NCBI RefSeq assembly: GCF_011752015.1
Contig: NZ_JAAIKA010000002.1
Span: 62,001-126,000 of the forward strand
From: Canibacter zhoujuaniae
Lineage (GTDB): Bacteria; Actinomycetota; Actinomycetes; Actinomycetales; Microbacteriaceae
DNA length: 64,000 nucleotides
Direction of reading: 5' to 3'
Translations under genes and position numbers: made by a program
In this document: positions 1 through 64,000 of the stretch, in pieces
Position numbering within the stretch: position 1 is the first letter of the stretch
How the letters are laid out: every line of letters starts with the position of its first letter
The notes under the pieces: generated by a model
Database searches by the model: none
Told to the model about the DNA's origin: nothing
What the model saw: only the letters and a program-made list of their open reading frames with translations

Positions 1-1072
1 GCACGCCCTTTGTTGTTAGCACCGCTGCGCGATCACCGGCGATATTCACCATTGCATCAAGGGGTTTTAACTTTTGCAGAGGCTCTGCCAACGCAGTCTG
101 CCCCTCGATTAGTGAGCCGCGCAGCTCACCGAAGCTATTATTGCGCAGCGCGTAGGGGAACTTACTAAGCTCTTCTTCCTGCTTTGTCGCAACCCAGCCC
201 TCTCTGACACTGCGGTTGCTTGCGGTTGAGATTGTGTAGTGATCGAGCACCCCAAGTGGCGCGAGCGTTGCGTTTAACTGGGCAGCGAAAGTGTCTATCG
301 CGGTGTCGCTTAATTCAGCAAATGCGCTCGATAGCTCAACATTGATGCGACCGTCGTCGATCAGTGGCGGTGACTGCAGCGCAACAGAGTTTGGAATAGC
401 CGGGCTGTAGGCGAGCTGATGCATTGCAGAGGGCCCTGCAAGCAGTTGCTCAAGCACCCGCTGCATCAGCAGGGTATCGTTTACAAACCAGCGTTGATCG
501 GCGAAAAGTGTGCCGGTGCTGTCGGGATAGTACAGGCTAATTTGCATCCACACAGTGGTAAACATGCTTCGATCGAGCACGATTCCGACGGGCGCGCGAG
601 AGATGCGCCACTCGTTGCCGACCCGCTCAAACTCAAAATTTAGTTCGCTTGTTTGGCTCTGCGTTGGGTTGACGGTGAGGATGCCATTGCGATCAACCTG
701 GGCGATGGTTGAAATCGAAACTGAGGCGGATGTTTCGCTAATCTGCTGAAAAGGTCTGGTGCCCTCATCGATCAAAGCGATAGCTCGTGGCTCCCAAACG
801 TCAGCAAAAGCGGGAGTTAGGTATTCACGGGCGACAGCATAATCGTGGTTGGCTGATGAGGCGGCCACGAGGAAACCGCGCAACACCTCCTCCTGCGTTG
901 CGCCGGGGAGCGGGCCGCTCGGATCAAAAACCACCTGTTCGTCAGTCTGTTTTAGATTGCTGAGCCCCGTTTGTACACTGCCAGAGGACGGCACACCAGC
1001 ACAGCCTACTAATGCTAATGCGCTTGTGAGAAGCACAGTCAGCAGTACAAAAATTTTCTTGAAACGGTGCAC
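1..1072 (-). CDS. lpqB: LpqB family lipoprotein, partial (C-terminus beyond the window edge)
   Basis: The reading frame is open on the minus strand from a GTG at 1072 to the window edge, so only the N-terminal part is present. The GTG overlaps the TAG stop of mtrB (TAGTG), which is translational coupling and decides the start. The first 25 residues form a lipoprotein signal peptide: KK near the N-terminus, a hydrophobic stretch, then lipobox LVGC with the Cys at about residue 24, followed by AGVPSSGSV, which is very typical of LpqB. Next comes a GATQEEVLRGFLVAAS segment, also family-like. In known actinobacteria LpqB is a surface lipoprotein that interacts with the MtrB sensor kinase and affects MtrAB signalling and cell-wall metabolism. 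Gene order mtrA-mtrB-lpqB is the conserved one. Function is inferred from family and context. Confidence 0.93.
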   Translation of the reverse strand, partial: MHRFKKIFVLLTVLLTSALALVGCAGVPSSGSVQTGLSNLKQTDEQVVFDPSGPLPGATQEEVLRGFLVAASSANHDYAVAREYLTPAFADVWEPRAIALIDEGTRPFQQISETSASVSISTIAQVDRNGILTVNPTQSQTSELNFEFERVGNEWRISRAPVGIVLDRSMFTTVWMQISLYYPDSTGTLFADQRWFVNDTLLMQRVLEQLLAGPSAMHQLAYSPAIPNSVALQSPPLIDDGRINVELSSAFAELSDTAIDTFAAQLNATLAPLGVLDHYTISTASNRSVREGWVATKQEEELSKFPYALRNNSFGELRGSLIEGQTALAEPLQKLKPLDAMVNIAGDRAAVLTTKGV

Positions 1073-2760
1073 TAGCGCCCTCCCTTCGAGAGCCATCGGC
1101 GCGGACGATCCAACCAGCCGGTTTGCTCTGACTGTGTAGCAGGGTCTGCAACATCTGCGGGGGTCAGCGGCAGCGGCGACAAAAACGTGTCTTGGTTGTC
1201 ATTTTTCGGGAGGGTCAGCCTGAAGTTGGCGCCGGCATCTGGAGCAGACCAGACATCAAGCACACCGCCGTGTGCCTCAGCATCTTCACGAGCGATTGCA
1301 AGCCCTAACCCGGTGCCGCCGAGAGTGCGCTTGCGGCTCGGATCTGCGCGCCAAAAACGATCAAAGACGCGATCCACCTGCGCTTCGGTCATGCCGATAC
1401 CGTAGTCGCGTACCGTAATCGCAACGGCGCTTGAGTTGGAATCCAGCGTGACGATAATTGGGCGCCCCTCACCGTGTTCAATTGCGTTACCCACTAGATT
1501 GCGCACAATGCGACTAATGCGGCGCGGGTCTATTTCAATGGCGTTGTATGCCCCGAGTGGGCGCACCTCGATGATGCTTTGTGAGAGCGGCTGCAGTTGC
1601 TCGACCTGTTCCTGCACAAGCTGCACCAGTGATGTGGGCTCAGTGTCCAGCTGGACACGACCGGCATCGTAGCGTGAAATTTCGAGCAGATCATCAAGCA
1701 GCATGCCGAAGCGAGTGAGTTGTTCACCCATCACGCTCGCTGCTCGTTTCTCAACAGGTGGGAGATTTTCAGAATTTGTCAGCACCTCGCTTGCCAGGCG
1801 GATCGTGGTGAGCGGGGTGCGCAACTCGTGCGAAACGTCTGAGACGAAACGCTGCTGCATAACCGAGAGAGTGTCAAGCTCACTAATCCTGGCGCTTAGG
1901 GTGTCTGCCATCGTATTGAAGTTATTGCTTAGAGCATCAAAAGCGAAGTCACCCTGCTGTTCCATACGCGCCTTGGCGTCGCCTGAGGCGAGACGTTTAG
2001 AAGCTTCAGCCGCCTCCCTAATTGGAGCAAAAAGCTGCACCGCTGCATACCACACTAGGAGCAACAGAATTATGAGCGTGAATACTCCGGTAACAACAAG
2101 GGTGCGGGTGATAAAAGTGAGCGAGTCATCAGTTTCTGCAAATGAATAACCGATGAATAGATCATAGGTGCCGATTCCGGCAGGAAAAACAAGCTCAGTG
2201 GCAACAATTATGCCGGGCAGGGTATCCGTGTCAAACCCAGAGGTGGGAAGCTCTACATACTGCCAGAGTTGTTCTGCGTCAGAGGTTGCCGCCGCGTTGC
2301 TCAACTCAGTAGTAACCGCCTCCATCACACCAGCTCCGGTGCGAAAATCTAGTGGCGCGTCTTGCGAGGCCGCTTGCCCGGCTTGCCGTCGCACATATAT
2401 TAGTGAGCTGGAGGAGATATCGCGGATCGCTGAGCGAACTGACAGCATTAGTGATGACAAAGATGAACGGTCGCTCGCATCAGAGCTGTCGATTATTCGC
2501 TGTGCGGCAACGGTTGCGCGAGCGCTATCTTCTAAGGCGTTCTCGAGTTTGCTCGCGGTTAAATCTTCGCGCACGCTAGAGAGAATAAAAGTGCCACCAA
2601 ATAGGGTTAGCAGAGAAGCAATAACCACCGTCATCGTAATAACACGCAACGGCAGGGAATTTTGCCAGCGGCGACGAATCGGGCCGAATACTGGATCGAT
2701 CCGACGTAAAAACCGGAGTTTGCGCAGCCTCCGCCGCCGCCGTTTTTCTCTAGCAGGCAT
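1072..2760 (-). CDS. mtrB: MtrB sensor histidine kinase
   Basis: 562 residues. A basic N-terminus (RRRRRLRKLRFLRR) precedes TM1 at about residues 40-62. An extracytoplasmic sensor region of about 155 residues follows, then TM2 at about 219-241 and a HAMP linker. The HisKA box is SHELRTPLTTI with the phospho-accepting His at 311. The ATPase part shows an N-box (NLVGNAIEHG), a G1 box (DYGIGM), FDRFWRADPSRKR and a GGTGLGLAIA G2 box. It should autophosphorylate and pass phosphate to MtrA, encoded 9 bp upstream. MtrAB controls cell-wall remodelling, division and osmotic responses in actinobacteria. The C-terminal tail ends in a Trp/Arg-rich segment. Identity rests on domain order plus the mtrA and lpqB neighbours. 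Confidence 0.95.
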   Translation of the reverse strand: MPAREKRRRRRLRKLRFLRRIDPVFGPIRRRWQNSLPLRVITMTVVIASLLTLFGGTFILSSVREDLTASKLENALEDSARATVAAQRIIDSSDASDRSSLSSLMLSVRSAIRDISSSSLIYVRRQAGQAASQDAPLDFRTGAGVMEAVTTELSNAAATSDAEQLWQYVELPTSGFDTDTLPGIIVATELVFPAGIGTYDLFIGYSFAETDDSLTFITRTLVVTGVFTLIILLLLVWYAAVQLFAPIREAAEASKRLASGDAKARMEQQGDFAFDALSNNFNTMADTLSARISELDTLSVMQQRFVSDVSHELRTPLTTIRLASEVLTNSENLPPVEKRAASVMGEQLTRFGMLLDDLLEISRYDAGRVQLDTEPTSLVQLVQEQVEQLQPLSQSIIEVRPLGAYNAIEIDPRRISRIVRNLVGNAIEHGEGRPIIVTLDSNSSAVAITVRDYGIGMTEAQVDRVFDRFWRADPSRKRTLGGTGLGLAIAREDAEAHGGVLDVWSAPDAGANFRLTLPKNDNQDTFLSPLPLTPADVADPATQSEQTGWLDRPRRWLSKGGR

Positions 2761-2769
2761 CGCCTGAGA

Positions 2770-3450
2770 TTACTTCCCGCTACCTGCGCGGTAACCAACG
2801 CCGCGCACGGTCACTACGATAGTTGGGTTGTCAGGATCAACCTCAATTTTTGCGCGCAGGCGCTGTACGTGCACATTTACGAGACGATTGTCTGCTTTGT
2901 ACTGGTAGCCCCAAACCTTTTCCAGCAGAGCATCTCGAGTGAATGCTTGATCCGGATAGCGGGCAAGTAATTCGAGCAGATCAAACTCCAGCGGTGTCAG
3001 CTGAATTACCTCGTCACCGCGCTTTACCTCGTGTTTGCTAACGTCGATGCAAACATCGCCAATGCGTAGTTTGCTGTCGTTTGAGCCCTCAATTTTGCGC
3101 AACCTGGCACGCACACGCGCAAGCAATTCGGTGGGGTTGAACGGTTTCATGACGTAGTCATCGGCGCCAGCTTCAAGCCCGGCGACAACGTCTTGCGTGT
3201 CGGTGCGGGCGGTGAGCATAATGATTGGAGTGCCGCTAGTTTCGCGGATGGTGCGGCAAACCTGAATACCATCCATCCCCGGCAGCATCACATCTAGGAG
3301 CACTAGATCGGGCTGCAGAGAGTCAAATTTTGCAACCGCGTCGTTGCCGTCCCCTGCATGTGTTGTCTGGAATCCCTCAGCTGCAAGCACCAGCCCAAGC
3401 ATTTCAGCCAGATCAAAATCATCGTCAACAATTAGGACGTGCGCGTTCAT
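2770..3450 (-). CDS. mtrA: MtrA response regulator (OmpR/PhoB family)
   Basis: 226 residues. The receiver domain has the acidic pair DDD at 9-11, phospho-acceptor Asp53 (LLDVMLPGMDG) and conserved Lys103 (VMKPF). The C-terminal winged helix shows LTPLEFDLLELLARYPDQAFTR and a VNVHVQRLRAKIE recognition region, ending in GVGYRAG. The start follows an AAGGA at about ten bases. It is the cognate regulator of MtrB (next gene). MtrA is essential in several actinobacteria and binds promoters of cell-wall hydrolase, developmental and replication-related genes. The 43-bp gap to the upstream gene could hold only a minimal promoter, so transcription may partly come from the glycosyltransferase/DUF5719 pair. 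Confidence 0.96.
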   Translation of the reverse strand: MNAHVLIVDDDFDLAEMLGLVLAAEGFQTTHAGDGNDAVAKFDSLQPDLVLLDVMLPGMDGIQVCRTIRETSGTPIIMLTARTDTQDVVAGLEAGADDYVMKPFNPTELLARVRARLRKIEGSNDSKLRIGDVCIDVSKHEVKRGDEVIQLTPLEFDLLELLARYPDQAFTRDALLEKVWGYQYKADNRLVNVHVQRLRAKIEVDPDNPTIVVTVRGVGYRAGSGK

Positions 3451-3493
3451 TGCTTAGGGATCCTTACGTGATGAAAATGGTTTTTAGAAAATT

Positions 3494-4879
3494 TTACTTT
3501 GTATAAACAGTAAGTTCGTTTAGGCGACTGCGGCTCGGCAGCACAGGATAGGCGGCTGCGCCACTATCAGTGAATATACGCACACCGGCATGTATGGCTC
3601 CGTCGCTGGCAGGGTCCGTTTTAATAGTAAAAGTTTGGTCGGGGGCGCTCGCAGTAACAGCAGCCCGAGCGGGTATGGTGACGGTGCTTGATTTGCTGCT
3701 ATCGGCCGTTGCAGTAAGGGTGACGGTTGCTGGTGCGGCGCTGCTGTTTGCGAGATACAGCTGTCCATTGGGAAGGATCGCGCCGGCGGCGCCATTATTT
3801 AACGCCGGAGCTGGGGAATACCACACCATATCGGTGTTTGCGCCACGTAGCGAGTCGCCAACCGCCGCTGCGGCAATGTTTGTGTCTGCGATGATTAGCA
3901 ATCCGGTGCTGTTTTGTGGCACCTCAATTTTGGTGTTCGTGAGGGTGTTTGCGGGCAGATCAACTTCGGCTAAGGCTATCTGCGTGCCAGCGTTGTCTAG
4001 TGAGTAGATTGTCGCGTGGCTTGCCGCTCCGGGTGAGATCACCTGGACATCAACAGCGGTGTCTGCGCCGGCATCAGAACCGGCCGTCGCGCGCTCGTTA
4101 GCGACACCCAATAGCAAGACCTCATTTGACCCTGCCACCTGTGAAGCGACAGTGTCTACCCCGTGCGGAGTGATGTCAGTGAGTGCGGAGGTGCCGAGCA
4201 CCGCGCTGACCGCAGCACCGGTTGACTCAAGACGCAACGCAAGCGCCTCTGCGCCGGGGGTGATACCGTTTACCGAAACTGAGCGGGATTCACCGGCGGG
4301 CACCAAGAGACCGCTGATACTTGTGCTTTCGAGCTCACCTGCTTGTGTGAACCCCGTGATGTTGACAACAGCGGTTGTGTCGCCCGGGTTGGTGATAGAA
4401 ACTGTGCTGTTGTTGCCGCCGAGTGTGCGCCCGCCGACAATCCACTGCACTGATTCGGGGGCGGCGCAGGCGTGTGCTGCGAGGCCGCGCAGAGTTGGCT
4501 CGTTTAATTGCTGCCAGGCTGCTGCTGCCAGCGGGGTATCGCCGGAGCTGCTGTAGGTGTGGCCGGCGCTTTCTGGCGCACCGATGTTGCGTTTAATTTC
4601 ACGCTGCGAGGAGCTGGTGGTCACGTACTGCGGGCTGCCGATTGGGGTGACTGCCGCAGGGTTACTCGGATCGGATCCGAGCTGCCCAAACCCACCGTCG
4701 CATGCTACTAGGCGGGTGCTGTTGCCAGCAGCATCAACCCCAATCGGTTGCGGGCTCGCCTCCCACGAGGGAAGGGAGATAACGTTGAGCGCGAAAACCG
4801 TTGCAACACCGACTGCGGTGACGGCGAAGCCGGTGACTACACGCCCGGTGTATTGACCCAATTTTGTGCGCTTAGTCAT
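3494..4879 (-). CDS. DUF5719-type membrane-anchored secreted protein
   Basis: 461 residues. A short basic N-terminus and one hydrophobic segment at about residues 13-33 suggest a signal anchor. The rest is Ala/Thr/Ser-rich and predicted extracytoplasmic, with repetitive beta-like stretches (VSITNPGDTTAVVNITGF, VPAGESRSVSVNG) typical of this uncharacterised actinobacterial family. I see no enzyme motif. Its ATG at 4879 overlaps the stop of the upstream glycosyltransferase by 4 bp (ATGA), so the two are translationally coupled. That coupling and the nearby whiB, manC and mtrAB suggest a role in cell-envelope glycan assembly, but the function is unknown. Confidence 0.75.
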   Translation of the reverse strand: MTKRTKLGQYTGRVVTGFAVTAVGVATVFALNVISLPSWEASPQPIGVDAAGNSTRLVACDGGFGQLGSDPSNPAAVTPIGSPQYVTTSSSQREIKRNIGAPESAGHTYSSSGDTPLAAAAWQQLNEPTLRGLAAHACAAPESVQWIVGGRTLGGNNSTVSITNPGDTTAVVNITGFTQAGELESTSISGLLVPAGESRSVSVNGITPGAEALALRLESTGAAVSAVLGTSALTDITPHGVDTVASQVAGSNEVLLLGVANERATAGSDAGADTAVDVQVISPGAASHATIYSLDNAGTQIALAEVDLPANTLTNTKIEVPQNSTGLLIIADTNIAAAAVGDSLRGANTDMVWYSPAPALNNGAAGAILPNGQLYLANSSAAPATVTLTATADSSKSSTVTIPARAAVTASAPDQTFTIKTDPASDGAIHAGVRIFTDSGAAAYPVLPSRSRLNELTVYTK

Positions 4880-7794
4880 CGGCTCTCCTTCCCATTCTCA
4901 GCGTTATTTGCGTCGGCCTTTTCATGCAGAATCACGGCCGCATCGGTGTCACGTACGCGCATGCGCTTGCGCCGACGTGGCCGTTTGGGTGGTGTTTCCG
5001 TCACTTCGCCAGTCGGCAGTGCTAGCAGGAGCATCGCAAGGAGCAGCACAATCTGTGCCGCCCACAGGGTGTGTGAGGTTAACTGCAAAGCAGAGATGTT
5101 TAGGATCGGCAGTTTTGTGTCGAGTTCGGCTGCCTGATTCGCGGATGCAGTCGCGTTCTGCTGTGCGGCTTCTGTAGCAACTACGGTCCAGAGTTGACCC
5201 GCCTCAGTTGGGCCGGTTACCTCCAGCGCTACCTGCTGGTCGAAAACTTCTTGGAGGGCGGAGCGCAGCGCTGTGTCTCCGGTGTTGCGAAGCAGCACAA
5301 AGCTAACACCGTTTTGCACGAGTTGGTCGTTTAGTTCGGGGGAGCCCTCGCTTGCGAGGATTGCTACCAGCTCAGCGAGCTGTTGATCCGCAGCAGAGAG
5401 TTCTGCCGTATAGTGGCCGGTGCGGATCTCGTCGAGCACAGTGCCAGAGCCGGTGATAATCTCAGCTTTAATGCTGTTGTCACCGAGTGCTTCAAGCGCC
5501 AGGGTGCGCATATTTTCGTTCGTGCTTCCCGCTGCTTGGATAATTGCCGGCACCGGAGTGCGGGTGTCGCGTGCCTCAGACTGGCCTGTCGCGAGACTTG
5601 CCAGCAGCGGAGTCACAACGACCATATTTGCGATAATTGCTATCGCTGCGATTGGTGTTGCAGCTTTCCCGAGCATAGACGATCCTGATGCTGCGAGGGT
5701 GATAACTGCGATCCAGTAGAGGGCGAGACCCGAGCCTGTCCACAGCGGCACAACATTTTCGCCGCTGGTTGTGAGGTATGTGTTGGCGCTGAAAATAGCG
5801 GTAATGAGACCGAGCCCGCCGAGAATGGAAGCAAAAATCGTGACGTTGACTTTTCCGAGGTAGATGCCGATCGCGGCGAGCAGGGCGAGCGGCGCGAGGA
5901 GCACTCCAACCAGGAGGGTTGTCGGCGCATCGGCCAGGCCGAAGTTTGCAAAAATAGCAGCCCAACCTTCAAGCCCGTTGCGTGGAAAGCCGAGCAGCAG
6001 GTGCCACAAATTGCCCGGTTCATAAGGAGTGTTTAGACCGGGATCACGCAGCGCCAAAATAGGGTTACCCACTGAGAAGGAATGCCACACGATTGGAAAC
6101 AGCAGTGCGGCAGGCGCGATTGCGGTAGCAGCAACGCGGGTGATTTGGCGTGGGTGCAATAACATTCCCGCAACCCACATGACAAGCGCCATCGGAATCA
6201 GCACCGGTGCTGTCGCAAGCCCTGCCGCAGCGAGGAGCGAGGCGGTGCCCGCCCACGACCAGGATTGATGTGCGCGCGTTGCTGCGATGAGTAGCCACGG
6301 CAGAATTACTGCCAGCGCAACTGTCTGCAGCCGGGCGTGGTCGAGTGAGCCCAGCAGTACGGGGCTGAGCGCCCAGCCAAACCCAGAAAGTACACGGCCT
6401 GCTGTGGTGTCGGTGAATTGCGCGCCCCAGAACCAGCCGCCCACTGTTGCAAGCGGAATAGCCAGTGCGAGGAAAAGCACAACAGCAAGGGATGGATTAA
6501 AGAATGTTGTTGACCCGAGCGCGGCAAGCACCCAAGTGAAAGGATCGGCCGGTATGCCGTCAGCCATTTGTGTGTTTCGCCACAGTTGGGTGAAGTTTGA
6601 GAGTGGCGCGGTGCCCCCCGCAGAGATCTGCTGCTCACCCGCGAGCCACCAGGTCAGCGCGGCCGACATCACAATGCTAATGAGCAGTGTGGCAAGCCCG
6701 CCCGTAGAAATAAAATGAAGTTCTTTGCGGCTGCGACCCTGCGCTGCGAGAATCGCCTCACGGTCAATCATGCGTGCGGTGCGCACATCTTTCGGATCAG
6801 CGCGGAGCGGCCCGACAGCTCCCCAGCCCGCCACATTGTGTTTGCGCAGTCTCCGGCGGGCGCTAATAATTGCACCCGGGTTAAAGAAGACTTTGAGAGC
6901 GGCTAGGAGCTCACCGAGCATGTTGCCCGGTTGTTCACGCAGCAGCGCCCAGAAAATACGGAAAAGCCCGAGTAATGGGAGCAGCAGCCACATGCAGAAG
7001 GCGGAAACCGGATTTGCGTAAACGATTCGGCGGTGCATGTGTGAGGCGCGGGCGTGGTAGTGGTTGTGTCGCCTGGTTGTCGCGCGTCGATCCGAACGGG
7101 GGCCTGCAATACCTGAAAGCGCAACCCGCACGCGCGATTTGGGGGCAACAATTACACGGTGCCCAGCAAGTCTTGCGCGGACGCAAAAATCGAGGCTGTC
7201 ATCGTAAATCGGCAGTGCCGGGTCAAAACCGTTAAGCTCTCGCCAGACATCGCGCCGCACAAGCACACCGATCGGGCCAACCCCGAGGGTGTCTTGCAGA
7301 TGGTCATACTGCTGCTGGTCGAGCTCCTGACGGCGCAACAGCCAGCGTGAGCCGTAACGTGTCAGACTTTGACCGAGTTCGACGATACGCTCGGGGTGTT
7401 CCCAGTCGATGAGTTTTGGGCCGGCAACCGCTACTGATGGGGCGCTCATCACAACAGATAGGATGGCGCGCAGTGCTTTGGGCTCTGGCGCGGAGTCTTC
7501 GGTGAGCAACCACAGCCACTCAGAGACGGCATCGTCTGCGGCTTGCGCAAGCTGCAACGGCTCAATTTGACGCTCTGCTGCCGCTATTGCTGCGCCGAAA
7601 GAGGCCTGTTTTCCGGTCGCTACGAGCCTGGTTATACCAGCGTTTAAATACTGCTGTGTAATTTTGTCACTGCGCCCGTTAATAACGCCAATAATTCTGT
7701 CTGGTGGCAGAGTCTGACTACCCAGTGCTTCGAGAGTGGCGTCAAGCCATTCGCCAGACTGGGCTACAACGATTGCTGTAACTAAATTGCGCAT
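4876..7794 (-). CDS. large membrane-bound family 2 glycosyltransferase
   Basis: 972 residues. The N-terminal 230 residues look like a GT-A (GT2) domain: MRNLVTAIVVAQSGEWLDATL, then GVLVRRDVWRELNGFDPALPIYDDSLDFCVRARLAGHRV, with the family's late Asp-Asp pair. Membrane segments follow from about 260, and from about 370 there are some ten or more hydrophobic helices, giving a multi-spanning transferase with a large loop. The C-terminus has a TM near 910 and a basic RPRRRKRMRVR tail. It is coupled to the DUF5719 gene downstream and lies next to whiB and manC, which supports a role in envelope polysaccharide or lipoglycan synthesis, possibly with GDP-mannose as donor pool. Acceptor and donor cannot be read from sequence. 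Confidence 0.82.
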   Translation of the reverse strand: MRNLVTAIVVAQSGEWLDATLEALGSQTLPPDRIIGVINGRSDKITQQYLNAGITRLVATGKQASFGAAIAAAERQIEPLQLAQAADDAVSEWLWLLTEDSAPEPKALRAILSVVMSAPSVAVAGPKLIDWEHPERIVELGQSLTRYGSRWLLRRQELDQQQYDHLQDTLGVGPIGVLVRRDVWRELNGFDPALPIYDDSLDFCVRARLAGHRVIVAPKSRVRVALSGIAGPRSDRRATTRRHNHYHARASHMHRRIVYANPVSAFCMWLLLPLLGLFRIFWALLREQPGNMLGELLAALKVFFNPGAIISARRRLRKHNVAGWGAVGPLRADPKDVRTARMIDREAILAAQGRSRKELHFISTGGLATLLISIVMSAALTWWLAGEQQISAGGTAPLSNFTQLWRNTQMADGIPADPFTWVLAALGSTTFFNPSLAVVLFLALAIPLATVGGWFWGAQFTDTTAGRVLSGFGWALSPVLLGSLDHARLQTVALAVILPWLLIAATRAHQSWSWAGTASLLAAAGLATAPVLIPMALVMWVAGMLLHPRQITRVAATAIAPAALLFPIVWHSFSVGNPILALRDPGLNTPYEPGNLWHLLLGFPRNGLEGWAAIFANFGLADAPTTLLVGVLLAPLALLAAIGIYLGKVNVTIFASILGGLGLITAIFSANTYLTTSGENVVPLWTGSGLALYWIAVITLAASGSSMLGKAATPIAAIAIIANMVVVTPLLASLATGQSEARDTRTPVPAIIQAAGSTNENMRTLALEALGDNSIKAEIITGSGTVLDEIRTGHYTAELSAADQQLAELVAILASEGSPELNDQLVQNGVSFVLLRNTGDTALRSALQEVFDQQVALEVTGPTEAGQLWTVVATEAAQQNATASANQAAELDTKLPILNISALQLTSHTLWAAQIVLLLAMLLLALPTGEVTETPPKRPRRRKRMRVRDTDAAVILHEKADANNAENGKESR

Positions 7795-7845
7795 ACTGTT
7801 TCATACGATACGCGCGCCTGGGCTGGAAGTGTGTTGCCGCGCCGT

Positions 7846-8172
7846 TTAGCTTGCTTGTTGGCGGCGGAGTTTGCGGCGTTCGCGCTCTGATAGGCCGCCC
7901 CAGATGCCGAATCGTTCATCGTTTGCAAGCGCGTATTCGAGGCACTCTGCGCGCACCTCGCACTGTTCGCAGATGCGTTTAGCTTCACGGGTTGAGCCGC
8001 CTTTTTCTGGGAAAAACGCTTCGGGGTCGGTTTGTGCGCACAGTGCGTCTGCCTGCCAGGCGAGGGGGTTAGTGTCGTCGTCAGTGCTGTTACGTCGCAC
8101 GCCAGGGATCCCAAGCAGCACTGGATCAATATGCCAGTCGCTTGGGACGGGGCCGTTTGCAATTGTGCTCAC
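7846..8172 (-). CDS. whiB: WhiB-family iron-sulfur regulator (WhiB2/WhmD-like)
   Basis: About 108 residues from a GTG at 8172. An ATG at 8187 is in frame, but the Shine-Dalgarno AAAGGAG overlaps its first codons and stands 5 bases before the GTG, so I prefer the GTG. Four cysteines (C50, C73, C76, C82 counting from the upstream ATG; spacing C-x22-C-x2-C-x5-C) bind a [4Fe-4S] cluster. The turn motif GIWGGLSERERRKLRR is the WhiB signature followed by a basic DNA-contacting stretch. WhiB2/WhiB proteins control septation and sporulation genes with WhiA. The position beside manC and envelope genes matches the whiB2 locus of other actinobacteria. Confidence 0.93.
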   Translation of the reverse strand: MSTIANGPVPSDWHIDPVLLGIPGVRRNSTDDDTNPLAWQADALCAQTDPEAFFPEKGGSTREAKRICEQCEVRAECLEYALANDERFGIWGGLSERERRKLRRQQAS

Positions 8173-8208
8173 GCCCACTCCTTTCATCGTACGGCGGCGG
8201 GGGAGCCG

Positions 8209-8257
8209 TTGTTTAGTTATTTAATTACACCCGTGTAATTAGGGTGAAGTCAAACTA
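8209..8257 (-). promoter_or_regulatory. whiB promoter with an 18-bp palindrome (putative operator)
   Basis: On the minus strand a -35-like TTGACT and a -10-like TGTAAT are 18 bases apart upstream of whiB. The spacer and -10 are covered by a perfect inverted repeat, AATTACAC-CC-GTGTAATT (8223-8240), with 8-bp arms and a 2-base centre. A binding protein at this site would block RNA polymerase. The protein is unknown. BldD-, WhiA- or MtrA-type sites were considered, but none matches exactly. Confidence 0.6.
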
Positions 8258-8264
8258 AAAAGCA

Positions 8265-8302
8265 AAAATCCTTAAACTTTTAAGTTAAGGTTTAAGGATT
8301 TT
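8265..8302 (-). terminator. intrinsic terminator after manC
   Basis: The perfect 13-bp inverted repeat AAAATCCTTAAAC (8265-8277) / GTTTAAGGATTTT (8290-8302) has a 12-base loop. On the minus strand it is followed by a T-rich tract (TTTTTGCTTTTTAG). The stem is unusually AT-rich. It separates manC from the whiB promoter. Confidence 0.72.
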
Positions 8303-8320
8303 CGGCGTGTCGGATCGGCG

Positions 8321-9427
8321 TTACAGCAGTTGGGCGTTACCGGAGTCGCGCATATGGGAAACAAGTTTTTTGACGTCCTGAGCGTGTGCCTTATTCGTCA
8401 CAAGCAAAACATCAGGGGTGTCGACGACGACAACATCATCCATTCCCACAACAGTTACAAGCCGCTTGCTGCCCGAAATTACAATGCCGTTTGATTTCTC
8501 AGCAAGCACACTAGAGCGCTTTCCCAAAACTGCCAGATCGTTTGCGCGACCGCGCGTCAAGAGGTTTGCGATACTCGCAAAATCTCCAACGTCATCCCAG
8601 CTAAAGTGCCCGGAGACGCAGAGCATTTTTCCGGCAGCGGCGGCTGGTTCTGCGACGGAGTAGTCGATAGCAATCTTCGGCAGCGTGTGCCAGAGACGCT
8701 CACGGGCTGCCGCTGCGTGCGGAGTGTTCCATGCATCCGCTATTTCATGCAGTGCCGCGACGAGCTCTGGCTCAGACTCCGCCATCTGTTCTAACAGAAC
8801 GTCGGCGCGAGAGATGAAGATGCCGGCATTCCAGAGTTTGCCGTTGCGAATGTATCTCTCTGCCGTTTTTTTATCTGGCTTCTCAACGAACTTAGCAACG
8901 CGGAACACATCCATTGGCGCGATGTCTGGCCGCGGATCCGCCGTTTTTATATAGCCAAAGCCGGTTGCGGCGTGTGTTGGGCGAATGCCGATTGTGACAA
9001 TTGCCCCCGTTGCCGCTGCGTTAACCGCGGTGTGCACGGCGCGCTGGAAAAGAAATTCATCACCGATGACGTGGTCGGCGGCAAAACTGCCGATAATGGC
9101 TTGTGGATCGCGCCGAAGGATCAACGCGGCGGCCAGGCCGATGGCGGCAGAAGAATCTTTGGGCTCTGACTCTGTTACGAGATTTGCTTCGGCAAGATCC
9201 GGAAGCTGCTCGCGCACCGAACGCTGATGCGCGTTTCCTGTGACCACCATAATGCGTTTCGGATCGGTGAGCGGAGTGAGGCGATCCCAGGTGGTTGCGA
9301 GCAGTGATTTACCGCTGTCGGTTAGATCTAACAGAAACTTCGGGGCGTCAGCGCGGGAGAGCGGCCACAGGCGAGAGCCCACGCCACCGGCCGGAATGAC
9401 GCACCAAAAGTTTTCATTGTTTTGCAT
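8321..9427 (-). CDS. manC: mannose-1-phosphate guanylyltransferase
   Basis: 368 residues. The N-terminal nucleotidyltransferase signature is IPAGGVGSRLWPLSR followed by PKFLLDL. Further family features are SFAADHVIG, GFGYIKT, FVEKPDKKTAERYI, WNAGIFI and DYSVAEPA. There is no C-terminal isomerase (cupin) domain, so it is a single-function enzyme converting mannose-1-P and GTP to GDP-mannose for lipoglycans and glycoproteins. It is divergent from sdhC. The start is probably leaderless: TACTCT lies 7 bases before the ATG. The phospho-sugar mutase at 14.3-16.1 kb could supply substrate if it accepts mannose-6-P. Confidence 0.93.
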   Translation of the reverse strand: MQNNENFWCVIPAGGVGSRLWPLSRADAPKFLLDLTDSGKSLLATTWDRLTPLTDPKRIMVVTGNAHQRSVREQLPDLAEANLVTESEPKDSSAAIGLAAALILRRDPQAIIGSFAADHVIGDEFLFQRAVHTAVNAAATGAIVTIGIRPTHAATGFGYIKTADPRPDIAPMDVFRVAKFVEKPDKKTAERYIRNGKLWNAGIFISRADVLLEQMAESEPELVAALHEIADAWNTPHAAAARERLWHTLPKIAIDYSVAEPAAAAGKMLCVSGHFSWDDVGDFASIANLLTRGRANDLAVLGKRSSVLAEKSNGIVISGSKRLVTVVGMDDVVVVDTPDVLLVTNKAHAQDVKKLVSHMRDSGNAQLL

Positions 9428-9440
9428 ATTAAGCAGAGTA
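9428..9440 (-). promoter_or_regulatory. leaderless -10 element of manC
   Basis: On the minus strand TACTCT (9440-9435) is followed by 7 bases and the ATG of manC. This is the spacing expected when transcription starts at the A of the start codon. No Shine-Dalgarno sequence is visible. Confidence 0.6.
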
Positions 9441-9559
9441 GCGCGCCGCCCGCCATTGGAACGGAGGCGCGGTGGGGCAATAAAAATCAGTAATTAAGCG
9501 CCTTAATAACATCAGATGAAGGAGCTTCGTAAATTCTTAAAATATGCCGTGAAAGGTGC

Positions 9560-9616
9560 GATAATTAGAGACACAGTAATTTCCCGCCAGAGGGTATTTA
9601 ACATCTATCGAGGAGG
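9560..9616 (+). promoter_or_regulatory. sdhCDAB candidate -10 box, leader and Shine-Dalgarno
   Basis: GATAAT (9560-9565) is the best -10 candidate, with a weak TTAAAA 17 bases upstream. The leader carries an excellent AGGAGG at 9611-9616. The in-frame ATG at 9617 directly abuts it and is too close. The GTG at 9623 has a 6-base spacing. Confidence 0.5.
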
Positions 9617-9622
9617 ATGTTC

Positions 9623-10042
9623 GTGGCAGCCGAAAGGGCGCAGCTCGCGCAGCCAGCTCAGCCGCAGGGTGAGCGACTGGGCGGCACTTTATACCGTGGA
9701 AACGAAGGCATGTGGTCGTGGGTGCTGCACCGGATTACCGGTATCGCAATCTACTTCTTCCTGCTTGTGCACGTGCTAGATACGGCACTCGTTCGGGTCA
9801 GCCCGCAGGTCTATGACGTTGTCATTGGCGCATACAAGAACCCAATTATGGGTCTTGGTGAGGTTGCGCTGGTGGGTGCGGTGGTTTTCCACGCACTGAA
9901 CGGTTTGCGCATTATCTTGGTGGACTTCTGGAGTAAGGGCACCAAGTATCAGCGTCAGATGTTCTGGATTGTGATCGCAATCTGGGCGGTGCTGATGATC
10001 GGTTTCTGTGCTCGTCATCTACCAAACGTGTTTGCACACTAG
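9623..10042 (+). CDS. sdhC: succinate dehydrogenase cytochrome b subunit
   Basis: 139 residues from GTG 9623; the upstream ATG at 9617 is rejected because it touches the AGGAGG. Three membrane helices are visible (about 35-55, 78-100, 112-132). His90 in FHALNGLRI is the usual heme b ligand of SdhC. The SWVLHRITGIAIYFFLLVH motif (residues 32-50) is the family signature around the quinone site. It anchors the SdhAB catalytic dimer to the cytoplasmic membrane and passes electrons to menaquinone. First gene of the sdhCDAB operon, with 14 bp to sdhD. Confidence 0.94.
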   Translation: MAAERAQLAQPAQPQGERLGGTLYRGNEGMWSWVLHRITGIAIYFFLLVHVLDTALVRVSPQVYDVVIGAYKNPIMGLGEVALVGAVVFHALNGLRIILVDFWSKGTKYQRQMFWIVIAIWAVLMIGFCARHLPNVFAH

Positions 10043-10056
10043 GAGGCTCGTAAAAA

Positions 10057-10494
10057 ATGTCAACTAACGCAAACAATCCGTTCATTAAGAACAAAAAAGT
10101 CACCAACTGGGAAAAATGGGGTTGGATCTACATGCGCGTGTCAGGTGTCATCCTGGTCGTGCTGATCTTTGGCCACCTCTTCTACAACCTGGTGCTCGGT
10201 GATGGCATTAAAGCAGTAGATTTCGGTTTTGTCGGCGGCAAGTTTGCCAATCCTGTCTGGCAGTGGTGGGATGTTGCAATGCTGTGGCTTGCGATTATCC
10301 ACGGTTCAAACGGTATGCGCACCATCGTGAATGACTACGTAAACAAGCCGAACCTTGCAAAGGCTTTGAAGGTTGCAATCTGGTCTGCTGCAGCGCTGCT
10401 CATTCTGCTCGGCACCCTGGTCGTGTTTACCTTTGACCCCTGCCTGCCGGGGGCGCCTGAAGAGCTCGTTGCGAGCTTCTGCTCTTCCCTCTAA
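10057..10494 (+). CDS. sdhD: succinate dehydrogenase hydrophobic membrane anchor subunit
   Basis: 145 residues, starting 9 bases after AGGAGG. Three predicted helices are seen, with WIYMRVSGVILVVLIFGHLFYN as the first and AIIHGSNGMRTI marking the second. The His residues in GHLF and IIHGSNG are candidate heme/quinone ligands. It is paired with SdhC to form the membrane anchor. The C-terminus carries two cysteines in a short extracytoplasmic tail. Its order between sdhC and sdhA is the conserved actinobacterial arrangement. Confidence 0.92.
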   Translation: MSTNANNPFIKNKKVTNWEKWGWIYMRVSGVILVVLIFGHLFYNLVLGDGIKAVDFGFVGGKFANPVWQWWDVAMLWLAIIHGSNGMRTIVNDYVNKPNLAKALKVAIWSAAALLILLGTLVVFTFDPCLPGAPEELVASFCSSL

Positions 10495-10524
10495 GTTTCG
10501 AGAAACAATTTTTAAGGACTGAAG

Positions 10525-12330
10525 TTGACTGACAACACAGCCGCAGAGGTAACCGTCAAAGACGGCGTAACCTATCACAAGTACGATGTCGTAATCATTG
10601 GCGCTGGTGGCGCCGGAATGCGTGCAGCGATTGAAGCCGCCCCAAAGGCACGCACCGCGGTAATCACCAAACTGTACCCAACCCGATCACACACCGGTGC
10701 GGCGCAGGGCGGTATGGCCGCTGCCCTTGCCAACGTGGAGGAAGACGGTTGGGAGTGGCACACCTACGACACTGTTAAGGGTGGCGACTATCTTGTAGAC
10801 CAAGACTCGGCAGAGATTCTCGCGAAAGAAGCGATTGAAGCGGTTATTGACCTTGAAAACATGGGTCTGCCGTTTAACCGCACCCCAGAGGGAAAGATCG
10901 ACCAGCGTCGATTCGGCGGTCACACCGCAGAGCACGGTAAGCGTCCGGTGCGCCGTGCGTGCTACGCAGCCGACCGTACAGGGCACATGATTTTGCAGAC
11001 CCTGTACCAAAACTGTGTAAAGCACGAGGTGGAGTTCTTCAACGAGTACTACGCACTCGATCTTGCAATGACCGAAGATGCGAACGGTCAAAAGCGTGTG
11101 TCGGCTGTTATCGCCTACGAGCTTGCAACCGGGCAACTGCACGTATTCCAGGGCAAGTCATTCGTGTTTGCGACAGGCGGTTTCGGTAAGATCTTCAAAA
11201 CCACCTCGAACGCACACACCCTCACAGGTGATGGTGTCGGTATCATTTGGCGCAAAGGCCTGCCACTGGAAGACATGGAGTTTTACCAGTTCCACCCAAC
11301 AGGCTTGGCGGGTCTGGGCATTCTCCTCACAGAGGGGGCGCGCGGTGAGGGCGCAATCTTGCGTAACGCCAGCGGTGAGCGTTTCATGGAGCGTTATGCG
11401 CCAACCATTAAAGACCTCGCACCGCGCGACATTGTGGCGCGTTCCATGGTGCAGGAAGTGCTGGACGGTCGTGGCGCCGGGCCACACAAAGACTATGTCT
11501 ACCTTGACTGTACCCACCTTGGTGCAGAGGTGCTTGAAACCAAGCTGCCAGATATTACGGAGTTTGCCCGCACATACTTAGGTGTCGATCCGGTTGTTGA
11601 GCCGGTGCCGGTTTACCCAACCGCACACTATGCAATGGGTGGGATCCCAACCAATAACGACGCAGAAGTTTTGCAGGATAACGACACCGTTGTGCCCGGC
11701 CTGTATGCCGCAGGTGAGTGCGCTTGTGTGTCTGTGCACGGCTCGAACCGTCTCGGCACCAACTCACTGCTCGATATCAACGTCTTTGGTAAGCGTGCCG
11801 GAAATAATGCTGCCGCTTACGCTAAAACAGCAGATTTCGTGCCGCTGCCGAACGACCCGACCAAAAACGTCCGTGAGTGGGTTGACCGTCTGCGCCACAC
11901 AACCGGCACTGAGAGCGTTGCGGGCATTCGCCGTGAGCTCCAGGAAGCAATGGACCAGGGCGCACAGGTGTTCCGCACCGAAGAGTCACTAACCGCTGTG
12001 CTTGAAACTATCCGCAGTTTGCGCAAGCGCTATGAAAACATCGCTATCCACGACCGCGGTCAGCGCTACAACACTGACCTGCTTGAGGGGATCGAACTCG
12101 GATTCCTGCTCGATCTTGCAGAGATTCTGACGTTTACCGCCCGCAACCGGAAAGAAAGCCGGGGCGGTCACATGCGTGATGACTATCCAAAACGTGACGA
12201 TGTGAACTACATGAAGCACACTATGGCTTACAAGGTTCAGGCAGACTCAGAGCTGCCTGAAGACCGCATCCGTCTTGACTGGAAGCCAGTGCGCATGACT
12301 CGATACGAGCCACAGGAGAGGAAGTACTAA
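10525..12330 (+). CDS. sdhA: succinate dehydrogenase flavoprotein subunit
   Basis: 601 residues from a TTG start preceded by AAGGACTGAAG. FAD Rossmann motif GAGGAGMRAA lies near 26-35. The covalent FAD His is His56 in RSHTGAAQGG. Substrate-site residues lie in RRFGGHTAEHGKRPVRRACYAADRTGH, EFYQFHPTGL and the SVHGSNRLGTNSLLD region. It oxidises succinate to fumarate and reduces FAD. Length is normal for the family. The gene ends by overlapping the sdhB ATG (TAATG), so the two are translated together. Confidence 0.97.
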   Translation: MTDNTAAEVTVKDGVTYHKYDVVIIGAGGAGMRAAIEAAPKARTAVITKLYPTRSHTGAAQGGMAAALANVEEDGWEWHTYDTVKGGDYLVDQDSAEILAKEAIEAVIDLENMGLPFNRTPEGKIDQRRFGGHTAEHGKRPVRRACYAADRTGHMILQTLYQNCVKHEVEFFNEYYALDLAMTEDANGQKRVSAVIAYELATGQLHVFQGKSFVFATGGFGKIFKTTSNAHTLTGDGVGIIWRKGLPLEDMEFYQFHPTGLAGLGILLTEGARGEGAILRNASGERFMERYAPTIKDLAPRDIVARSMVQEVLDGRGAGPHKDYVYLDCTHLGAEVLETKLPDITEFARTYLGVDPVVEPVPVYPTAHYAMGGIPTNNDAEVLQDNDTVVPGLYAAGECACVSVHGSNRLGTNSLLDINVFGKRAGNNAAAYAKTADFVPLPNDPTKNVREWVDRLRHTTGTESVAGIRRELQEAMDQGAQVFRTEESLTAVLETIRSLRKRYENIAIHDRGQRYNTDLLEGIELGFLLDLAEILTFTARNRKESRGGHMRDDYPKRDDVNYMKHTMAYKVQADSELPEDRIRLDWKPVRMTRYEPQERKY

Positions 12331-13121
12331 TGAGCACCGCAACAGTAGACGCTCAGAGTGTTGAGACGGCTGAAGCCGTTGAAGCTGCGGCACCAGAAGC
12401 CCCGCAGCCGTTCACTGTCACCCTCCTAGTGCGTCGCTACAACCCAGAAGTGCGTGAAGACGCCTACTGGGAAGACTTCGACGTTGAAATGTATCCGACA
12501 GACCGGATCCTTGACGCACTGCATCGCATCAAGTGGGAGCAAGACGGCACCCTCGCGTTCCGTCGCTCGTGCGCACACGGTATCTGCGGCTCAGACGCTA
12601 TGCGTATCAACGGTCGCAACCGCCTGGCGTGCAAGACCCTGATTAAAGATCTTGACATCAGCAAACCGATCTACGTTGAAGCGATTAAGGGTCTGCCACT
12701 TGAAAAAGACCTCATCGTCGACATGGAGCCGTTCTTCGATGCGTTCCGCGCTGTGCAGCCGTTCCTGCAGACTGAGGCGAAGCCTGAGGGTGGAAAAGAA
12801 CGCCTGCAGTCAATTGCGGATCGCGAGCGGTTTGATGACACCACCAAGTGCATTCTGTGCGCAGCCTGCACCACTTCATGCCCAGTATTCTGGACCGACG
12901 GCCAGTACTTTGGCCCGGCAGCGATCGTGAATGCGCACCGCTTCATTTTCGACTCCCGTGATGAGCAGGCTCAGGTGCGTCTCGACATCTTGAATGAGAC
13001 CGAGGGCGTCTGGCGCTGCCGCACCACCTTCAACTGTTCAGAAGCCTGCCCGCGCGGTATTCAGATTACTAAGGCGATCGCCGAGGTTAAGTCTGCGCTG
13101 GTGTCTGGCAAAGTGAAGTAG
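12330..13121 (+). CDS. sdhB: succinate dehydrogenase iron-sulfur subunit
   Basis: 263 residues. A 28-residue Ala/Glu-rich N-terminal extension precedes the core. The [2Fe-2S] ferredoxin-like part is RRSCAHGICGSDAMRINGRNRLAC (cut here to its key Cys pattern CxxxxCxxC-x11-C). The [4Fe-4S]/[3Fe-4S] part has CILCAACTTSCP and later CSEACPRG. It carries electrons from SdhA to the SdhCD quinone site. It overlaps sdhA by one base and is the last gene of the operon, followed by a strong terminator. Confidence 0.97.
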   Translation: MSTATVDAQSVETAEAVEAAAPEAPQPFTVTLLVRRYNPEVREDAYWEDFDVEMYPTDRILDALHRIKWEQDGTLAFRRSCAHGICGSDAMRINGRNRLACKTLIKDLDISKPIYVEAIKGLPLEKDLIVDMEPFFDAFRAVQPFLQTEAKPEGGKERLQSIADRERFDDTTKCILCAACTTSCPVFWTDGQYFGPAAIVNAHRFIFDSRDEQAQVRLDILNETEGVWRCRTTFNCSEACPRGIQITKAIAEVKSALVSGKVK

Positions 13122-13172
13122 TCGTAGACTATTCAGCACCGTTTGCTAGAAATAGGCTGAACTGTTTGCAAT

Positions 13173-13208
13173 AACCGCTGCTGGGGAGAGTTTCCCAGCA
13201 GCGGTTTT
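13173..13208 (+). terminator. intrinsic terminator of the sdhCDAB operon
   Basis: The perfect 13-bp stem AACCGCTGCTGGG (13173-13185) / CCCAGCAGCGGTT (13194-13206) has an 8-base loop and continues into TTTTGTTG. It lies about 50 bases after sdhB. Confidence 0.92.
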
Positions 13209-13257
13209 GTTGTGAGACGGTAAGCGCAGCATTTTCAAAGACCGCTAAAATGTCAGG

Positions 13258-14334
13258 GTGACTAAGACCAATGACACAGCAGCGACTGCGGGCGCAGAAA
13301 CAGCCAACCACGGCAAATCATTGAAAGACAAAGTACTGGCGCTCGTTGAGAAACTACAGCGCTCACGCCCGTTACGCGCAAACACGAACCTCACCGAAAA
13401 TGGTGGCGAGGTGCTGTCTGCCGGCATGAGTTTCCAGGCACTTTTTGCAGTCTTTGCCGCCCTCTGGGTTGGGTTCAGCAGTTTTGGTTTCTACCTGCGC
13501 AGACAGCCGGAATTGCTGAAAGCGCTGATCGAAAATCTAGACACCCTGATTCCTGGCCTGTTTGGCGAGGGTGGTGCGATTGACGTCCAAGACCTGCTCG
13601 ATAGTCCGGCGCTCGGCTGGTCAAACGCGATTGCTATTGCCTCTCTGTTTCTATTGGTGCTTACTTGGTTCAACAGCACCCGCTCTTCAATTCGTCTAAT
13701 TAACGGGCTAGATGCCGTCCCCGGTCGGAACGGCATTATATTGAAGCTGCGCGATCTGCTGTTTGCAGTTGGTTTTGGGGTGCTCATTCTACTGTCGTCA
13801 GTGCTGTCGATCAGCTCTACCGCGGTGCTAAATTTCATTGAAAACCTCGAAATCCTGCCCGCTGACTCGTGGATTTTCGGCGGTCTCGGCACCCTCCTAC
13901 GCTTTGGCACAATGTTCTTACTTAACTGGTTCGTGCTGTTTGCCATTCATAAATGGCTGGCTGAGCTCAAGATTCCAGCTAAGCGCATTTGGTTGGGCAC
14001 GATCCCAGGCGCTATCGGGCTCGTAGTGCTCACCGTGCTCGGTTCTTCCCTGCTCGGCGGAGCATCTAGAAACCCGCTGCTCGCTTCCTTTGCGGTCATT
14101 GTCGGTTTGCTGCTCTGGTTCAACTTCATTTGCCGTGTGCTGCTGTTTACCGCGTCTTGGATCGCTGCCGGCGAAGATAAATCCTGCGGCCTGCCCGCTG
14201 CGCTGCGCGAAAAAGATTTAGAGCGGGCGCACTCTGAAGAAACTCTCGCCAACGCAGGTATCGCCTACACTGGAGCAGAGTCTGGTGCGATTGACATCAA
14301 CAGCATTGAGCCCGCTGCCCGAGTAAAACGCTAG
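13258..14334 (+). CDS. YihY/BrkB-family inner-membrane protein
   Basis: 358 residues. About six membrane helices, the first near 60-80 (ALFAVFAALWVGFSSFGFYL) and the last near 270-305 (LLASFAVIVGLLLWFNFICRVLLFTASWIAAGEDKSC). The LSAGMSFQALFA start of the core and the WFNFICRVLLFTASWIAAGE end are characteristic of the YihY/UPF0761 (BrkB) family. Despite a historical RNase BN label, its function is unknown. The GTG at 13258 lies 6 bases after TAAAAT and has no Shine-Dalgarno, so the mRNA is probably leaderless. Its end overlaps the convergent phospho-sugar mutase by 4 bp. Confidence 0.85.
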   Translation: MTKTNDTAATAGAETANHGKSLKDKVLALVEKLQRSRPLRANTNLTENGGEVLSAGMSFQALFAVFAALWVGFSSFGFYLRRQPELLKALIENLDTLIPGLFGEGGAIDVQDLLDSPALGWSNAIAIASLFLLVLTWFNSTRSSIRLINGLDAVPGRNGIILKLRDLLFAVGFGVLILLSSVLSISSTAVLNFIENLEILPADSWIFGGLGTLLRFGTMFLLNWFVLFAIHKWLAELKIPAKRIWLGTIPGAIGLVVLTVLGSSLLGGASRNPLLASFAVIVGLLLWFNFICRVLLFTASWIAAGEDKSCGLPAALREKDLERAHSEETLANAGIAYTGAESGAIDINSIEPAARVKR

Positions 14335-16085
14335 ACCGCAAGCAGTTTGTGGATCGCGGTTTCCAGCTCGACAAGCAACCCCTCAGCCGCCTTTTTTCGC
14401 TCGGCAACTGTGCCCTCAGTGACGCACACATCAATGTAGAGTTTCAGTTTTGGCTCTGTGCCACTCGGGCGCACCATGACACGGCTCCCACCAGCAAGAT
14501 CAAAACGCATAACGTTTGCGCGCAGTGTGCTCTCCGGGTGCTCAGCAAGATCCTGATAGTTGACTACCGAAACAGTGCCAAACTGTTCTGGTGGATTTTG
14601 TCGCAGCCTTTCCGCGAGAGCTAACACCGCCTCAGACGACTCGAGTCGCACAGTAACTTGAGTGCTTGCGAATGCTCCAAACAGCTCGTAGGCGGCGTCG
14701 AGCTCATCCCATAAAGTTTTGCCCTGCGCGTGCAGTGCAGTCAGCATTTCAGTGGCTGCGACAGCTGCCGAAATGCCGTCTTTATCACGAATTATGCTGG
14801 GGTTGACAAGATACCCCAAGGCTTCCTCAAAACCGAAGATCAGGCCGGGCACGCGCGACACCCACTTAAAACCAGAGAGGGTTTCAAAGTATGCGAGCCC
14901 GTAGTGGTCAGCCACAGTCTTGAGCGCGGGGGAAGAGACGATTGTGCAGGCGAGCGCCGGTTGCGGCTCAAGAGCCGATAGCGCAAGACCCTTTTCGGCG
15001 GCCCTGGCAGCAGCCTGGCGTGCTGCACGCCAGCCCAAGAGGAGGCCAAGCTGATTGCCGGTTAACATTTTCCAGCGGTCAGTTTTGGCTCCGTTAGCAT
15101 CGCGTTCAGGCAGTGCGATTGCGAGGCGATCCGCGTCAGGGTCGTGGGCGATAATCGCGTCAGCGCCCACGAGCCTGGCGCGGGTGATGGCCAAATCTAG
15201 CGCTCCCGGCTCTTCTGGGTTTGGAAAGGCAACGGTTGGGAAGGTGCCGTCAGGCTCCACCTGCTCGGGCACGAGCTCAAGCTCTGGCAGGCCCGCAGCC
15301 GCAAATAAAGACACCGTTGGGGCGGTTCCGACACCGTGCATCGCCGTATAGACGAGCTTCGGATGGACTGCGGCTCCCTGCTGCTCGGCGTCGAGCACTG
15401 ATTGCGCCGTAGCCCGCAGATAAGCGTAGATGATTTCTGCACCCACAAGCTGCACTCCGTCTGCGTTGCGAGGGTAGTCACTAATTGGAGTGGCGGCTAC
15501 CTCATCAATAAACTCTGCGATTAAATCGTCAGCCGGTGGCACAATCTGCGATCCTGCATCAGCGTCACCAAGATATACTTTGTATCCGTTATCGTTTGGT
15601 GGGTTGTGGCTCGCGGTGATCATCACCCCAGCCGCAGCGTTTAAATGTCGCACAGCGAACGCGGTTACGGGAGTCGGCAGTGGGCCCGGCAACAGATGCG
15701 CATCAAACCCGGCGCCAGCAAAGATTTCTGCGGCATCACGGGCAAATATCTCTGAGTTTTTACGCGCATCAAAGCCGATAACAACGCGTTTTTTTGCAAT
15801 CTCACCCTGCATAAAGCGCAGCTGTAGAAACTTCACGAAACCGGCGGTTGTTTGCTGCACAACCACCCGATTCATACGCTGCGGCCCCGCACCAAGCTCA
15901 GCCCTAAGACCTGCGGTGCCAAACTTCAGTCTGCCGGAAAAACGCTGCGTAAGATCGTGCGCTGCGGCCCGATCCTCCCCCAAAGCCTGATCGAGCAGAG
16001 CCTGTAACTCAGATGCTGTCGTAGGATCGGGGTCGGCGGCGATCCACTCGCGGACGCGAGTTAGCAGTTCTTGGGCGAGTGTCAT
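14331..16085 (-). CDS. phospho-sugar mutase (phosphoglucomutase/phosphomannomutase)
   Basis: 584 residues. The four domains of the alpha-D-phosphohexomutase family are present: GTAGLRAELGAGPQRMN, active-site phosphoserine loop TASHNPPNDNGYKVY, metal loop DPDADRLAI, sugar loop GFEEALGYLV with KDGISA, and phosphate-binding RPSGTEPKLKLY near the C-terminus. Length fits the PGM2/PMM-like bacterial subgroup. It interconverts hexose-1-P and hexose-6-P; glucose versus mannose cannot be decided. Start ATG 16085 has GAGAGG 6 bases upstream. It lies 50 bp after the purine nucleoside phosphorylase on the same strand, an arrangement seen in other actinobacteria and consistent with ribose-phosphate or nucleoside salvage. 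Confidence 0.92.
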   Translation of the reverse strand: MTLAQELLTRVREWIAADPDPTTASELQALLDQALGEDRAAAHDLTQRFSGRLKFGTAGLRAELGAGPQRMNRVVVQQTTAGFVKFLQLRFMQGEIAKKRVVIGFDARKNSEIFARDAAEIFAGAGFDAHLLPGPLPTPVTAFAVRHLNAAAGVMITASHNPPNDNGYKVYLGDADAGSQIVPPADDLIAEFIDEVAATPISDYPRNADGVQLVGAEIIYAYLRATAQSVLDAEQQGAAVHPKLVYTAMHGVGTAPTVSLFAAAGLPELELVPEQVEPDGTFPTVAFPNPEEPGALDLAITRARLVGADAIIAHDPDADRLAIALPERDANGAKTDRWKMLTGNQLGLLLGWRAARQAAARAAEKGLALSALEPQPALACTIVSSPALKTVADHYGLAYFETLSGFKWVSRVPGLIFGFEEALGYLVNPSIIRDKDGISAAVAATEMLTALHAQGKTLWDELDAAYELFGAFASTQVTVRLESSEAVLALAERLRQNPPEQFGTVSVVNYQDLAEHPESTLRANVMRFDLAGGSRVMVRPSGTEPKLKLYIDVCVTEGTVAERKKAAEGLLVELETAIHKLLAV

Positions 16086-16135
16086 GTGCGGCCTCTCGTT
16101 ATTAAGTGCATGAATAGTGCAGCGTGTGTTGCGAG

Positions 16136-16948
16136 TTATGGCAGCCGGTGCACAATTTTGGTGAGCAGCTCACTCAGGCGAGACTCAGCCGCTTTGCCTG
16201 CGGCAATAACCTCTGCATGGCTGAGCGGTTCATCCTGCAAACCCGCAGCCGGGTTGGTGACAAACGAAAGCCCCAAAACCTTTAACCCGAGAGAGCGAGC
16301 TGTGATAGCCTCTAGCGCGGTAGACATGCCAACCGCGTCAGCGCCGATCGTCTGTAAGTAGCGAATCTCTGCAGGTGTCTCAAAGTGTGGGCCGGGCAGC
16401 TGAGCATACACGCCCTCGCGCAGCTCCGGCGCCACCTCGCGAGCAATTGCGCGCAACTCTAGAGCGTAAAGATCGGTCAGATCAACAAACTCTGCGCCCT
16501 TCAGCGGGCTGACGGCGGTGAGATTTAGATGGTCACTGATCAGCACAACCTCACCAACCCCGTAGTCCGGGTTGACTCCGCCAGCGCCGTTGGTGAGCAC
16601 GAGAGTTTCAACGCCTGCGGCATGTGCAGTGCGCACACCGTGCGCCACCGCATCAACCCCGCGCCCCTCATAAAGGTGGGTGCGCGCCCCAATAATTAGC
16701 ACATTGCGGCCGTCAGGCAGACGTAAAGCGGTGAGCTTGCCGGAATGGCCTATTACACCATTCGCATGAAAACCCGGCACCTCAGAGGCCGGCACCTCAG
16801 CAATAATCTCACCCATCGCCTCGGCGCTTTTGCCCCATCCAGAGCCCAAAGTGAGGGCAATATCAAACTTTTTAACCCCGCTTTTTACAAGCAAAGTCTT
16901 GGCAGCTTCTGCTGCGAGGGCACTATTTTCCTGCTGTAAGTCACTCAT
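16136..16948 (-). CDS. punA: purine nucleoside phosphorylase
   Basis: 270 residues. Trimeric (class I) PNP features: LTLGSGWGKSAEA (phosphate site), GRTHLYEGRG-like GARTHLYEGRG, LTNGAGGVN, GPHFETPAEIRYLQTIGADAVGMSTALEAI and VTNPAAG. It cleaves inosine/guanosine with phosphate to base plus ribose-1-P. The ATG at 16948 is 6 bases after TAGGCT on the minus strand, a leaderless arrangement. The gene is divergent from lpdA and upstream of the phospho-sugar mutase, which could isomerise ribose-1-P. Confidence 0.93.
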   Translation of the reverse strand: MSDLQQENSALAAEAAKTLLVKSGVKKFDIALTLGSGWGKSAEAMGEIIAEVPASEVPGFHANGVIGHSGKLTALRLPDGRNVLIIGARTHLYEGRGVDAVAHGVRTAHAAGVETLVLTNGAGGVNPDYGVGEVVLISDHLNLTAVSPLKGAEFVDLTDLYALELRAIAREVAPELREGVYAQLPGPHFETPAEIRYLQTIGADAVGMSTALEAITARSLGLKVLGLSFVTNPAAGLQDEPLSHAEVIAAGKAAESRLSELLTKIVHRLP

Positions 16949-17076
16949 ATTTAGAGCCTAAACCCCCTTCCTATGAGTTGCTAGCGCTGCTGCTTGGTTT
17001 CTCTAATTTGGCTGCCGCTGAGGCCGGCAAACACAGCCGACAAACACGGTGTCGCAAGCAAAGTAGACTGATTAGT

Positions 17077-18510
17077 ATGGGAAACAGTGAGCGCAAGCAT
17101 CGGATTGTGATCCTGGGTGGCGGCCCGGGCGGGTATGAGGCAGCTTTCGCAGCGGCACAGCAGGGGGCTGAGGTCACCCTCGTAGAGCGCGCCGGTGTTG
17201 GTGGCTCAGCGGTGCTCACAGACGTCGTGCCCTCAAAGAGTCTGGTTGCAACCGCAGACGCTGTCGCCGCTGTGCGTGAGAGTGAACAGCTCGGTGTGCA
17301 AACCACAGTGCCCGGCGCAGCAGGTAAACCAGTGCGACCAGAGGTTGTTGTAAACTTCGCAACCATCAACAAACGTCTTATGTCTATGGCAGCAGCACAG
17401 TCGGTAGATCTGCAGCACATGCTCGAAGAAGACGGCGTGCGCATTGTGCACGGAGAGGGGCGGATCGAAGCACCTGGCACAGTTGTTGTCGCCACAGCCA
17501 AGGGCGGGAAAGACTTTGACACTATTACGGCAGACACTATTGTGGTTGCCGTTGGCGCAAGCCCGCGCGAGCTAGACTCAGCAAAACCAGATGGTGAACG
17601 CATCCTCACATGGAAACAGCTCTACGATTTGAAAGAGCAGCCGGAGCACTTAATCGTCGTTGGTTCGGGTGTAACCGGCGCTGAATTTGCAAGCGCCTAC
17701 CGCATCCTCGGCAGCGAGGTCACGCTGATATCGAGCCGTGAGCAGGTGCTCCCTGGTGAAGATAAAGACGCGGCAGAGCTAATCCAAAACGTTTTTGAGA
17801 GATCGGGTATGCACGTGCTCTCAAGGTCGCGCGCCGACAAAGTTGAACGCACCGCAGATGGCGTGCGAGTGACCCTCGCAGACGGGCGTGAAGTATTCGG
17901 TTCACACTGTCTTATGGCCGTTGGCTCAATCCCAAACACTGCCGGTATCGGTCTTGAAGAACTCGGTGTGCAACTGACAGAGAGCGGGCACATTAAGGTC
18001 AACCGTGTCGCCTCGACAAACGTCCCTTCAGTCTATGCAGCGGGCGACTGCACCAACTTTTTCCCGCTCGCATCGGTCGCGGCAATGCAGGGACGCACCG
18101 CCATCATGCACGCTATGGGTGACGTGGTGCGCCCAATCGATCTGCGCAATGTCGCATCAAACGTTTTCACCTCACCGGAGATCGCAACCGTCGGATACTC
18201 TGAGCAAGATTTAGAGGATCTCGGTGAGCTGCACACTCGATCTGTGGTGCACAAAATTCCGCTCGGCGTAAACCCGCGAGCAAAAATGTCGGGTGTCAAA
18301 GACGGTTTCGTCAAGATCATTGCCTCAAAGCGCACAGGCGTTGTGCAAGGCGGTGTGATCGTCGGGCCGCGAGCGAGCGAACTCATCTTTCCGCTCGCGC
18401 TCGCGGTTGAGCATATGCTCACAGTAGACCAGATAGGCAGCGCCTTTGCTGTCTATCCTTCCATGACCGGTTCAATTAGTGATGTGGCGCGTGATTTGCA
18501 TGTTCGATAG
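17077..18510 (+). CDS. lpdA: LpdA-type NAD(P)H:quinone dehydrogenase (flavoprotein disulfide reductase family without the redox disulfide)
   Basis: 477 residues from ATG 17077. A longer in-frame start at 16978 exists, but the -10 TAGACT at 17064-17069 is 7 bases before this ATG. The FAD motif GGGPGGYEAA is at 14-23, the NAD(P) motif GSGVTGAEFA sits mid-protein and the second FAD motif is VYAAGDCTN. The position of the CxxxxC disulfide (residues 45-50) reads GGSAVLTDVVPSK, so both cysteines are missing, and the C-terminal catalytic His-Pro is YPS. This matches the mycobacterial LpdA (Rv3303c) subgroup that reduces quinones rather than dihydrolipoamide. Confidence 0.85.
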   Translation: MGNSERKHRIVILGGGPGGYEAAFAAAQQGAEVTLVERAGVGGSAVLTDVVPSKSLVATADAVAAVRESEQLGVQTTVPGAAGKPVRPEVVVNFATINKRLMSMAAAQSVDLQHMLEEDGVRIVHGEGRIEAPGTVVVATAKGGKDFDTITADTIVVAVGASPRELDSAKPDGERILTWKQLYDLKEQPEHLIVVGSGVTGAEFASAYRILGSEVTLISSREQVLPGEDKDAAELIQNVFERSGMHVLSRSRADKVERTADGVRVTLADGREVFGSHCLMAVGSIPNTAGIGLEELGVQLTESGHIKVNRVASTNVPSVYAAGDCTNFFPLASVAAMQGRTAIMHAMGDVVRPIDLRNVASNVFTSPEIATVGYSEQDLEDLGELHTRSVVHKIPLGVNPRAKMSGVKDGFVKIIASKRTGVVQGGVIVGPRASELIFPLALAVEHMLTVDQIGSAFAVYPSMTGSISDVARDLHVR

Positions 18511-18883
18511 TTTTTCAATCCAAAAGAAATCAGGGCGCATTATTGCGCTCGCTATGGCTGGCTTGTTGGCGGTAGGGGTGGCAGGTTGCAGCCCCACCAA
18601 GCCGGAGGTAACAGCCTCTGCGGAGGGGGTGACCGCCGCGGTTGAGGTGAGCGCTGTAGACAACGCATACTATCCGCAAACTGTGACAGTTAAAGTCGGT
18701 GAGGCTGTGCGGTGGACGTTTGACGGCGGTGCCAAACACGACGTTGTTGCAGCTGATGGCTCTTTCGTGAGTGAGCTGCAAAAGGGTGGCTCATTCACAC
18801 ACGTTTTCACCGAGCCCGGCAAATATGACTATGACTGTTCGATCCACCCAGAGATGCGCGGCACAGTTATTGTCGAGGAGTAA
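18500..18883 (+). CDS. cupredoxin-domain lipoprotein (blue copper protein)
   Basis: 127 residues from ATG 18500, overlapping the end of lpdA by 11 bp. Signal peptide with lipobox LAVGVAGC (Cys30), then a linker and a plastocyanin-like fold. Type 1 copper ligands are all visible: His80, Cys113, His116, Met119 (the DCSIHPEM motif). It is probably a membrane-tethered extracytoplasmic electron carrier or copper-binding protein. Overlap with the quinone dehydrogenase gene suggests co-transcription and perhaps a respiratory link, which is inference. It converges on the histidine kinase gene 11 bp further on. Confidence 0.9.
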   Translation: MFDSFSIQKKSGRIIALAMAGLLAVGVAGCSPTKPEVTASAEGVTAAVEVSAVDNAYYPQTVTVKVGEAVRWTFDGGAKHDVVAADGSFVSELQKGGSFTHVFTEPGKYDYDCSIHPEMRGTVIVEE

Positions 18884-18894
18884 ACGCTACGAGA

Positions 18895-20607
18895 TTAGTC
18901 GGCGCTGGTAGAGCCCGCGTCACGGCGCACACGGCGCCCGATGCGGCGCACACGCCCGGTCTTCGCTGTTCCCTTCGCAGCAGCTCCTGCTGCCTGTGCG
19001 CTGCGGCTCTGCTCAAACACTGTGGCGGCATCGAGCCCAGACTCAGAAGTTTCAAGCCCGAGGATTGGCTCGGCGAGTGGCAGCTCGACCCTGAAGGTTG
19101 CGCCGCCGCCCTCGGTCTCAATGCAGCGGACTGTGCCGTTGTGAGCATCAACAATAGAGCGCACGATTGAGAGCCCCAATCCGCTGCCACCGGTTTCACG
19201 GTTGCGGGAGGTGTCTGCGCGCCAGAAACGATCAAAAATTTTGTCGCGAATCTGTTCTGGCACGCCGTCTCCGTGATCACGAATCTCAAAAACGGCGTGC
19301 TCTCTACTGCAGGTGACAAACACCTCAATCGGAGTGCCCTCATTAGTGTGGCGGAGCGCGTTACCGATTAGGTTGGTCATCACCTGACGAATTTTGTGTT
19401 CATCGCCAAGCGCTCGCGGGTTGTGCGGGCACTCAATCGCGGTGATCACACGATTTGGTGCCTGTGCCATACCGTCGAAGGCGGCATCGCGTGCAAACCT
19501 GTTTAGGTCAAGCGGTTTTAATTCAAGCTCACGTTTCGCGTCAAGCCGTGCCAGGTTGAGCAGATCTTCAACGAGTGAGGTCATGCGGATCGCTTCCTTC
19601 TCGATACGATCCATAGCCTGCTCTATATGCTCAGTCTCCTGCAGCATACCCATCCGGTACATTTCTGCGTAGCCGCGCAAAGAGACCAGCGGCGTGCGCA
19701 GTTCATGGCCGGCATCACCAACAAAGCGGCGCATTTTATCGATTGTTTCGGCGCGCTCATTAAAGGCGTTATTGATCTGGTCGAGCATCACGTTTAGTGA
19801 CGTTCCCACATGGCCGACCTCCGTGTTTGGCGACGCCACATGAATACGTTTGGAGTAGTCACCGCGTGCGATTTCTCTAGCGGTTCGTTCAACCTCAGTG
19901 AGCGGTTCGAATGCAGCAGAGACGAAGATCCGCGTGAGCGCTGCGCCCAACAGAATCACCGCAATCCCAAAACCGGCGAAGATGCCAATATATTGCGCAG
20001 CAACCTGTTCGATTAGTTCGGTGGATCCGGCAACAAGCAGATAACCATCGATGTTGCCAAAGGCTGAGCCATAGACAGGAACCACTACGCCGCGCCAAAC
20101 GACGCCATCATCGTCGGTGAAATGGACGATTTGGTCTATCTCACTGGGGCTCTCCTCGATGTCGAGGTCGTTATCATTGCCCTGCGGGAAACCGCCGCCA
20201 AGTCCGTGACCGCCGGGGGAGACCGCTTCTATCTGCAGATCATCAATCTCAAGATGTTCGATCTCGGGCAGCACCGCAGCCTCAGAGTTTCGATTGTCGT
20301 AGAGAAAGTCTCCCTCCGCATCAAACATAGCTACGTAGTTGCGCCCCGGCGCATAAATCACATCGTTCCGGGTTATCTGATCCTGCTGCGCCCCGGGTTG
20401 CAGGGCGCTCACAGGGTTATTGCTGATAGCTCTGAGCTCAGTATCTTGGTTTGCGTAGAGTGAGGGTTTCAGCAGTGACATTGTGCCGACACCAGCAACC
20501 AACAGGCCGAGGCTCAAAATCAGCACCGTCACACCGGTCATTTTGGCGCGCAGAGGCACATCAGCCCAGCGCTGCAGCAGTGACCGATTAGTTTTAATCT
20601 TCATCAA
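18895..20607 (-). CDS. two-component sensor histidine kinase (TrcS/MprB-like)
   Basis: 570 residues. TM1 at about 23-46, an extracytoplasmic sensor of about 155 residues with an Asp/Gly-rich low-complexity loop (140-160), TM2 at about 204-228, then HAMP. HisKA box DAGHELRTPLVSLRGYAEM has His301. The ATPase has NLIGNALRHTNEG, DHGDGV, FDRFWRADTSRNR and GGSGLGLSI. The C-terminal tail beyond the kinase is Ala/Arg-rich. It overlaps the upstream response regulator gene by 14 bp, so they are a pair. Stimulus unknown; context (cupredoxin convergent) gives no direct hint. Confidence 0.92.
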   Translation of the reverse strand: MMKIKTNRSLLQRWADVPLRAKMTGVTVLILSLGLLVAGVGTMSLLKPSLYANQDTELRAISNNPVSALQPGAQQDQITRNDVIYAPGRNYVAMFDAEGDFLYDNRNSEAAVLPEIEHLEIDDLQIEAVSPGGHGLGGGFPQGNDNDLDIEESPSEIDQIVHFTDDDGVVWRGVVVPVYGSAFGNIDGYLLVAGSTELIEQVAAQYIGIFAGFGIAVILLGAALTRIFVSAAFEPLTEVERTAREIARGDYSKRIHVASPNTEVGHVGTSLNVMLDQINNAFNERAETIDKMRRFVGDAGHELRTPLVSLRGYAEMYRMGMLQETEHIEQAMDRIEKEAIRMTSLVEDLLNLARLDAKRELELKPLDLNRFARDAAFDGMAQAPNRVITAIECPHNPRALGDEHKIRQVMTNLIGNALRHTNEGTPIEVFVTCSREHAVFEIRDHGDGVPEQIRDKIFDRFWRADTSRNRETGGSGLGLSIVRSIVDAHNGTVRCIETEGGGATFRVELPLAEPILGLETSESGLDAATVFEQSRSAQAAGAAAKGTAKTGRVRRIGRRVRRDAGSTSAD

Positions 20608-21295
20608 CCTTCAGCATGTATCCAAAACCGCGCTTTGTTTGAATCAGTGATTCCTCAGTGAGCGGATCAAGCTTGCGTCGCAGATACGAGATATAAGACT
20701 CAACGATGCCAGCATCGCCGTTAAAATCGTACTCCCAAACATGATCGAGGATCTGGGTTTTTGACAGCACGCGGTTTGGGTTCTGCATCAGATAACGCAG
20801 CAGTTTGTATTCAGTCGGGCTGAGCTCAACAGAATTATCACCGACCTGCACTTCATGGGTGTCCTGATCCATGCGGATCGGCCCGATAGTGAGTGCGGTG
20901 TTGTCCTCTTCGGGCACAGTGCGGCGCAGAATTGCTTTAATGCGGGCAATGATCTCATCGAGGCTGAACGGTTTAGTAACGTAGTCATCGCCACCAACGC
21001 TTAAACCTTTGACCTTATCTTCCACATCATCTTTTGCGGTTAAGAACAGGATTGGGGAGGTGTAGCCTGCCTCCCGGAGCCGCTCGGTTACGCTAAAGCC
21101 GCTCATGTCGGGGAGCATCACGTCGAGCAGGATGAGGTCTGGTTCCTCTTCCAACACGGCAGAGATGGTCTGTGCGCCGTTTACAACCGCGCGCACACCG
21201 AACCCAGCGAAGCGCAAACTGGTCATTAGCAGTTCGCGGATGCTTGGCTCATCATCAACGATTAGGATTCGTGGACCTTTATTTTGCTGTGGCAT
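20594..21295 (-). CDS. OmpR-family response regulator, partner of the adjacent kinase
   Basis: 233 residues. Receiver: acidic pair DDE (14-16), phospho-acceptor Asp58 (LLDVMLPDMSG), Lys108 (VTKPF). Winged-helix output: LSPTEYKLLRYLMQNPNRVLSKTQILDHVW, then VESYISYLRRKLD and RGFGYML. Similar to TrcR/TcrA-type actinobacterial regulators. It is first in a two-gene operon with the kinase. Confidence 0.93.
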   Translation of the reverse strand: MPQQNKGPRILIVDDEPSIRELLMTSLRFAGFGVRAVVNGAQTISAVLEEEPDLILLDVMLPDMSGFSVTERLREAGYTSPILFLTAKDDVEDKVKGLSVGGDDYVTKPFSLDEIIARIKAILRRTVPEEDNTALTIGPIRMDQDTHEVQVGDNSVELSPTEYKLLRYLMQNPNRVLSKTQILDHVWEYDFNGDAGIVESYISYLRRKLDPLTEESLIQTKRGFGYMLKVDED

Positions 21296-21317
21296 AAGCT
21301 TAGTTTCTTATAGTTAC

Positions 21318-22976
21318 CTATGAGTCTGCTGAATATTTGGCAGCCAGGTCTTGAACTGTCAGCAGCTCATAGGCGTAACCCTGTTCGGCGAGAAAGCGCT
21401 GCCTGTTTTGCGCAAAGTCCTGGTCTACTGTGTCGCGTGTCACTAGCGTGTAGAAGTGGGCCTGCTTGCCGTCTGATTTCGGGCGCAGAATACGCCCGAG
21501 CCGCTGCGCCTCCTCCTGACGCGAACCGTAGCTGCCTGAGATCTGGATCGCGACAGACGCCTCAGGCAGATCGATAGAAAAGTTAGCAACCTTTGACACC
21601 ACAAGAGTCTGCACTCGCCCCGCTCGAAAGGCTGCAAACAGTTCTTCACGATCGCTCGTTGGGGTTTGCCCGGTAATTAACGGCACGTCCAAGGCCTCGG
21701 CTATCTGCTCGAGCTGGTCAATATACTGACCAATAATAAGGGACTGCTCACCGTCGTGGTGGGCTAAAATTTCCCGCGCAATATCTATCTTCTGCCTTGC
21801 GGTAGAGGCGATCCGATAGCGTTCGCGATCCTCTGCAGCGGCGTATTGCATTCTGGTATCGGCGTCGAGATCGATCCGCACCTCAAAACAGGTTGCCGGG
21901 GCGATGAACCCAGCGGCGGTCAGCTCATGCCACGGCACATCGAAACGTTTTGGCCCGATGAGACTGAAAACGTCACCCTCCCGACCGTCTTCGCGCACGA
22001 GTGTGGCGGTCAGCCCGAGGCGGCGTCGCGCCTGCAACTCGGCGGTAAGTTTGAACACAGGAGCCGGCAGCAGGTGCACTTCGTCGTAAATTATTAGCCC
22101 CCAGTTTTCGACACTCAGAAGCGATAAATGCGCATAGTTGCCGCCGCGTTTTGCGGTCAGAATCTGGTACGTCGCTATCGTAACGGGTTTTATTTCCTTG
22201 ACTTCGCCTGAATACTCACCGATGTCATCGGGTGTTAGATCGGTGCGTCGCAATAGCTCTTCTCGCCACTGCCGGGCACTTACTGTGTTGGTCACTAGGA
22301 TCAGTGTTTTTGCTGAAACTTCGGCGATTGCGCCAGCGCCGACAAGAGTTTTTCCAGCGCCGCACGGCAGCACAACAACGCCCGAGCCGCCGCGAGTAAA
22401 CGCTGATACGGCCGCACGCTGATAGTCACGCAACTGCCAATCATTCTCTACCAGGGCGACAGCGTGCGGGTCACCGGGGGTGTATCCCGCATGATCTGCC
22501 GCAGGCCAACCGCGCTTTAGAAGCTGCTGTTTTAGCTCGCCACGCGCCCAGTCTGAAACCTCATAAGTGCTTTCGTTGCGTTCACGCAGCAACAGTGGCG
22601 CGATCTTTTTATCGGTTACCACCTCGCGCAAAATGTCTGGTCTGTCACTTCTGATGAGCAGCGCGCCCTCTGCATCACGCACGATCTCGAGTTTGCCGTA
22701 GCGTGCAACAGTGTCGCAGATACTGTTTTTAACTGCCTCCGGAATCGGAAACTTTGCGTAGGAATTAAGTGTGTCTAGTATTTCTTCGGCATCGTGCCCT
22801 GCGGCGCGTGCGTTCCACAGCCCGAGACGAGTGATGCGATAGGTGTGAATATGTTCCGGTGCGCGCTCAAGCTCGGCAAACACGGCCAAGGCTTCTCGTG
22901 CAGCGCCCGCCTGTGGGTGATAGGTTTCCAACAACACAGTGTTGTCGCTCTGCACGATTAGCGGGCCAAAACTCAT
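21318..22976 (-). CDS. XPB/Rad25-type DNA repair helicase
   Basis: 552 residues. An N-terminal XPB domain (PLIVQSDNTVLLET) precedes the SF2 core. The Q-like segment LRDYQRAAV precedes Walker A CGAGKT (205-210). Motif II is DEVH (298-301), with TATL as motif III. The helicase C domain ends in SYGSRQEEAQRLGRILRPK (arginine fingers of motif VI). Bacterial XPB proteins are 3'-5' helicases presumed to act in DNA repair or transcription. The gene directly follows its helicase-associated partner (11-bp gap), a conserved actinobacterial pair. A TAGGCT lies 8 bases before the ATG and could be an extra leaderless start point inside the operon. Confidence 0.93.
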   Translation of the reverse strand: MSFGPLIVQSDNTVLLETYHPQAGAAREALAVFAELERAPEHIHTYRITRLGLWNARAAGHDAEEILDTLNSYAKFPIPEAVKNSICDTVARYGKLEIVRDAEGALLIRSDRPDILREVVTDKKIAPLLLRERNESTYEVSDWARGELKQQLLKRGWPAADHAGYTPGDPHAVALVENDWQLRDYQRAAVSAFTRGGSGVVVLPCGAGKTLVGAGAIAEVSAKTLILVTNTVSARQWREELLRRTDLTPDDIGEYSGEVKEIKPVTIATYQILTAKRGGNYAHLSLLSVENWGLIIYDEVHLLPAPVFKLTAELQARRRLGLTATLVREDGREGDVFSLIGPKRFDVPWHELTAAGFIAPATCFEVRIDLDADTRMQYAAAEDRERYRIASTARQKIDIAREILAHHDGEQSLIIGQYIDQLEQIAEALDVPLITGQTPTSDREELFAAFRAGRVQTLVVSKVANFSIDLPEASVAIQISGSYGSRQEEAQRLGRILRPKSDGKQAHFYTLVTRDTVDQDFAQNRQRFLAEQGYAYELLTVQDLAAKYSADS

Positions 22977-22987
22977 AACTATCCAGC

Positions 22988-24772
22988 CTACTCTGGCCGG
23001 GATAGAATCTCAGCTTCACAAATCGCACTCACCGGCACTGTTCGCTCTACCTGCTGAACTGCATCGTAGAGGCGCACACGATCTGCGCTTAAAGTTTTTG
23101 CTACCGCAACCACTTCTATTTGACCTGTGTTAGAAGTGAGTAGTAAACGAAGGTTTGCGCCGGTGTGTATCGCGTACTCTAAACAGATTGAGATGCGGTC
23201 TGCGCTGCTCTCTTTGAGATGCGCAGCAGTTTTTGTGAAGTCTTTAGCGGGCGGAGTGTTGGTGCGCCTGTGCCTTGGTTGCAGCTGCGCTGCCGCGGCA
23301 AGCATTTCTGAAAATGGTCGCTGTGCGACAAAGTAGTGAGCATCCTGTAAAACGGCAGAGATATTAAGCGGCGCGAGCGGGCTTGTGAGTGTCGTTTCGC
23401 TGGACCCTGGCGTGAGTGAAAGCGCCTGCAGGGCGCGATCCTCATGCATTAATTTGGCTGTGTTTACTGATTTTGTATGAAGCAGTGTGAGCCGGCCAGA
23501 CTGGTGTGGCGTTAAGCGCACAACCCGGTCAGAGTCGCGTATGTCTTTGATTAAGAAAGTGAGTGAGCTGGGTACGTCAGTGATGCTTAGCTCTGCCAAC
23601 AGGCTCAACCACTCCTGCGTGGTGCGACTGTCGTTGAGCACACCGCGTGCGATGCTGGCTTCAGTGAAGCGGTAGACCGTCGCCACGCCGCTCTGCTCAA
23701 TATCTGCCAACTCTAAAAGCAGAATTTCTGTTTCTGGCGATAGCGGTTGCGGCGCAATAGCCGACAGATCTGGTTGGATAATCACCTGCTGGCCGGGGGA
23801 TGGCAGTAGCGCGCTAAGTTCTGTGGCAGCTTGGTTCAGCTCGTTGATGCTGCTCACTGCGGGAACTGCAAGCAGCTGCAACAGAGTCGCATCAGATTTC
23901 AGCTGCTGTGCGCGTTTTGGTGACTGCGGGCTGAGCTGTGCAAGCAAGCGGCTAACGGCTGTCAGCGCGTCGGTTTGGGTCACTGCAATTTCGGCAAGCA
24001 ATTGCGGATCGGCGCTTGAGTATCCGGCTGCAGCGAGAATTCGCCAGCTAGCGGCAGTATCTGCGGTGAGCCACTCTCGTAACTGTGCGCCCGCGCTTGA
24101 AAAACCAGTGCTATCTGTTAGCAGGTTACAGTCTAAAGCGAGGTTTAAAAGCATTAAAGTTTGGTGCTCACTGAGCGCGAGCGTTTGCGCTGCTCGGGTA
24201 AGAGATTTTGTGACGACTCTGGTGGTGTCATCGAGACTGATGGGGTTGCGGATCAGGTGCACGCAAAGCTGGGTTACCTGCGCGACGGCTGTCGCGGCGT
24301 GCGTCCACCAATTTGTGCGATCTGTTGGGCTGTTATAAATCGCAAAGTTTTGTGTGTCACGGTCGGGTATGAGCATCGCGCGCCAGCGCTGCGCTGCGTG
24401 CTCGAGTGCTGCAATATCAAGCGACGGCTCTTCCGCTGTGTTAGCAGTCGCATGCACGGTGCGCGCCCAAGATTTAACAGGGTCTGGTATGCGCGTCGAT
24501 CCGCCCCTCTCTTTGTATGCTAACCCGAGAGTGTGCAGAGTTTCTAGCCAAGCTGCTGGGGCGGTGTGTGCGACAGCGGGGTGGGCAAGCGCCGCAAGCT
24601 CGGCGCGTGTGAGAAACGCACTGCAGGCGTTGAGACTGTTCGGCTGCAACAGCTGGGCAGCAAGCCGTACGAAAGTATCTGCTCGGCGCGGTTTTCGTAA
24701 CGCGATGAGGCTCAGCAGATGCTCGAGCGAGAGGGCGCTCAGGTGCTCCGCAAGATGCAGGATATCCGGCAT
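22988..24772 (-). CDS. helicase-associated (Helicase_C_3-type) protein, XPB partner
   Basis: 594 residues. No ATPase motifs. The N-terminus (LSLEHLLSLIALRKPRRADTFVRLAAQLL) resembles winged-helix repeats. The middle to C-terminal part (VIIQPDLSAIAPQPLSPETEILLLELADIEQSG..YRFTEASIARGVLNDSRTTQEWLSLL) is the XPB/Ssl2-like helicase-associated domain. It starts one base after the stop of the 84-residue membrane protein gene and is followed by XPB, giving a three-gene operon. By analogy with archaeal XPB-Bax1, it may be a DNA-processing or loading partner; that is inference. Confidence 0.82.
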   Translation of the reverse strand: MPDILHLAEHLSALSLEHLLSLIALRKPRRADTFVRLAAQLLQPNSLNACSAFLTRAELAALAHPAVAHTAPAAWLETLHTLGLAYKERGGSTRIPDPVKSWARTVHATANTAEEPSLDIAALEHAAQRWRAMLIPDRDTQNFAIYNSPTDRTNWWTHAATAVAQVTQLCVHLIRNPISLDDTTRVVTKSLTRAAQTLALSEHQTLMLLNLALDCNLLTDSTGFSSAGAQLREWLTADTAASWRILAAAGYSSADPQLLAEIAVTQTDALTAVSRLLAQLSPQSPKRAQQLKSDATLLQLLAVPAVSSINELNQAATELSALLPSPGQQVIIQPDLSAIAPQPLSPETEILLLELADIEQSGVATVYRFTEASIARGVLNDSRTTQEWLSLLAELSITDVPSSLTFLIKDIRDSDRVVRLTPHQSGRLTLLHTKSVNTAKLMHEDRALQALSLTPGSSETTLTSPLAPLNISAVLQDAHYFVAQRPFSEMLAAAAQLQPRHRRTNTPPAKDFTKTAAHLKESSADRISICLEYAIHTGANLRLLLTSNTGQIEVVAVAKTLSADRVRLYDAVQQVERTVPVSAICEAEILSRPE

Positions 24773-25027
24773 CTATTTTGCTAACTGCTTTTTGCGACGC
24801 TTCCTGGAATCAAGAAAAAGCAGGGTGAAGAGCATCGCGAACCCGACCGGGAGGCCAACGTAGGCGATCCAGACAAGCTGGCGGATCCCGTTGCGGTTGA
24901 GCTCTTCAGGTGAGAGAAATACCGCAAAGATAAGTGTTACAAAAAATGCGAGCACCGAAATTAGGATCAGTGAAACCGAGCCCCACCCGAGGAATAATTC
25001 TAGCCGTGACGACTGTTTTTTACTCAC
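24773..25027 (-). CDS. small two-helix membrane protein
   Basis: 84 residues from a GTG at 25027. Two hydrophobic helices (about 16-35 and 48-70) are flanked by Lys/Arg; the C-terminus is LDSRKRRKKQLAK. The GTG lies 7 bases after TAGACT, a leaderless promoter that would drive the helicase-associated gene and XPB too. Homologues in this family are often mislabelled as multidrug ABC transporter ATPase although no ATPase motif is present. Function unknown. Confidence 0.72.
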   Translation of the reverse strand: MSKKQSSRLELFLGWGSVSLILISVLAFFVTLIFAVFLSPEELNRNGIRQLVWIAYVGLPVGFAMLFTLLFLDSRKRRKKQLAK

Positions 25028-25101
25028 AGGGCTAAGTCTAGTCGACAGCGCAATTACGGCGCTAAGCTAGGTGTGAAGAAAACTGTAAAGAAAGAGGGCA
25101 T

Positions 25102-25479
25102 ATGCCAACCGGAAAAGTTCGGTTCTTTGACGAAGAAAAGGGATTTGGTTTCATCTCAGGTGAGGGCGGTCAGCAGGTTTATGTGCACGCCTCGGTGCTT
25201 GGTGATGACGATGAGCTGTATCCTGGCGCCCGTGTTGAATACTCCGTGGTTGACGGGCGTCGTGGCCCGCAGGCTCTCTCGGTAAAACTGCTAACCGCCC
25301 CACGCCCGGTGCGTCGCAACCGGAAGCGCCCAGACGATTTGACGGTTATCGTGGAAGACCTGATGAAGCTGCTCGACGCTGCGGGTGAGAAGCTCAAGGT
25401 TGGTCAGTATCCGGATCGGAAGCAGTCGCGCATGCTGGCCACTCTGTTGCGCAGCGTGGCAGAAGAATTTGACGCTTAG
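25102..25479 (+). CDS. cold-shock domain protein with C-terminal extension
   Basis: 125 residues. CSD at 1-65: GKVRFFDEEKGFGFIS (RNP1), then VYVHASVL (RNP2). Unlike the usual 67-residue Csp proteins, it carries about 60 further residues, Arg-rich then helical (DDLTVIVEDLMKLLDAAGEKLK), as in actinobacterial CspB-like long forms. It binds single-stranded nucleic acid. GAAAGAGGG precedes the ATG. The next gene (DUF3027) starts 14 bp on, and this pairing recurs in actinobacteria. Confidence 0.9.
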   Translation: MPTGKVRFFDEEKGFGFISGEGGQQVYVHASVLGDDDELYPGARVEYSVVDGRRGPQALSVKLLTAPRPVRRNRKRPDDLTVIVEDLMKLLDAAGEKLKVGQYPDRKQSRMLATLLRSVAEEFDA

Positions 25480-25493
25480 AGATTAAAAAATAC

Positions 25494-26084
25494 ATGGCAG
25501 TAAACACTGAAGATAACGGCAGCGAAAATATCGTGCTGGAGCTTGACGCCGCAACTATTGAGCAGGGAGTCAAGCTCGCCCGTGAAACTCTGTTAGCAGA
25601 CTTAGCCACAGCCGAGGAAGTCGGCGAACTTGTGAGCGTGCGAGCAGAGGCGCCGCGGGTGGCCACAATACTGTTTGCATACAGCGGCACGACCTACGAA
25701 GGTTGGTTGTGGGCGGTGAGCGTGACTCAGGTCGCAGATGATGCACCGCTGACCGTGCTTGAAACTGAGTTGATTGCGGGAGAGAATTCCATTGTGGCGC
25801 CAGAGTGGGTGCCATGGAGTGTGCGTTTGGCACAGTTCCGTGAGGCACGCGCGGCTGCGGCCGCCGAGGAAGCTGCAGCTGCCGCCGCCGCTCACGAGGA
25901 GCTTGATGAAGACGACGTTGACCCCGAAGACGATCTGCTCGAAAATGACTTCACGGATTTTGACGACGAGATGGACGGCATCGACATCGATGAGCTTGAC
26001 GACTCCGACAGTGAGGACGAGCTTGACAGCAAGGACGAACCCGATAACGAAGACGAGTCTGCTGAAGACTCAGAAGGCGATTAG
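25494..26084 (+). CDS. DUF3027-type acidic protein
   Basis: 196 residues. N-terminal 110 residues form the conserved part (ARETLLADLATAEEVGELVSV..GWLWAVSVTQV..ENSIVAPEWVPWSVRLAQFREA). An Ala-rich helix follows. The last 60 residues are nearly all Asp/Glu/Ser (DDVDPEDDLLENDFTDFDDEMDGID and similar). No catalytic motif is recognised; the acidic tail could bind basic proteins or mimic nucleic acid. Likely co-transcribed with the cold-shock gene. Its end overlaps the convergent serC by 4 bp. Confidence 0.78.
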   Translation: MAVNTEDNGSENIVLELDAATIEQGVKLARETLLADLATAEEVGELVSVRAEAPRVATILFAYSGTTYEGWLWAVSVTQVADDAPLTVLETELIAGENSIVAPEWVPWSVRLAQFREARAAAAAEEAAAAAAAHEELDEDDVDPEDDLLENDFTDFDDEMDGIDIDELDDSDSEDELDSKDEPDNEDESAEDSEGD

Positions 26085-27196
26085 TCGAGGCGCTCAACCA
26101 CGTAGTCGATGCAGGCGATCAGCTTTTCAACGTCTGCCGGATCAATCGCAGTGAATGTTGCAATACGCAACTGATTGCGACCGAGCTTACGGTATGGCTC
26201 AGTGTCCACGATGCCGTTTGCGCGCAAAGCTTTTGAAATCGCACTTGCGTCAACATCTGCATTGAAATCGATTGTTGCAACCACCTGTGAGCGCGCATCA
26301 GCGTCAGCTACGAAAGGAGTTGCGAAACTGCGCTCTGCTGCCCAAGTGTAGAGCAGCTGTGATGAGTGCTTGGTGCGCTCAGACGCCCACTCAAGGCCAC
26401 CCTGTGAGAGGATCCACCGCAGCTGCTCGTCCATCAACGCCAGCGGCGCGATAGCCGGGGTGTTGAGAGTCTGCTGGAGCCTAGAGTTATTAACCGCGGT
26501 TTGCAGGTTCAGGGTGTCTGGAATGTAGCGGTCGGTGCCGTCTATCTCTGCGATGCGTGCGATAGCAGCAGGGGACATTAGCGCAAACCAGATACCCCCG
26601 TCACTCGCGAAATTCTTCTGCGGTGAGAAATAGTAAACATCAACATTAGCGGCATCAAAGTCGATCCCACCGGCGGCGCTTGTTGCATCTACAACGGTCA
26701 GTTGCCCATCTTTGCCGTAGCGGCGGATCGGGCTCATAACGCCGGTCGAGGTTTCGTTGTGTGCGTACGCGAAAATATCGACATCACTGGCGTCAACATT
26801 TTGCGCGAGGGTGCCAGGTTCACCCTTGATAACCGCAGGATCCGCAAGCCACGGAGCTTTTTTAGCAGCCGCAGCAAACTTCGAGCTGAACTCACCACAG
26901 GTGGCAAACTGGCCTTTTTCTTTGATGAGTGAGTGCACAGCCGCATCCCAGAAGCTGGTTGCGCCGCCGTTACCGAGCACAATTTCGTAACCCTCCGGTG
27001 CCCTGAAAAGGTCACGCAGCTGTTCTTGCACACTATTGACAAGATTCTTAACCGAAGCCTGCCGGTGCGAAGTGCCCAGCACAGTCGGCTGCAAGCTTGC
27101 CAGGAAGCTCACCTGCTCATCGCGGACTTTTGAAGGCCCGCATCCGAAGCGGCCATCGACGGGACGAATTTCAGCAGGAATCTCAATATGCGCCAT
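26081..27196 (-). CDS. serC: phosphoserine aminotransferase
   Basis: 371 residues. Fold-type I PLP enzyme of the actinobacterial SerC group: FGCGPSKVRDEQ at the start, LGNGGATSFWDAA, AHNETSTGV, DATSAAGG and the PLP Lys194 in FSPQKNFASDGG. It transfers the amino group from glutamate to 3-phosphohydroxypyruvate in serine synthesis. The ATG at 27196 is 6 bases after TAAAAT; the intervening AGGAG touches the ATG, so a leaderless start is more likely. Location beside DUF3027/csp matches other actinobacteria. Confidence 0.94.
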   Translation of the reverse strand: MAHIEIPAEIRPVDGRFGCGPSKVRDEQVSFLASLQPTVLGTSHRQASVKNLVNSVQEQLRDLFRAPEGYEIVLGNGGATSFWDAAVHSLIKEKGQFATCGEFSSKFAAAAKKAPWLADPAVIKGEPGTLAQNVDASDVDIFAYAHNETSTGVMSPIRRYGKDGQLTVVDATSAAGGIDFDAANVDVYYFSPQKNFASDGGIWFALMSPAAIARIAEIDGTDRYIPDTLNLQTAVNNSRLQQTLNTPAIAPLALMDEQLRWILSQGGLEWASERTKHSSQLLYTWAAERSFATPFVADADARSQVVATIDFNADVDASAISKALRANGIVDTEPYRKLGRNQLRIATFTAIDPADVEKLIACIDYVVERLD

Positions 27197-27275
27197 ACTC
27201 CTATTTTAAACGGCATTTTTCAGGTCTGCGGCACTATGCTTGAGGATAATTGCGACCATCAAGGAGGATTCTCAA

Positions 27276-27971
27276 GTGACCGACCTCATCGATACAACAG
27301 AGATGTACTTGCGAACGATCCTCGAGCTGGAGGAAGAGGACATCGTTCCTCTGCGCGCCCGTATTTCTGAACGCCTGTCTCATTCGGGGCCGACGGTGTC
27401 ACAAACAATTGGGCGAATGGAGCGCGATGGGCTGGTTGTGGTGACCGGCGATAGACACCTTGAACTGACAGACAGCGGTCGCACGCTGGCGGTGCGAGTG
27501 ATGCGCAAACACCGTCTAGCGGAACGGCTCTTGCACGATGTGATCGGGCTCGAATGGGAGTATGTCCACGATGAGGCGTGCCGCTGGGAACACGTTATGA
27601 GCGAGCGAGTCGAGCGCCGCATTCTGGAACTTATTGAGCAGCCCACAAAGTCACCATACGGGAATCCGATCCCCGGCCTGGAAGAGTTGGATGTCAAAAC
27701 ACGCGGCATGTTTTTGATGAGTGTTGTCGATGTTATGACCGTCTTTACAGAAAACGCAATCGACGACTTTGAAGCTGAGATTGCTAGGCTTGCCGAGCCT
27801 GCGCAGGTGGATCCTGAGCTGCTGCGCGCATTCGATGCGGCGGGCATTAAACCGGGTGCGCGGGCAAGTTTTGTGCTTGAAGATGAAATTGTGCGGATCG
27901 CTGTTGGGGTGTTTGAGCCGCTGGAAATTAGTCGCGCGATGGCTGCACACATTTTTGTGATTGAGCAGTAG
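27276..27971 (+). CDS. dtxR: DtxR/IdeR-type iron-dependent repressor
   Basis: 231 residues from GTG 27276, 9 bases after AGGAGG; an upstream in-frame ATG at 27240 is rejected on spacing and homology. Counting from the GTG, all DtxR metal ligands fall at the classical positions: Met10, Cys102, Glu105, His106 (primary site) and His79, Glu83, His98 (ancillary site). The Cys102 indicates iron rather than MntR-type manganese sensing. The helix-turn-helix GPTVSQTIGRMERDGLV contacts DNA. A C-terminal SH3-like domain is present. It should repress iron-uptake genes when Fe(II) is bound. Confidence 0.94.
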   Translation: MTDLIDTTEMYLRTILELEEEDIVPLRARISERLSHSGPTVSQTIGRMERDGLVVVTGDRHLELTDSGRTLAVRVMRKHRLAERLLHDVIGLEWEYVHDEACRWEHVMSERVERRILELIEQPTKSPYGNPIPGLEELDVKTRGMFLMSVVDVMTVFTENAIDDFEAEIARLAEPAQVDPELLRAFDAAGIKPGARASFVLEDEIVRIAVGVFEPLEISRAMAAHIFVIEQ

Positions 27972-28004
27972 GCTCGAGCGCGAACCGGTAAGCTGGTTTA
28001 GCCA

Positions 28005-28077
28005 GCCCCAGTAGCTCAGTGGATAGAGCACTTCTCTCCTAAAGAAGGTGTCGGAGGTTCGATTCCTCTCTGGGGCA
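28005..28077 (+). tRNA. tRNA-Arg (anticodon CCU)
   Basis: The 73-nt cloverleaf pairs acceptor GCCCCAG (28005-28011) with CTGGGGC (28070-28076) plus discriminator A. The D arm is GCTCAGTGGATAGAGC. The anticodon stem is CTTCT/AGAAG with loop CTCCTAA and anticodon CCT at 28038-28040. The T arm is GGAGGTTCGATTCCTCT. The 3' CCA is not encoded. It reads AGG codons. Confidence 0.95.
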
Positions 28078-28082
28078 CTAAA

Positions 28083-28099
28083 ACCACTGCGGCAGTGGT
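28083..28099 (-). terminator. probable terminator of the Lrp/AsnC gene
   Basis: Inverted repeat ACCACTG-CGG-CAGTGGT (7-bp arms). Read on the minus strand it is followed by TTTTAG, about 30 bases after the regulator's stop. The stem is short, so efficiency is uncertain. Confidence 0.5.
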
Positions 28100-28128
28100 G
28101 TGGTGAATCAAAGCAAGGCTTGATTAGC

Positions 28129-29025
28129 TTAAGCTTCCCGCAGGCTGCGAGCGTAATCTTCTTTTGCTGTGTTGATGTGCAGCCAGGAGGAAATCTCGCC
28201 GACCAACCCGGTGGCACGCAGTGCTTCTAAAAAGTCAAAAATGACTCGAGGAGTGGCAGCAGTCACTGTCACGATCAGGTCAAAAGAGCCTGAACACGTT
28301 GTAGCAAAATCAACCTCTGGGCGGCCGCGTAAGAACTCGAGCACAGGATCTAGCGGCCCACACAGGGAGATCCCCAACCCAATCGCTATCTGCGAGTTAA
28401 TGACACCGCGCTCTTCAACCGCCGATATGCGAATTACATTCGCCTCAACCATGCGATTCACGCGGGCGCGCACGGCTGACGGGCTAAGATTCACTTTATT
28501 TGCAATTGTGCGATAGTTCATGCGGCCGTCAGTTTGCAACAGATCGACGATCTGCCGATCCCGCTCATCGAGGGTGATATCTCCGCGATACTCAGCAACA
28601 AAAAAGCCCTTAACCACCCGCAGATAGCGGTTTGTTTTGACGCGCTGCACACGAGGTAGGCCCCGCAGATACTCGAGAAACAGTTGCAGCTCTGCTTCTG
28701 TGCGCAAACGTGATTCAACAACGACATTGCTGCTGCCTGTGACAGATGACACAAACACGGTCTCTGCCCGATCCTTGAGAAGCTTGAGCAGTTCAGCAGT
28801 GGGGCCATTAACCGTCACAAGGTGATGCGCGAGCACGCGATCCCCAGAATATCCAGGATCGAGCGCCGCCACTACACGTAATGCGCCGGATCTAAGGAGT
28901 CGGCCCAGACGATCGGCAACAACCGCTCGCGGTTGCCCAATATCTGCAGCGATAGCGCTGATGCTGGCGCGCCCGTTGTGCTGCAGTGCTGCAATGAGCG
29001 CAGTATCTAGAGACGGTTTCTGAAT
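28129..29025 (-). CDS. Lrp/AsnC-family regulator with duplicated domains; apparent non-canonical start codon
   Basis: The frame encodes two Lrp units: an N-terminal HTH (PSLDTALIAALQHNGRAS, IAADIGQPRAVVADRLGRL), a first RAM ligand domain, a second HTH (LDERDRQIVDLLQTDGRMNYRTIANKVNLSPSAVRARVNRM, shortened here to its key parts) and a second RAM domain. The first HTH lies upstream of the first canonical start (GTG 28872). Between the preceding in-frame TAA (29058-29056) and that GTG there is no ATG, GTG or TTG. Best candidates are ATT 29025 or ATC 29028, 9 and 6 bases after AAAGGG. From ATT the product has 298 residues. It is divergent from the MHS transporter and probably regulates that cluster. 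A frameshift near the N-terminus is the alternative. Confidence 0.8.
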   Translation of the reverse strand: MQKPSLDTALIAALQHNGRASISAIAADIGQPRAVVADRLGRLLRSGALRVVAALDPGYSGDRVLAHHLVTVNGPTAELLKLLKDRAETVFVSSVTGSSNVVVESRLRTEAELQLFLEYLRGLPRVQRVKTNRYLRVVKGFFVAEYRGDITLDERDRQIVDLLQTDGRMNYRTIANKVNLSPSAVRARVNRMVEANVIRISAVEERGVINSQIAIGLGISLCGPLDPVLEFLRGRPEVDFATTCSGSFDLIVTVTAATPRVIFDFLEALRATGLVGEISSWLHINTAKEDYARSLREA

Positions 29026-29246
29026 GATTTCACACCCTTTGTGGCTAAATCGTTATTAAAAAATGTTTGTTCCGGAAATGATCAAAAAGTTTGCATAACG
29101 CGTTTCAGACACTTATTTTAACGTCGATTTTATCTAAAATTACACAAATGATTTGTATATCACGCAATCGCATTGATTATTACTCACATATGATCGTTAA
29201 ATCTGGATAGTATCTCCCACATACCTGTAGGCAAGGGAGCTTAATA
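29026..29246. promoter_or_regulatory. AT-rich divergent control region between the Lrp gene and the transporter operon
   Basis: About 220 bp, clearly AT-richer than the flanking genes, with runs such as TTATTAAAAAATG and AAATGATTTGTATATCA. A candidate -10 (TAGTAT, 29208-29213) precedes the plus-strand operon; its leader carries AAGGGAG before the ATG at 29247. I find no clear long palindrome. AT-rich A/T tracts are typical of Lrp-type binding regions, which fits local autoregulation by the divergent regulator. Confidence 0.5.
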
Positions 29247-30572
29247 ATGACTGCAACTCAAACTTGGACCCCCGCAGAGCGCAAACGCGCGTATCGTGCC
29301 GGTTGGGGCGCCTTTGTCGGTACCACGATTGAATGGTACGACTTTTACGTCTACGCAACGGCTGCCGCAATATACTTTCCAACGCTGTTCTTTCCGGAAC
29401 AGGATCGCTTCGTCGGAACGATCGCCGCGCTCGCAAGCAGCGCAGTCGCTTTTTTCTTCCGCCCGCTCGGCGGAATCATTTTCGGTCACATCGGTGACCG
29501 TCTCGGCCGCAGACCCGCTCTTGTTATCACTCTGGTAATGATGGGTGTCGCCACTGTCGCAGTAGGCTGCCTGCCGACATACGCGGCGATTGGGGTTGCA
29601 GCGCCGATCCTTCTTCTCCTGTTCCGCGCTGCGCAGGGTTTGGCTGTCGGCGGAGAGTGGGGCGGTGCCGCACTCATGAGCGTGGAGAGCGCACCGGCAG
29701 ATAAGAAGGGCTTTTTCGGCGGCTTCACGCAGCTGGGCAACCCCGGTGGCGCCCTCCTAGCGACCGGCATCTTCTATGTGATGGAGTTGTTTGGCAAAGA
29801 GTGGATGATGGAGTGGGGCTGGCGCATCCCATTCTTGCTGAGCGCAGCCCTCATCGCTGTGGGCTTTTGGGTGCGTAAGAAAACTGAAGAAACCCCGGTC
29901 TTTGAGACTGAGGTGGAATCAGCAGAACAGGGTGCGCCCGTGTGGTATGCGATCCGCCGCAACTGGTGGCCGATCATTCTCGGAGCTTTTATCGTGCTGG
30001 TGCCGTCAGGTGGCTACACCATGGCAACCACATTTGTGCAGAATTACGCAACGAGCCCAGCCATCGGATTTAGTGAGCGGCATATTCTGCTTGCGATGAC
30101 CATCGCATCTTTTGTGGAATTCCTGGTGACACTGCCGGTTGCGGCCCTCGCAGACAAGCTTGGCTCAAAGAAGGTGATGTACATCGGCTTAATCGGTGCG
30201 GTCGTCTGCATGATCCCGCTAATGCTCGCAATCGGTGGGCAGCAGCTGGCTTTGACCTACATTCTCGTATCCCTGATCCGTATCGCGATGAGCGCAACCT
30301 GGGCACCGCTCGCAACTATCATGGCGCAGATGTTCCGCCCGCAAGCACGCTACACCTCAATGTCAATGGCATACGGTCTCGGTGCTGCGCTGTGGGGTGG
30401 CCTCATGCCAATTGTCTCGGTCACGCTTGTGGAAATGACCGGCACAGACTGGAGCGTTGTGTGGCAGTTTATTGTGATGGCGGCGCTAAACTTCATCGCC
30501 ATGTGGCTCGCGCCGCAGTACATCGATGAGCTGCCCAGAACCACCGCTGTGAAAACAACCGGCGCACGATAG
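29247..30572 (+). CDS. MHS-family (MFS) metabolite:proton symporter
   Basis: 441 residues, twelve predicted helices. The start region GTTIEWYDFYVYATAAAIYF and the loop 2-3 motif GHIGDRLGRRPALV are hallmarks of the metabolite:H+ symporter family (relatives of KgtP, ProP, ShiA). AAQGLAVGGEWGGAALMSVE in helix 4 is also diagnostic. It probably imports an organic acid or zwitterion. As first gene of a four-gene run with the amidohydrolase, ThDP enzyme and dehydrogenase, it likely imports their substrate. Substrate not readable from sequence. Confidence 0.9.
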   Translation: MTATQTWTPAERKRAYRAGWGAFVGTTIEWYDFYVYATAAAIYFPTLFFPEQDRFVGTIAALASSAVAFFFRPLGGIIFGHIGDRLGRRPALVITLVMMGVATVAVGCLPTYAAIGVAAPILLLLFRAAQGLAVGGEWGGAALMSVESAPADKKGFFGGFTQLGNPGGALLATGIFYVMELFGKEWMMEWGWRIPFLLSAALIAVGFWVRKKTEETPVFETEVESAEQGAPVWYAIRRNWWPIILGAFIVLVPSGGYTMATTFVQNYATSPAIGFSERHILLAMTIASFVEFLVTLPVAALADKLGSKKVMYIGLIGAVVCMIPLMLAIGGQQLALTYILVSLIRIAMSATWAPLATIMAQMFRPQARYTSMSMAYGLGAALWGGLMPIVSVTLVEMTGTDWSVVWQFIVMAALNFIAMWLAPQYIDELPRTTAVKTTGAR

Positions 30573-30611
30573 AGGCTTGATGCCTGATTCCCATCCAGGC
30601 GGGAATACATT

Positions 30612-32294
30612 ATGAAATCACTTGCAACATTTGATGACCGTAATTCTTCCCTAACGATTGTGACCGCAGAGCGTATTCACACTCTGAACCCTGCTGCTGA
30701 GAGCGCAACTGCGCTGCTTGTGCATAGGGGATCAGTGCTCGCCGTTGGCTCTGTTGCTGAGATCGAACGGATCGCGCTGGCGCAGCAGGAAGAAGTGAAC
30801 AGGGTGGACTATCCAGGCGCAACAATTGTGCCCGGCTTTATAGATGCGCACGCTCATCCGCTGATGTACGGACAAATGCTGTCATGGGTGGATGTTGGGC
30901 CGGACAAAGCTAAGAACATTACGGAGATTGTTGCCCTGCTGCGGGAGGCAGAAAAGCAGCTTCCGCCGGGGGCTGCGCTGCGCGGTTACGGATACGAACA
31001 GCGCAACCTAGCTGAACGGCGACACCCCACCCGACAGGAGCTCGACCAGGTCTCAACATCACGCGAGGTCTACATTATGAACGCCTCCGGGCACGGCGGG
31101 GTCGTAAACTCCTTTACCTTTGCAGTGCACGGAGTGACGCGTGACACACCTAACCCGGACGGTGGCGAGTTTTTTCGAGACGCTAAGGGAGACCTTACCG
31201 GTGAGCTCTCAGACGCCGCCGCCAATGTGCTGACCGGCACCCACGGTGTCAAAATTGGCCACCACGGCCCGAACTTTCATCTCAGCGATGAGCCCGCCGA
31301 GCACCGGCGGCAGCTGCGCGCTGTGCAGACCGAATTCTTTCGCGGCGGAGTGACCACTGTCGGTGATGCGCAGGTGAGCAAGCGTGAAATGGCCGCCTAT
31401 CTTGACCTGGCTGAGCACGGCGAGCTGAAGATGCGTGTCTCGATGTATTTTCTGTCGCATCTGCTTAACCAGATTCTTGATCTTGGGCTGGTTGCTCCAT
31501 TCGGCAACGCCCGCCTGGCAACAGCAGGCATCAAGCTCTATGCTGACGGCACCCTCGGCGGCTGGACCGCGTATTTTCCTGAAGGATATGCGGGGGATCC
31601 GTGCCGCACTGGGCTGCTCTATCACTCACCTGAGGAATACACCGAGCTGGTGAGACTGGCGCACGCAGCTGGGCTGCAAACCGCAACCCATGCCCAATCG
31701 CCAACTGCGATTAAAATGTGCGTCGATGCAATTGAGGCTGCACAGCTTAAGTATCCGAACGCAGATGCTAGGCATCGCATCGAGCACTGCGGCCTGCCCG
31801 CCCCTGCAGAAATCACCAGAATGGCAGCCCTCGGGATCCGCCCCGTCAACCAGACGCAGCACTATTACAATTGGGGCGAAGGCGTGACCCAAGCGATTGG
31901 GACACCCGGTGAGCGCTTCAATCCGCTCGGAGAGTTTCGCGACGCGGGAGTGCCGATCACAATCTCATCGGATGCTCCGGTGGCACCGCCGAAACCACTC
32001 GAAGCGATCCAGGCAGCCGTGACCCGTGTCACACGTCGCGGTGTGCAGCTGGGAGCTGATGCGCTGCGCATCTCAGCACGTGAGGCGCTTCTGGCGCACA
32101 CGTATGAAGGCGCGGTCACACTCGGGCGCGAAAATGAATTGGGATCGCTTGCGGCGGGAAAACGCGCCGACTTCGCCGTGCTCTCAGCCGACCCCCTGTC
32201 TGTTCCAGCGGAGCAGATAGGTAAAATTTCTGTTTTGAGCACTTGGATAGACGGCGAATGCGTCTGGGACACCGACACTGATAACCCACTATAA
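30612..32294 (+). CDS. amidohydrolase-family protein (YtcJ-like)
   Basis: 560 residues. Metal-dependent amidohydrolase (TIM barrel) features: GATIVPGFIDAHAHP with metal ligands His80 and His82, TATHAQSPTAIKM, RHRIEHCG and the ISSDAPVAPP aspartate motif near residue 453. The C-terminal composite beta domain (ENELGSLAAGKRADFAVLSADPL) is typical. This group hydrolyses N-acyl, amidine or cyclic amide bonds; the true substrate is unknown. 39 bp after the transporter gene. Confidence 0.88.
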   Translation: MKSLATFDDRNSSLTIVTAERIHTLNPAAESATALLVHRGSVLAVGSVAEIERIALAQQEEVNRVDYPGATIVPGFIDAHAHPLMYGQMLSWVDVGPDKAKNITEIVALLREAEKQLPPGAALRGYGYEQRNLAERRHPTRQELDQVSTSREVYIMNASGHGGVVNSFTFAVHGVTRDTPNPDGGEFFRDAKGDLTGELSDAAANVLTGTHGVKIGHHGPNFHLSDEPAEHRRQLRAVQTEFFRGGVTTVGDAQVSKREMAAYLDLAEHGELKMRVSMYFLSHLLNQILDLGLVAPFGNARLATAGIKLYADGTLGGWTAYFPEGYAGDPCRTGLLYHSPEEYTELVRLAHAAGLQTATHAQSPTAIKMCVDAIEAAQLKYPNADARHRIEHCGLPAPAEITRMAALGIRPVNQTQHYYNWGEGVTQAIGTPGERFNPLGEFRDAGVPITISSDAPVAPPKPLEAIQAAVTRVTRRGVQLGADALRISAREALLAHTYEGAVTLGRENELGSLAAGKRADFAVLSADPLSVPAEQIGKISVLSTWIDGECVWDTDTDNPL

Positions 32295-32318
32295 ACACAG
32301 CATGTAGAGAGAAAATAT

Positions 32319-33914
32319 ATGCCTACGACACAGAAGCGCACTACCGGATGGGTTGTGCTGGAAACCCTAGCCAACTACGGCATTAACACTGTCTTTGGGA
32401 TCCCCGGCACACACAACCTTGAGTTTTATCGACCACTCGAGACGCTGGGTATCCGGCCGGTGACGACCCGACACGAGCAAGGAGCCGGCTACGGGGCAGA
32501 TGCCTGGTCGCTCCAGACGGGGCTGCCTGGTGTTGTGATCACTACGAGCGGTCCCGGACTATTGAACGCGCTCTCAGCAGCAGGCACCGCATTCGCAGAG
32601 TCACGACCGATGATTATTCTCTCACCCGGTGTCGCCCTCGGCGCAGAGTTCTCTGACTCAGGCACACTTCACGAAACTAAGGATCAGCTCTCAGCTGCTG
32701 CCGCGATTGTTGAATGGGGTCGCCGAGTGAAAACCGCAGAAGAAGCGGTTGCGGCGGTGCACGACGCCTTCGAGCTGTTTGCGACGGGGCGCCCACGACC
32801 GGTTTACATTGAGGTGCCACTAAACATCCTTGAGCAAGAAACCTCGATCTCTGCCTCTGAACTTGCCGCAAAACAGTTCGAGCCGGTGCCAAGCCCCGAT
32901 AAGAAACTGATTGCAGAGGCTGCTGCGCTGCTTTCTGATGCGGTGAATCCGGTGATTCTGGCTGGCGGCGGTGCGCGACGGGCGGGGCAAGAGATACAGG
33001 CTCTCGCTGAAAAACTTGCTGCTCCGGTGGTTACAACACTCAACGGCAAGGGCGTTATCGATGAGCACCATCCACTCGCACTCGGCTCTAATCTGCGTCT
33101 TGCAGCTGCAAGAGAGGTAGCTCAGAAAGCTGATGTCTTGCTGGTGGTCGGATCAAAACTCGGTGAGGCTGAACTCTGGGTGGATGCCTTGCGCGCGCAG
33201 GGCAAAGTTGTGCGCATTGATGTGCTCGAATCACAGCTCAACAAGAATCAGCCAGCAACCGTTGGTATTCGTGCCGACGCGGCTGCAGCCGTGGCCGCGA
33301 TCACAGAGCTGCTTGACGATGCGGATCGCACCTCGGCCATTGACGTGCCCGCAACACTTACCGCAATTAGACAAGAATCCGAAAAGCTCGACGCACTCAA
33401 CACCTCGGTCGGCCAAGCGATTGCGCGGGCGCTGCCGGAAGATGCGATCCTGACCACAGACTCCTCAAAGATTGCCTACTGGGGGCTGCTGAACATGTTG
33501 CAGGTGCGCAACCCGCGCTCTGTGGCCTATATGGCAACATATGCGACGCTCGGATATGGGCTGCCGGCCGCGATCGGTAGCAAACTCGCATCCCCAGAGC
33601 GGCCTGTGGTCGCGGTCACCGGCGACGGGGCATTTATGTTCAGCTTCAACGAGATGCTTACGGTTGTTGAACAGAATCTTGACATCGTCATTCTGGTTGT
33701 TGACAACGGCGGCTTTGCCGAGATTAAAGACAACGAGATCGCGGCAGGTATCAACCCGGTTGCCGTTGATCTCGTGCAGCCGGATTGGGCTGCGCTCGCT
33801 AACGCTTGTGGCGGTGCAGGCACACGCATTAGCTCCGCAGAGGAGCTTGATAAGGCTATTGAAGCAGCAGTTGCTGCTGGCGGTCTGCAGCTCATCCATC
33901 TGCCACTCGCATAG
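32319..33914 (+). CDS. thiamine diphosphate-dependent enzyme (acetolactate synthase/2-oxoacid decarboxylase type)
   Basis: 531 residues with the three-domain ThDP architecture. N-terminal PYR domain has catalytic Glu53 (TTRHEQGAGYGADAW) and TTSGPGLLNALSAAGTAFAESRP. The central domain resembles an FAD/ADP-binding-like fold. The C-terminal PP domain has VTGDGAFMFSFNEM and then VVDNGG, the GDG...N ThDP motif. The N-terminus (NTVFGIPGTHNLEFYRPL with RHEQGAG) recalls 5-guanidino-2-oxopentanoate decarboxylase and benzoylformate decarboxylase more than anabolic IlvB. Likely a 2-oxoacid decarboxylase or lyase in this catabolic operon. Exact reaction uncertain. Confidence 0.85.
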   Translation: MPTTQKRTTGWVVLETLANYGINTVFGIPGTHNLEFYRPLETLGIRPVTTRHEQGAGYGADAWSLQTGLPGVVITTSGPGLLNALSAAGTAFAESRPMIILSPGVALGAEFSDSGTLHETKDQLSAAAAIVEWGRRVKTAEEAVAAVHDAFELFATGRPRPVYIEVPLNILEQETSISASELAAKQFEPVPSPDKKLIAEAAALLSDAVNPVILAGGGARRAGQEIQALAEKLAAPVVTTLNGKGVIDEHHPLALGSNLRLAAAREVAQKADVLLVVGSKLGEAELWVDALRAQGKVVRIDVLESQLNKNQPATVGIRADAAAAVAAITELLDDADRTSAIDVPATLTAIRQESEKLDALNTSVGQAIARALPEDAILTTDSSKIAYWGLLNMLQVRNPRSVAYMATYATLGYGLPAAIGSKLASPERPVVAVTGDGAFMFSFNEMLTVVEQNLDIVILVVDNGGFAEIKDNEIAAGINPVAVDLVQPDWAALANACGGAGTRISSAEELDKAIEAAVAAGGLQLIHLPLA

Positions 33915-33965
33915 CTCCGTTTTACCTGTTTAGGCCAGCCGCCCCACTGTTTTGGAGGATCCATT

Positions 33966-34958
33966 ATGAATGAAAACCAGAAGCCGGTTGCGGTTTACAC
34001 AGATATGGACGACACCGACTTTCAAAGCGGTGTGCGTCTGCTTGAAGACGCCGGATTTGAGGTGCGATACCTCGGCACGCGAAACACTGAACGCATTATT
34101 GCCGCGTCACAGGATGCGGAAGTGCTCTTGCTCGGTTATGCGGAGGCGCCGCGCAGCTTGATTGAGGCACTGCCCAAGCTGAAACTTATCGCCTTAATGT
34201 CGATGGGCTTTAACAATGTTGATATTGAGGCGGCGAATGAGCACGGAGTGTGGGTCACAAATGTACCGGGTGCCGCAACCGAAGAGGTTGCAACGCACGC
34301 GCTCGCACTGCTGCTCGCCGCTGTGCGGCAGCTGTCGTTCTACACCGCACACGCGGTTGCAGATGCTGAACAGTGGAACGCTCGCGCTCCGCTTGCCCCT
34401 GTGCGCCTGAGTGAGAAAACACTCGGCGTTGTGGGGCTCGGCCGGATTGGGAAGGCCTTCGCCGCGATCGCCGGACCGTTGTTTCAAAGGGTTGTGGGCT
34501 ACGATCCCTACCTTCCGGACACCGACGAAACCCGCGCAGAGCTTGCGCGCTACGGTATTGAGCGCAAAAGCCTTGCAGATTTGCAGAGCGGCGCTGATGT
34601 GCTTTCCCTGCATGTGCCGCTGACGGATGAAAACGAGGGGATGATCAACCGTGCGTTTATCGCAGAGCTTCCCGATGGTGCAATTATTGTGAACGTCTCA
34701 CGCGGTGGGCTGATCGACTCACAAGATGCCCGTGATGCGCTCGATGCGGGGAAGCTTGCGGCTCTCGCTCTGGATGTGCTTGATGAAGAACCGCCGGCAG
34801 CAGACCATCCTCTTCTCTCTCACGACCGCGTTGTGCTCACCCCGCACATTGCGTACTACTCGAATCGAACCGATGCAGAATATGTTCGAATTCAAGCCGA
34901 GAACGCTACGAGCTGGCTAGCAACCGGGCGCCCAAAGAACCCCGTAAACACTCCCTGA
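33966..34958 (+). CDS. NAD(P)-dependent D-2-hydroxyacid dehydrogenase
   Basis: 330 residues. NAD motif GLGRIG (157-162), catalytic Arg246 (VNVSRGGLID), Glu275 (LDVLDEEPP) and His294 (LTPHIAYYS) are all intact. It belongs to the D-2-hydroxyacid dehydrogenase family (D-lactate, glyoxylate/hydroxypyruvate or phosphoglycerate dehydrogenases). Strong Shine-Dalgarno GGAGGATCCATT before the ATG. It is last in the transporter operon and would reduce or form a 2-oxoacid linked to the ThDP enzyme. It converges on the FprA-like gene. Confidence 0.9.
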   Translation: MNENQKPVAVYTDMDDTDFQSGVRLLEDAGFEVRYLGTRNTERIIAASQDAEVLLLGYAEAPRSLIEALPKLKLIALMSMGFNNVDIEAANEHGVWVTNVPGAATEEVATHALALLLAAVRQLSFYTAHAVADAEQWNARAPLAPVRLSEKTLGVVGLGRIGKAFAAIAGPLFQRVVGYDPYLPDTDETRAELARYGIERKSLADLQSGADVLSLHVPLTDENEGMINRAFIAELPDGAIIVNVSRGGLIDSQDARDALDAGKLAALALDVLDEEPPAADHPLLSHDRVVLTPHIAYYSNRTDAEYVRIQAENATSWLATGRPKNPVNTP

Positions 34959-34988
34959 GATTGAGCAGCTGCAGCAATAGCCTGTCGA

Positions 34989-36254
34989 TTAGTGCTGTGA
35001 GGTCGGTTGCATACCGGCCTCTTTCAGCATCTCCTCGATGCTATCGAACTTGTGTCGCGCCCGCCCACTGCGTGCGGCCTCAATCTCCTTCTGCTCGATT
35101 CGCTTCCAACCGTCATAGTCGATTGTGCTGCCGGGGGTGAGATTGAGTCCGGCCACACCAGACTTTGTGCTGTTAAGATCGGCGAGATCCGCACCAATAA
35201 TTTTTGCAAGCTCAAGCGCATCGATTCGCTGTGAGGCGATTGTGCCCCGAGGCCCGCGGCGAGCCCAGCCACCCACGTAGAGACCTTGTTCAATCTTGCC
35301 GGTCTCGCGCCCTGCCTCAGTAACCGGAACAAGCGGATCACCCTGAAAGCCAATGGCGGTGATAACACTGTCGGTCTTTATTAGTGCGTGGGTGCCATCT
35401 TCGCCCACGATTTCGAGTGTGTCTACGAGATTGCCACCGTGCACTTCGTGCGGTGCGAACCCAAACCACCAGTGAATAACCCCACGTAGCTCTGGGTCTG
35501 CATCGGTGCATTTATCCTGCAAGATGGTGAGGATATCCCGCCGATTCTCGTTTGTCACCGCGGCTAGGTCACCCGACCCAAAGTGAAGTTCATGGCGCAC
35601 ATGCTCAAAGTGAGTCATCTCACGCAGCATGGAATCATCGAACTTCGCTTGATCAACACCGCTGCGACTGACGAGGTGGAGCTCACGGAGCTTCCCGCTA
35701 AGCTGCTGATGATTGTCGTCGTGCACATCTGAGCCGGTAAACTCAGTGCCGTTCTTAGTCAGGAGCCGCATGCAGTCGATCGCTACGTTTCCCGCCCCGA
35801 CAACGATGCAGACTTCGCCGAGCGAGTAGTCAAGTGGCAGCTTTGCTTCGGGGTGACTATTTAACGCGCGGGTGATGTATCCGGCACCAACCACACCGGG
35901 TGTAGCGCTTCCTGGGATGTCGAGTTGCCGATCCTCATGGAGTCCGGTTGCGACAATAACCGCGTCGAAGTGCTCGCGGATCGTATCTAACTCAACGTGC
36001 TCGCCAACATTGAGATTGCCAACGAACTTGACACCCTGACGCTCGAAAAGACGCGCAAATTGCTTTGTGACACCCTTGGTGCCCTGATGGTCAGCTGCAA
36101 CACCAAACCGCGCAAGACCGAATGGAACTGGCAGACGATCAAACACCGTAATTTCTGCATTTGGGACGGTCTTAAGCAGCGCCTGTGCAGAGTAGCAACC
36201 CGATGGCCCAGAACCGATAATGGCTATTTTAGGTGAGTTTGAGTCAGACATCAT
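34989..36254 (-). CDS. FprA/adrenodoxin-reductase-like flavoprotein (XplB-like), probable flavodoxin reductase
   Basis: 421 residues. FAD motif GSGPSG (14-19), then the adrenodoxin-reductase signature DRLPVPFGLARFGVAADH, NADP motif VVGAGNVAIDCMRLL, and the C-terminal FAD-contacting GWARRGPRGTIASQ. This family takes hydride from NADPH and passes single electrons to a ferredoxin or flavodoxin. A flavodoxin gene lies directly upstream (about 65 bp) on the same strand, and a P450 is in the divergent operon, so this is the likely first link of the P450 electron chain. The C-terminus (residues about 365-421) is a helical tail absent from minimal FprA proteins. The start could be either of two adjacent Met codons. 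Confidence 0.9.
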   Translation of the reverse strand: MMSDSNSPKIAIIGSGPSGCYSAQALLKTVPNAEITVFDRLPVPFGLARFGVAADHQGTKGVTKQFARLFERQGVKFVGNLNVGEHVELDTIREHFDAVIVATGLHEDRQLDIPGSATPGVVGAGYITRALNSHPEAKLPLDYSLGEVCIVVGAGNVAIDCMRLLTKNGTEFTGSDVHDDNHQQLSGKLRELHLVSRSGVDQAKFDDSMLREMTHFEHVRHELHFGSGDLAAVTNENRRDILTILQDKCTDADPELRGVIHWWFGFAPHEVHGGNLVDTLEIVGEDGTHALIKTDSVITAIGFQGDPLVPVTEAGRETGKIEQGLYVGGWARRGPRGTIASQRIDALELAKIIGADLADLNSTKSGVAGLNLTPGSTIDYDGWKRIEQKEIEAARSGRARHKFDSIEEMLKEAGMQPTSQH

Positions 36255-36319
36255 TATCCAATCAATGCGCGTCGTTGCAGACGAAGATGTATTAGCGAAT
36301 AGGCGGCGTTGTGTGTGAT

Positions 36320-36769
36320 TTATTCAAAAGCTGCGAGGGCCTCTGGTGCCCATGCAACCGCAAGATCCGATGCATCATCCGGTGATGCCGCATCGTGACG
36401 CCCATACTCCCCAACACGAGATGCGCCGAGCGATTCAAGAGCGGCAACTACTCGCTCGCTGCCCTTCGAATAATTTTCGTAAGTGCTGTCGCCAAGCCCA
36501 AACACTGCGAATCGCACGCCAGTAAGATCGGGCTTTTCATTTTCTAGTGCGGCAACAAACGGCTGTGCGCTGTAGGGCAGATCGCCCTCGCCGTGTGTTG
36601 AACAGATGATGAGATAGCGATCGTCGCTATTAAACGCATTTACGTCAACGTTTGCAAGATCATCTACATCAAGATCTTCGCTAGTTTCTGCTGCAAGAGC
36701 ATCTTCGATATCGGATGCGACAAGCTCCGCGTTACCGCTCTCGGTGCCAAACAGAATGCGAACAGCCAT
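36320..36769 (-). CDS. flavodoxin (short-chain, P450-reductase/MioC type)
   Basis: 149 residues from ATG 36769, which has AAGGGA 8 bases upstream; an ATG at 36802 in frame lacks a site. FMN loops are TESGNAE (9-15), STHGEGD (57-63) and FGLGDSTYENY (90-100). This pattern is that of flavodoxin domains in sulfite reductase, CPR and XplA rather than classical long-chain flavodoxins. It is co-oriented with the FprA-like reductase gene and divergent from the permease/P450 operon, so it probably shuttles electrons to that P450. No ferredoxin gene is in the cluster, which strengthens the assignment. Confidence 0.93.
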   Translation of the reverse strand: MAVRILFGTESGNAELVASDIEDALAAETSEDLDVDDLANVDVNAFNSDDRYLIICSTHGEGDLPYSAQPFVAALENEKPDLTGVRFAVFGLGDSTYENYSKGSERVVAALESLGASRVGEYGRHDAASPDDASDLAVAWAPEALAAFE

Positions 36770-37044
36770 TAGAGACTTCCCTTCTTGGGTGCAACGCTGC
36801 ACCCTGATTTACTTGAACCAGTAGTAACTTTATCTATTTTGCGAACTTCGGTGAGCAAATGCAAATGGACACGAACACGGCGCGGCGAGCAGCAGAAAAG
36901 CCTGAAACTTCGAGGTTTTATGCGACGTTAGGCAGCTACGAAGATTTAACACGCGGTGCGGTTAAGGAAATTTTGCAAAAGCGCTAACATTGTGATCTAA
37001 TTCCTTTTTGTCAAAGGCAATGACGCTGAAGATAAGGATATCTA
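36770..37044. promoter_or_regulatory. divergent control region between flavodoxin and permease/P450 operons
   Basis: Plus strand: TTGCAA (36973-36978), 17-base spacer, TCTAAT (36996-37001), then a leader with AAGGAT before ATG 37045. The -35 is embedded in the 10-bp palindrome TTTTGCAAAA (36971-36980). Minus strand: TTGCTC (36858-36853), 16-base spacer, TAGATA (36836-36831). The flavodoxin leader contains a perfect stem GGGTGCA-ACGC-TGCACCC (36787-36804). The palindromes are candidate operators, but no regulator gene is adjacent. Confidence 0.6.
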
Positions 37045-38679
37045 ATGACTGATAGCACCACAGTAGCTGCTCTCTCAAATGCTCATGATGAGCACTCAGA
37101 ACAGGGATTCAAACGTGAAATGGGTTTCTGGGGAAACCTCGCGCTTGGATTTACGTATCTATCTCCCGTAGTAGGTGTTTACACCACCATCGGGCTCGCG
37201 CTTGCGATAGCGGGCCCGATTTCATTTTGGACGCTTGTAGTCGCGGGCCTCGGGCAGCTACTTGTTGCTCTTGTCTTCGGCGAGATTGTCTCCCAATACC
37301 CGATTGCCGGCGGTATTTACCCTTGGAACCGCCGCCTCTGGGGCGCAAAATGGGGGTGGATGAGTGGTTGGGTATACGCAGTCGCGATAAACGCCACGAT
37401 TGCTTCCGTTGCGTTTGGTGTCGGGCCGTTCCTCGGCGCATTCTTGGGAATCGAGACGAACCCAGGCACAAACGTGATTCTTGCTCTGGTGGTGATCGCC
37501 TTCTCCACGCTCATGAACTTTGGTGGAACCAGACTCCTGTCAGTTGTTGCGTTTATCGGTTTCTCGCTTGAAATTATTGCAACCATAGTAATCGGAATTT
37601 GGCTGCTTGTTGCCGCTCGTCAGCACGACCTCAGCGTATTCTTCACCGATTTCCGCCCACTAGACGTACAAGAAAACGAACCACTGTTTGTTGCATTTGC
37701 TTTCTCTGCAATCCTTGGAATCTTCCTGTACTACGGTTTCGAGGCAAACGGTGACGTCGCAGAAGAGGTTAAGGATCCGGGTCGTGTGATCCCGAAAGCG
37801 ATGCGCACCACGCTTTACGTTGGCGGTGTTGCCTCAATGTTCATCGGCATGGGCTTGATCCTTGCAATTCCAGATTATGCAGCGGTGATTCGCGGTGAGA
37901 ACACAGACCCGGTCACTGGAATATTCCAGACCACATTCGGCCCAATCGGTTTTAAAATCGTGCTGCTGCTCATTATGATCTCGTACGTATCGTGCACGAT
38001 CTCCCTCCAAGCAGCTGCATCACGACTCCTATTTTCAATGGGACGAGACAAGCAGCTTCCAGGTTGGAGCGCACTGCGCAAGTTCTCTGTGAAACGAGCT
38101 GTTCCGCCGTACGCGCTGCTTGTTGCGGGTATTCTGCCAGCATTGATCGTGGTTGTGTCGCTCTTCTCGGCCGACGCGCTGATTGCGGTTATTTCGTTTG
38201 CATCACTCGGCATCTACCTCGCCTTCTTCTCGGCGGTGCTTGCATCATTCCGTGCTCGCCTAAAGGGATGGCAGCCAAAGGGGCCGTTCAAGATGGGCCG
38301 TTGGGGATGGCCAGTGACCATCGCTGCCGGTCTTTACCAAATCGCTGCGATGATCATGTTGGTTTGGCCGGTTGAAGACGCTGAAAACTGGTTCCAGCGC
38401 TATCTCGTCTCTGCTGTCGGTGTGATAGTGCTTGTAATCGGTGTCATCTATCTCTTTACTACACGTCCAGACAAACGCGGTGGTGGGCCAGCAGGTGACG
38501 CACACACGGGTGTCGTTAACATGCACTACGCAAGTCCAATTGCTCCATCCGAAGAAATTGTTGATATGGCCGTGCTCCTTTCTGGCGGCAAGCCACACTA
38601 CTACCCCCACGCTCCTCAAAATGAGTCGAGCAGCGATTCGTCAGCGAAAAATTCACAAAATACTGAAGGGGAAAAATAA
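37045..38679 (+). CDS. APC-superfamily amino acid/amine permease
   Basis: 544 residues, about twelve helices. The start GFKREMGFWGNLALGFTYLSPVVGVYTTIGLALAIAGP (first conserved block) and FGEIVSQYPIAGGIYPWNRRLWG are typical of the ACT/GABA-permease-like branch of the APC superfamily. ANGDVAEEVKDPGRVIPKAM in the middle is the usual loop motif. The last 80 residues are cytoplasmic and Ser-rich. It overlaps the P450 gene by one base (TAATG), so the two are translated together. It probably imports the amine or amino acid processed by the downstream enzymes. Confidence 0.9.
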   Translation: MTDSTTVAALSNAHDEHSEQGFKREMGFWGNLALGFTYLSPVVGVYTTIGLALAIAGPISFWTLVVAGLGQLLVALVFGEIVSQYPIAGGIYPWNRRLWGAKWGWMSGWVYAVAINATIASVAFGVGPFLGAFLGIETNPGTNVILALVVIAFSTLMNFGGTRLLSVVAFIGFSLEIIATIVIGIWLLVAARQHDLSVFFTDFRPLDVQENEPLFVAFAFSAILGIFLYYGFEANGDVAEEVKDPGRVIPKAMRTTLYVGGVASMFIGMGLILAIPDYAAVIRGENTDPVTGIFQTTFGPIGFKIVLLLIMISYVSCTISLQAAASRLLFSMGRDKQLPGWSALRKFSVKRAVPPYALLVAGILPALIVVVSLFSADALIAVISFASLGIYLAFFSAVLASFRARLKGWQPKGPFKMGRWGWPVTIAAGLYQIAAMIMLVWPVEDAENWFQRYLVSAVGVIVLVIGVIYLFTTRPDKRGGGPAGDAHTGVVNMHYASPIAPSEEIVDMAVLLSGGKPHYYPHAPQNESSSDSSAKNSQNTEGEK

Positions 38680-39869
38680 TGTCGGAATCCGCGTACCTAG
38701 ATATTGCTGATAGCAATTTCGCTATCAGCTCTGATGAAGTTGAACAGGCACGAGAAACAAATTGGTACGCAAAAACTAACTACGGGCTTGCGGTGCTCAG
38801 TTATGAAGACAATGCTGCTTTGATGAAGAGTAAAAATCTTAAGCAGGGCAGTGCTGAGTGGCCTGATCTGAACGGTGTCCACAGTGGTGTCTTCTATGAC
38901 TGGTGGAAAGAAAACCTGCTTGTGCTTGAAGGTGACGATCACGACCGCTTGCGCCGCCTTGTGCAGCCAGCCTTCTCGCCAAGAAAGATTAAAGATCTTG
39001 GCGATCGCTTCGATGCCTTAGCAAACGAGCTTATTGACAACTGGATTGATAAGGGTGAGGTTGAGTTTGTTGAGGAGTTCGCAGCTCCGTTTGCCACCCG
39101 TGTTCTGTGCATCATGCTTGGGATCCCTGAAACTGAGTGGGCTCACATCAACGATCTAGGGTCGAAGGTCGGCGCAGCGCTTGGTATCACCATTAAGGAA
39201 CAGATCGAAACTATCGATGCTGCGTTAAAGGAGCTGCAGCAGTATGGTCGCGACCTCCTCGAGGATCGTCGCAAGAACCCACAAGACGATTTCGTGACGC
39301 GACTTGTTGAAGCAAACGCAGAGGGCGACCAGCTGTCTAACGAAGAGCTGGAGAACATGATTGTGCTCCTCATTTTCGGAGGCATGGACACCACCCGAAA
39401 TCAGCTGGGGCTTGCGCTGTCGTCGTTTGCGAAACAGCCTGACCAGTGGGAGAAGCTTGCGGCGGATCCTGACAAGTATCGAAAAGCCGCTGTTGAGGAG
39501 GCACTGCGTCTGAACCCAACCACTCGCTGGGTGACACGCGAAGCGGCTGAAACGTTTGAGCACAAGGGCTTGACGATTGAAAAAGGCACCACAGTGCACA
39601 TGTTCACTGAAACCTCTGGGCGTGACCCGGAGGCGTTCGAAGATCCAAACAGGATTGACCTCGATGCCGTCCGCAAACCTCACTTTGCTTTCGGCGGCGG
39701 TGCTCACCACTGCATTGGTCACTTCGTCGCGAGGTCTGACATGATGGCGGCACTGCCTGCGCTGGCAACCCGCATCACTGATCTCAAACTTGGTGAGGAT
39801 CAGGAATGGCTGCCAGATTCAGGAAACACGGGCCCAGAGCGTCTTCCCGTGTCTTTCACAAAACGCTAA
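38679..39869 (+). CDS. cytochrome P450
   Basis: 396 residues, soluble bacterial type. I-helix oxygen-activation motif GGMDTT (234-239) has the acid-alcohol pair Asp237/Thr238. ExxR is Glu274-Arg277. The heme loop FAFGGGAHHCIGHF has axial Cys345. All catalytic features are intact, so a monooxygenase is expected. It overlaps the permease gene and precedes the GS-like gene. Redox partners are encoded in the divergent pair (flavodoxin, FprA-like reductase). Unlike XplA, there is no fused flavodoxin domain, and the I-helix is canonical. Substrate unknown; neighbours suggest an amine. Confidence 0.96.
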   Translation: MSESAYLDIADSNFAISSDEVEQARETNWYAKTNYGLAVLSYEDNAALMKSKNLKQGSAEWPDLNGVHSGVFYDWWKENLLVLEGDDHDRLRRLVQPAFSPRKIKDLGDRFDALANELIDNWIDKGEVEFVEEFAAPFATRVLCIMLGIPETEWAHINDLGSKVGAALGITIKEQIETIDAALKELQQYGRDLLEDRRKNPQDDFVTRLVEANAEGDQLSNEELENMIVLLIFGGMDTTRNQLGLALSSFAKQPDQWEKLAADPDKYRKAAVEEALRLNPTTRWVTREAAETFEHKGLTIEKGTTVHMFTETSGRDPEAFEDPNRIDLDAVRKPHFAFGGGAHHCIGHFVARSDMMAALPALATRITDLKLGEDQEWLPDSGNTGPERLPVSFTKR

Positions 39870-39931
39870 CGACCCGGTGTGCGCGGCAACGATGCAGCGG
39901 CACATCACATAAATAAAAATCGGATGGAGAT

Positions 39932-41395
39932 ATGGCCACTACAGAAAAATCACAGGTTGGAGCAAAGATCGTTGCAGCGCAGAAGGCTGGTAAGGATCTT
40001 GCAAAAACCTTTCACAAAGAACTCGAAAAAGCTCTCGCTGACAACGGTGCGGCGAGCCGCCACCGGGAGAACAATCTAAAACAAGAGACTGTTGCAGAGC
40101 TGAGTGAAAAAATTGAGCGTTCAGGAGTGAAGTACATCTACTATATGCTCCCAACGCTTGGTTCACGCACCGTTGCGAAGATGGTTCCAGCAAAACACTT
40201 TGTTCGCAATCTCGAAAAAGGAATCGCATTTCACCGCACCGCGTTGAGCGATTTGCAAACGAATATTTTCGGCAACCTTATTGGTGGCGGTGTCGATGCG
40301 AAGGAATTCATCGGCCTGCCAGATCCGGAAACTTTCCAAGCACTGCCTTGGGACGGTGAGGTTGGTCGCATCTTCTGCTCAGCATACGAGCCAGATCACT
40401 TCAACGAGGTTGGCGGGCGGCCACTGCAGGTGGATTCACGCGCTACCATGAAGCGGATCCACCAGGTTATGAAAGATGTGTTCGGCCTGACGATGAAATC
40501 TGGCACGGAGCCTGAAATGGTCTGGGCTGGTGAGTCGATTAAGACGAATATTATTCCTGGCCACAGCCCCGCCTATCAGGTGGACAACCTTGAGGTCATG
40601 CGACCTATATACAAGCGTGTGCAGGAGTATGCAACAGAGCTTGATTTTGACATGATCGAAGGCGACTTTGAAGACAGGGGTCAGATCGAGCTGAACTGGA
40701 TGTTCGATGAGATCGAGAACACAGCGGATCGTCTTGTCACCTACCGCCAGATCTGCAAGCAGGTTGCTCGCGAATTTGGTGTTCAAGCAAGCTTCATGCC
40801 AAAACCTTACGCCGGTTCAATGGGTAACGGCTGCCACCACAACATTTCACTGTGGGATGAGGAAGGCAACAACACCTTTGAAGACCCGGGCCGCACTGAG
40901 CTGCACCTGTCCCAAATCGGCCGGTGGGTTGTCGGCGGCATCCTGAAGTATGCGCCCGGCATGATGGCAGTCTTCTCGAGCACCGTGAACAGCTACAAAC
41001 GCTTTTGGGATCCAGGCCAGTTTGCGCCAGCTCGCGGCAACTGGGGTCTTGATTCACGCGGCGCTATGGTGAGAATCTCGGCAAACGGTCGCGCGGAAGT
41101 GCGCGTACCAGATGCTGCGGTGAACCCGTACCTGTCACACGGCCTGCTTGTTGCTGCGGCTGCGGCTGGTATCGGTGAGCAGATCGAGCCACCAAAGCCT
41201 GACACTGAGGGCGATGCGATGCCGATGAACCTTGGTGATGCACTTGAGTTGTTTAAATCAAGCGAACTTGTGCAGGCCGTGCTCCCGCCAAAACTGGCAG
41301 AGCTTTACTATGAGATGAAATATGATGATTGGGCTCGCTACTGCGGTGCGATTACCGAGTGGGAGTTCAACCAGTACTGGGAGGCGATCCCCTAA
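39932..41395 (+). CDS. glutamine synthetase-family gamma-glutamyl-amine ligase
   Basis: 487 residues. Catalytic (beta-grasp plus guanido-kinase fold) domain with metal ligands Glu193/Glu195 (GTEPEMVWAG), Glu253 (DRGQIELNW), His302/303 (GNGCHHNISLW), NSYKRF and RVPDAAVNPYL. The GS core motifs deviate from true GlnA (GSGMHxHxS; NRxKRL), and no adenylylation Tyr loop is evident, so it is more likely a PuuA/GlnA-like ligase that joins glutamate to an amine. The N-terminal 100 residues carry a Lys-rich coiled segment. It overlaps the next gene by one base. Operon mates (P450, C26 hydrolase) fit a gamma-glutamylated pathway. GS-like genes accompany P450s in mycobacterial piperidine/morpholine catabolism (recall). 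Confidence 0.88.
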   Translation: MATTEKSQVGAKIVAAQKAGKDLAKTFHKELEKALADNGAASRHRENNLKQETVAELSEKIERSGVKYIYYMLPTLGSRTVAKMVPAKHFVRNLEKGIAFHRTALSDLQTNIFGNLIGGGVDAKEFIGLPDPETFQALPWDGEVGRIFCSAYEPDHFNEVGGRPLQVDSRATMKRIHQVMKDVFGLTMKSGTEPEMVWAGESIKTNIIPGHSPAYQVDNLEVMRPIYKRVQEYATELDFDMIEGDFEDRGQIELNWMFDEIENTADRLVTYRQICKQVAREFGVQASFMPKPYAGSMGNGCHHNISLWDEEGNNTFEDPGRTELHLSQIGRWVVGGILKYAPGMMAVFSSTVNSYKRFWDPGQFAPARGNWGLDSRGAMVRISANGRAEVRVPDAAVNPYLSHGLLVAAAAAGIGEQIEPPKPDTEGDAMPMNLGDALELFKSSELVQAVLPPKLAELYYEMKYDDWARYCGAITEWEFNQYWEAIP

Positions 41396-42111
41396 TGACA
41401 GAAAAACTTCGATTGGCGTGTATCGACTCACCCGCGATGCCACTGTTTGGGCTCGCAGATGCGAACGGTGTGCGCGACGGTTATGAACCAGAGGTTGCTA
41501 AGCTGCTCGCTGAAGCAACCGGCAGGGTAGTCGAGTGGGTTATGATGCCCTGGGATGACATGCTGCCATCGGTGCAGCAGCACCGTGTTGATGCAGTGCT
41601 GTGCGGCCAGGGAATTATCCCCTCACGAGAAGAGCAGGTCGACTTTGTGCGACCCTATGCGGTCTTCAACGAATCGGTGCTTGTTAGGGCAGGAGATCCG
41701 GCGCGCAGCCCTGAAGATCTCAACGGGTACAAGGTTGCTGCGATTGCTAACAGTGCAAATATGCGATTGGCAGAAACTTTCCCTGGTGCTATTCTGGTGC
41801 CGTTCGGAGCCAGCGATGATGTCTTCTCAGACATGATTGAGGCGGTTCGATCCGGTGAGGTTGACGCGATGGTGGATGATGATGTGGTGACGGTGCCGCT
41901 CGGTGAAGAAGCTGACTTTGATCTAGCATTCACCGCAGAAACCCGAAACCCGTGGGGCGTTGGGGTTGCGAAGGATTGCCCTGAGATGTTCCGTCTCCTC
42001 AACGATGCGATGACCACGATCATCGAGAACGGAAAGCTCAAAGCAGCGTGGAACAAGTGGTTTCCGCATCTGCCGTATCCGGAAGAATCCTTAGAGGGAG
42101 CAACTAAGTGA
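41395..42111 (+). CDS. solute-binding-protein-fold (family 3) protein without signal peptide
   Basis: 238 residues from ATG 41395, overlapping the GS stop (TAATG). The fold is clear: RLACIDSPAMPLFGLADANGVRDGYEPEVAKLLAEATG, AVLCGQGIIPSREEQVDFVRPYAVF, GVGVAKDCPEMFRLLNDAMTTIIENGKLKAAWNKWF. It has no hydrophobic signal sequence or lipobox, and there are no ABC permease or ATPase genes nearby. It is therefore predicted cytoplasmic. It may be an intracellular ligand sensor, a chaperone for a toxic intermediate, or an enzyme like cyclohexadienyl dehydratase, which evolved from this fold. It overlaps the next gene (AAGTGA). Confidence 0.82.
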   Translation: MTEKLRLACIDSPAMPLFGLADANGVRDGYEPEVAKLLAEATGRVVEWVMMPWDDMLPSVQQHRVDAVLCGQGIIPSREEQVDFVRPYAVFNESVLVRAGDPARSPEDLNGYKVAAIANSANMRLAETFPGAILVPFGASDDVFSDMIEAVRSGEVDAMVDDDVVTVPLGEEADFDLAFTAETRNPWGVGVAKDCPEMFRLLNDAMTTIIENGKLKAAWNKWFPHLPYPEESLEGATK

Positions 42112-42809
42112 GTGAAAAACCGCTGATCGGAGTCCCTGCTATGTCCTCTGCGCAGGTCAAGGGGCTCCGCAAGAGCGGATCCACAGTATCGGATACCGTC
42201 GTGAAAGCTATTACGGCTGCCGGCGGAATTCCCGTGCTTATCAGTCCCTTTGCGCCTGATGAGATCTGGGATAGCGTAGCGGGAATCGTCCTCCCCGGTG
42301 GGAACGATGTGACCCCGAGCCGATACGGGCAGGATCCTCACCCAACTTACGGACCAACCGATTTTGAGGGTCAGGATGAGGCCGATCTGCGTGCTATTTC
42401 TGTTGCTGAAGAACGCCGCATCCCTGCGCTTTTAATTTGTCGTGGGATGCAATTGTGGAACGTGCACCGTGGCGGTGACATGATTCAAGATATTGAAAAT
42501 TCAAAGGATCATGTGGGAACAGAGCATGACGTTGCGATTGCTTCTGACTCGCTTTTGCATTCTCTGTTCGACGGGGCTGACACGGTTAACGTGTCAAGCT
42601 ATCACCACCAGGCGCTTGGCCGCATAGGTGATGGGCTGCGCGTCGTCGCGCACGGATCAGACGGCACCGTTGAGGCGATTGAAGATCCAGAGTTCGAGAT
42701 CGTGGCGGTGCAGTGGCATCCAGAAGACCGTTTCGAGCGTATCGCGTCTGACGCGCGATTGTTTGAATGGGTTGTCGCGGCCGCGAAATCACACAGAACC
42801 ACAGCGTAA
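42108..42809 (+). CDS. peptidase C26 gamma-glutamyl hydrolase (PuuD-like)
   Basis: 233 residues from GTG 42108, with AGGGAG upstream and a 4-base overlap with the preceding gene. Class I glutamine-amidotransferase fold: IVLPGGNDVTP, nucleophile Cys111 (LLICRGMQLWNV) and His204/Glu206 (VQWHPED). The family cleaves gamma-glutamyl amides, as PuuD does with gamma-glutamyl-GABA. It is the last gene of the permease-P450-GS operon and the natural partner to reverse the GS-like ligation after oxidation. Confidence 0.92.
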   Translation: MSEKPLIGVPAMSSAQVKGLRKSGSTVSDTVVKAITAAGGIPVLISPFAPDEIWDSVAGIVLPGGNDVTPSRYGQDPHPTYGPTDFEGQDEADLRAISVAEERRIPALLICRGMQLWNVHRGGDMIQDIENSKDHVGTEHDVAIASDSLLHSLFDGADTVNVSSYHHQALGRIGDGLRVVAHGSDGTVEAIEDPEFEIVAVQWHPEDRFERIASDARLFEWVVAAAKSHRTTA

Positions 42810-42820
42810 ACCACGCATCA

Positions 42821-42858
42821 CGGCGCGCTGGCAGGAGGAAATACCTGTCAGCGCGCCG
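42821..42858. terminator. strong convergent hairpin between C26 gene and acs
   Basis: 15-bp arms CGGCGCGCTGGCAGG (42821-42835) and CCTGTCAGCGCGCCG (42844-42858) have one G-T mismatch and an 8-base loop. No long T tract follows on either strand. It sits between two converging genes and probably terminates both. Confidence 0.65.
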
Positions 42859-42921
42859 CTGTGTGTTTACCGCACGTCCCAACAGAGGGCGGCGGTACGG
42901 GATTAACGGCGGCGGTCTCTG

Positions 42922-45033
42922 CTACCGCCCAAAGAGCCTAGCCAAGAATCCTTTTTTCTTCTTCTGTTGGGGCGTTGCCGATCCGACAAGCGCCGCAGCC
43001 TCGCCGCCTGTCGAGCCAGGGGTGAGCGCAGCAGGCCCAACCCCATCATGCTCATCAACAGCGGATGAGATGTCTAGCACGACATTAACGTCGGTCAGTG
43101 TTGTGGTGTCGCCAATTTCACGGCCCTCGGCAATATCGAGCAGCACGCGACGCATAATCTTGCCCGACCGTGTCTTTGGCAGCTCATCAACTATGAACAC
43201 ATCGCGTGGGCGCGCAATCGGGCCAATAATGTTCGCAACGTGTTTTTTCAATTCAGCTTCCGCGCTGTCTGCGGTCACCAGATGCTGTTGACTCTTCAAA
43301 ATGACAAAGGCCGCAACCGCTTGGCCCGTAGTTTCATCAGAGGCACCCACAACCGCTGCTTCGGCGACAGCGTGATGCTCAACCAGCGCTGATTCAATTT
43401 CAGCGGTAGAGAGACGGTGCCCAGACACGTTTAGTACATCGTCCACACGACCGAGAAGCCAGACATCTCCGTCGTCATCAAACCGCGCGCCGTCACCGGC
43501 AAAATACTTATCGCCAAATTTTGACCAGTAGGTGTCAATGTAGCGTTGATCGTCACCGAAAACGGTGCGCGCCATTGACGGCCACGGCCGCTCAACCACA
43601 AGCAAACCACCCGAACCGTGCGGCACCGGCACAGCCTCATCGGTCACGATATTTACCGCGATCCCCGGCAGCGGCACCTGAGCAGATCCCGGCTTTAAGG
43701 TGGTGAGCCCCGGCAGCGCAGAAATCATGATCGCACCGGTCTCAGTTTGCCACCAGGTGTCAACGATAGGGGCAACCCCGCCGCCGATCACCTCGTGATA
43801 CCAGCGCCACGCCTCCGGGTTGATCGGCTCACCGACGGATCCGAGCAGGCGCAGAGATGATAGATCATACTGCGCGGGCACTTGGCGCCCAACTTTCATG
43901 CAGGAGCGAATCGCGGTTGGCGCAGTGTAGAAAATTGAGACTTTATATTTCTCGATGATCTGCCACCAGCGACCCCAGTCAGGAGTGTCTGGGGTGCCCT
44001 CGTAGAGCACCTGCGTTGCACCGTTTGCGAGCGGGCCGTAAACAACATATGTGTGACCGGTGATCCATCCAACATCGGCGGTGCACCAGTAAACATCTGT
44101 CTCCGGCTTCAAATCAAAAACATTTGAATGAGTTGTCACAGCCTGCGTGAGATAGCCACCACTGGTGTGCAAAATGCCCTTCGGCTTGCCGGTTGTGCCG
44201 GATGTGTAGAGAATAAACAGCGGATTCTCGGCGGGGAACCCAACCGCTTTGTGATCCCCCTCAAACGCGGTTATCTCCTCGTGCCACCATAGGTCACGCC
44301 CGTCTACCCAATCGACATCTTCACCGGTGCGCTGCACAACGATAACACGCTCAACGCTTGATGTTTCACCATCGTTACTAGCAAGCTGAAGAGCCGCGTC
44401 TACCGTTGGCTTTAATGGTGACACTTTGCCTTTTCTAAAGCCTCCGTCAGCCGTGATAACAAGCTTCGCCGCAGCATCGTCGATACGTGCTCTGAGACTG
44501 TCGGCGCTGAAACCACCGAATATCACCGAGTGGGTTGCGCCCAGACGCGCGACCGCGAGCATCGAGATAACTGCCTCAGGAATCATCGGCATATAAATCG
44601 CGACCCGATCCCCCGCCTGCAGCCCGAGAGCTGCGAGCATGTTCGCAGCGCGTTTCACCTCGAAGGTGAGCTCCTTATAAGTAATGGTGCGAGTATCACC
44701 ACGCTCACCCTCAAAATGCAGCGCAACACGGTCTCCATTGCCCGCGAGCACGTGGCGGTCAAGACAGTTAAAGGCCACGTTTAGTTCACCATCTGCGAAC
44801 CATTTCGCAAACGGCGGATTCGACCAATCTAAAACCTCAGTAAACGGTTTTGACCAGGTTAGTCGCGTGCGCGCCTGCTCAGCCCAAAAGGCATCAGGAT
44901 CAGATTTTGCGGTGTCGTAAATAGTCGCATCACTGATATTCGCCTGCGCTGTAAATTCAGCCGGTGGCGCATATGTTTCGCGCTCCAGCCCGTGCAGCGA
45001 GAGACTTTCGATTGTGCCGTGATCTTCAGACAT
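42922..45033 (-). CDS. acs: acetyl-CoA synthetase with C-terminal extension
   Basis: 703 residues from ATG 45033 (GGGG 7 bases upstream; an ATG at 45069 is too close to TATAAT at 45078-45073). ANL-superfamily motifs are present: YTSGTTGKPKG (P-loop), WWQTETGAIMISALPG, YWSKFGDKYFAGDGARFDDDG and the acetylatable lysine region KTRSGKIMRR. It activates acetate to acetyl-CoA. About 45 residues beyond the normal end are extra: a Gly/Ala linker, then the basic amphipathic tail KKKKGFLARLFGR, which looks like a membrane- or nucleic-acid-contacting segment. It complements ackA-pta at the window end. Confidence 0.94.
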   Translation of the reverse strand: MSEDHGTIESLSLHGLERETYAPPAEFTAQANISDATIYDTAKSDPDAFWAEQARTRLTWSKPFTEVLDWSNPPFAKWFADGELNVAFNCLDRHVLAGNGDRVALHFEGERGDTRTITYKELTFEVKRAANMLAALGLQAGDRVAIYMPMIPEAVISMLAVARLGATHSVIFGGFSADSLRARIDDAAAKLVITADGGFRKGKVSPLKPTVDAALQLASNDGETSSVERVIVVQRTGEDVDWVDGRDLWWHEEITAFEGDHKAVGFPAENPLFILYTSGTTGKPKGILHTSGGYLTQAVTTHSNVFDLKPETDVYWCTADVGWITGHTYVVYGPLANGATQVLYEGTPDTPDWGRWWQIIEKYKVSIFYTAPTAIRSCMKVGRQVPAQYDLSSLRLLGSVGEPINPEAWRWYHEVIGGGVAPIVDTWWQTETGAIMISALPGLTTLKPGSAQVPLPGIAVNIVTDEAVPVPHGSGGLLVVERPWPSMARTVFGDDQRYIDTYWSKFGDKYFAGDGARFDDDGDVWLLGRVDDVLNVSGHRLSTAEIESALVEHHAVAEAAVVGASDETTGQAVAAFVILKSQQHLVTADSAEAELKKHVANIIGPIARPRDVFIVDELPKTRSGKIMRRVLLDIAEGREIGDTTTLTDVNVVLDISSAVDEHDGVGPAALTPGSTGGEAAALVGSATPQQKKKKGFLARLFGR

Positions 45034-45127
45034 TGACTTACCCCGTTGTTTGCCGTTAAATAACTGCATTAATTATAGACAACTCCGCTGTGGATGCTCT
45101 TTCACGGGCAGAGTTTTACAGTTAAAT

Positions 45128-45658
45128 TTAGCTGCGCGAGTTCTCTAAAATTAGTGACACCCGATCGCGCAAATAGGCTTCTAAACTTGGCGCCTGCGCA
45201 AGATCCGCTGCGGCGCGCCAGCGCACTTTCAGGGTGTTACCGGAAAGCGCAATCACAGCTTGCGGATCTGCCGCCAGAGCTCGCAAATCCTGTTCGTCTT
45301 GCGGCATTTTTGTGCAGCCAAAATTTATCACCGTGCCAGTCGCATATCCGGAGTCGTATGCGAGCCCGGCAAGATCGCGTCGATACTCCTGCGAGTTTGA
45401 AACAACGCCAAGACGTTCCCGTTTTGCGGCACGGGTCTGCCCCTCGGCGCACCAAATTTCACCACTTTCTGTCAGCAACAGCACCCCGACTCGATAGGCT
45501 TCACCCAGTGTCTCCAGGCGCCATTTGCCACCGAATAGCAGGAGTTTGCGACGCCTACGCCAGTTTGCGAGCACCTCAGGCCGCGCACCAGCATTCTGCA
45601 GATCGCGCACAGCTTCAAGCACAAGCTTTGGAATCTGAGACTGCACAAAATCTGTCAT
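45128..45658 (-). CDS. conserved actinobacterial protein of unknown function
   Basis: 176 residues from ATG 45658. Conserved-looking core: WRLETLGEAYRVGVLLLTESGEIWCAEGQTRAAKRERLG, then REYRRDLAGLAYDSGYATG and VRWRAAADLAQAPSLEAYLRDRVSLI. I recall homologues next to acs in Microbacteriaceae, sometimes auto-labelled glutaminase; I see no beta-lactamase/glutaminase motifs supporting that. Its start codon is only 9 bp from the divergent CYTH gene start. A longer in-frame start at 45757 would overlap that gene and is rejected. Function unknown. Confidence 0.72.
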   Translation of the reverse strand: MTDFVQSQIPKLVLEAVRDLQNAGARPEVLANWRRRRKLLLFGGKWRLETLGEAYRVGVLLLTESGEIWCAEGQTRAAKRERLGVVSNSQEYRRDLAGLAYDSGYATGTVINFGCTKMPQDEQDLRALAADPQAVIALSGNTLKVRWRAAADLAQAPSLEAYLRDRVSLILENSRS

Positions 45659-45671
45659 GCTTAAAGTATGT
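45655..45671. promoter_or_regulatory. ultra-compact divergent start region (9 bp between ATGs)
   Basis: CAT (45656-45658) is the minus-strand start and ATG (45668-45670) the plus-strand start. Plus strand reads CATGCT, 6 bases, ATG; minus strand reads CATACT, 6 bases, ATG. Both fit a leaderless -10 (TANNNT with C for T). The first three bases of each -10 are the complement of the opposite start codon. No Shine-Dalgarno fits either gene. Confidence 0.5.
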
Positions 45672-46450
45672 CTAAAAATGCGAGTGTGCATCACGAGGTT
45701 GAGCTGAAGTTTGAGGCGCCAGTTGGAGCTGAGCTGCCAGAGCGTTGGCCCGCCCACTTAGACCCTGAGCCGATTCAAGTGGTGCAGCTTGAGGCGGTCT
45801 ACTTCGATACGCCCGATCGCGCGCTTGCCAAGGTGGGCACTGCGGTGCGGCGGCGTGCCGGTGGGCATGACGCAGGGTGGCATATTAAAACCCGGATTAA
45901 TGAGACTACGCAGGAAGAGACCAGCTGGGAGTTTTGCGACGAAATTCCGGCGGGTGCGGCTACACACCTCAACACTCTTGTGCCAGGCAGCGCGGAGCGG
46001 CTTGAAGTTGTTGCGGAAATACGTACTGAGCGTAAAATCACGTTTCTGCACGATCAGGCGACCGTTGCCCGTTACGAAATCGCCGATGATGCCGTAGTCG
46101 CTACAGACCGGACGAATGGCGTCACTCGAGCTTGGCGGGAATGGGAGATTGAGGCACTCACCACGGATCACAGCGCGCTGCAAACACTGCAGGAAGCGCT
46201 GCTCGCTGCGGGTGCTGCACGCTCTCTCGCAGATAGCAAAATAGCGCGCGCGGCAGGAGCATTAATTCCGCGGGCGCTAGCTAGCGGGGTTGCGGCGGAA
46301 AGGATCGCGGCGCTAGCTGTGCAAGACCTTGCGGATCGGCTTGCCGCACAGGAACTGCAAGCCGACACAGCTGATGTAACGACTTCTGAACGAAACACCC
46401 GTATTCAAGAATTACGCGGCATCGCGCGGCGGATTGGTGCAAACAAATGA
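45668..46450 (+). CDS. CYTH-domain protein (triphosphate tunnel metalloenzyme fold)
   Basis: 260 residues. The CYTH motif HHEVELKFEAP (the ExExK motif, Glu11/Lys15 region) is at the very start, followed by VYFDTPDRALAKVGTAVRRRAGGHDAGWHIKTR and the EWEIEAL strand; these line the tunnel with Arg/Lys/Glu. Members are inorganic triphosphatases or thiamine-triphosphatase-like enzymes. The C-terminal 70 residues are Ala-rich helical and lack a CHAD domain. Overlaps the next small gene by 4 bp. Confidence 0.88.
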   Translation: MSKNASVHHEVELKFEAPVGAELPERWPAHLDPEPIQVVQLEAVYFDTPDRALAKVGTAVRRRAGGHDAGWHIKTRINETTQEETSWEFCDEIPAGAATHLNTLVPGSAERLEVVAEIRTERKITFLHDQATVARYEIADDAVVATDRTNGVTRAWREWEIEALTTDHSALQTLQEALLAAGAARSLADSKIARAAGALIPRALASGVAAERIAALAVQDLADRLAAQELQADTADVTTSERNTRIQELRGIARRIGANK

Positions 46451-46644
46451 GCAAAAAGGTAACCCGCAAGCAGCGTATCGCGCAGGTGGTGCTCGGGATT
46501 TGTGTTGGTGTTGTAGTCGGTTTTGTGTGTGCGCTCATTTTTAACTTCTGGTTGTGGACTCTCACCGGCGCCGTTTTCGGTGCGATTGTTGGCTTGGTCA
46601 CCACACCGGGCGGCCCAGAAGAGCATGTGAGAAAGCGCCGTTAG
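46447..46644 (+). CDS. small membrane protein
   Basis: 65 residues. Basic N-terminus (SKKVTRKQR) and two hydrophobic segments with Gly-rich packing (VVLGICVGVVVGFVCALIF and LTGAVFGAIVGLV). Starts within the stop of the CYTH gene (ATGA overlap), so it is co-translated. Function unknown. Confidence 0.65.
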   Translation: MSKKVTRKQRIAQVVLGICVGVVVGFVCALIFNFWLWTLTGAVFGAIVGLVTTPGGPEEHVRKRR

Positions 46645-46692
46645 ACGGGTGCAAATCCCTTGCTGCTGTGGCGCCTAGGCTCTTCACTAGAA

Positions 46693-46738
46693 TTGGGTGT
46701 GTGCTTAACAGGCGCTAATTAAACTGCAATGTTTGGAG
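46693..46738 (+). promoter_or_regulatory. candidate promoter and Shine-Dalgarno of the nucleobase permease
   Basis: TTGGGT (46693-46698), 17-base spacer, TAATTA (46716-46721), then TTGGAG (46733-46738) 4 bases before the ATG. The -10 is non-ideal, so the assignment is tentative. Confidence 0.4.
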
Positions 46739-46742
46739 AATA

Positions 46743-48056
46743 ATGTTTGATTGGAAGCTACACGGTAACGGTAAAAACGTGGCTCCGGATGCGCGTGTGC
46801 TTCCAGAAGAGCGTATGACATGGGCGCGCACCATCGGGTTTGGTGCGCAGCACGTGATAGCGATGTTTGGCGCGACCTTCCTAGTGCCACTGATCACAGG
46901 TCTGTCACCGACAGCTACACTCTTCTTCTCTGGTTTAGGCACCCTCATCTTCCTTGCGATTACGGGTAATCGGGTGCCGAGCTATCTCGGTTCTTCTTTT
47001 GCGTTTATCGCCCCAATCGGGGTGGCAATTGCGGCTAACGACGGGGATACAGGGGCCGCGGGCTTCGGGCTTTTTGCAACGGGTTTGCTGCTGTTCCTGA
47101 TCGGTTTGCTGGTGCATTTTGTTGGCTCGGGGTGGATCAACCGACTGATGCCACCTGTTGTGATGGGCACAATTGTGGCGCTGATCGGTTTCAACCTGGC
47201 GCCGGTTGTGCGCGACAGCTTTTCTGTTGCACCGTATATAGCGCTGATTACAGTCAGCTCAATTCTTCTGATAACCGTGGTTTTCAGAGGGTTTATTGGG
47301 CGACTCTCAATCGTGCTCGGAGTCATAGTTGGCTACATTGCGGCGCTTCTTGCCGGGCAGGTTGATACTAAAGCAATTGTGGACGCAGCGTGGTTCGGGC
47401 TGCCGTCCTTTAATCTCATGGCTAATCCGTTTGCAAACCCGGCTCTCTGGGGTTTGCTACCCGTTTTTCTGCCGGTGGTGCTGGTGCTTATTGCCGAAAA
47501 CGTTGGGCACGTAAAATCGGTTGGGCTAATGATCGATCGGAACCTTGATCCGGTGACCGGTAGAGCACTTTTTGCTGACGGTATTGCCACTGCCCTCGCA
47601 GGTTTCGGTGGCGGTGCTGGCACCACCACTTACGGAGAAAACATCGGTGTTATGGCAGCCACTCGAGTGTTCTCAACCGCTGCCTATTGGGTTGCGGGCC
47701 TGTTTGCGATAGCGCTCTCTTTCTCACCTAAAATCGGTGCGGTTATCAACTCAATCCCGGCCGGAGTGCTCGGCGGCGTCACAGTTGCACTGTACGGCCT
47801 GATCGGTTTAATTGGGGTGAAAATTTGGATCGATAACCGGGTTGATTTCAACAGGCCGGTAAACCAGTTCACTGCCGCTATTGCGCTGATTGTTGGTATC
47901 GCTAACTTCACCATCGAAAGCGGTGATTTTTACTTTAACGGTATCGCCCTCGGCACCGTTGCAGCGCTCGTTGTTTACCACGGTATGAGTTGGGTCGGGC
48001 GGCTGCGCGGTGACCGCAATCCTGATACGGCGGATCGGGCAAACTTGACGGCCTAG
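46743..48056 (+). CDS. uracil/xanthine (NCS2) permease
   Basis: 437 residues, fourteen-helix NCS2 fold expected. QHVIAMFGATFLVPLITGL (TM1), PSYLGSSFAFI (helix 3), LIAENVGHVKSVG (the Glu/His motif of helix 8) and GAGTTTYGENIGVMAATRV (helix 10) are the family substrate-site motifs. UraA-like length and the ENxGHxxxV motif favour uracil. It imports nucleobases with protons and fits the purine salvage gene elsewhere in the window. Confidence 0.93.
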   Translation: MFDWKLHGNGKNVAPDARVLPEERMTWARTIGFGAQHVIAMFGATFLVPLITGLSPTATLFFSGLGTLIFLAITGNRVPSYLGSSFAFIAPIGVAIAANDGDTGAAGFGLFATGLLLFLIGLLVHFVGSGWINRLMPPVVMGTIVALIGFNLAPVVRDSFSVAPYIALITVSSILLITVVFRGFIGRLSIVLGVIVGYIAALLAGQVDTKAIVDAAWFGLPSFNLMANPFANPALWGLLPVFLPVVLVLIAENVGHVKSVGLMIDRNLDPVTGRALFADGIATALAGFGGGAGTTTYGENIGVMAATRVFSTAAYWVAGLFAIALSFSPKIGAVINSIPAGVLGGVTVALYGLIGLIGVKIWIDNRVDFNRPVNQFTAAIALIVGIANFTIESGDFYFNGIALGTVAALVVYHGMSWVGRLRGDRNPDTADRANLTA

Positions 48057-48073
48057 TTAGCTGATCCGGCTAC

Positions 48074-48102
48074 TTCTCTGCTGCGTGCATGCTGAAGCAG
48101 AG
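48074..48102 (+). other. inverted repeat downstream of the permease (weak terminator candidate)
   Basis: TCTCTGCT (48074-48082 region) pairs with AGCAGAG (48096-48102) across a 13-base loop. No T tract follows. It may terminate the permease transcript. The rest of 48057-48197 shows nothing else I can assign except the -10 of the next gene. Confidence 0.35.
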
Positions 48103-48197
48103 TTAGCGCTGTGTGTATGTGCGTTTTCTGGAATATAAATCACAGCTAGTCGGCGCTGTTCGGGGAAATTCAAAGAATTTCGCAATAGGCTGTTTAG

Positions 48198-51100
48198 GTG
48201 TGGTCTTTTGGAAAGTTATTTGGTCGTAACAGCAACGCCGGCAATGGTGCTGGTCAAGAGCTGCCTGCAGACACCGGTGAAACAGAGGTAATTCACACTG
48301 GCCGTTTTGAACCAGGCGCTTTTACAGCTGGCCCGGTAGAGACTGGGCCGGTTGCGCCCACACACCCAGCGGGTGCGCAGGCTGCTGAGGCGCGGGCTGC
48401 GAAGGCAGATCATCCTGCGCAGGGAGACAACCGCGCTGCTGAGGAAGCGGTTGCTGAGCAGCCGGTGCTGAAAACAGCGGGGAGTAAAAAATCGCTTAGC
48501 GGCACTGCCGCAGAGGCTGCAACCGCACAAGCACCACATGCTGAGAAGCCCGCTTCGATGCCGGCTCCGACTCCAAAATTTGATGTGCTCCACGCTTCCT
48601 GGCGGGAGGCTACTGCCCGTCTCGGTGGCGTTAATCCACTGTTGCACTTCGAGGATAAAGAGCGCAACCGCATTGATCTTTCGACCACACACCCAAGCGG
48701 TCTTGCGCAGTTTATTACCGGCCAAAAAACCCTTCTTTCTCAACTGATACGCGATGATGTTGCGTTGCGCAAGGCGAAGCGTGCTGCGGCTAATGTTGCT
48801 GCGAAGGCTCTCGAGATGCGAAATGTGCGCGGGCTTGAGACTGTGCACCTTGGCGTTGGTATCGCTAAATGGGTGTTCGAGGGGGAGAGCTTTGCAGCTC
48901 CCGTGCTTTTGCGCCCGCTCGCTATTCGCCGCTATGGCCGCGATTTTGAAATCAAACTGAAGGGCACGGCGACTGTCAACCCTGAGTTAATTCGGGTGCT
49001 CTACCAACAGTTTGGTATTGCGATAGACGCTCGCACTCTGCTCGCGCTATCGCAGTCCGAGGGTGTTTTTAAACCGCAACCTGTTATCGACCGTCTCCGG
49101 ATGATGGCTGCAGGGGTTGCGGGTTTCACCGTTGAGCCGCGCCTTGTCGCCTCATCGTTTAGCGGAATATCACACCGTATGGTGCAGGACTTAAAAGACC
49201 TTGACACCCCTGTTTTGCGTGCTGTCGCAGGTGATCCGACCGCGATCGAACAGCTGCGCCGTGCATACAAGCCGGTGAACCCCACGCCGTTAAACAGTCG
49301 CACACCTGAAAATGATCGACTGCTCTATGACGCTGATTCGCAGCAGGATGACGTCATTAGTCAGATTGCTGCCGGGCACTCACTAACCGTACACACCCTG
49401 CCGGGCACCGGCGGCACCCAAACCGTCGTTAACGCTATCGGTGAGCTAGTGCGAGCAGGTAAACGAGTGCTGGTTGTCTCCCCGCGTCATGCAACCATTG
49501 AAGGAATTTCGCACCGTCTAAACCGAGTCGGTCTGGGCGGTCTCGCCGTGACCCCACGACGGCTGCGTCGCTCACTTGTGGAGGCGATTCGCAGAAATGA
49601 GGTCAGCAACCAACAACCAGCTGTTGACGTTGATCAGGCGTTGGTGCGCCTGCGCAATCTGCTGATTGATTATCGCGATGCGCTTGATACCGAAGACAAA
49701 CAGCTAAACGTGACACCGTTAACGGCGCTGCGAGAGCTGGCGAAACTTTCGATGCTTCCCAACGCGCCACAGACAACTGTGCGCCTGAGCCATTCCGCGC
49801 TGCAGTCACTGGCGCTTGATCGTAGCGCTGTTGCGGATGCTTTGATAGAGGCAGCGCGACTTGGTCAATTTGATTACGGGCCGGCAGACTCGCCCTGGTA
49901 CGGGGTGAGCTTTAACAGCACAGAAGAAGCGCGCAGCGCCTATTCACGCGCAGTGGATTTGGCTGAAACCAAGCTGCCGCGCCTGCACTCAGTAGCCGGT
50001 GAAATGATTGTGCAGACTTCACTGCGCCCATACGAAAGCATCACCGAGCTGGGGATTTACATTCGCCTGTTTGAGGGTATTCGTGAGACCCTAGACCGTT
50101 TCGTGCCAGAGGTTTATGAGCGGTCGCTCAGTGAGGTCATCGCGGCGCACGCACCGCGATCCGCAAACGATACTATGTCAGCGGCAAACCGCCGCCGCCT
50201 GAAGAAACTAGCGCGTGAGTATGTGCGGCCGGGTGTGACCGTAAACGATATGTTTGAGCGTTTGAAGGCGATTCAACAGCAGCGGGTGCTGTGGCATCGG
50301 TACTGCACTATTCCTGGTGCGCGCCAAGAGGTGCCGCTCGGCCTAGCTGAGGTCGCAGCAAACTTTGAGCGTGTCTACGATGACCTTGAAAAGCTTGATG
50401 CGGTGCTGGGTGTAGCTAGCGATGACCAGCGGTTACGCAACCTTTCAGTTTCAGCTCTCGCACATCGCATTTCCGCCCTTGCGCAGGAGAGTGAAGTCCT
50501 TAAAAATATTCAGGAACGCACCGCGATCATGGAGCAGTTGCGTGACGCTGATCTTGGGCAGCTGCTTGATGATCTGTCAGCACGCCATGTGCCAGCCGAT
50601 GAAGTTGCGGCAGAGTTAGAACAGGCGTGGTGGCAGACCGCGCTGGAAACGATGCTGCATAATAATCCCGCCCTGCTCAGTGCAAATACCGGTGTTGTGG
50701 AGCGTCTCGAGTCTGATTTCCGTCTCGTTGATGATGCGCATGCGGGTGCCAATGGCGCAATTCTTGCGTCGCAGTTGGCTGATATTTGGCGAGTCGGAGT
50801 GATAGACCACCGGAATGAGGCGAAGGCATTGCGTGAGGCTTTGCGCGCTGGTGGTGCAAGCCCGACCGCTCTTTTAGAAACTGCTCCAACGCTGATGAGT
50901 ATTTTAGCGCCGGTGTGGGCGATGAGCCCGTACGAGGTGTCGCTTCTGCCTTCGCAGATGCGCTTTGACACTCTGCTGATAGTTGATGCTGCCGGCATCT
51001 CGCTGGTTGAAGCTGTTGGCGCTATTCGGCGCGCCAAGCAGGTTGTTGCTTTCGGCGATCCGGTGATTCAGCAACCCTCAAGCTTTGAGGTCGGTGTGCG

Positions 51101-52460
51101 TGAAACAGATAGCGTCGCAGCTGGCGCTCAGCCACTCACCGAGAGCGTTTACAGTGCGCTGCGGAAGGTGCTGCCAGAACTGCAGTTGACGCGCAGCTAT
51201 CGGGCGGGCGGGGCTGATCTCACCAAACTCGTGAACGAGAAGTTCTATGAGGGTCAGATTGAGTCGATGCCGTGGGCAGGTTCTTTCCTCGGCCGTTCGA
51301 GTCTTGTGCATGAGTATGTGCGCGGCGGTCAGGGCTTGCCAGATCCGGAAAGCGGCGCTGTTGAAAGCACCGACGCTGAGGTTGAGCGTGTAGTTATTCT
51401 CGTATTAAAGCACGCTGAGGAGCGCCCGAATGAGTCGCTGATGGTTGTCACCGCCAGCGCAAAACACGCTGTGCGTGTGTGGCAGTCGGTGCTGTCTGCT
51501 TTTGCGAAACGTCCTGAGTTGCGCGACTTCCTGTTGGGTGAGCACGCCGAGCCGTTCACGGTTGTGACGATCGAACAGTCGAGTGCGCTCAGCCGCGATC
51601 GCGTGATTTTCTCGATTGGTTACGGGCGCACGCCGCACGGGCGTGTGCTGTCTGATTTTGGCCCGCTCAGCCAGCCGGGCGGTGAGCGTCTTATCGCGGT
51701 TGCGATGACGCGTGCCCGTCGTGCGATGACTGTTGTCAGCTGTTTCAGAGCGCAGCATCTTGAGAGCATCAATCCTCGTTACGGTGTGCATCAGCTGGCT
51801 GCCGTGCTGGGAGCTGAACCGGCTCCGGAGATTGAGGCAACGCTGCCAGCAGAGCCTGACTCTATGGTTGCTGAGCTGGCAGAACGGCTGCATCGCTTGG
51901 GTCTGAAGGTGGCTTTGAACTATCAGGGTGTGATTCCGATTGCGGCGGCGTTGGGTGATCGCGCGATTGCGATTGACATCGATTTCAGCGGCGAAGATGA
52001 GAGTATGAGGCACACTCTGCGTTTGCGCCCGGCGCTTTTGCGTCGTCTCGGGTGGCACTATCAGCGGGTGCAGAGCTTCGACCTGTTCAGCGACCCACAA
52101 GAGGTTGCGGAGCGCGTGGCGGGCATCATCGGTTGGGATCGCGAAACCGCTGCTGCTCGCGAACGGCTGGCAGAGCAGGAGACTGTCGCATATACCGAAA
52201 CAGAGATCGTGAATGTTGTTGAAAATGACACAGCCACTATCTTTGAGGAGCGCGCAGCCGGAGCGGCGGCGGTAGCTGAATTTGCCACCACTGTTGCTGA
52301 AGCTGAAGCTGAAACTGAAACTGAGGTGTTTGACAGCGCAACTGAAACCGCTCAGGGAGTGGAGGATGGGTCTGCAGATTCGCACTCTGCAGGTGCTGTG
52401 GAAGCTGCTGCAGAAGCGGAAGATTCTTCAGAAGCGGAAGAATCAGCCACCGATGACTAA
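48198..52460 (+). CDS. SF1-like helicase/AAA protein with a degenerate ATPase site and nuclease-like C-terminal domain
   Basis: 1420 residues from GTG 48198, 6 bases after TAGGCT (leaderless). Residues 1-125 are Ala/Glu-rich and disordered. The helicase N-core has Walker A PGTGGTQT (402-409), where the catalytic Lys is Gly406. The Walker B region reads LLIVDAAG, with Asp930 but Ala931 in place of Glu. Later SF1 motifs (TIEQSSALSRDRVIFSIGYG, GGERLIAVAMTRAR) are well kept. A restriction-endonuclease-like domain (about 1215-1300; RLGLKVALNYQGVIPIA, RLGWHYQRVQSFDLF) follows and then a highly acidic Ala/Glu tail. I recall the same Lys-to-Gly change in Microbacteriaceae relatives, so it is a family trait. 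Probably a DNA-binding, ATP-independent or ATP-sensing protein. Confidence 0.82.
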   Translation: MWSFGKLFGRNSNAGNGAGQELPADTGETEVIHTGRFEPGAFTAGPVETGPVAPTHPAGAQAAEARAAKADHPAQGDNRAAEEAVAEQPVLKTAGSKKSLSGTAAEAATAQAPHAEKPASMPAPTPKFDVLHASWREATARLGGVNPLLHFEDKERNRIDLSTTHPSGLAQFITGQKTLLSQLIRDDVALRKAKRAAANVAAKALEMRNVRGLETVHLGVGIAKWVFEGESFAAPVLLRPLAIRRYGRDFEIKLKGTATVNPELIRVLYQQFGIAIDARTLLALSQSEGVFKPQPVIDRLRMMAAGVAGFTVEPRLVASSFSGISHRMVQDLKDLDTPVLRAVAGDPTAIEQLRRAYKPVNPTPLNSRTPENDRLLYDADSQQDDVISQIAAGHSLTVHTLPGTGGTQTVVNAIGELVRAGKRVLVVSPRHATIEGISHRLNRVGLGGLAVTPRRLRRSLVEAIRRNEVSNQQPAVDVDQALVRLRNLLIDYRDALDTEDKQLNVTPLTALRELAKLSMLPNAPQTTVRLSHSALQSLALDRSAVADALIEAARLGQFDYGPADSPWYGVSFNSTEEARSAYSRAVDLAETKLPRLHSVAGEMIVQTSLRPYESITELGIYIRLFEGIRETLDRFVPEVYERSLSEVIAAHAPRSANDTMSAANRRRLKKLAREYVRPGVTVNDMFERLKAIQQQRVLWHRYCTIPGARQEVPLGLAEVAANFERVYDDLEKLDAVLGVASDDQRLRNLSVSALAHRISALAQESEVLKNIQERTAIMEQLRDADLGQLLDDLSARHVPADEVAAELEQAWWQTALETMLHNNPALLSANTGVVERLESDFRLVDDAHAGANGAILASQLADIWRVGVIDHRNEAKALREALRAGGASPTALLETAPTLMSILAPVWAMSPYEVSLLPSQMRFDTLLIVDAAGISLVEAVGAIRRAKQVVAFGDPVIQQPSSFEVGVRETDSVAAGAQPLTESVYSALRKVLPELQLTRSYRAGGADLTKLVNEKFYEGQIESMPWAGSFLGRSSLVHEYVRGGQGLPDPESGAVESTDAEVERVVILVLKHAEERPNESLMVVTASAKHAVRVWQSVLSAFAKRPELRDFLLGEHAEPFTVVTIEQSSALSRDRVIFSIGYGRTPHGRVLSDFGPLSQPGGERLIAVAMTRARRAMTVVSCFRAQHLESINPRYGVHQLAAVLGAEPAPEIEATLPAEPDSMVAELAERLHRLGLKVALNYQGVIPIAAALGDRAIAIDIDFSGEDESMRHTLRLRPALLRRLGWHYQRVQSFDLFSDPQEVAERVAGIIGWDRETAAARERLAEQETVAYTETEIVNVVENDTATIFEERAAGAAAVAEFATTVAEAEAETETEVFDSATETAQGVEDGSADSHSAGAVEAAAEAEDSSEAEESATDD

Positions 52461-52689
52461 GGCAGGGCAGTCTGAGAGTGCAGAGCGGGAAGGGCGCAAA
52501 AGTCGCCGCGTGACGCGCCCGACACCTGCTTACGTAGATGACGCTCCGACGCTCGGTGCGCTAGACTCGCAGCCGCTTGCGGATCGCCCAGAAACCTGGG
52601 GTGATCAGCCTTTTGGTGGGAATGAGAAGTCTGAGAATGCGGCACGTTTGCGGGCAGAGGTGCCGCCTCATTACGGGAAAACCCACTAG
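52453..52689 (+). CDS. small hydrophilic protein coupled to the helicase-like gene
   Basis: 78 residues from ATG 52453, overlapping the helicase stop by 8 bp. Charged, no membrane segment: RKSRRVTRPTPAYV, DDAPTLGALDSQPLADRPETWGDQ, EVPPHYGK. I recall short hydrophilic proteins with a conserved ending like PPHW/PPHYG after this helicase in relatives. Function unknown. Confidence 0.62.
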   Translation: MTKAGQSESAEREGRKSRRVTRPTPAYVDDAPTLGALDSQPLADRPETWGDQPFGGNEKSENAARLRAEVPPHYGKTH

Positions 52690-52971
52690 ATTACGCACTC
52701 TAATGTAGATCTATAATTGCATAAGCAATTAATATTTGCTTTTCTTGTTAAGGCGTGCTACCTTTGTCAAAAATTTAATATGAGGCACTTCGATAGCAAA
52801 TTTTTTGCTAAGTCGCAGCAATATACTGTGATACCCCAAAATAATCAACGACGATCAATATCGGTGGGTAATCATGTACACACAAACGATTTCAAAACCC
52901 AATAACAAACAACAAAGTAATTCTCAATTTTTACCCGTGGGTGTGCAGCGTCACAGTGTTAGGTGTGAAAG
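52690..52971 (+). other. AT-rich spacer before the ABC transporter operon
   Basis: 282 bp with much lower GC than neighbours (runs such as AATTAATATTTGC and AAAAATTTAATATG). I see no RNA gene or mobile-element end. A 62-residue open frame from a TTG is probably chance. It contains the start of a 42-codon frame (52874) that overlaps the ATPase gene. Promoter for the ABC operon must lie here, but no convincing -35/-10 pair stands out. Confidence 0.45.
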
Positions 52972-53002
52972 TTGGTTGCTAAAGTGGCTGCTGCTCCGAT
53001 AG
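52874..53002 (+). CDS. possible 42-residue peptide overlapping the ABC ATPase start
   Basis: ATG 52874 with GGTGGG 6 bases upstream; stop TAG 53000-53002, overlapping the ATPase gene by 31 bp in another frame. The N-terminal half is polar (MYTQTISKPNNKQQSNSQF), the C-terminal part hydrophobic and basic with one Cys. It could be a leader for translational coupling or a peptide cargo. The overlapped part of its sequence is dictated by the ATPase frame, so chance is a real possibility. Confidence 0.25.
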   Translation: MYTQTISKPNNKQQSNSQFLPVGVQRHSVRCESWLLKWLLLR

Positions 53003-53784
53003 TCGAGGTTATCGGAGCAGCAGCTTCTTATAGGCGCATAGGAAAACCTCAAATACAGGGTTTAGATTTTGTTGCCAATGATGAGATAACCGCGCTTATC
53101 GGTAGAAACGGTGCGGGAAAATCAACCCTCATGAAAACCATCCTTGGGACGGTGAGGTTGCGTACTGGTGAGATTCAAGTGCTCGGGTTCAACCCTTTCC
53201 TGCGCCGCGAAAGACAGCTGCTTATGTCGGATGTTGGCTATTTACCGCAGCAGTTTGGTTACGTGCCAAGTTTTACTGTGTTGGAATTTGTTGCCTACGC
53301 GGCTTGGCTGAAAGGGCTTCCTTCAGCTACAGCAAGAACCTGTGCGGAACTTGCGCTCGAACGGGTTGGCATTACTGAGCTTCGCAGTAAGAAGATGGGG
53401 CAGCTCTCAGGTGGCATGCGAAGGCGAGCAGGAATCGCTCAAGCAATTGTTCACAGCCCAAAACTATTAATTCTGGATGAACCAACAACTGGTCTTGACC
53501 CTGAGCAGCGGGTGAAGTTTAGAAAACTGATAAGTGATTTAGCAGAAACTAGCGCAGTTATTTTAAGCTCTCATCTGGTTGAAGATGTGCGATTTCTCGC
53601 CCAGAAAATAACAATTCTTGAAGCCGGTCAGAACTGTTTTACAGGCACCCCAGCAGAGCTTGAAGCACAGGCGCAAACCGATCTGTTAGATGCAACATTA
53701 CGCAACGCAGAAATAACTCCGCTTGAGAAGGGATATCTGAAAGTAATTTCCAAAGATAGAGGGGAGACAAATGTTATCCCTTGA
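52972..53784 (+). CDS. ABC transporter ATP-binding protein
   Basis: 270 residues from TTG 52972. Walker A GRNGAGKST (44-52), Q-loop LPQQFGYVPSFTV, signature LSGGM, Walker B LLILDEPTTGLDPEQ, switch His in SSHLVEDV. ABC-2/CcmA-like ATPase energising export. Overlaps the first membrane gene by 14 bp. AT-richer than the surrounding genes. Confidence 0.9.
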   Translation: MVAKVAAAPIVEVIGAAASYRRIGKPQIQGLDFVANDEITALIGRNGAGKSTLMKTILGTVRLRTGEIQVLGFNPFLRRERQLLMSDVGYLPQQFGYVPSFTVLEFVAYAAWLKGLPSATARTCAELALERVGITELRSKKMGQLSGGMRRRAGIAQAIVHSPKLLILDEPTTGLDPEQRVKFRKLISDLAETSAVILSSHLVEDVRFLAQKITILEAGQNCFTGTPAELEAQAQTDLLDATLRNAEITPLEKGYLKVISKDRGETNVIP

Positions 53785-55045
53785 ACTGCGCACATCACCG
53801 TTTAAATATGGTGCCTTCGTTATTTATGCGGTTGCAGTAGTGTTTGCGGTTTCTAACTCGTATAAGTGGTTAGCAACTTGGACTAGCGTCACCACTGAAA
53901 TGCTTGCGGCGCAGGCCTATATTGCTCCGCTTATTTGCTGTTTAGCCGCTTGGAGTGGTTTGCGCAGCAAAAGACAAAAAATGCATGAAACAGAAGCTGC
54001 AGCCGTGCGTTCGGTGGCGGCAGTAAGAGCGTTACAGATATTGGCTGATGCGTTCTGGCTTGTAGTAGCTTCGATGGTGGCCTTTTTAGTTTTATTACTG
54101 CGTGGTGTGTCTCTATCTTTAAGGGGTACACCAGTGTGGCCGGCGGTGTTGATGGCGCTGTTTGTCTGCCTGCTTTATTTAGCTATAGGGCATACAGTTG
54201 CTGCTCTAATTTCACACTGGGCTGCGATACCGTTGGCCGGCGCAGTTGCATTGGCTATATATGTATCTCGAAACTATTTTTGGCAAATCAGGTCTTTATT
54301 GTGGCTGAGCCCGATGAACTATCAGGATGGTTTTGCGGTAACAGTACCTAACCCGCTGTTTTATAGTGGCCAGTTGCTTATAGTGGGCGGTTACATTTTA
54401 GCCTTGCTCGTGGTTTATTACCTTGTGCGAGGGTCGCGCAAAACTCTGCGGCTCACAACCTTTGCGCTACTTGCCGTGCCGGTTTTGATTGTTGGTTTTG
54501 CAACGGTAAAAACTAACAATAGTCCGATGCTAGCCAATCAGCCGAAAATGGTAACTGTTACTGATCCGCGAACAGGGTTTAAACTAACGCTCATTGAAGA
54601 ATATGAACCCTTAGGTGCTGAGATTGCTGCCGGGTGGGGAAGAATCTCAGAGTTGTTTTCGGAATCAGATTTGCGATTCGACTCACTGCGTCAGCTGACC
54701 GATGATGATTTTGATTATTCGGATTTGCCTAAAGGTACCGTTCCGCTAAGCATAGCTTCAAGACCCATGTTTGAGGACTCGGTGGACGTTATTTGGCTGA
54801 ATCAAATAACTAATTGTGAGCCATTCTCTGGTGAGTTAGGGCTTGCTGGTGATGTAGTAGTTGCTGCTTGGCTTGCTGATCTTAGACAGTTGCCATCTAA
54901 TGTTGGAGGTGCTAGTAAGGCCGAGATCGATCGTTTAAACTGGCTGCATTCGCTGTCGATTGAGGAAGCTAAAAAATGGGTTACTGAGCATACATATAAT
55001 ATGCAAAACTGCGCCTGGAATAAATCAGATTTTGGATCGCTATGA
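53771..55045 (+). CDS. ABC-associated membrane protein with large C-terminal extracytoplasmic domain
   Basis: 424 residues. About six helices fill residues 1-245 (ABC-2-like permease layout: FVIYAVAVVFAVSNSYKWL, AYIAPLICCLAAWSGLRSK, ILADAFWLVVASMVAFLVLLLRG). A roughly 180-residue soluble C-terminal region follows, with two Cys and a Trp-rich end. I do not recognise that domain. Coupled to the ATPase gene and followed by a 196-residue membrane protein with 4-bp overlap. Likely a permease subunit of unknown cargo. Confidence 0.75.
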   Translation: MLSLELRTSPFKYGAFVIYAVAVVFAVSNSYKWLATWTSVTTEMLAAQAYIAPLICCLAAWSGLRSKRQKMHETEAAAVRSVAAVRALQILADAFWLVVASMVAFLVLLLRGVSLSLRGTPVWPAVLMALFVCLLYLAIGHTVAALISHWAAIPLAGAVALAIYVSRNYFWQIRSLLWLSPMNYQDGFAVTVPNPLFYSGQLLIVGGYILALLVVYYLVRGSRKTLRLTTFALLAVPVLIVGFATVKTNNSPMLANQPKMVTVTDPRTGFKLTLIEEYEPLGAEIAAGWGRISELFSESDLRFDSLRQLTDDDFDYSDLPKGTVPLSIASRPMFEDSVDVIWLNQITNCEPFSGELGLAGDVVVAAWLADLRQLPSNVGGASKAEIDRLNWLHSLSIEEAKKWVTEHTYNMQNCAWNKSDFGSL

Positions 55046-55632
55046 AGCTGTTTTTGCGCAGCAGGAGCTTTTGGCTGATAGCGGTAACTGTTTTTCTGTT
55101 AGAGTTTTCACTGATTTACTGGGGCAGACCAGCGTTTGTTATGCATCGCGACCATTCAGCTATCGCTCTGCCTTTAAGCGTTTTTGCACAGTCGCTTGTG
55201 GGTTTCGCTAGCGCTATCACTCTGACTTCGCAAAATGCTTGGCTTGAGATCTTCACTGCGAGAAGACTGGGGTTTAACCGCGTAATTCAGTTCCTCATGC
55301 TGAGCGGCTGTGTTGGTGTAGCGCTTCTGTTGGTCGCTTGGCTATTGGGTGCTCAGGGGTCACTAGACGCCTTTGCGCCGTTGCGTGCAGCGCTTGGCAT
55401 AATGAGTATTGCGGTGATTGCTACAGTTCTTATGGACTACTGGATTGCTGCAAGCTGTGGAATTATTTTTATTTTTATTCCTCTGATTATTAACCCTAAA
55501 TCTAATCTTTTGTATGCGGTTATCGCTTTTGTGGGCGCTGATGCCCAGTATGCCTGGTGGACGGTGGGTGTTTTATTTGCTGCAGCTGTCATCGTTTTAC
55601 AAACCGGCATCTGTTGCCGGGTTAAAGAGTGA
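55042..55632 (+). CDS. ABC-associated membrane protein
   Basis: 196 residues, five to six helices and almost no soluble part (SFWLIAVTVFLLEFSLIYWG at the start, VLFAAAVIVLQTGICCRV at the end). ATG overlaps the preceding stop (ATGA). No known motif. It probably completes the ABC exporter as a second permease-like subunit. Same low-GC composition as the two preceding genes. Confidence 0.7.
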   Translation: MKLFLRSRSFWLIAVTVFLLEFSLIYWGRPAFVMHRDHSAIALPLSVFAQSLVGFASAITLTSQNAWLEIFTARRLGFNRVIQFLMLSGCVGVALLLVAWLLGAQGSLDAFAPLRAALGIMSIAVIATVLMDYWIAASCGIIFIFIPLIINPKSNLLYAVIAFVGADAQYAWWTVGVLFAAAVIVLQTGICCRVKE

Positions 55633-55644
55633 TGATCAGTAAAA

Positions 55645-55683
55645 AATATGGTGCGACCAAATCATCCCTGGCCGCACCATATT
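55645..55683. terminator. bidirectional hairpin between ABC operon and mscL
   Basis: AATATGGTGCG (55645-55655) pairs perfectly with CGCACCATATT (55673-55683); inner CCA/TGG can extend the stem with bulges. Flanking A-run upstream provides a T tract for the minus strand (mscL side). Converging genes end on both sides. Confidence 0.75.
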
Positions 55684-55696
55684 CGTAAAGCAGTTT

Positions 55697-56089
55697 TTAC
55701 TGTTTGTTTGCGAGTAGGTCGCGTATCTGCTTTAAGAGCTCTTCCTGTGTTGGCCCCGCCTCACCTTCGGGCTCGACAACACCCTTCTTTGCAGCTAGAC
55801 GATCATTTACCTTATTCATCGGGGTGATCACGAGGAAGTAGATCACAGCGGCAACAATAAGGAAGTTTACGATGGCGGTGAGAATGGTGCCCGGCATAAT
55901 CTCGGCACCGTTTATGGTGAAGGCGCCCAGCGAGTCGAAGTTCGGTGCGCCAAAAATGGCCCCGATCAGGTTTAGCAGCTGAGTCGTGAAGTTCTCAACG
56001 ATCGGGCCAAACGCGCCAGCAATAATCACCGCAACAGCAAGCTCTACAACATTGCCGCGCAAAATAAAGTCTTTGAAGCCCTTAAGCAT
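55697..56089 (-). CDS. mscL: large-conductance mechanosensitive channel
   Basis: 130 residues. N-terminal KGFKDFILRGNVVELAVAVIIAGAFGPIVENF is the MscL signature (amphipathic helix plus pore-lining TM1). The periplasmic loop is short. TM2 is IVNFLIVAAVIYFLVITPMNKV. The C-terminal bundle is EELLKQIRDLLANKQ. It releases solutes on hypo-osmotic shock. AAAGGA stands 11 bases before the ATG. Confidence 0.96.
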   Translation of the reverse strand: MLKGFKDFILRGNVVELAVAVIIAGAFGPIVENFTTQLLNLIGAIFGAPNFDSLGAFTINGAEIMPGTILTAIVNFLIVAAVIYFLVITPMNKVNDRLAAKKGVVEPEGEAGPTQEELLKQIRDLLANKQ

Positions 56090-56160
56090 AATTATTTAAT
56101 TCCTTTCACAGTTTGCTAACCTGACCATAGCCGAGTATAGCTAGCAGTATCAATGTGTGG

Positions 56161-56448
56161 TTAGCGTTCGCCAAGCCTGTTGAAGTCTTCCATATTGCGC
56201 ACCTTGCGTTGCGACCTGCGCCACGGTTCGCGCTCTATGCGCGCACGGTGACGCACACGCCCGCTCTCTTCACTGCGCAGCGTGTGGAGTGCGGCTACCA
56301 CCGCGACTTTTTCGTGCACTGAAAGATTTCGAGTAACAAACTCAAACTCTGCGGCGTGCACGGCGTCATCAACCGAGAGTTCGGAGCGCTTCGCCGCATC
56401 ACGGTCGGCAGCGCTCGGCGGGAGATGCTCAAAACTAAATTCGCTCAT
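56161..56448 (-). CDS. acyl-CoA carboxylase epsilon subunit
   Basis: 95 residues, 14 bp after the beta-subunit gene. The core FEFVTRNLSVHEKVAVVAALHTL and the C-terminal REPWRRSQRKVRN correspond to actinobacterial AccE/PccE, which stabilise the alpha-beta complex. Weak similarity overall makes position the main support. The mscL gene follows on the same strand. Confidence 0.7.
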   Translation of the reverse strand: MSEFSFEHLPPSAADRDAAKRSELSVDDAVHAAEFEFVTRNLSVHEKVAVVAALHTLRSEESGRVRHRARIEREPWRRSQRKVRNMEDFNRLGER

Positions 56449-56462
56449 CGTAATCTGACACC

Positions 56463-58061
56463 CTACAGCGGAATATTGCCGTGCTTCTTTTTCGGCATAT
56501 GTGCGCGCTTACCGCGCAGGCCGCGTAAGGCTTTCAGCACCGCAAGTCTTGTGCCAGCAGGCTCGAGCACATTGTCTATCTCGCCACGCTCGGCGGCTAA
56601 GAATGGGCTGGTCACCTCAGCGGTGTATTTTGCCGTAAGTTCAGTGCGCAGCGCCTCGACATCTTCGCCAGCGTCCTGAGCCGCCTTAAGCTCTTTGCGA
56701 TAGAGAATATTCACAGCGCCAGCACCACCCATTACCGCGATTTCAGCTGTCGGCCAGGCAATGTTGAAGTCTGCGCCCATCTGCTTTGAACCCATCACAA
56801 TGTAGGCTCCGCCGTAAGCTTTTCGAGTAATGATGGTAACCAGAGGGACTGTCGCCTCAGCATACGCGTAAAGCAGTTTCGCGCCGCGCCGGATCACACC
56901 GTTGTATTCCTGATCGGTACCCGGCAGGTATCCGGGCACATCAACCAGGGTCAGAATCGGAATAGAGAATGCGTCACAGAAGCGTACAAATCGTGCGGCT
57001 TTTTCAGATGCATCGATGTTCAGTGTGCCTGCCATCTGATTTGGTTGGTTTGCCACAATGCCAACAGTGCGACCTTCGATCCGCCCAAAACCGATAACCA
57101 TGTTCGGTGCAAACAGCGGCTGCACTTCTAAGAAGTCGCCTCCGTCGAGCACCGACTCGATAACCACCTTCATATCGTAGGGTTGATTCGGGCTGTCGGG
57201 GATCAGATTGTTTAGTCGACGATCCGCCTCAGTGATTTGATATGCGGTGTCTGTGTCATAGATAGGAGCCTCTGCCAGATTGTTATCTGGCAGATAACTC
57301 ACAAGAGTGCGTGCGTAATCGAGCGCGTCTTGTTCGTCTGCTGCCAGATAGTGTGAGACTCCGGAGGTCTGGTTGTGGGTGGCAGCCCCGCCGAGCTCTT
57401 CAAAACCGACATCCTCACCGGTTACGGTTTTAATCACGTCAGGCCCGGTGACGAACATGTGGCTGGATTTGTCGACCATAATTACAAAGTCGGTGAGAGC
57501 GGGAGAATAGACGGCGCCGCCTGCAGAAGGCCCCATCACAATCGAAATTTGCGGAATCACACCCGAACACATCGTGTTCCGTTTAAAAATTTGGGCATAC
57601 TTCGATAGTGAGACAACGCCCTCTTGAATACGTGCGCCGCCAGAATCCAAGAGGCCAATGATCGGCACACCGGTTTTCAGTGCGAACTCCATCGCCTTCA
57701 CGATTTTCTCACCCGCAACCTCACCGAGCGAGCCACCAAAGGTTGTGAAGTCTTGAGAATACACAACCACCTGGCGGCCGTGAATCTCACCAGCACCGGT
57801 GATCACAGAATCACCGAAGGGACGATTCTTTTCCATCCCAAATGCGGTCGTGCGGTGACGCACATACTTATCAAACTCAACAAATGAGCCAGGATCGAGC
57901 AGCTCATTGATGCGCTCACGCGCCGTTAACTTGCCGCGGGCGTGCTGCTTTTCAGCGGCAGCGGCATCACGGTCGCCCACCGCCTGCTGATACTTAATGC
58001 GGTGATCCGCAATGCGGCCAGCGGTCGTAGTTAGATCTGGAGTTGCATTTGCCTCAGTCAC
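56463..58061 (-). CDS. pccB: acyl-CoA (propionyl-/acetyl-CoA) carboxylase beta subunit
   Basis: 532 residues. Carboxyltransferase domains: [88 protein letters not shown] and [19 protein letters not shown]. The oxyanion-hole GG pairs are intact. It transfers carboxyl from biotin to acyl-CoA for fatty-acid or propionate metabolism. GTG 58061 lies 7 bases after TAGGAT (leaderless). The biotinylated alpha subunit is not in this window; birA is divergent. Confidence 0.94.
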
Positions 58062-58109
58062 GTTTTCGATCCTACCTGCATAATCCTCTTACGACTTAAA
58101 CTATTTGTT
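58062..58109. promoter_or_regulatory. divergent leaderless promoters of pccB and birA
   Basis: Minus strand: TAGGAT (58074-58069), 7 bases, GTG of pccB. Plus strand: TAAACT (58097-58102), 7 bases, GTG of birA. The whole intergenic region is 48 bp. Neither gene has a Shine-Dalgarno. The arrangement ties synthesis of the biotin-dependent carboxylase to its biotin ligase. Confidence 0.7.
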
Positions 58110-58943
58110 GTGGAATTACTACAAACATCGCAGTTAATTGATACCCACTTTCTTCCGGCGGTCGCTTCAACCAACGATGTTGCAAAAGAAATCAGCGCGA
58201 CGCAAGCAGCTCCGTCACCGTTTCTGGTGGTCACTACTAATCAAACAGCGGGCAGGGGCAGGCGGGATCGAGTGTGGCAGACTCCGCCAGGTGTTGCGTT
58301 AGCCACTTCTGTCTACACGCCTAATTGGCAGGCTGTCGCGACTCCGGTTAGTTGGGCTCCGCTGCTTGCCGGATACGCAATCTCGCAGGCGCTCGCAAAA
58401 TGGTTGCAGGTTTTTGTTAAATGGCCAAACGATGTGCTTGTGTCTCTGCCTGCAGAGCAGACAGATGAGTTAGCGGAGCGTCGTGGGGGTGCCAAACTGT
58501 GTGGCGTGCTTTGCGAAACAACCGGCGACGGAGGAATAATTTTTGGCGCCGGTGTTAACGTTTTTACCGCACCAGCGCAGACTGCTGAAGGCGGTGTCAG
58601 TATAAAAACTGCGCTTGAGGCGCTCGGCAAAAATCCACTCTCTGCGACGAGTTTTGAGACTCCAGAGGGCCATGCACTGGCTGATGAGCTGCTGCAGCGT
58701 TATGTTGCAGAGCTGCTCTCAGGCATCGAATTGGCCGGTGCCGATCCGCAAACATTTCAACGGCGGATCGCTCAAAATCTTGCCTCAGTAAAACGCCGGG
58801 TGCGAGCACTGCTGCCGGGAGGTAAAACTCTGAGTGGGTATGCAGTCGGTCTCGGAGCAGCTGGAGAGCTGCTAGTGCGTGATGAGCGCGGCCGCACAGT
58901 AGCTGTCGCATCTGCGGATGTTGAGCATTTGCGTTTAGACTAG
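58110..58943 (+). CDS. birA: biotin--[acetyl-CoA carboxylase] ligase
   Basis: 277 residues from GTG 58110. Catalytic core: TNQTAGRGRRDRVWQTPPGVALATS (biotinoyl-AMP loop), VKWPNDVLV (biotin-binding Lys), LCGVLCETTGDGGIIFGAGVNV and the C-terminal SH3-like domain (LPGGKTLSGYAVGLGAAGELLV). No N-terminal HTH, so it is not a repressor. It attaches biotin to the carboxylase alpha subunit. Followed by the PH-domain gene after 7 bp. Confidence 0.94.
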   Translation: MELLQTSQLIDTHFLPAVASTNDVAKEISATQAAPSPFLVVTTNQTAGRGRRDRVWQTPPGVALATSVYTPNWQAVATPVSWAPLLAGYAISQALAKWLQVFVKWPNDVLVSLPAEQTDELAERRGGAKLCGVLCETTGDGGIIFGAGVNVFTAPAQTAEGGVSIKTALEALGKNPLSATSFETPEGHALADELLQRYVAELLSGIELAGADPQTFQRRIAQNLASVKRRVRALLPGGKTLSGYAVGLGAAGELLVRDERGRTVAVASADVEHLRLD

Positions 58944-58950
58944 GAGGGCT

Positions 58951-59532
58951 ATGGCTTATGAATCAACAGAGTATATTGACGAGCCGGAGCGCATTATCGT
59001 GCGTTTTCGCCGTCACGGTGCGGTGCTAACCGGCCCGCTCTTAGTGCTGTTGATTTGTGCGGTGCTGGCCGGGGCTTTTATCGGAAAATTTGCAGCTGCC
59101 TGGGCTAATTTGTTGGTTGCCAGCGGAATAGCACTGCTTTTAATCGTTGGGTTTGTCGTGCCATTTTTTAAGTGGTTTGCGGGGCGCACAACCATCACCA
59201 CCAGGCGGGTTATTGTGCGCGGCGGTGTTTTTACGCGCACACGTGAAGAAATCAGTATTGTGCAGGTGCGCACTGTGGCATCACGGCGGAGCCCGCTGCA
59301 GCGCCTCGTTGGCGCCGGTGATATCGACCTAACAGTAACCGATTCGGATGCAATGCGTCTTATTAATGTGCCCGGTATCGCAGCCATCTCTGAGGTTTTA
59401 CAAGAACAGATCGAGAAGCACTATAACGCGCAGGCTCGCACCCAGACGGGGTATTATGCCGGCGGTGTCCCGCAGCCGAATGTGCCGCAGGCGGATGCTG
59501 GTAGCAGTTTTGTTGCCAGGCGTCGCAGCTAG
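58951..59532 (+). CDS. bacterial PH-domain membrane protein (YdbT/bPH2-like)
   Basis: 193 residues, AGGAGGG 4 bases before the ATG. Two helices (about 26-48 and 52-72) precede the bPH2 region FKWFAGRTTITTRRVIVRGGVFTRTREEISIVQVRTV. That motif (TTRRVIxRxG) marks this family. A Gly/Pro/Gln-rich tail follows. Adjacent to birA in many actinobacteria. Function unknown, membrane-associated. Confidence 0.87.
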   Translation: MAYESTEYIDEPERIIVRFRRHGAVLTGPLLVLLICAVLAGAFIGKFAAAWANLLVASGIALLLIVGFVVPFFKWFAGRTTITTRRVIVRGGVFTRTREEISIVQVRTVASRRSPLQRLVGAGDIDLTVTDSDAMRLINVPGIAAISEVLQEQIEKHYNAQARTQTGYYAGGVPQPNVPQADAGSSFVARRRS

Positions 59533-59592
59533 CCTGCGTGCGGTGACCTAGTCGGAGTGGCAGCCGCTGTGGGTTAGTGCGCTATCGCAGTC

Positions 59593-60186
59593 CTATCTGC
59601 GCTGTTCGTCAGCGAGTTCGTGGAGACGCTCGATCAACTCATCCGCCAGCTGCACAAGATCTTTGATGGCGCGCTCATTGCGCTCAACCCACATCCACTG
59701 CGGATGATCTGAGACCGGAATGAAGTTACTGTGCTGCTCCCACACAAAGAGCGTGCGTTCGGCTTCGAGCACGTGCTGCTGCCAGTAAATCTGCCGCAGA
59801 TAGTTGCGGGGCACGCCTTTAAACGGCTTATTTGTTGTTTTAATCTCTGACAGCTCGATAATGCCGTTATGCTCACGAATCCCGTCGGGTGTCGCCAGGT
59901 GACGACGATTGTTGGGAGCATGATACAACGCCTGGCTCGGATGAATACCGAAATTGGTTTCAACCCAGGCGGCGATGACTGGTTCGCGCTCTATGCCGTG
60001 TTGGGTGTAGGCGTTCCCAAACCCACCACCGGAGACACCTTTAAGAAGTTTATTGCGAGCGGTAGATTCGATAGAGGTGCGGCTAGCGAGCTTTGCAACA
60101 TCACTTGCGGTGATACCGGCATACCGCGCCTGTAGCCACTCGGCATGATTGCTGCCGTCAGTAACTAAACGCTCTAGAAAACTCAC
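59593..60186 (-). CDS. YqaJ/lambda-exonuclease-type nuclease
   Basis: 197 residues from GTG 60186. YqaJ fold: WLQARYAGITASDVAKLA, GIEREPVIAAWVE, ATPDGI (catalytic Asp) and ELSEIKTT (Glu...Lys), the PD-(D/E)xK core, then YLRQIYWQQHVLEAERTLFVWEQ. Such enzymes digest or process DNA ends; here no phage recombinase gene is beside it, so it may be a domesticated chromosomal copy, as is common in Microbacteriaceae (recall). Role unknown. Confidence 0.82.
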   Translation of the reverse strand: MSFLERLVTDGSNHAEWLQARYAGITASDVAKLASRTSIESTARNKLLKGVSGGGFGNAYTQHGIEREPVIAAWVETNFGIHPSQALYHAPNNRRHLATPDGIREHNGIIELSEIKTTNKPFKGVPRNYLRQIYWQQHVLEAERTLFVWEQHSNFIPVSDHPQWMWVERNERAIKDLVQLADELIERLHELADEQRR

Positions 60187-60315
60187 TCAAATATTCTGCC
60201 AGTGGCTGTGCCTTTGCACTCTGGGCGTGGCGGAGTTTCGTGTTTTGGGGGATGCGCAGGCTGACCGCAGGTCGGTCATAGATAATTCATAGGAATATTG
60301 TAAATAATTGAGTCT

Positions 60316-61029
60316 ATGGCCCCACAACTTACTCGCTCAGGCGGTGCCGCACTGCGCGCACTCGTGGTAGACGATGAAGAATCAATTCGCTCACTGGTGG
60401 CGATGGCCCTCCGCTACGACGGATGGGAGGTTGAGCTCGCCGAGAATGGCGCTGTCGCGATAGAAAAGGTGCGCACCTTTGACCCTGATGTTCTAGTGCT
60501 GGATATTATGATGCCAGAAATAGACGGTTTGGGCGTGCTCTCAAAAATCCGCAGCGAAGGATACTTGGTGCCCGTGCTCTTTCTCACCGCGAAAGACTCT
60601 GTTGAGGATCGGGTGCAGGGGCTGACGGCCGGTGGTGATGATTACGTTGTGAAGCCGTTCAGCCTAGAAGAACTGATAGCGCGGCTGCGCGGCCTTGTGC
60701 GACGCTCACAGCTTGCAGCCCCACAAGAACCGGACGCTATTTTACGTGTCGGGAATCTCAGCCTCAACGAAGACAGCTATGAAGTTTCGCGCGGCGGGAC
60801 GAATATCGAGCTCACATCAACAGAGTTTGACCTTTTGCGCTACCTGATGAGCAACCCGGGGCGGGTGCTCTCAAAGGCGCAAATTCTTGACCGCGTGTGG
60901 TCCTATGACTATCAGGGCAAAGACACTGTGGTTGAGCTTTATATCTCCTATCTGCGGAAGAAGATAGATGTGCTCGGCGATAAAATGATCCACACTGTGC
61001 GCGGTGCGGGCTACATGATCAAACCTTAA
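60316..61029 (+). CDS. orphan OmpR-family response regulator
   Basis: 237 residues. Receiver with DDEE (19-22), phospho-acceptor Asp63 (VLDIMMPEIDG) and Lys113 (VVKPF). Winged helix LTSTEFDLLRYLMSNPGRVLSKAQILDRVW and VELYISYLRKKID. No kinase gene lies before or after it; the next gene is rplJ and the previous one is divergent. It may be served by the kinase at 18.9-20.6 kb, whose own regulator is similar, or by one elsewhere. ATG is 7 bases after AATAAT, possibly leaderless. Confidence 0.9.
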   Translation: MAPQLTRSGGAALRALVVDDEESIRSLVAMALRYDGWEVELAENGAVAIEKVRTFDPDVLVLDIMMPEIDGLGVLSKIRSEGYLVPVLFLTAKDSVEDRVQGLTAGGDDYVVKPFSLEELIARLRGLVRRSQLAAPQEPDAILRVGNLSLNEDSYEVSRGGTNIELTSTEFDLLRYLMSNPGRVLSKAQILDRVWSYDYQGKDTVVELYISYLRKKIDVLGDKMIHTVRGAGYMIKP

Positions 61030-61062
61030 GCCCCGCGGGTGATGGATTTCGAGATCGCCTGC

Positions 61063-61194
61063 TTGCGCGGATCCGCACACATCAGGTATATTAGATATCT
61101 GGCCAAAGACCGCCGGTAAGAGAATATTCTCTCGTAACGGGCCTCGAAAGAGAGCCGACCTGCGCAGGTACGAGTTTTTACTCCTTGAGAGTCT
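61063..61194 (+). promoter_or_regulatory. rplJL promoter and L10-type leader
   Basis: TTGCGC (61063-61068), 18-base spacer, TATATT (61087-61092). Transcription would start near 61099, leaving a leader of roughly 200 nt before rplJ. The leader holds several short pairings (GACCTGCGCAGGT; GAGAATATTCTC) as in L10-binding leaders that mediate autogenous control of rplJL. Exact fold not computed. Confidence 0.6.
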
Positions 61195-61222
61195 GCTCTG
61201 TGCGTGCGCACGGAGCTTTTTT
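61195..61222 (+). terminator. attenuator-like hairpin in the rplJ leader
   Basis: GCTCTGTGC / GCACGGAGC stem (one G-U pair) at 61195-61216 followed immediately by TTTTTT (61217-61222), 75 bases before rplJ. It looks like an intrinsic terminator inside the leader, so L10-dependent attenuation is plausible. Confidence 0.72.
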
Positions 61223-61296
61223 AGTTTTACTGGAAAAGCAAGGTGTGCGGCCCCCGACAGCAACCGCTGCCGGGTCTAGAAAAGTTAGGGAGCGCC

Positions 61297-61806
61297 ATGG
61301 CGACGAAGGATGCTGCGGTTGTTGATCTTCAGAAGAAGTTTGAAGAGTCAAACGCCGTCTTGCTGACCGAGTACCGCGGTCTGACTGTTGGTGAGATGCG
61401 CGAGTTGCGCAACTCATTCCGTGCAGACGCGTCGTACGCCGTGGCGAAGAACACACTGGTCAAGATTGCCGCAAACAATGCGGGCATCACCGAACTCGAC
61501 GATCTGCTGAGCGGCCCAACCGCTGTTGCTTTCGTTACCGGTGACACCGTAAATGTGGCAAAGGGCCTGCGTGACTTCGCTAAGGCACACCCTCAGCTCG
61601 TAATTAAGGGCGGCATCTTTGATGGCAACGCTCTTGACGCTGCTGAGGTGAACAAGCTCGCTGATCTCGAGAGCCGCGAGGTGCTGCTTGCAAAGGCAGC
61701 CGGCGCAATGAAGGCATCTCTGTCCAGCGCAGCTGTTCTGTTCAACGCCCCAATGGCCGGGTTTGCCCGTGCCGCAGGTGCGTTGCGCGACAAGCAAGAG
61801 GCATAA
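61297..61806 (+). CDS. rplJ: 50S ribosomal protein L10
   Basis: 169 residues from ATG 61297 with AGGGAG 4 bases upstream; an in-frame ATG at 61243 lies in the leader and is rejected. [23 protein letters not shown] and [15 protein letters not shown] are the L10 signature; the C-terminal helix ([11 protein letters not shown]) binds L7/L12. It anchors the L7/L12 stalk to 23S rRNA. Co-transcribed with rplL. Confidence 0.97.
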
Positions 61807-61900
61807 CAAACCGAGATCGGTTTACCAAAAAACTAAATTGCTCGTAACGCACGGGCGAAAATGTTCACAGTAGTGAGCGATAAATTCAAGGAGAAATAAA

Positions 61901-62284
61901 ATGGCTAAGCTTTCAACCGAAGAGCTTATTGAGCAGTTCAAGGAGCTCACCCTCATCGAGCTCTCAGAGTTCGTAAAAGCATTCGAAGAGACCTTCGAGG
62001 TTTCTGCTGCTGCTCCAGTAGCAGTTGCTGCTGCACCTGCTGCAGGTGGCGACGCTCCTGCAGCTGAAGAGAAGACCGAGTTTGACGTTGTACTCGAGTC
62101 AGACGGCGGCTCAAAGGTTCCAGTTATTAAGGTTGTGCGTGAGCTCACCAGCCTCGGCCTCGGTGAGGCAAAGGCACTCGTAGAGTCAGCTCCAGCAACT
62201 GTTCTCGAAGGTGTTAAGAAGGAAGCAGCTGAGGAAGCAAAGACCAAGCTCGAAGAAGCTGGTGCTACCGTTAAGCTTGCTTAA
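61901..62284 (+). CDS. rplL: 50S ribosomal protein L7/L12
   Basis: 127 residues with AAGGAG 9 bases before the ATG. N-terminal dimerisation helix ([27 protein letters not shown]), an Ala-rich hinge, and the C-terminal factor-binding domain [39 protein letters not shown]. It recruits GTPase translation factors. Highly biased codon use, as expected. Followed by a strong terminator. Confidence 0.98.
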
Positions 62285-62291
62285 GTTCTGT

Positions 62292-62358
62292 GTTAGTCAC
62301 GCGCTCGTCGCGTAACTAACGACGCCCCGGGTTTCCTGTGTGTTGCCCGGGGCGTTTT
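62292..62358 (+). terminator. rplJL terminator (two hairpins)
   Basis: A first hairpin pairs GTTAGT-ACGCG with CGCGT-ACTAAC (62292-62320). The main one is the perfect CGCCCCGGG (62323-62331) / CCCGGGGCG (62346-62354) stem followed by TTTTGT. It lies just upstream of the SRP RNA promoter. Confidence 0.9.
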
Positions 62359-62371
62359 GTATTGTTTCGGG

Positions 62372-62377
62372 TAAACT
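62372..62377 (+). promoter_or_regulatory. -10 element of the SRP RNA gene
   Basis: TAAACT, 7 bases before the G at 62385 that begins the RNA. It is the same -10 sequence and spacing as the birA promoter. Confidence 0.65.
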
Positions 62378-62384
62378 AAATACC

Positions 62385-62471
62385 GGCTCCTCGTGCGACG
62401 TTATCTTGGTTAACTCCCCCAGGGCAGAAATGCAGCAAGGGTACCTGAGCTCTGACGGGTGTGCGAGGGCC
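62385..62471 (+). ncRNA. ffs: signal recognition particle RNA (small bacterial type, 4.5S)
   Basis: The apical Ffh-binding core is unmistakable: CAGGGCAGAAATGCAGCAAGGGTA at 62420-62443 (GCAGAAATGCAGCAAGG key part) with tetraloop-like GAAA and the asymmetric AGCA bulge. Both flanks pair: GGCTCCTCG at 62385 with CGAGGGCC ending at 62471, then TTTTG. It forms the SRP with Ffh and targets membrane proteins cotranslationally. Ends estimated to within a few bases. Confidence 0.9.
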
Positions 62472-62509
62472 GTTTTGTTTCTGTGGAGCTCTTTCTAGAG
62501 CACCGCCGC

Positions 62510-64000
<1,491 letters not shown>

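Follow-up and report, generated by a model that had tools for sequence, protein, structure and literature searches.

With a probability of roughly 0.6, we read an operon of Canibacter zhoujuaniae as a cyclic-amine catabolic operon of the PipA/MorA type (CYP151-like) that carries a gamma-glutamyl branch and an exchangeable cassette made up of a P450 and its reductants. The operon lies in a window of 64,000 nucleotides, the whole stretch of DNA that was analyzed. Among related loci, the P450 and its redox partner appear to change together while the permease, the GS-like ligase and the SBP-fold protein stay, and the conflict between gene trees fits cassette exchange, a pattern that is new here. 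The locus consists of the following features.

34989..36254, minus strand: FprA / adrenodoxin-reductase-type FAD reductase, 421 aa (Pyr_redox_2)
36320..36769, minus strand: short cindoxin-like flavodoxin, 149 aa (Flavodoxin_1, E 4.5e-29)
36770..37044, no strand: divergent intergenic region with the presumed promoters and control sites of both halves (direct reading)
37045..38679, plus strand: APC-family permease, 544 aa, presumed amine/amino-acid importer (AA_permease_2, E 4e-41)
38679..39869, plus strand: cytochrome P450, CYP151-like, 396 aa (p450 profile and motifs)
39932..41395, plus strand: GS-like ligase, 487 aa, presumed gamma-glutamyl-amine synthetase (Gln-synt_C, E 2e-66)
41395..42111, plus strand: SBP_bac_3-fold protein, 238 aa, presumed cytosolic (SBP_bac_3, E 8e-27, profile run with a longer start)
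42108..42809, plus strand: Peptidase C26 / gamma-glutamyl hydrolase, 233 aa (Peptidase_C26, E 2e-47)
42821..42858, plus strand: terminator-like hairpin 3' of the operon, 15-pair stem with 12 G-C (consensus scan only)

The initial annotation placed the reductase and flavodoxin genes divergent from a permease-P450-GS-SBP-C26 operon, and the positions and families of all seven genes agree with that description. The operon is tightly packed, with overlaps of 1 base between permease and P450, 1 base between GS and SBP, and 4 bases between SBP and C26; the 62 nt between P450 and GS form the sole gapped junction from permease to C26. For the SBP gene, the ATG at 41395 is a likelier start than the TTG at 41329 of the open reading frame list, and the stretch from 41329 falls within the GS gene. 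The ATG at 36769 fits the flavodoxin better than the GTG at 36802. A consensus scan listed no sigma-70-like sites in 36770..37044 and found 7 terminator-like sites in the region, as opposed to 7.8 in shuffles. The same gene order is found again in many relatives; thus, the arrangement in the window is not due to chance.

The catalytic motifs ascribed to the P450 at the outset, Cys345 and Asp237/Thr238, were all found in the alignment. Across 45 aligned P450s, the cysteine is present in 45 and the Asp/Glu and Thr positions are each kept in 43. Profile searches of the organism's own genome returned one P450, the window gene, and one Flavodoxin_1 gene, the window flavodoxin. The best PDB match of the latter is cindoxin (4oxx, E 2e-27), whereas those of the reductase are adrenodoxin reductase (1cjc) and FprA (1lqt), with E of about 9e-39. 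As the initial annotation had it, the system is unfused, with three separate genes, the flavodoxin and FprA genes being divergent from that of the P450. It had also noted the lack of a ferredoxin gene; none lies within the cluster, and a search of the genome for Fer4_15, Fer4_13 and Fer2 gave no matches. With a single P450, a single flavodoxin and no match to these three ferredoxin families in the genome, the window flavodoxin is the likely electron partner of the window P450, a pairing that is nearly forced.

We found a GS gene at 28 of 38 related P450 loci, and 26 of those 28 encode SBP and C26 as well (L055, the same record as L038, was left out of the count and the trees). All 28 GS-linked loci have a redox-partner gene: flavodoxin and FprA in 16, ferredoxin and FDR in 3, and ferredoxin only in 9. 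None of the 28 has both flavodoxin and ferredoxin. Conservation between the divergent halves had been set beforehand as a test, and both halves recur in 15 other loci. The flavodoxin half can be replaced: it is kept in 16 of the 28 GS-linked loci and gives way to ferredoxin in 12.

AU tests bearing on cassette exchange gave p=0.0026 for the P450, 3e-6 for GS, 3e-6 for the permease and 0.022 for SBP, values that are generous because the tested groups were named after identities and the trees of other genes had been viewed. The FprA, P450 and GS trees are quick trees with SH-aLRT support only. The P450 tree leaves out L074 and L076 (XplA P450s) and L066 (a P450 match with an internal stop), the GS tree leaves out L067 and L068 (cut contigs), and the SBP tree uses 20 of 26 sequences. 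The GS of L037 reads as two pieces, one of which is in the GS tree. A single origin of all GS-linked FprA/flavodoxin pairs was considered and dropped: it gave p=0.03 in the AU test for FprA and p=0.115, not rejected, for flavodoxin, so two recruitments are favored, not proven. Reversed gene order and separate P450 clades also speak for two recruitments, and the window pair was probably recruited separately.

A GntR/FCD regulator paired with a cache protein is found at 23 of the 28 GS-linked loci, and the window operon is one of the five without this pair. The three FCD regulator genes of its genome all lie on contigs other than the window's, and a search for GntR in four stretches from two of the genome's contigs (C2 and C4) gave one match only, a weak one of 32%. 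The P450 tree raises the question of a biosynthetic cluster, in which the P450 would decorate an amine-derived metabolite: the window P450 clusters with Streptomyces P450s, one of which, plasmid-borne, adjoins ectA/ectB-like genes. We consider this very improbable, however, as the importer, the hydrolase and the regulator pattern point to catabolism, GS, SBP and C26 are missing from all five Streptomyces loci examined, and a homologous cluster is induced by molinate (PMC9477822).

That cluster belongs to Gulosibacter molinativorax, a member of the same family, for which PMC9477822 describes two P450/reductase/carrier/GS clusters, bioI and pipA. The same report gives a log2FC of >6 for bioI and its reductase on the azepane herbicide molinate, no significant molinate induction of the pipA cluster, and identities of about 53% and 52% of the P450s of strain ON4T to PipA and MorA; it interprets GS as serving plain ammonium assimilation. 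Two loci of genome G351, L060 and L044, match each other at 72.6% (P450), 48.1% (FprA) and 71.0% (flavodoxin), compared with the 72, 48 and 69% printed for bioI and pipA (PMC9477822), and are probably the published clusters. The window P450 is 55 to 58% identical to the two G351 P450s. Through these proteins, probably BioI and PipA of ON4T, the sequence comparison ties it indirectly to the cyclic-amine P450s PipA and MorA, as the initial annotation suggested. The window permease, GS, SBP and C26 are nearer to L044 (probably pipA) than to L060, and FprA and flavodoxin are about equidistant from both.

Much of the gene set is thus already in print. The view that no pathway with this exact set had been described has to be given up for the part comprising reductase, carrier, P450 and GS, which appears with expression data in PMC9477822. 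The bioI/pipA section of that paper makes no mention of SBP, C26 or cassette exchange. Our literature search returned no paper on the window locus itself among the matches listed.

The GS-like and C26 proteins score under every curated NCBIfam cut-off that they matched: 179.6 as opposed to 650 for PuuA (NF045547), 85 as opposed to 266 for PuuD (NF008471), and 269.4 as opposed to 469.6 for type III GS / GMAS (TIGR03105). No relatives of the GS were found in viral contigs. Aldehyde dehydrogenase matches occur at 12 of the 28 GS-linked loci, and 9 of these matches reach at least 55%; the locus of the query itself is included. The window operon has no adjoining aldehyde dehydrogenase gene; two enzymes encoded elsewhere in the genome are 48 to 50% identical to the cluster enzyme. 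The nearest PDB entries of the GS-like protein, a type III GS and a glutamate-methylamine ligase, would suit a P450 that dealkylates an acyclic amine and a ligase that salvages the freed small amine of the methylamine type. This N-dealkylation seems improbable to us, since the closest literature cases are N-heterocycles (PMC9477822). The aldehyde dehydrogenase genes of some relatives suit an amino-aldehyde, but an aldehyde from dealkylation would fit them too.

The SBP-fold protein is presumed to be cytosolic, as no hydrophobic leader was seen by eye in the N-termini of 26 of 26 orthologues. Aligned to AncQR, Arg78 and Asp162 are invariant in all 26; after LAO/HisJ, we take these to be the residues that bind the alpha-carboxylate and alpha-amino group of the ligand. 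Binding of a plain amine was dropped in view of the invariant carboxylate-binding arginine. The structure model (pLDDT 95) resembles amino-acid- and opine-binding proteins, and its matches include binders of N-substituted amino acids; the VIA-align matches are all close in Z, so their ranking gives no ligand. The protein may represent a cytosolic use of the periplasmic-binding-protein fold.

We infer the following route for the cyclic-amine operon. The permease would import a small, probably cyclic secondary amine of the pyrrolidine, piperidine or azepane type. Electrons would pass from NADPH through the FprA-like enzyme and flavodoxin to the P450, which would hydroxylate the carbon adjoining the nitrogen and thereby open the ring, giving an amino-aldehyde. 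The GS-like enzyme would add glutamate to an amine, either the amino group of the aldehyde, preventing re-closure, or the amine substrate itself. Oxidation of the glutamate-capped aldehyde may then fall to an aldehyde dehydrogenase from elsewhere in the genome, the SBP-fold protein may hold the gamma-glutamyl intermediate, and the C26 hydrolase would release glutamate together with an omega-amino acid, a step known from the Puu route. The P450 and its reductants would be swapped as a unit inside a conserved permease-GS-SBP backbone.

The initial annotation had put gamma-glutamylation before oxidation, with the P450 acting on the gamma-glutamyl amide and C26 freeing the product. Opening of an N-acylated hemiaminal would yield a gamma-glutamyl aldehyde, GS, SBP and C26 are encoded together in 26 of 28 loci, and SBP retains an alpha-amino-acid pocket, all of which agrees with this order. 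It is weakened because MorA, with ferredoxin and ferredoxin reductase, oxidizes morpholine itself (cited in PMC9477822) and nothing shows GS acting first; moreover, 10 of the 38 related P450 loci are without GS. We therefore regard it as rather unlikely.

A broader reading is tentative, and we doubt it more than we trust it: the operon family may encode an as yet unassigned pathway in which cyclic amines are processed through gamma-glutamylation and a cytosolic protein of the binding-protein fold carries the glutamylated intermediate. Whole P450-reductant cassettes would have entered its fixed importer-ligase-carrier backbone repeatedly: flavodoxin/FprA on two or more occasions, ferredoxin either alone or together with FDR, and plasmid-borne variants with a diflavin reductase or the xpl set. 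The RDX locus would be another product of this exchange. Uncertainty over which redox protein serves a bacterial P450 is common and limits the use of the enzyme. This one family offers a natural series of kindred P450s beside flavodoxin/FprA, ferredoxin/FDR or diflavin reductase, so partner specificity can be tested through swaps.

PipA of M. smegmatis and MorA of Mycobacterium HE5 belong to the lineage of the window P450 at one remove. P450s of one family share >40% identity, and the PipA/MorA systems have a GS-like neighbor gene. Like them, the window P450 has the acid-Thr pair and Cys ligand and adjoins a GS-like gene (39932-41395); unlike MorA, which uses ferredoxin and ferredoxin reductase, it stands beside flavodoxin and FprA. 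As in the bioI and pipA clusters, reductase, carrier, P450 and GS are adjacent, and L060 and L044 also have SBP and C26. However, the reductase in these two loci adjoins the P450, ahead of the carrier, unlike in the window.

The Puu gamma-glutamyl putrescine pathway combines an importer, a GS-like ligase and a C26 hydrolase in one route. The window differs from it in having a P450 instead of the PuuB oxidase, an operon without aldehyde dehydrogenase, and NCBIfam scores under the cut-offs. P450cin acts on cineole, and to our knowledge its system has no GS, SBP or C26. It resembles the window in its separate FAD reductase, flavodoxin-like FMN protein and P450 (PMC9687028), and in its free flavodoxin, cindoxin.

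Plasmid pGKT2 of Gordonia KTR9 (L069) carries, at its xplA/xplB RDX locus, the row GntR, cache, P450 (52.7% identical to the window protein and adjoining xplAB), GS (51%), FprA (XplB, 38%) and flavodoxin domain (45%). GS and XplB share one open frame there, as the initial annotation stated, unlike in the window, and flavodoxin and FprA fall on other branches. Of the proposed link to xpl, the homologous regulator-cache-P450-GS-FprA run stands, but the XplA flavodoxin and XplB group apart from the window pair. In the flavodoxin tree, the XplA domains join cindoxin and a flavodoxin from a Rhodococcus plasmid (94/69, not starred), the Microbacteriaceae proteins make up a separate group (95/90, starred; midpoint root for both), and XplB of pGKT2 and DN22 is alone on a long branch. 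Descent of XplA from a window-type flavodoxin was rejected, as the tree puts XplA flavodoxins in another lineage. The XplA P450, 25% identical to that of the window, has lost its acid-Thr pair (PMC8081977), whereas the window P450 retains D237/T238. XplA carries its flavodoxin as an N-terminal fusion to the P450; in the window the two are separate divergent genes. By sequence, pGKT2 and the window cluster both have an FprA-like reductase. The plasmid has the regulator-P450-GS neighborhood in common with the operon family, which places the xpl explosive-degradation locus in a wider genomic context.

All seven genes described in the initial annotation were found in the window cluster (34989-42809):

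Minus strand: flavodoxin, then FprA (an FprA/adrenodoxin-reductase-type enzyme)
Plus strand: APC permease, P450, GS-like ligase (GS), SBP_bac_3-fold protein (SBP), Peptidase C26 (C26)

On the plus strand, neighbouring genes overlap at three of four junctions, and the SBP likely starts at 41395, the final nucleotide of the GS stop codon. The P450 retains the proposed catalytic motifs D237, T238 and C345. Profile searches of the genome (~1.47 Mb, four contigs) returned one P450 and one Flavodoxin_1 match, both located in the cluster, and no matches to three ferredoxin families, Fer4_15, Fer4_13 and Fer2, which were detected in 5, 5 and 12 of 14 control genomes, respectively. Thus, the cluster flavodoxin is the likely electron partner of the P450, a pairing that is almost forced.

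At E<=1e-60, the window P450 was matched in 29 of 398 family genomes and 2 of 5 genus genomes, and at E<=1e-90 in 3 of 396 phylum genomes (own genome included throughout). GS was visible within the short stretch returned for 24 of the 30 family P450 places and, on longer reading, for one more (L006, read as L043). The five places without GS have the most divergent P450s (46-51%). Thirty-eight loci were read, including the window and after removal of one duplicate; they are not a random sample, since the P450 itself was used to find them. The gene set, whose conservation in Microbacteriaceae relatives had been proposed as a check, recurs: GS lies near the P450 in 28 of the 38 loci (GS-linked loci), and 26 of these 28 also carry SBP and C26, the contigs of the remaining two stopping inside GS. 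GS is lacking from 10 loci, five of them from Streptomyces and five with divergent P450s. Gene absence in short stretches such as L031 (10 kb) and L035 (4 kb) carries little weight. Leucobacter coleopterorum and Leucobacter sp. OH1287 possess the entire set.

Each GS-linked locus had one kind of redox partner, and none of the 28 had both kinds: flavodoxin with FprA (16 loci), ferredoxin alone (9) or ferredoxin with ferredoxin reductase (3: L031, L032 and L043). A single-cluster ferredoxin and its reductase are placed between P450 and GS in Paeniglutamicibacter terrestris (L032) and in a MAG contig labelled Kocuria (L031). With the query locus counted, a GntR/FCD regulator and a cache-domain protein occur in 23 of the 28, and an aldehyde dehydrogenase (ALDH) match in 12, 9 of these at >=55% identity. 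The window cluster has neither the GntR/FCD-cache pair nor an ALDH alongside; two ALDHs elsewhere in the genome are 48-50% identical to the cluster ALDH. An adjoining run in the window (29247-34958, plus strand) encodes an MFS transporter, an amidohydrolase, a ThDP enzyme near the 5-guanidino-2-oxopentanoate decarboxylase model (score under cut-off) and a 2-hydroxyacid dehydrogenase; its sole match in the 27 other GS-linked loci was a 27% amidohydrolase in L068.

In the P450 tree, the 14 P450s of the common flavodoxin arrangement formed one clade (SH-aLRT 100), and those of the window, L040, L031 and Streptomyces a separate one (99). In the GS tree, the window, L040 and L031 clustered with loci L042, L044, L048, L049 and L050 (100). 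The GS grouping was rejected when imposed on the P450 tree (AU p=0.0026), as was the P450 grouping on the GS, permease and SBP trees (3e-6, 3e-6 and 0.022); the tests covered the P450, GS, permease and SBP trees, with 26, 26, 25 and 20 rows. These rejections suggest, from sequence, that the P450 and its redox partner travel separately from the permease-GS-SBP backbone. The FprAs of the window and L040 fell with the reductase domains of triple-fusion proteins (98), apart from other GS-linked FprAs; a single GS-linked clade gave p=0.03 for FprA and 0.115, not rejected, for flavodoxin. Gene order agrees with the FprA grouping: flavodoxin precedes FprA upstream of the permease in the window and L040, whereas FprA precedes flavodoxin, adjoining the P450, in the other 14 flavodoxin loci.

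Triple fusions of P450, FprA-type reductase and flavodoxin in single open frames of ~1000 aa or more were seen in 11 of 15 stretches read (L120-L127, L129, L133 and L134), with L120 and L127 checked by Pfam. The nearest match to the P450 part of L127 was PDB 6g71, which we take to be CYP1232A24 of Arthrobacter. L128 carries a 989-aa fusion in a different order, FprA-flavodoxin-P450 (5777-8746, minus strand). No paper on natural fusions of this kind was found in the open-licence literature searched.

No leader was seen by eye at the SBP N terminus in any of 26 orthologues. The AlphaFold model of the window SBP (pLDDT 95.0, pTM 0.89) matched amino-acid and opine-type binding proteins, with 4zv1/4zv2 at the top in Foldseek and, among many ties, SocA (glucopine, deoxyfructosyl-glutamine) in VIA-align (Z 27.9, rmsd 2.3, 227 residues). 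Arg78 and Asp162, invariant in 26/26 orthologues, align with the positions at which LAO-type proteins bind the head group of an amino acid. Since a gamma-glutamyl compound retains such a head group, which Arg78/Asp162 could bind, the SBP may bind the gamma-glutamyl intermediate.

In the chain that we infer as best supported, the importer would bring the substrate in, NADPH-FprA-flavodoxin would drive ring hydroxylation by the P450, the ring would open, the product would receive a gamma-glutamyl cap, ALDH would act on the capped product, and C26 would release the final one. The initial annotation had placed glutamylation before oxidation; we prefer the P450-first order, given that morpholine is a substrate of the MorA system (cited in PMC9477822).

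PMC9477822 describes two P450 clusters, bioI and pipA, in Gulosibacter molinativorax ON4T. Their P450s share 72% identity with each other and ~53% and 52% with PipA and MorA; each cluster has a contiguous "ferredoxin reductase" (48%) and carrier (69%), and GS gene numbers adjoin those of the clusters. On molinate, bioI and its reductase rose by log2FC>6, with no significant rise of pipA. Two clusters in one genome analyzed here (P450 72.6%, FprA 48.1%, flavodoxin 71.0%) lie at 437 kb and 3.23 Mb, about the expected place of genes 437 and 3051. Given these agreements, that genome is probably the ON4T strain, with L060 as the bioI cluster and L044 as the pipA cluster. Both contain SBP and C26. 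For permease, GS, SBP and C26, the window proteins resemble those of L044 (64, 68, 60 and 55%) more than those of L060 (47, 58, 54 and 42%); FprA and flavodoxin are equidistant.

The pGKT2 xpl locus encodes, in order, an FCD regulator, a cache protein, P450 (52.7% identical to the window's), GS (51%), FprA/XplB (38%) and XplA with a flavodoxin domain (45%). The GS-XplB fusion mentioned in the initial annotation is a single open frame there. The suggested xpl kinship holds for the shared P450-GS run and fails for the XplA flavodoxin, which groups outside the window lineage; pGKT2 xpl therefore looks like a parallel assembly on a common P450-GS theme rather than an ancestor. In DN22, plasmid-borne xplAB adjoin a permease with 51% identity to that of the window, and the amine P450 is absent. 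On a Paracoccus sp. TOH plasmid (L070, 2049-13442), an amine-type P450 (51%) is accompanied by a diflavin reductase and by two genes each for GS, amidotransferase/C26 and ALDH. Rhodococcus plasmid pLRE138 (L076, 2912-9367) bears an XplA-like flavodoxin-P450 fusion beside FprA, an APC permease and succinate-semialdehyde dehydrogenase; neither GS nor a P450 of the amine type turned up in that stretch. A Streptomyces plasmid (L073, 1827-11095) has a related P450, ferredoxin and reductase within an ectoine-like biosynthetic gene set. The window system has already been described in part, as the published Gulosibacter clusters; in our reading of the open-licence papers searched, the parts that may be new are the exchange of P450 cassettes, the SBP as a partner and the gene neighbourhood shared with xpl.
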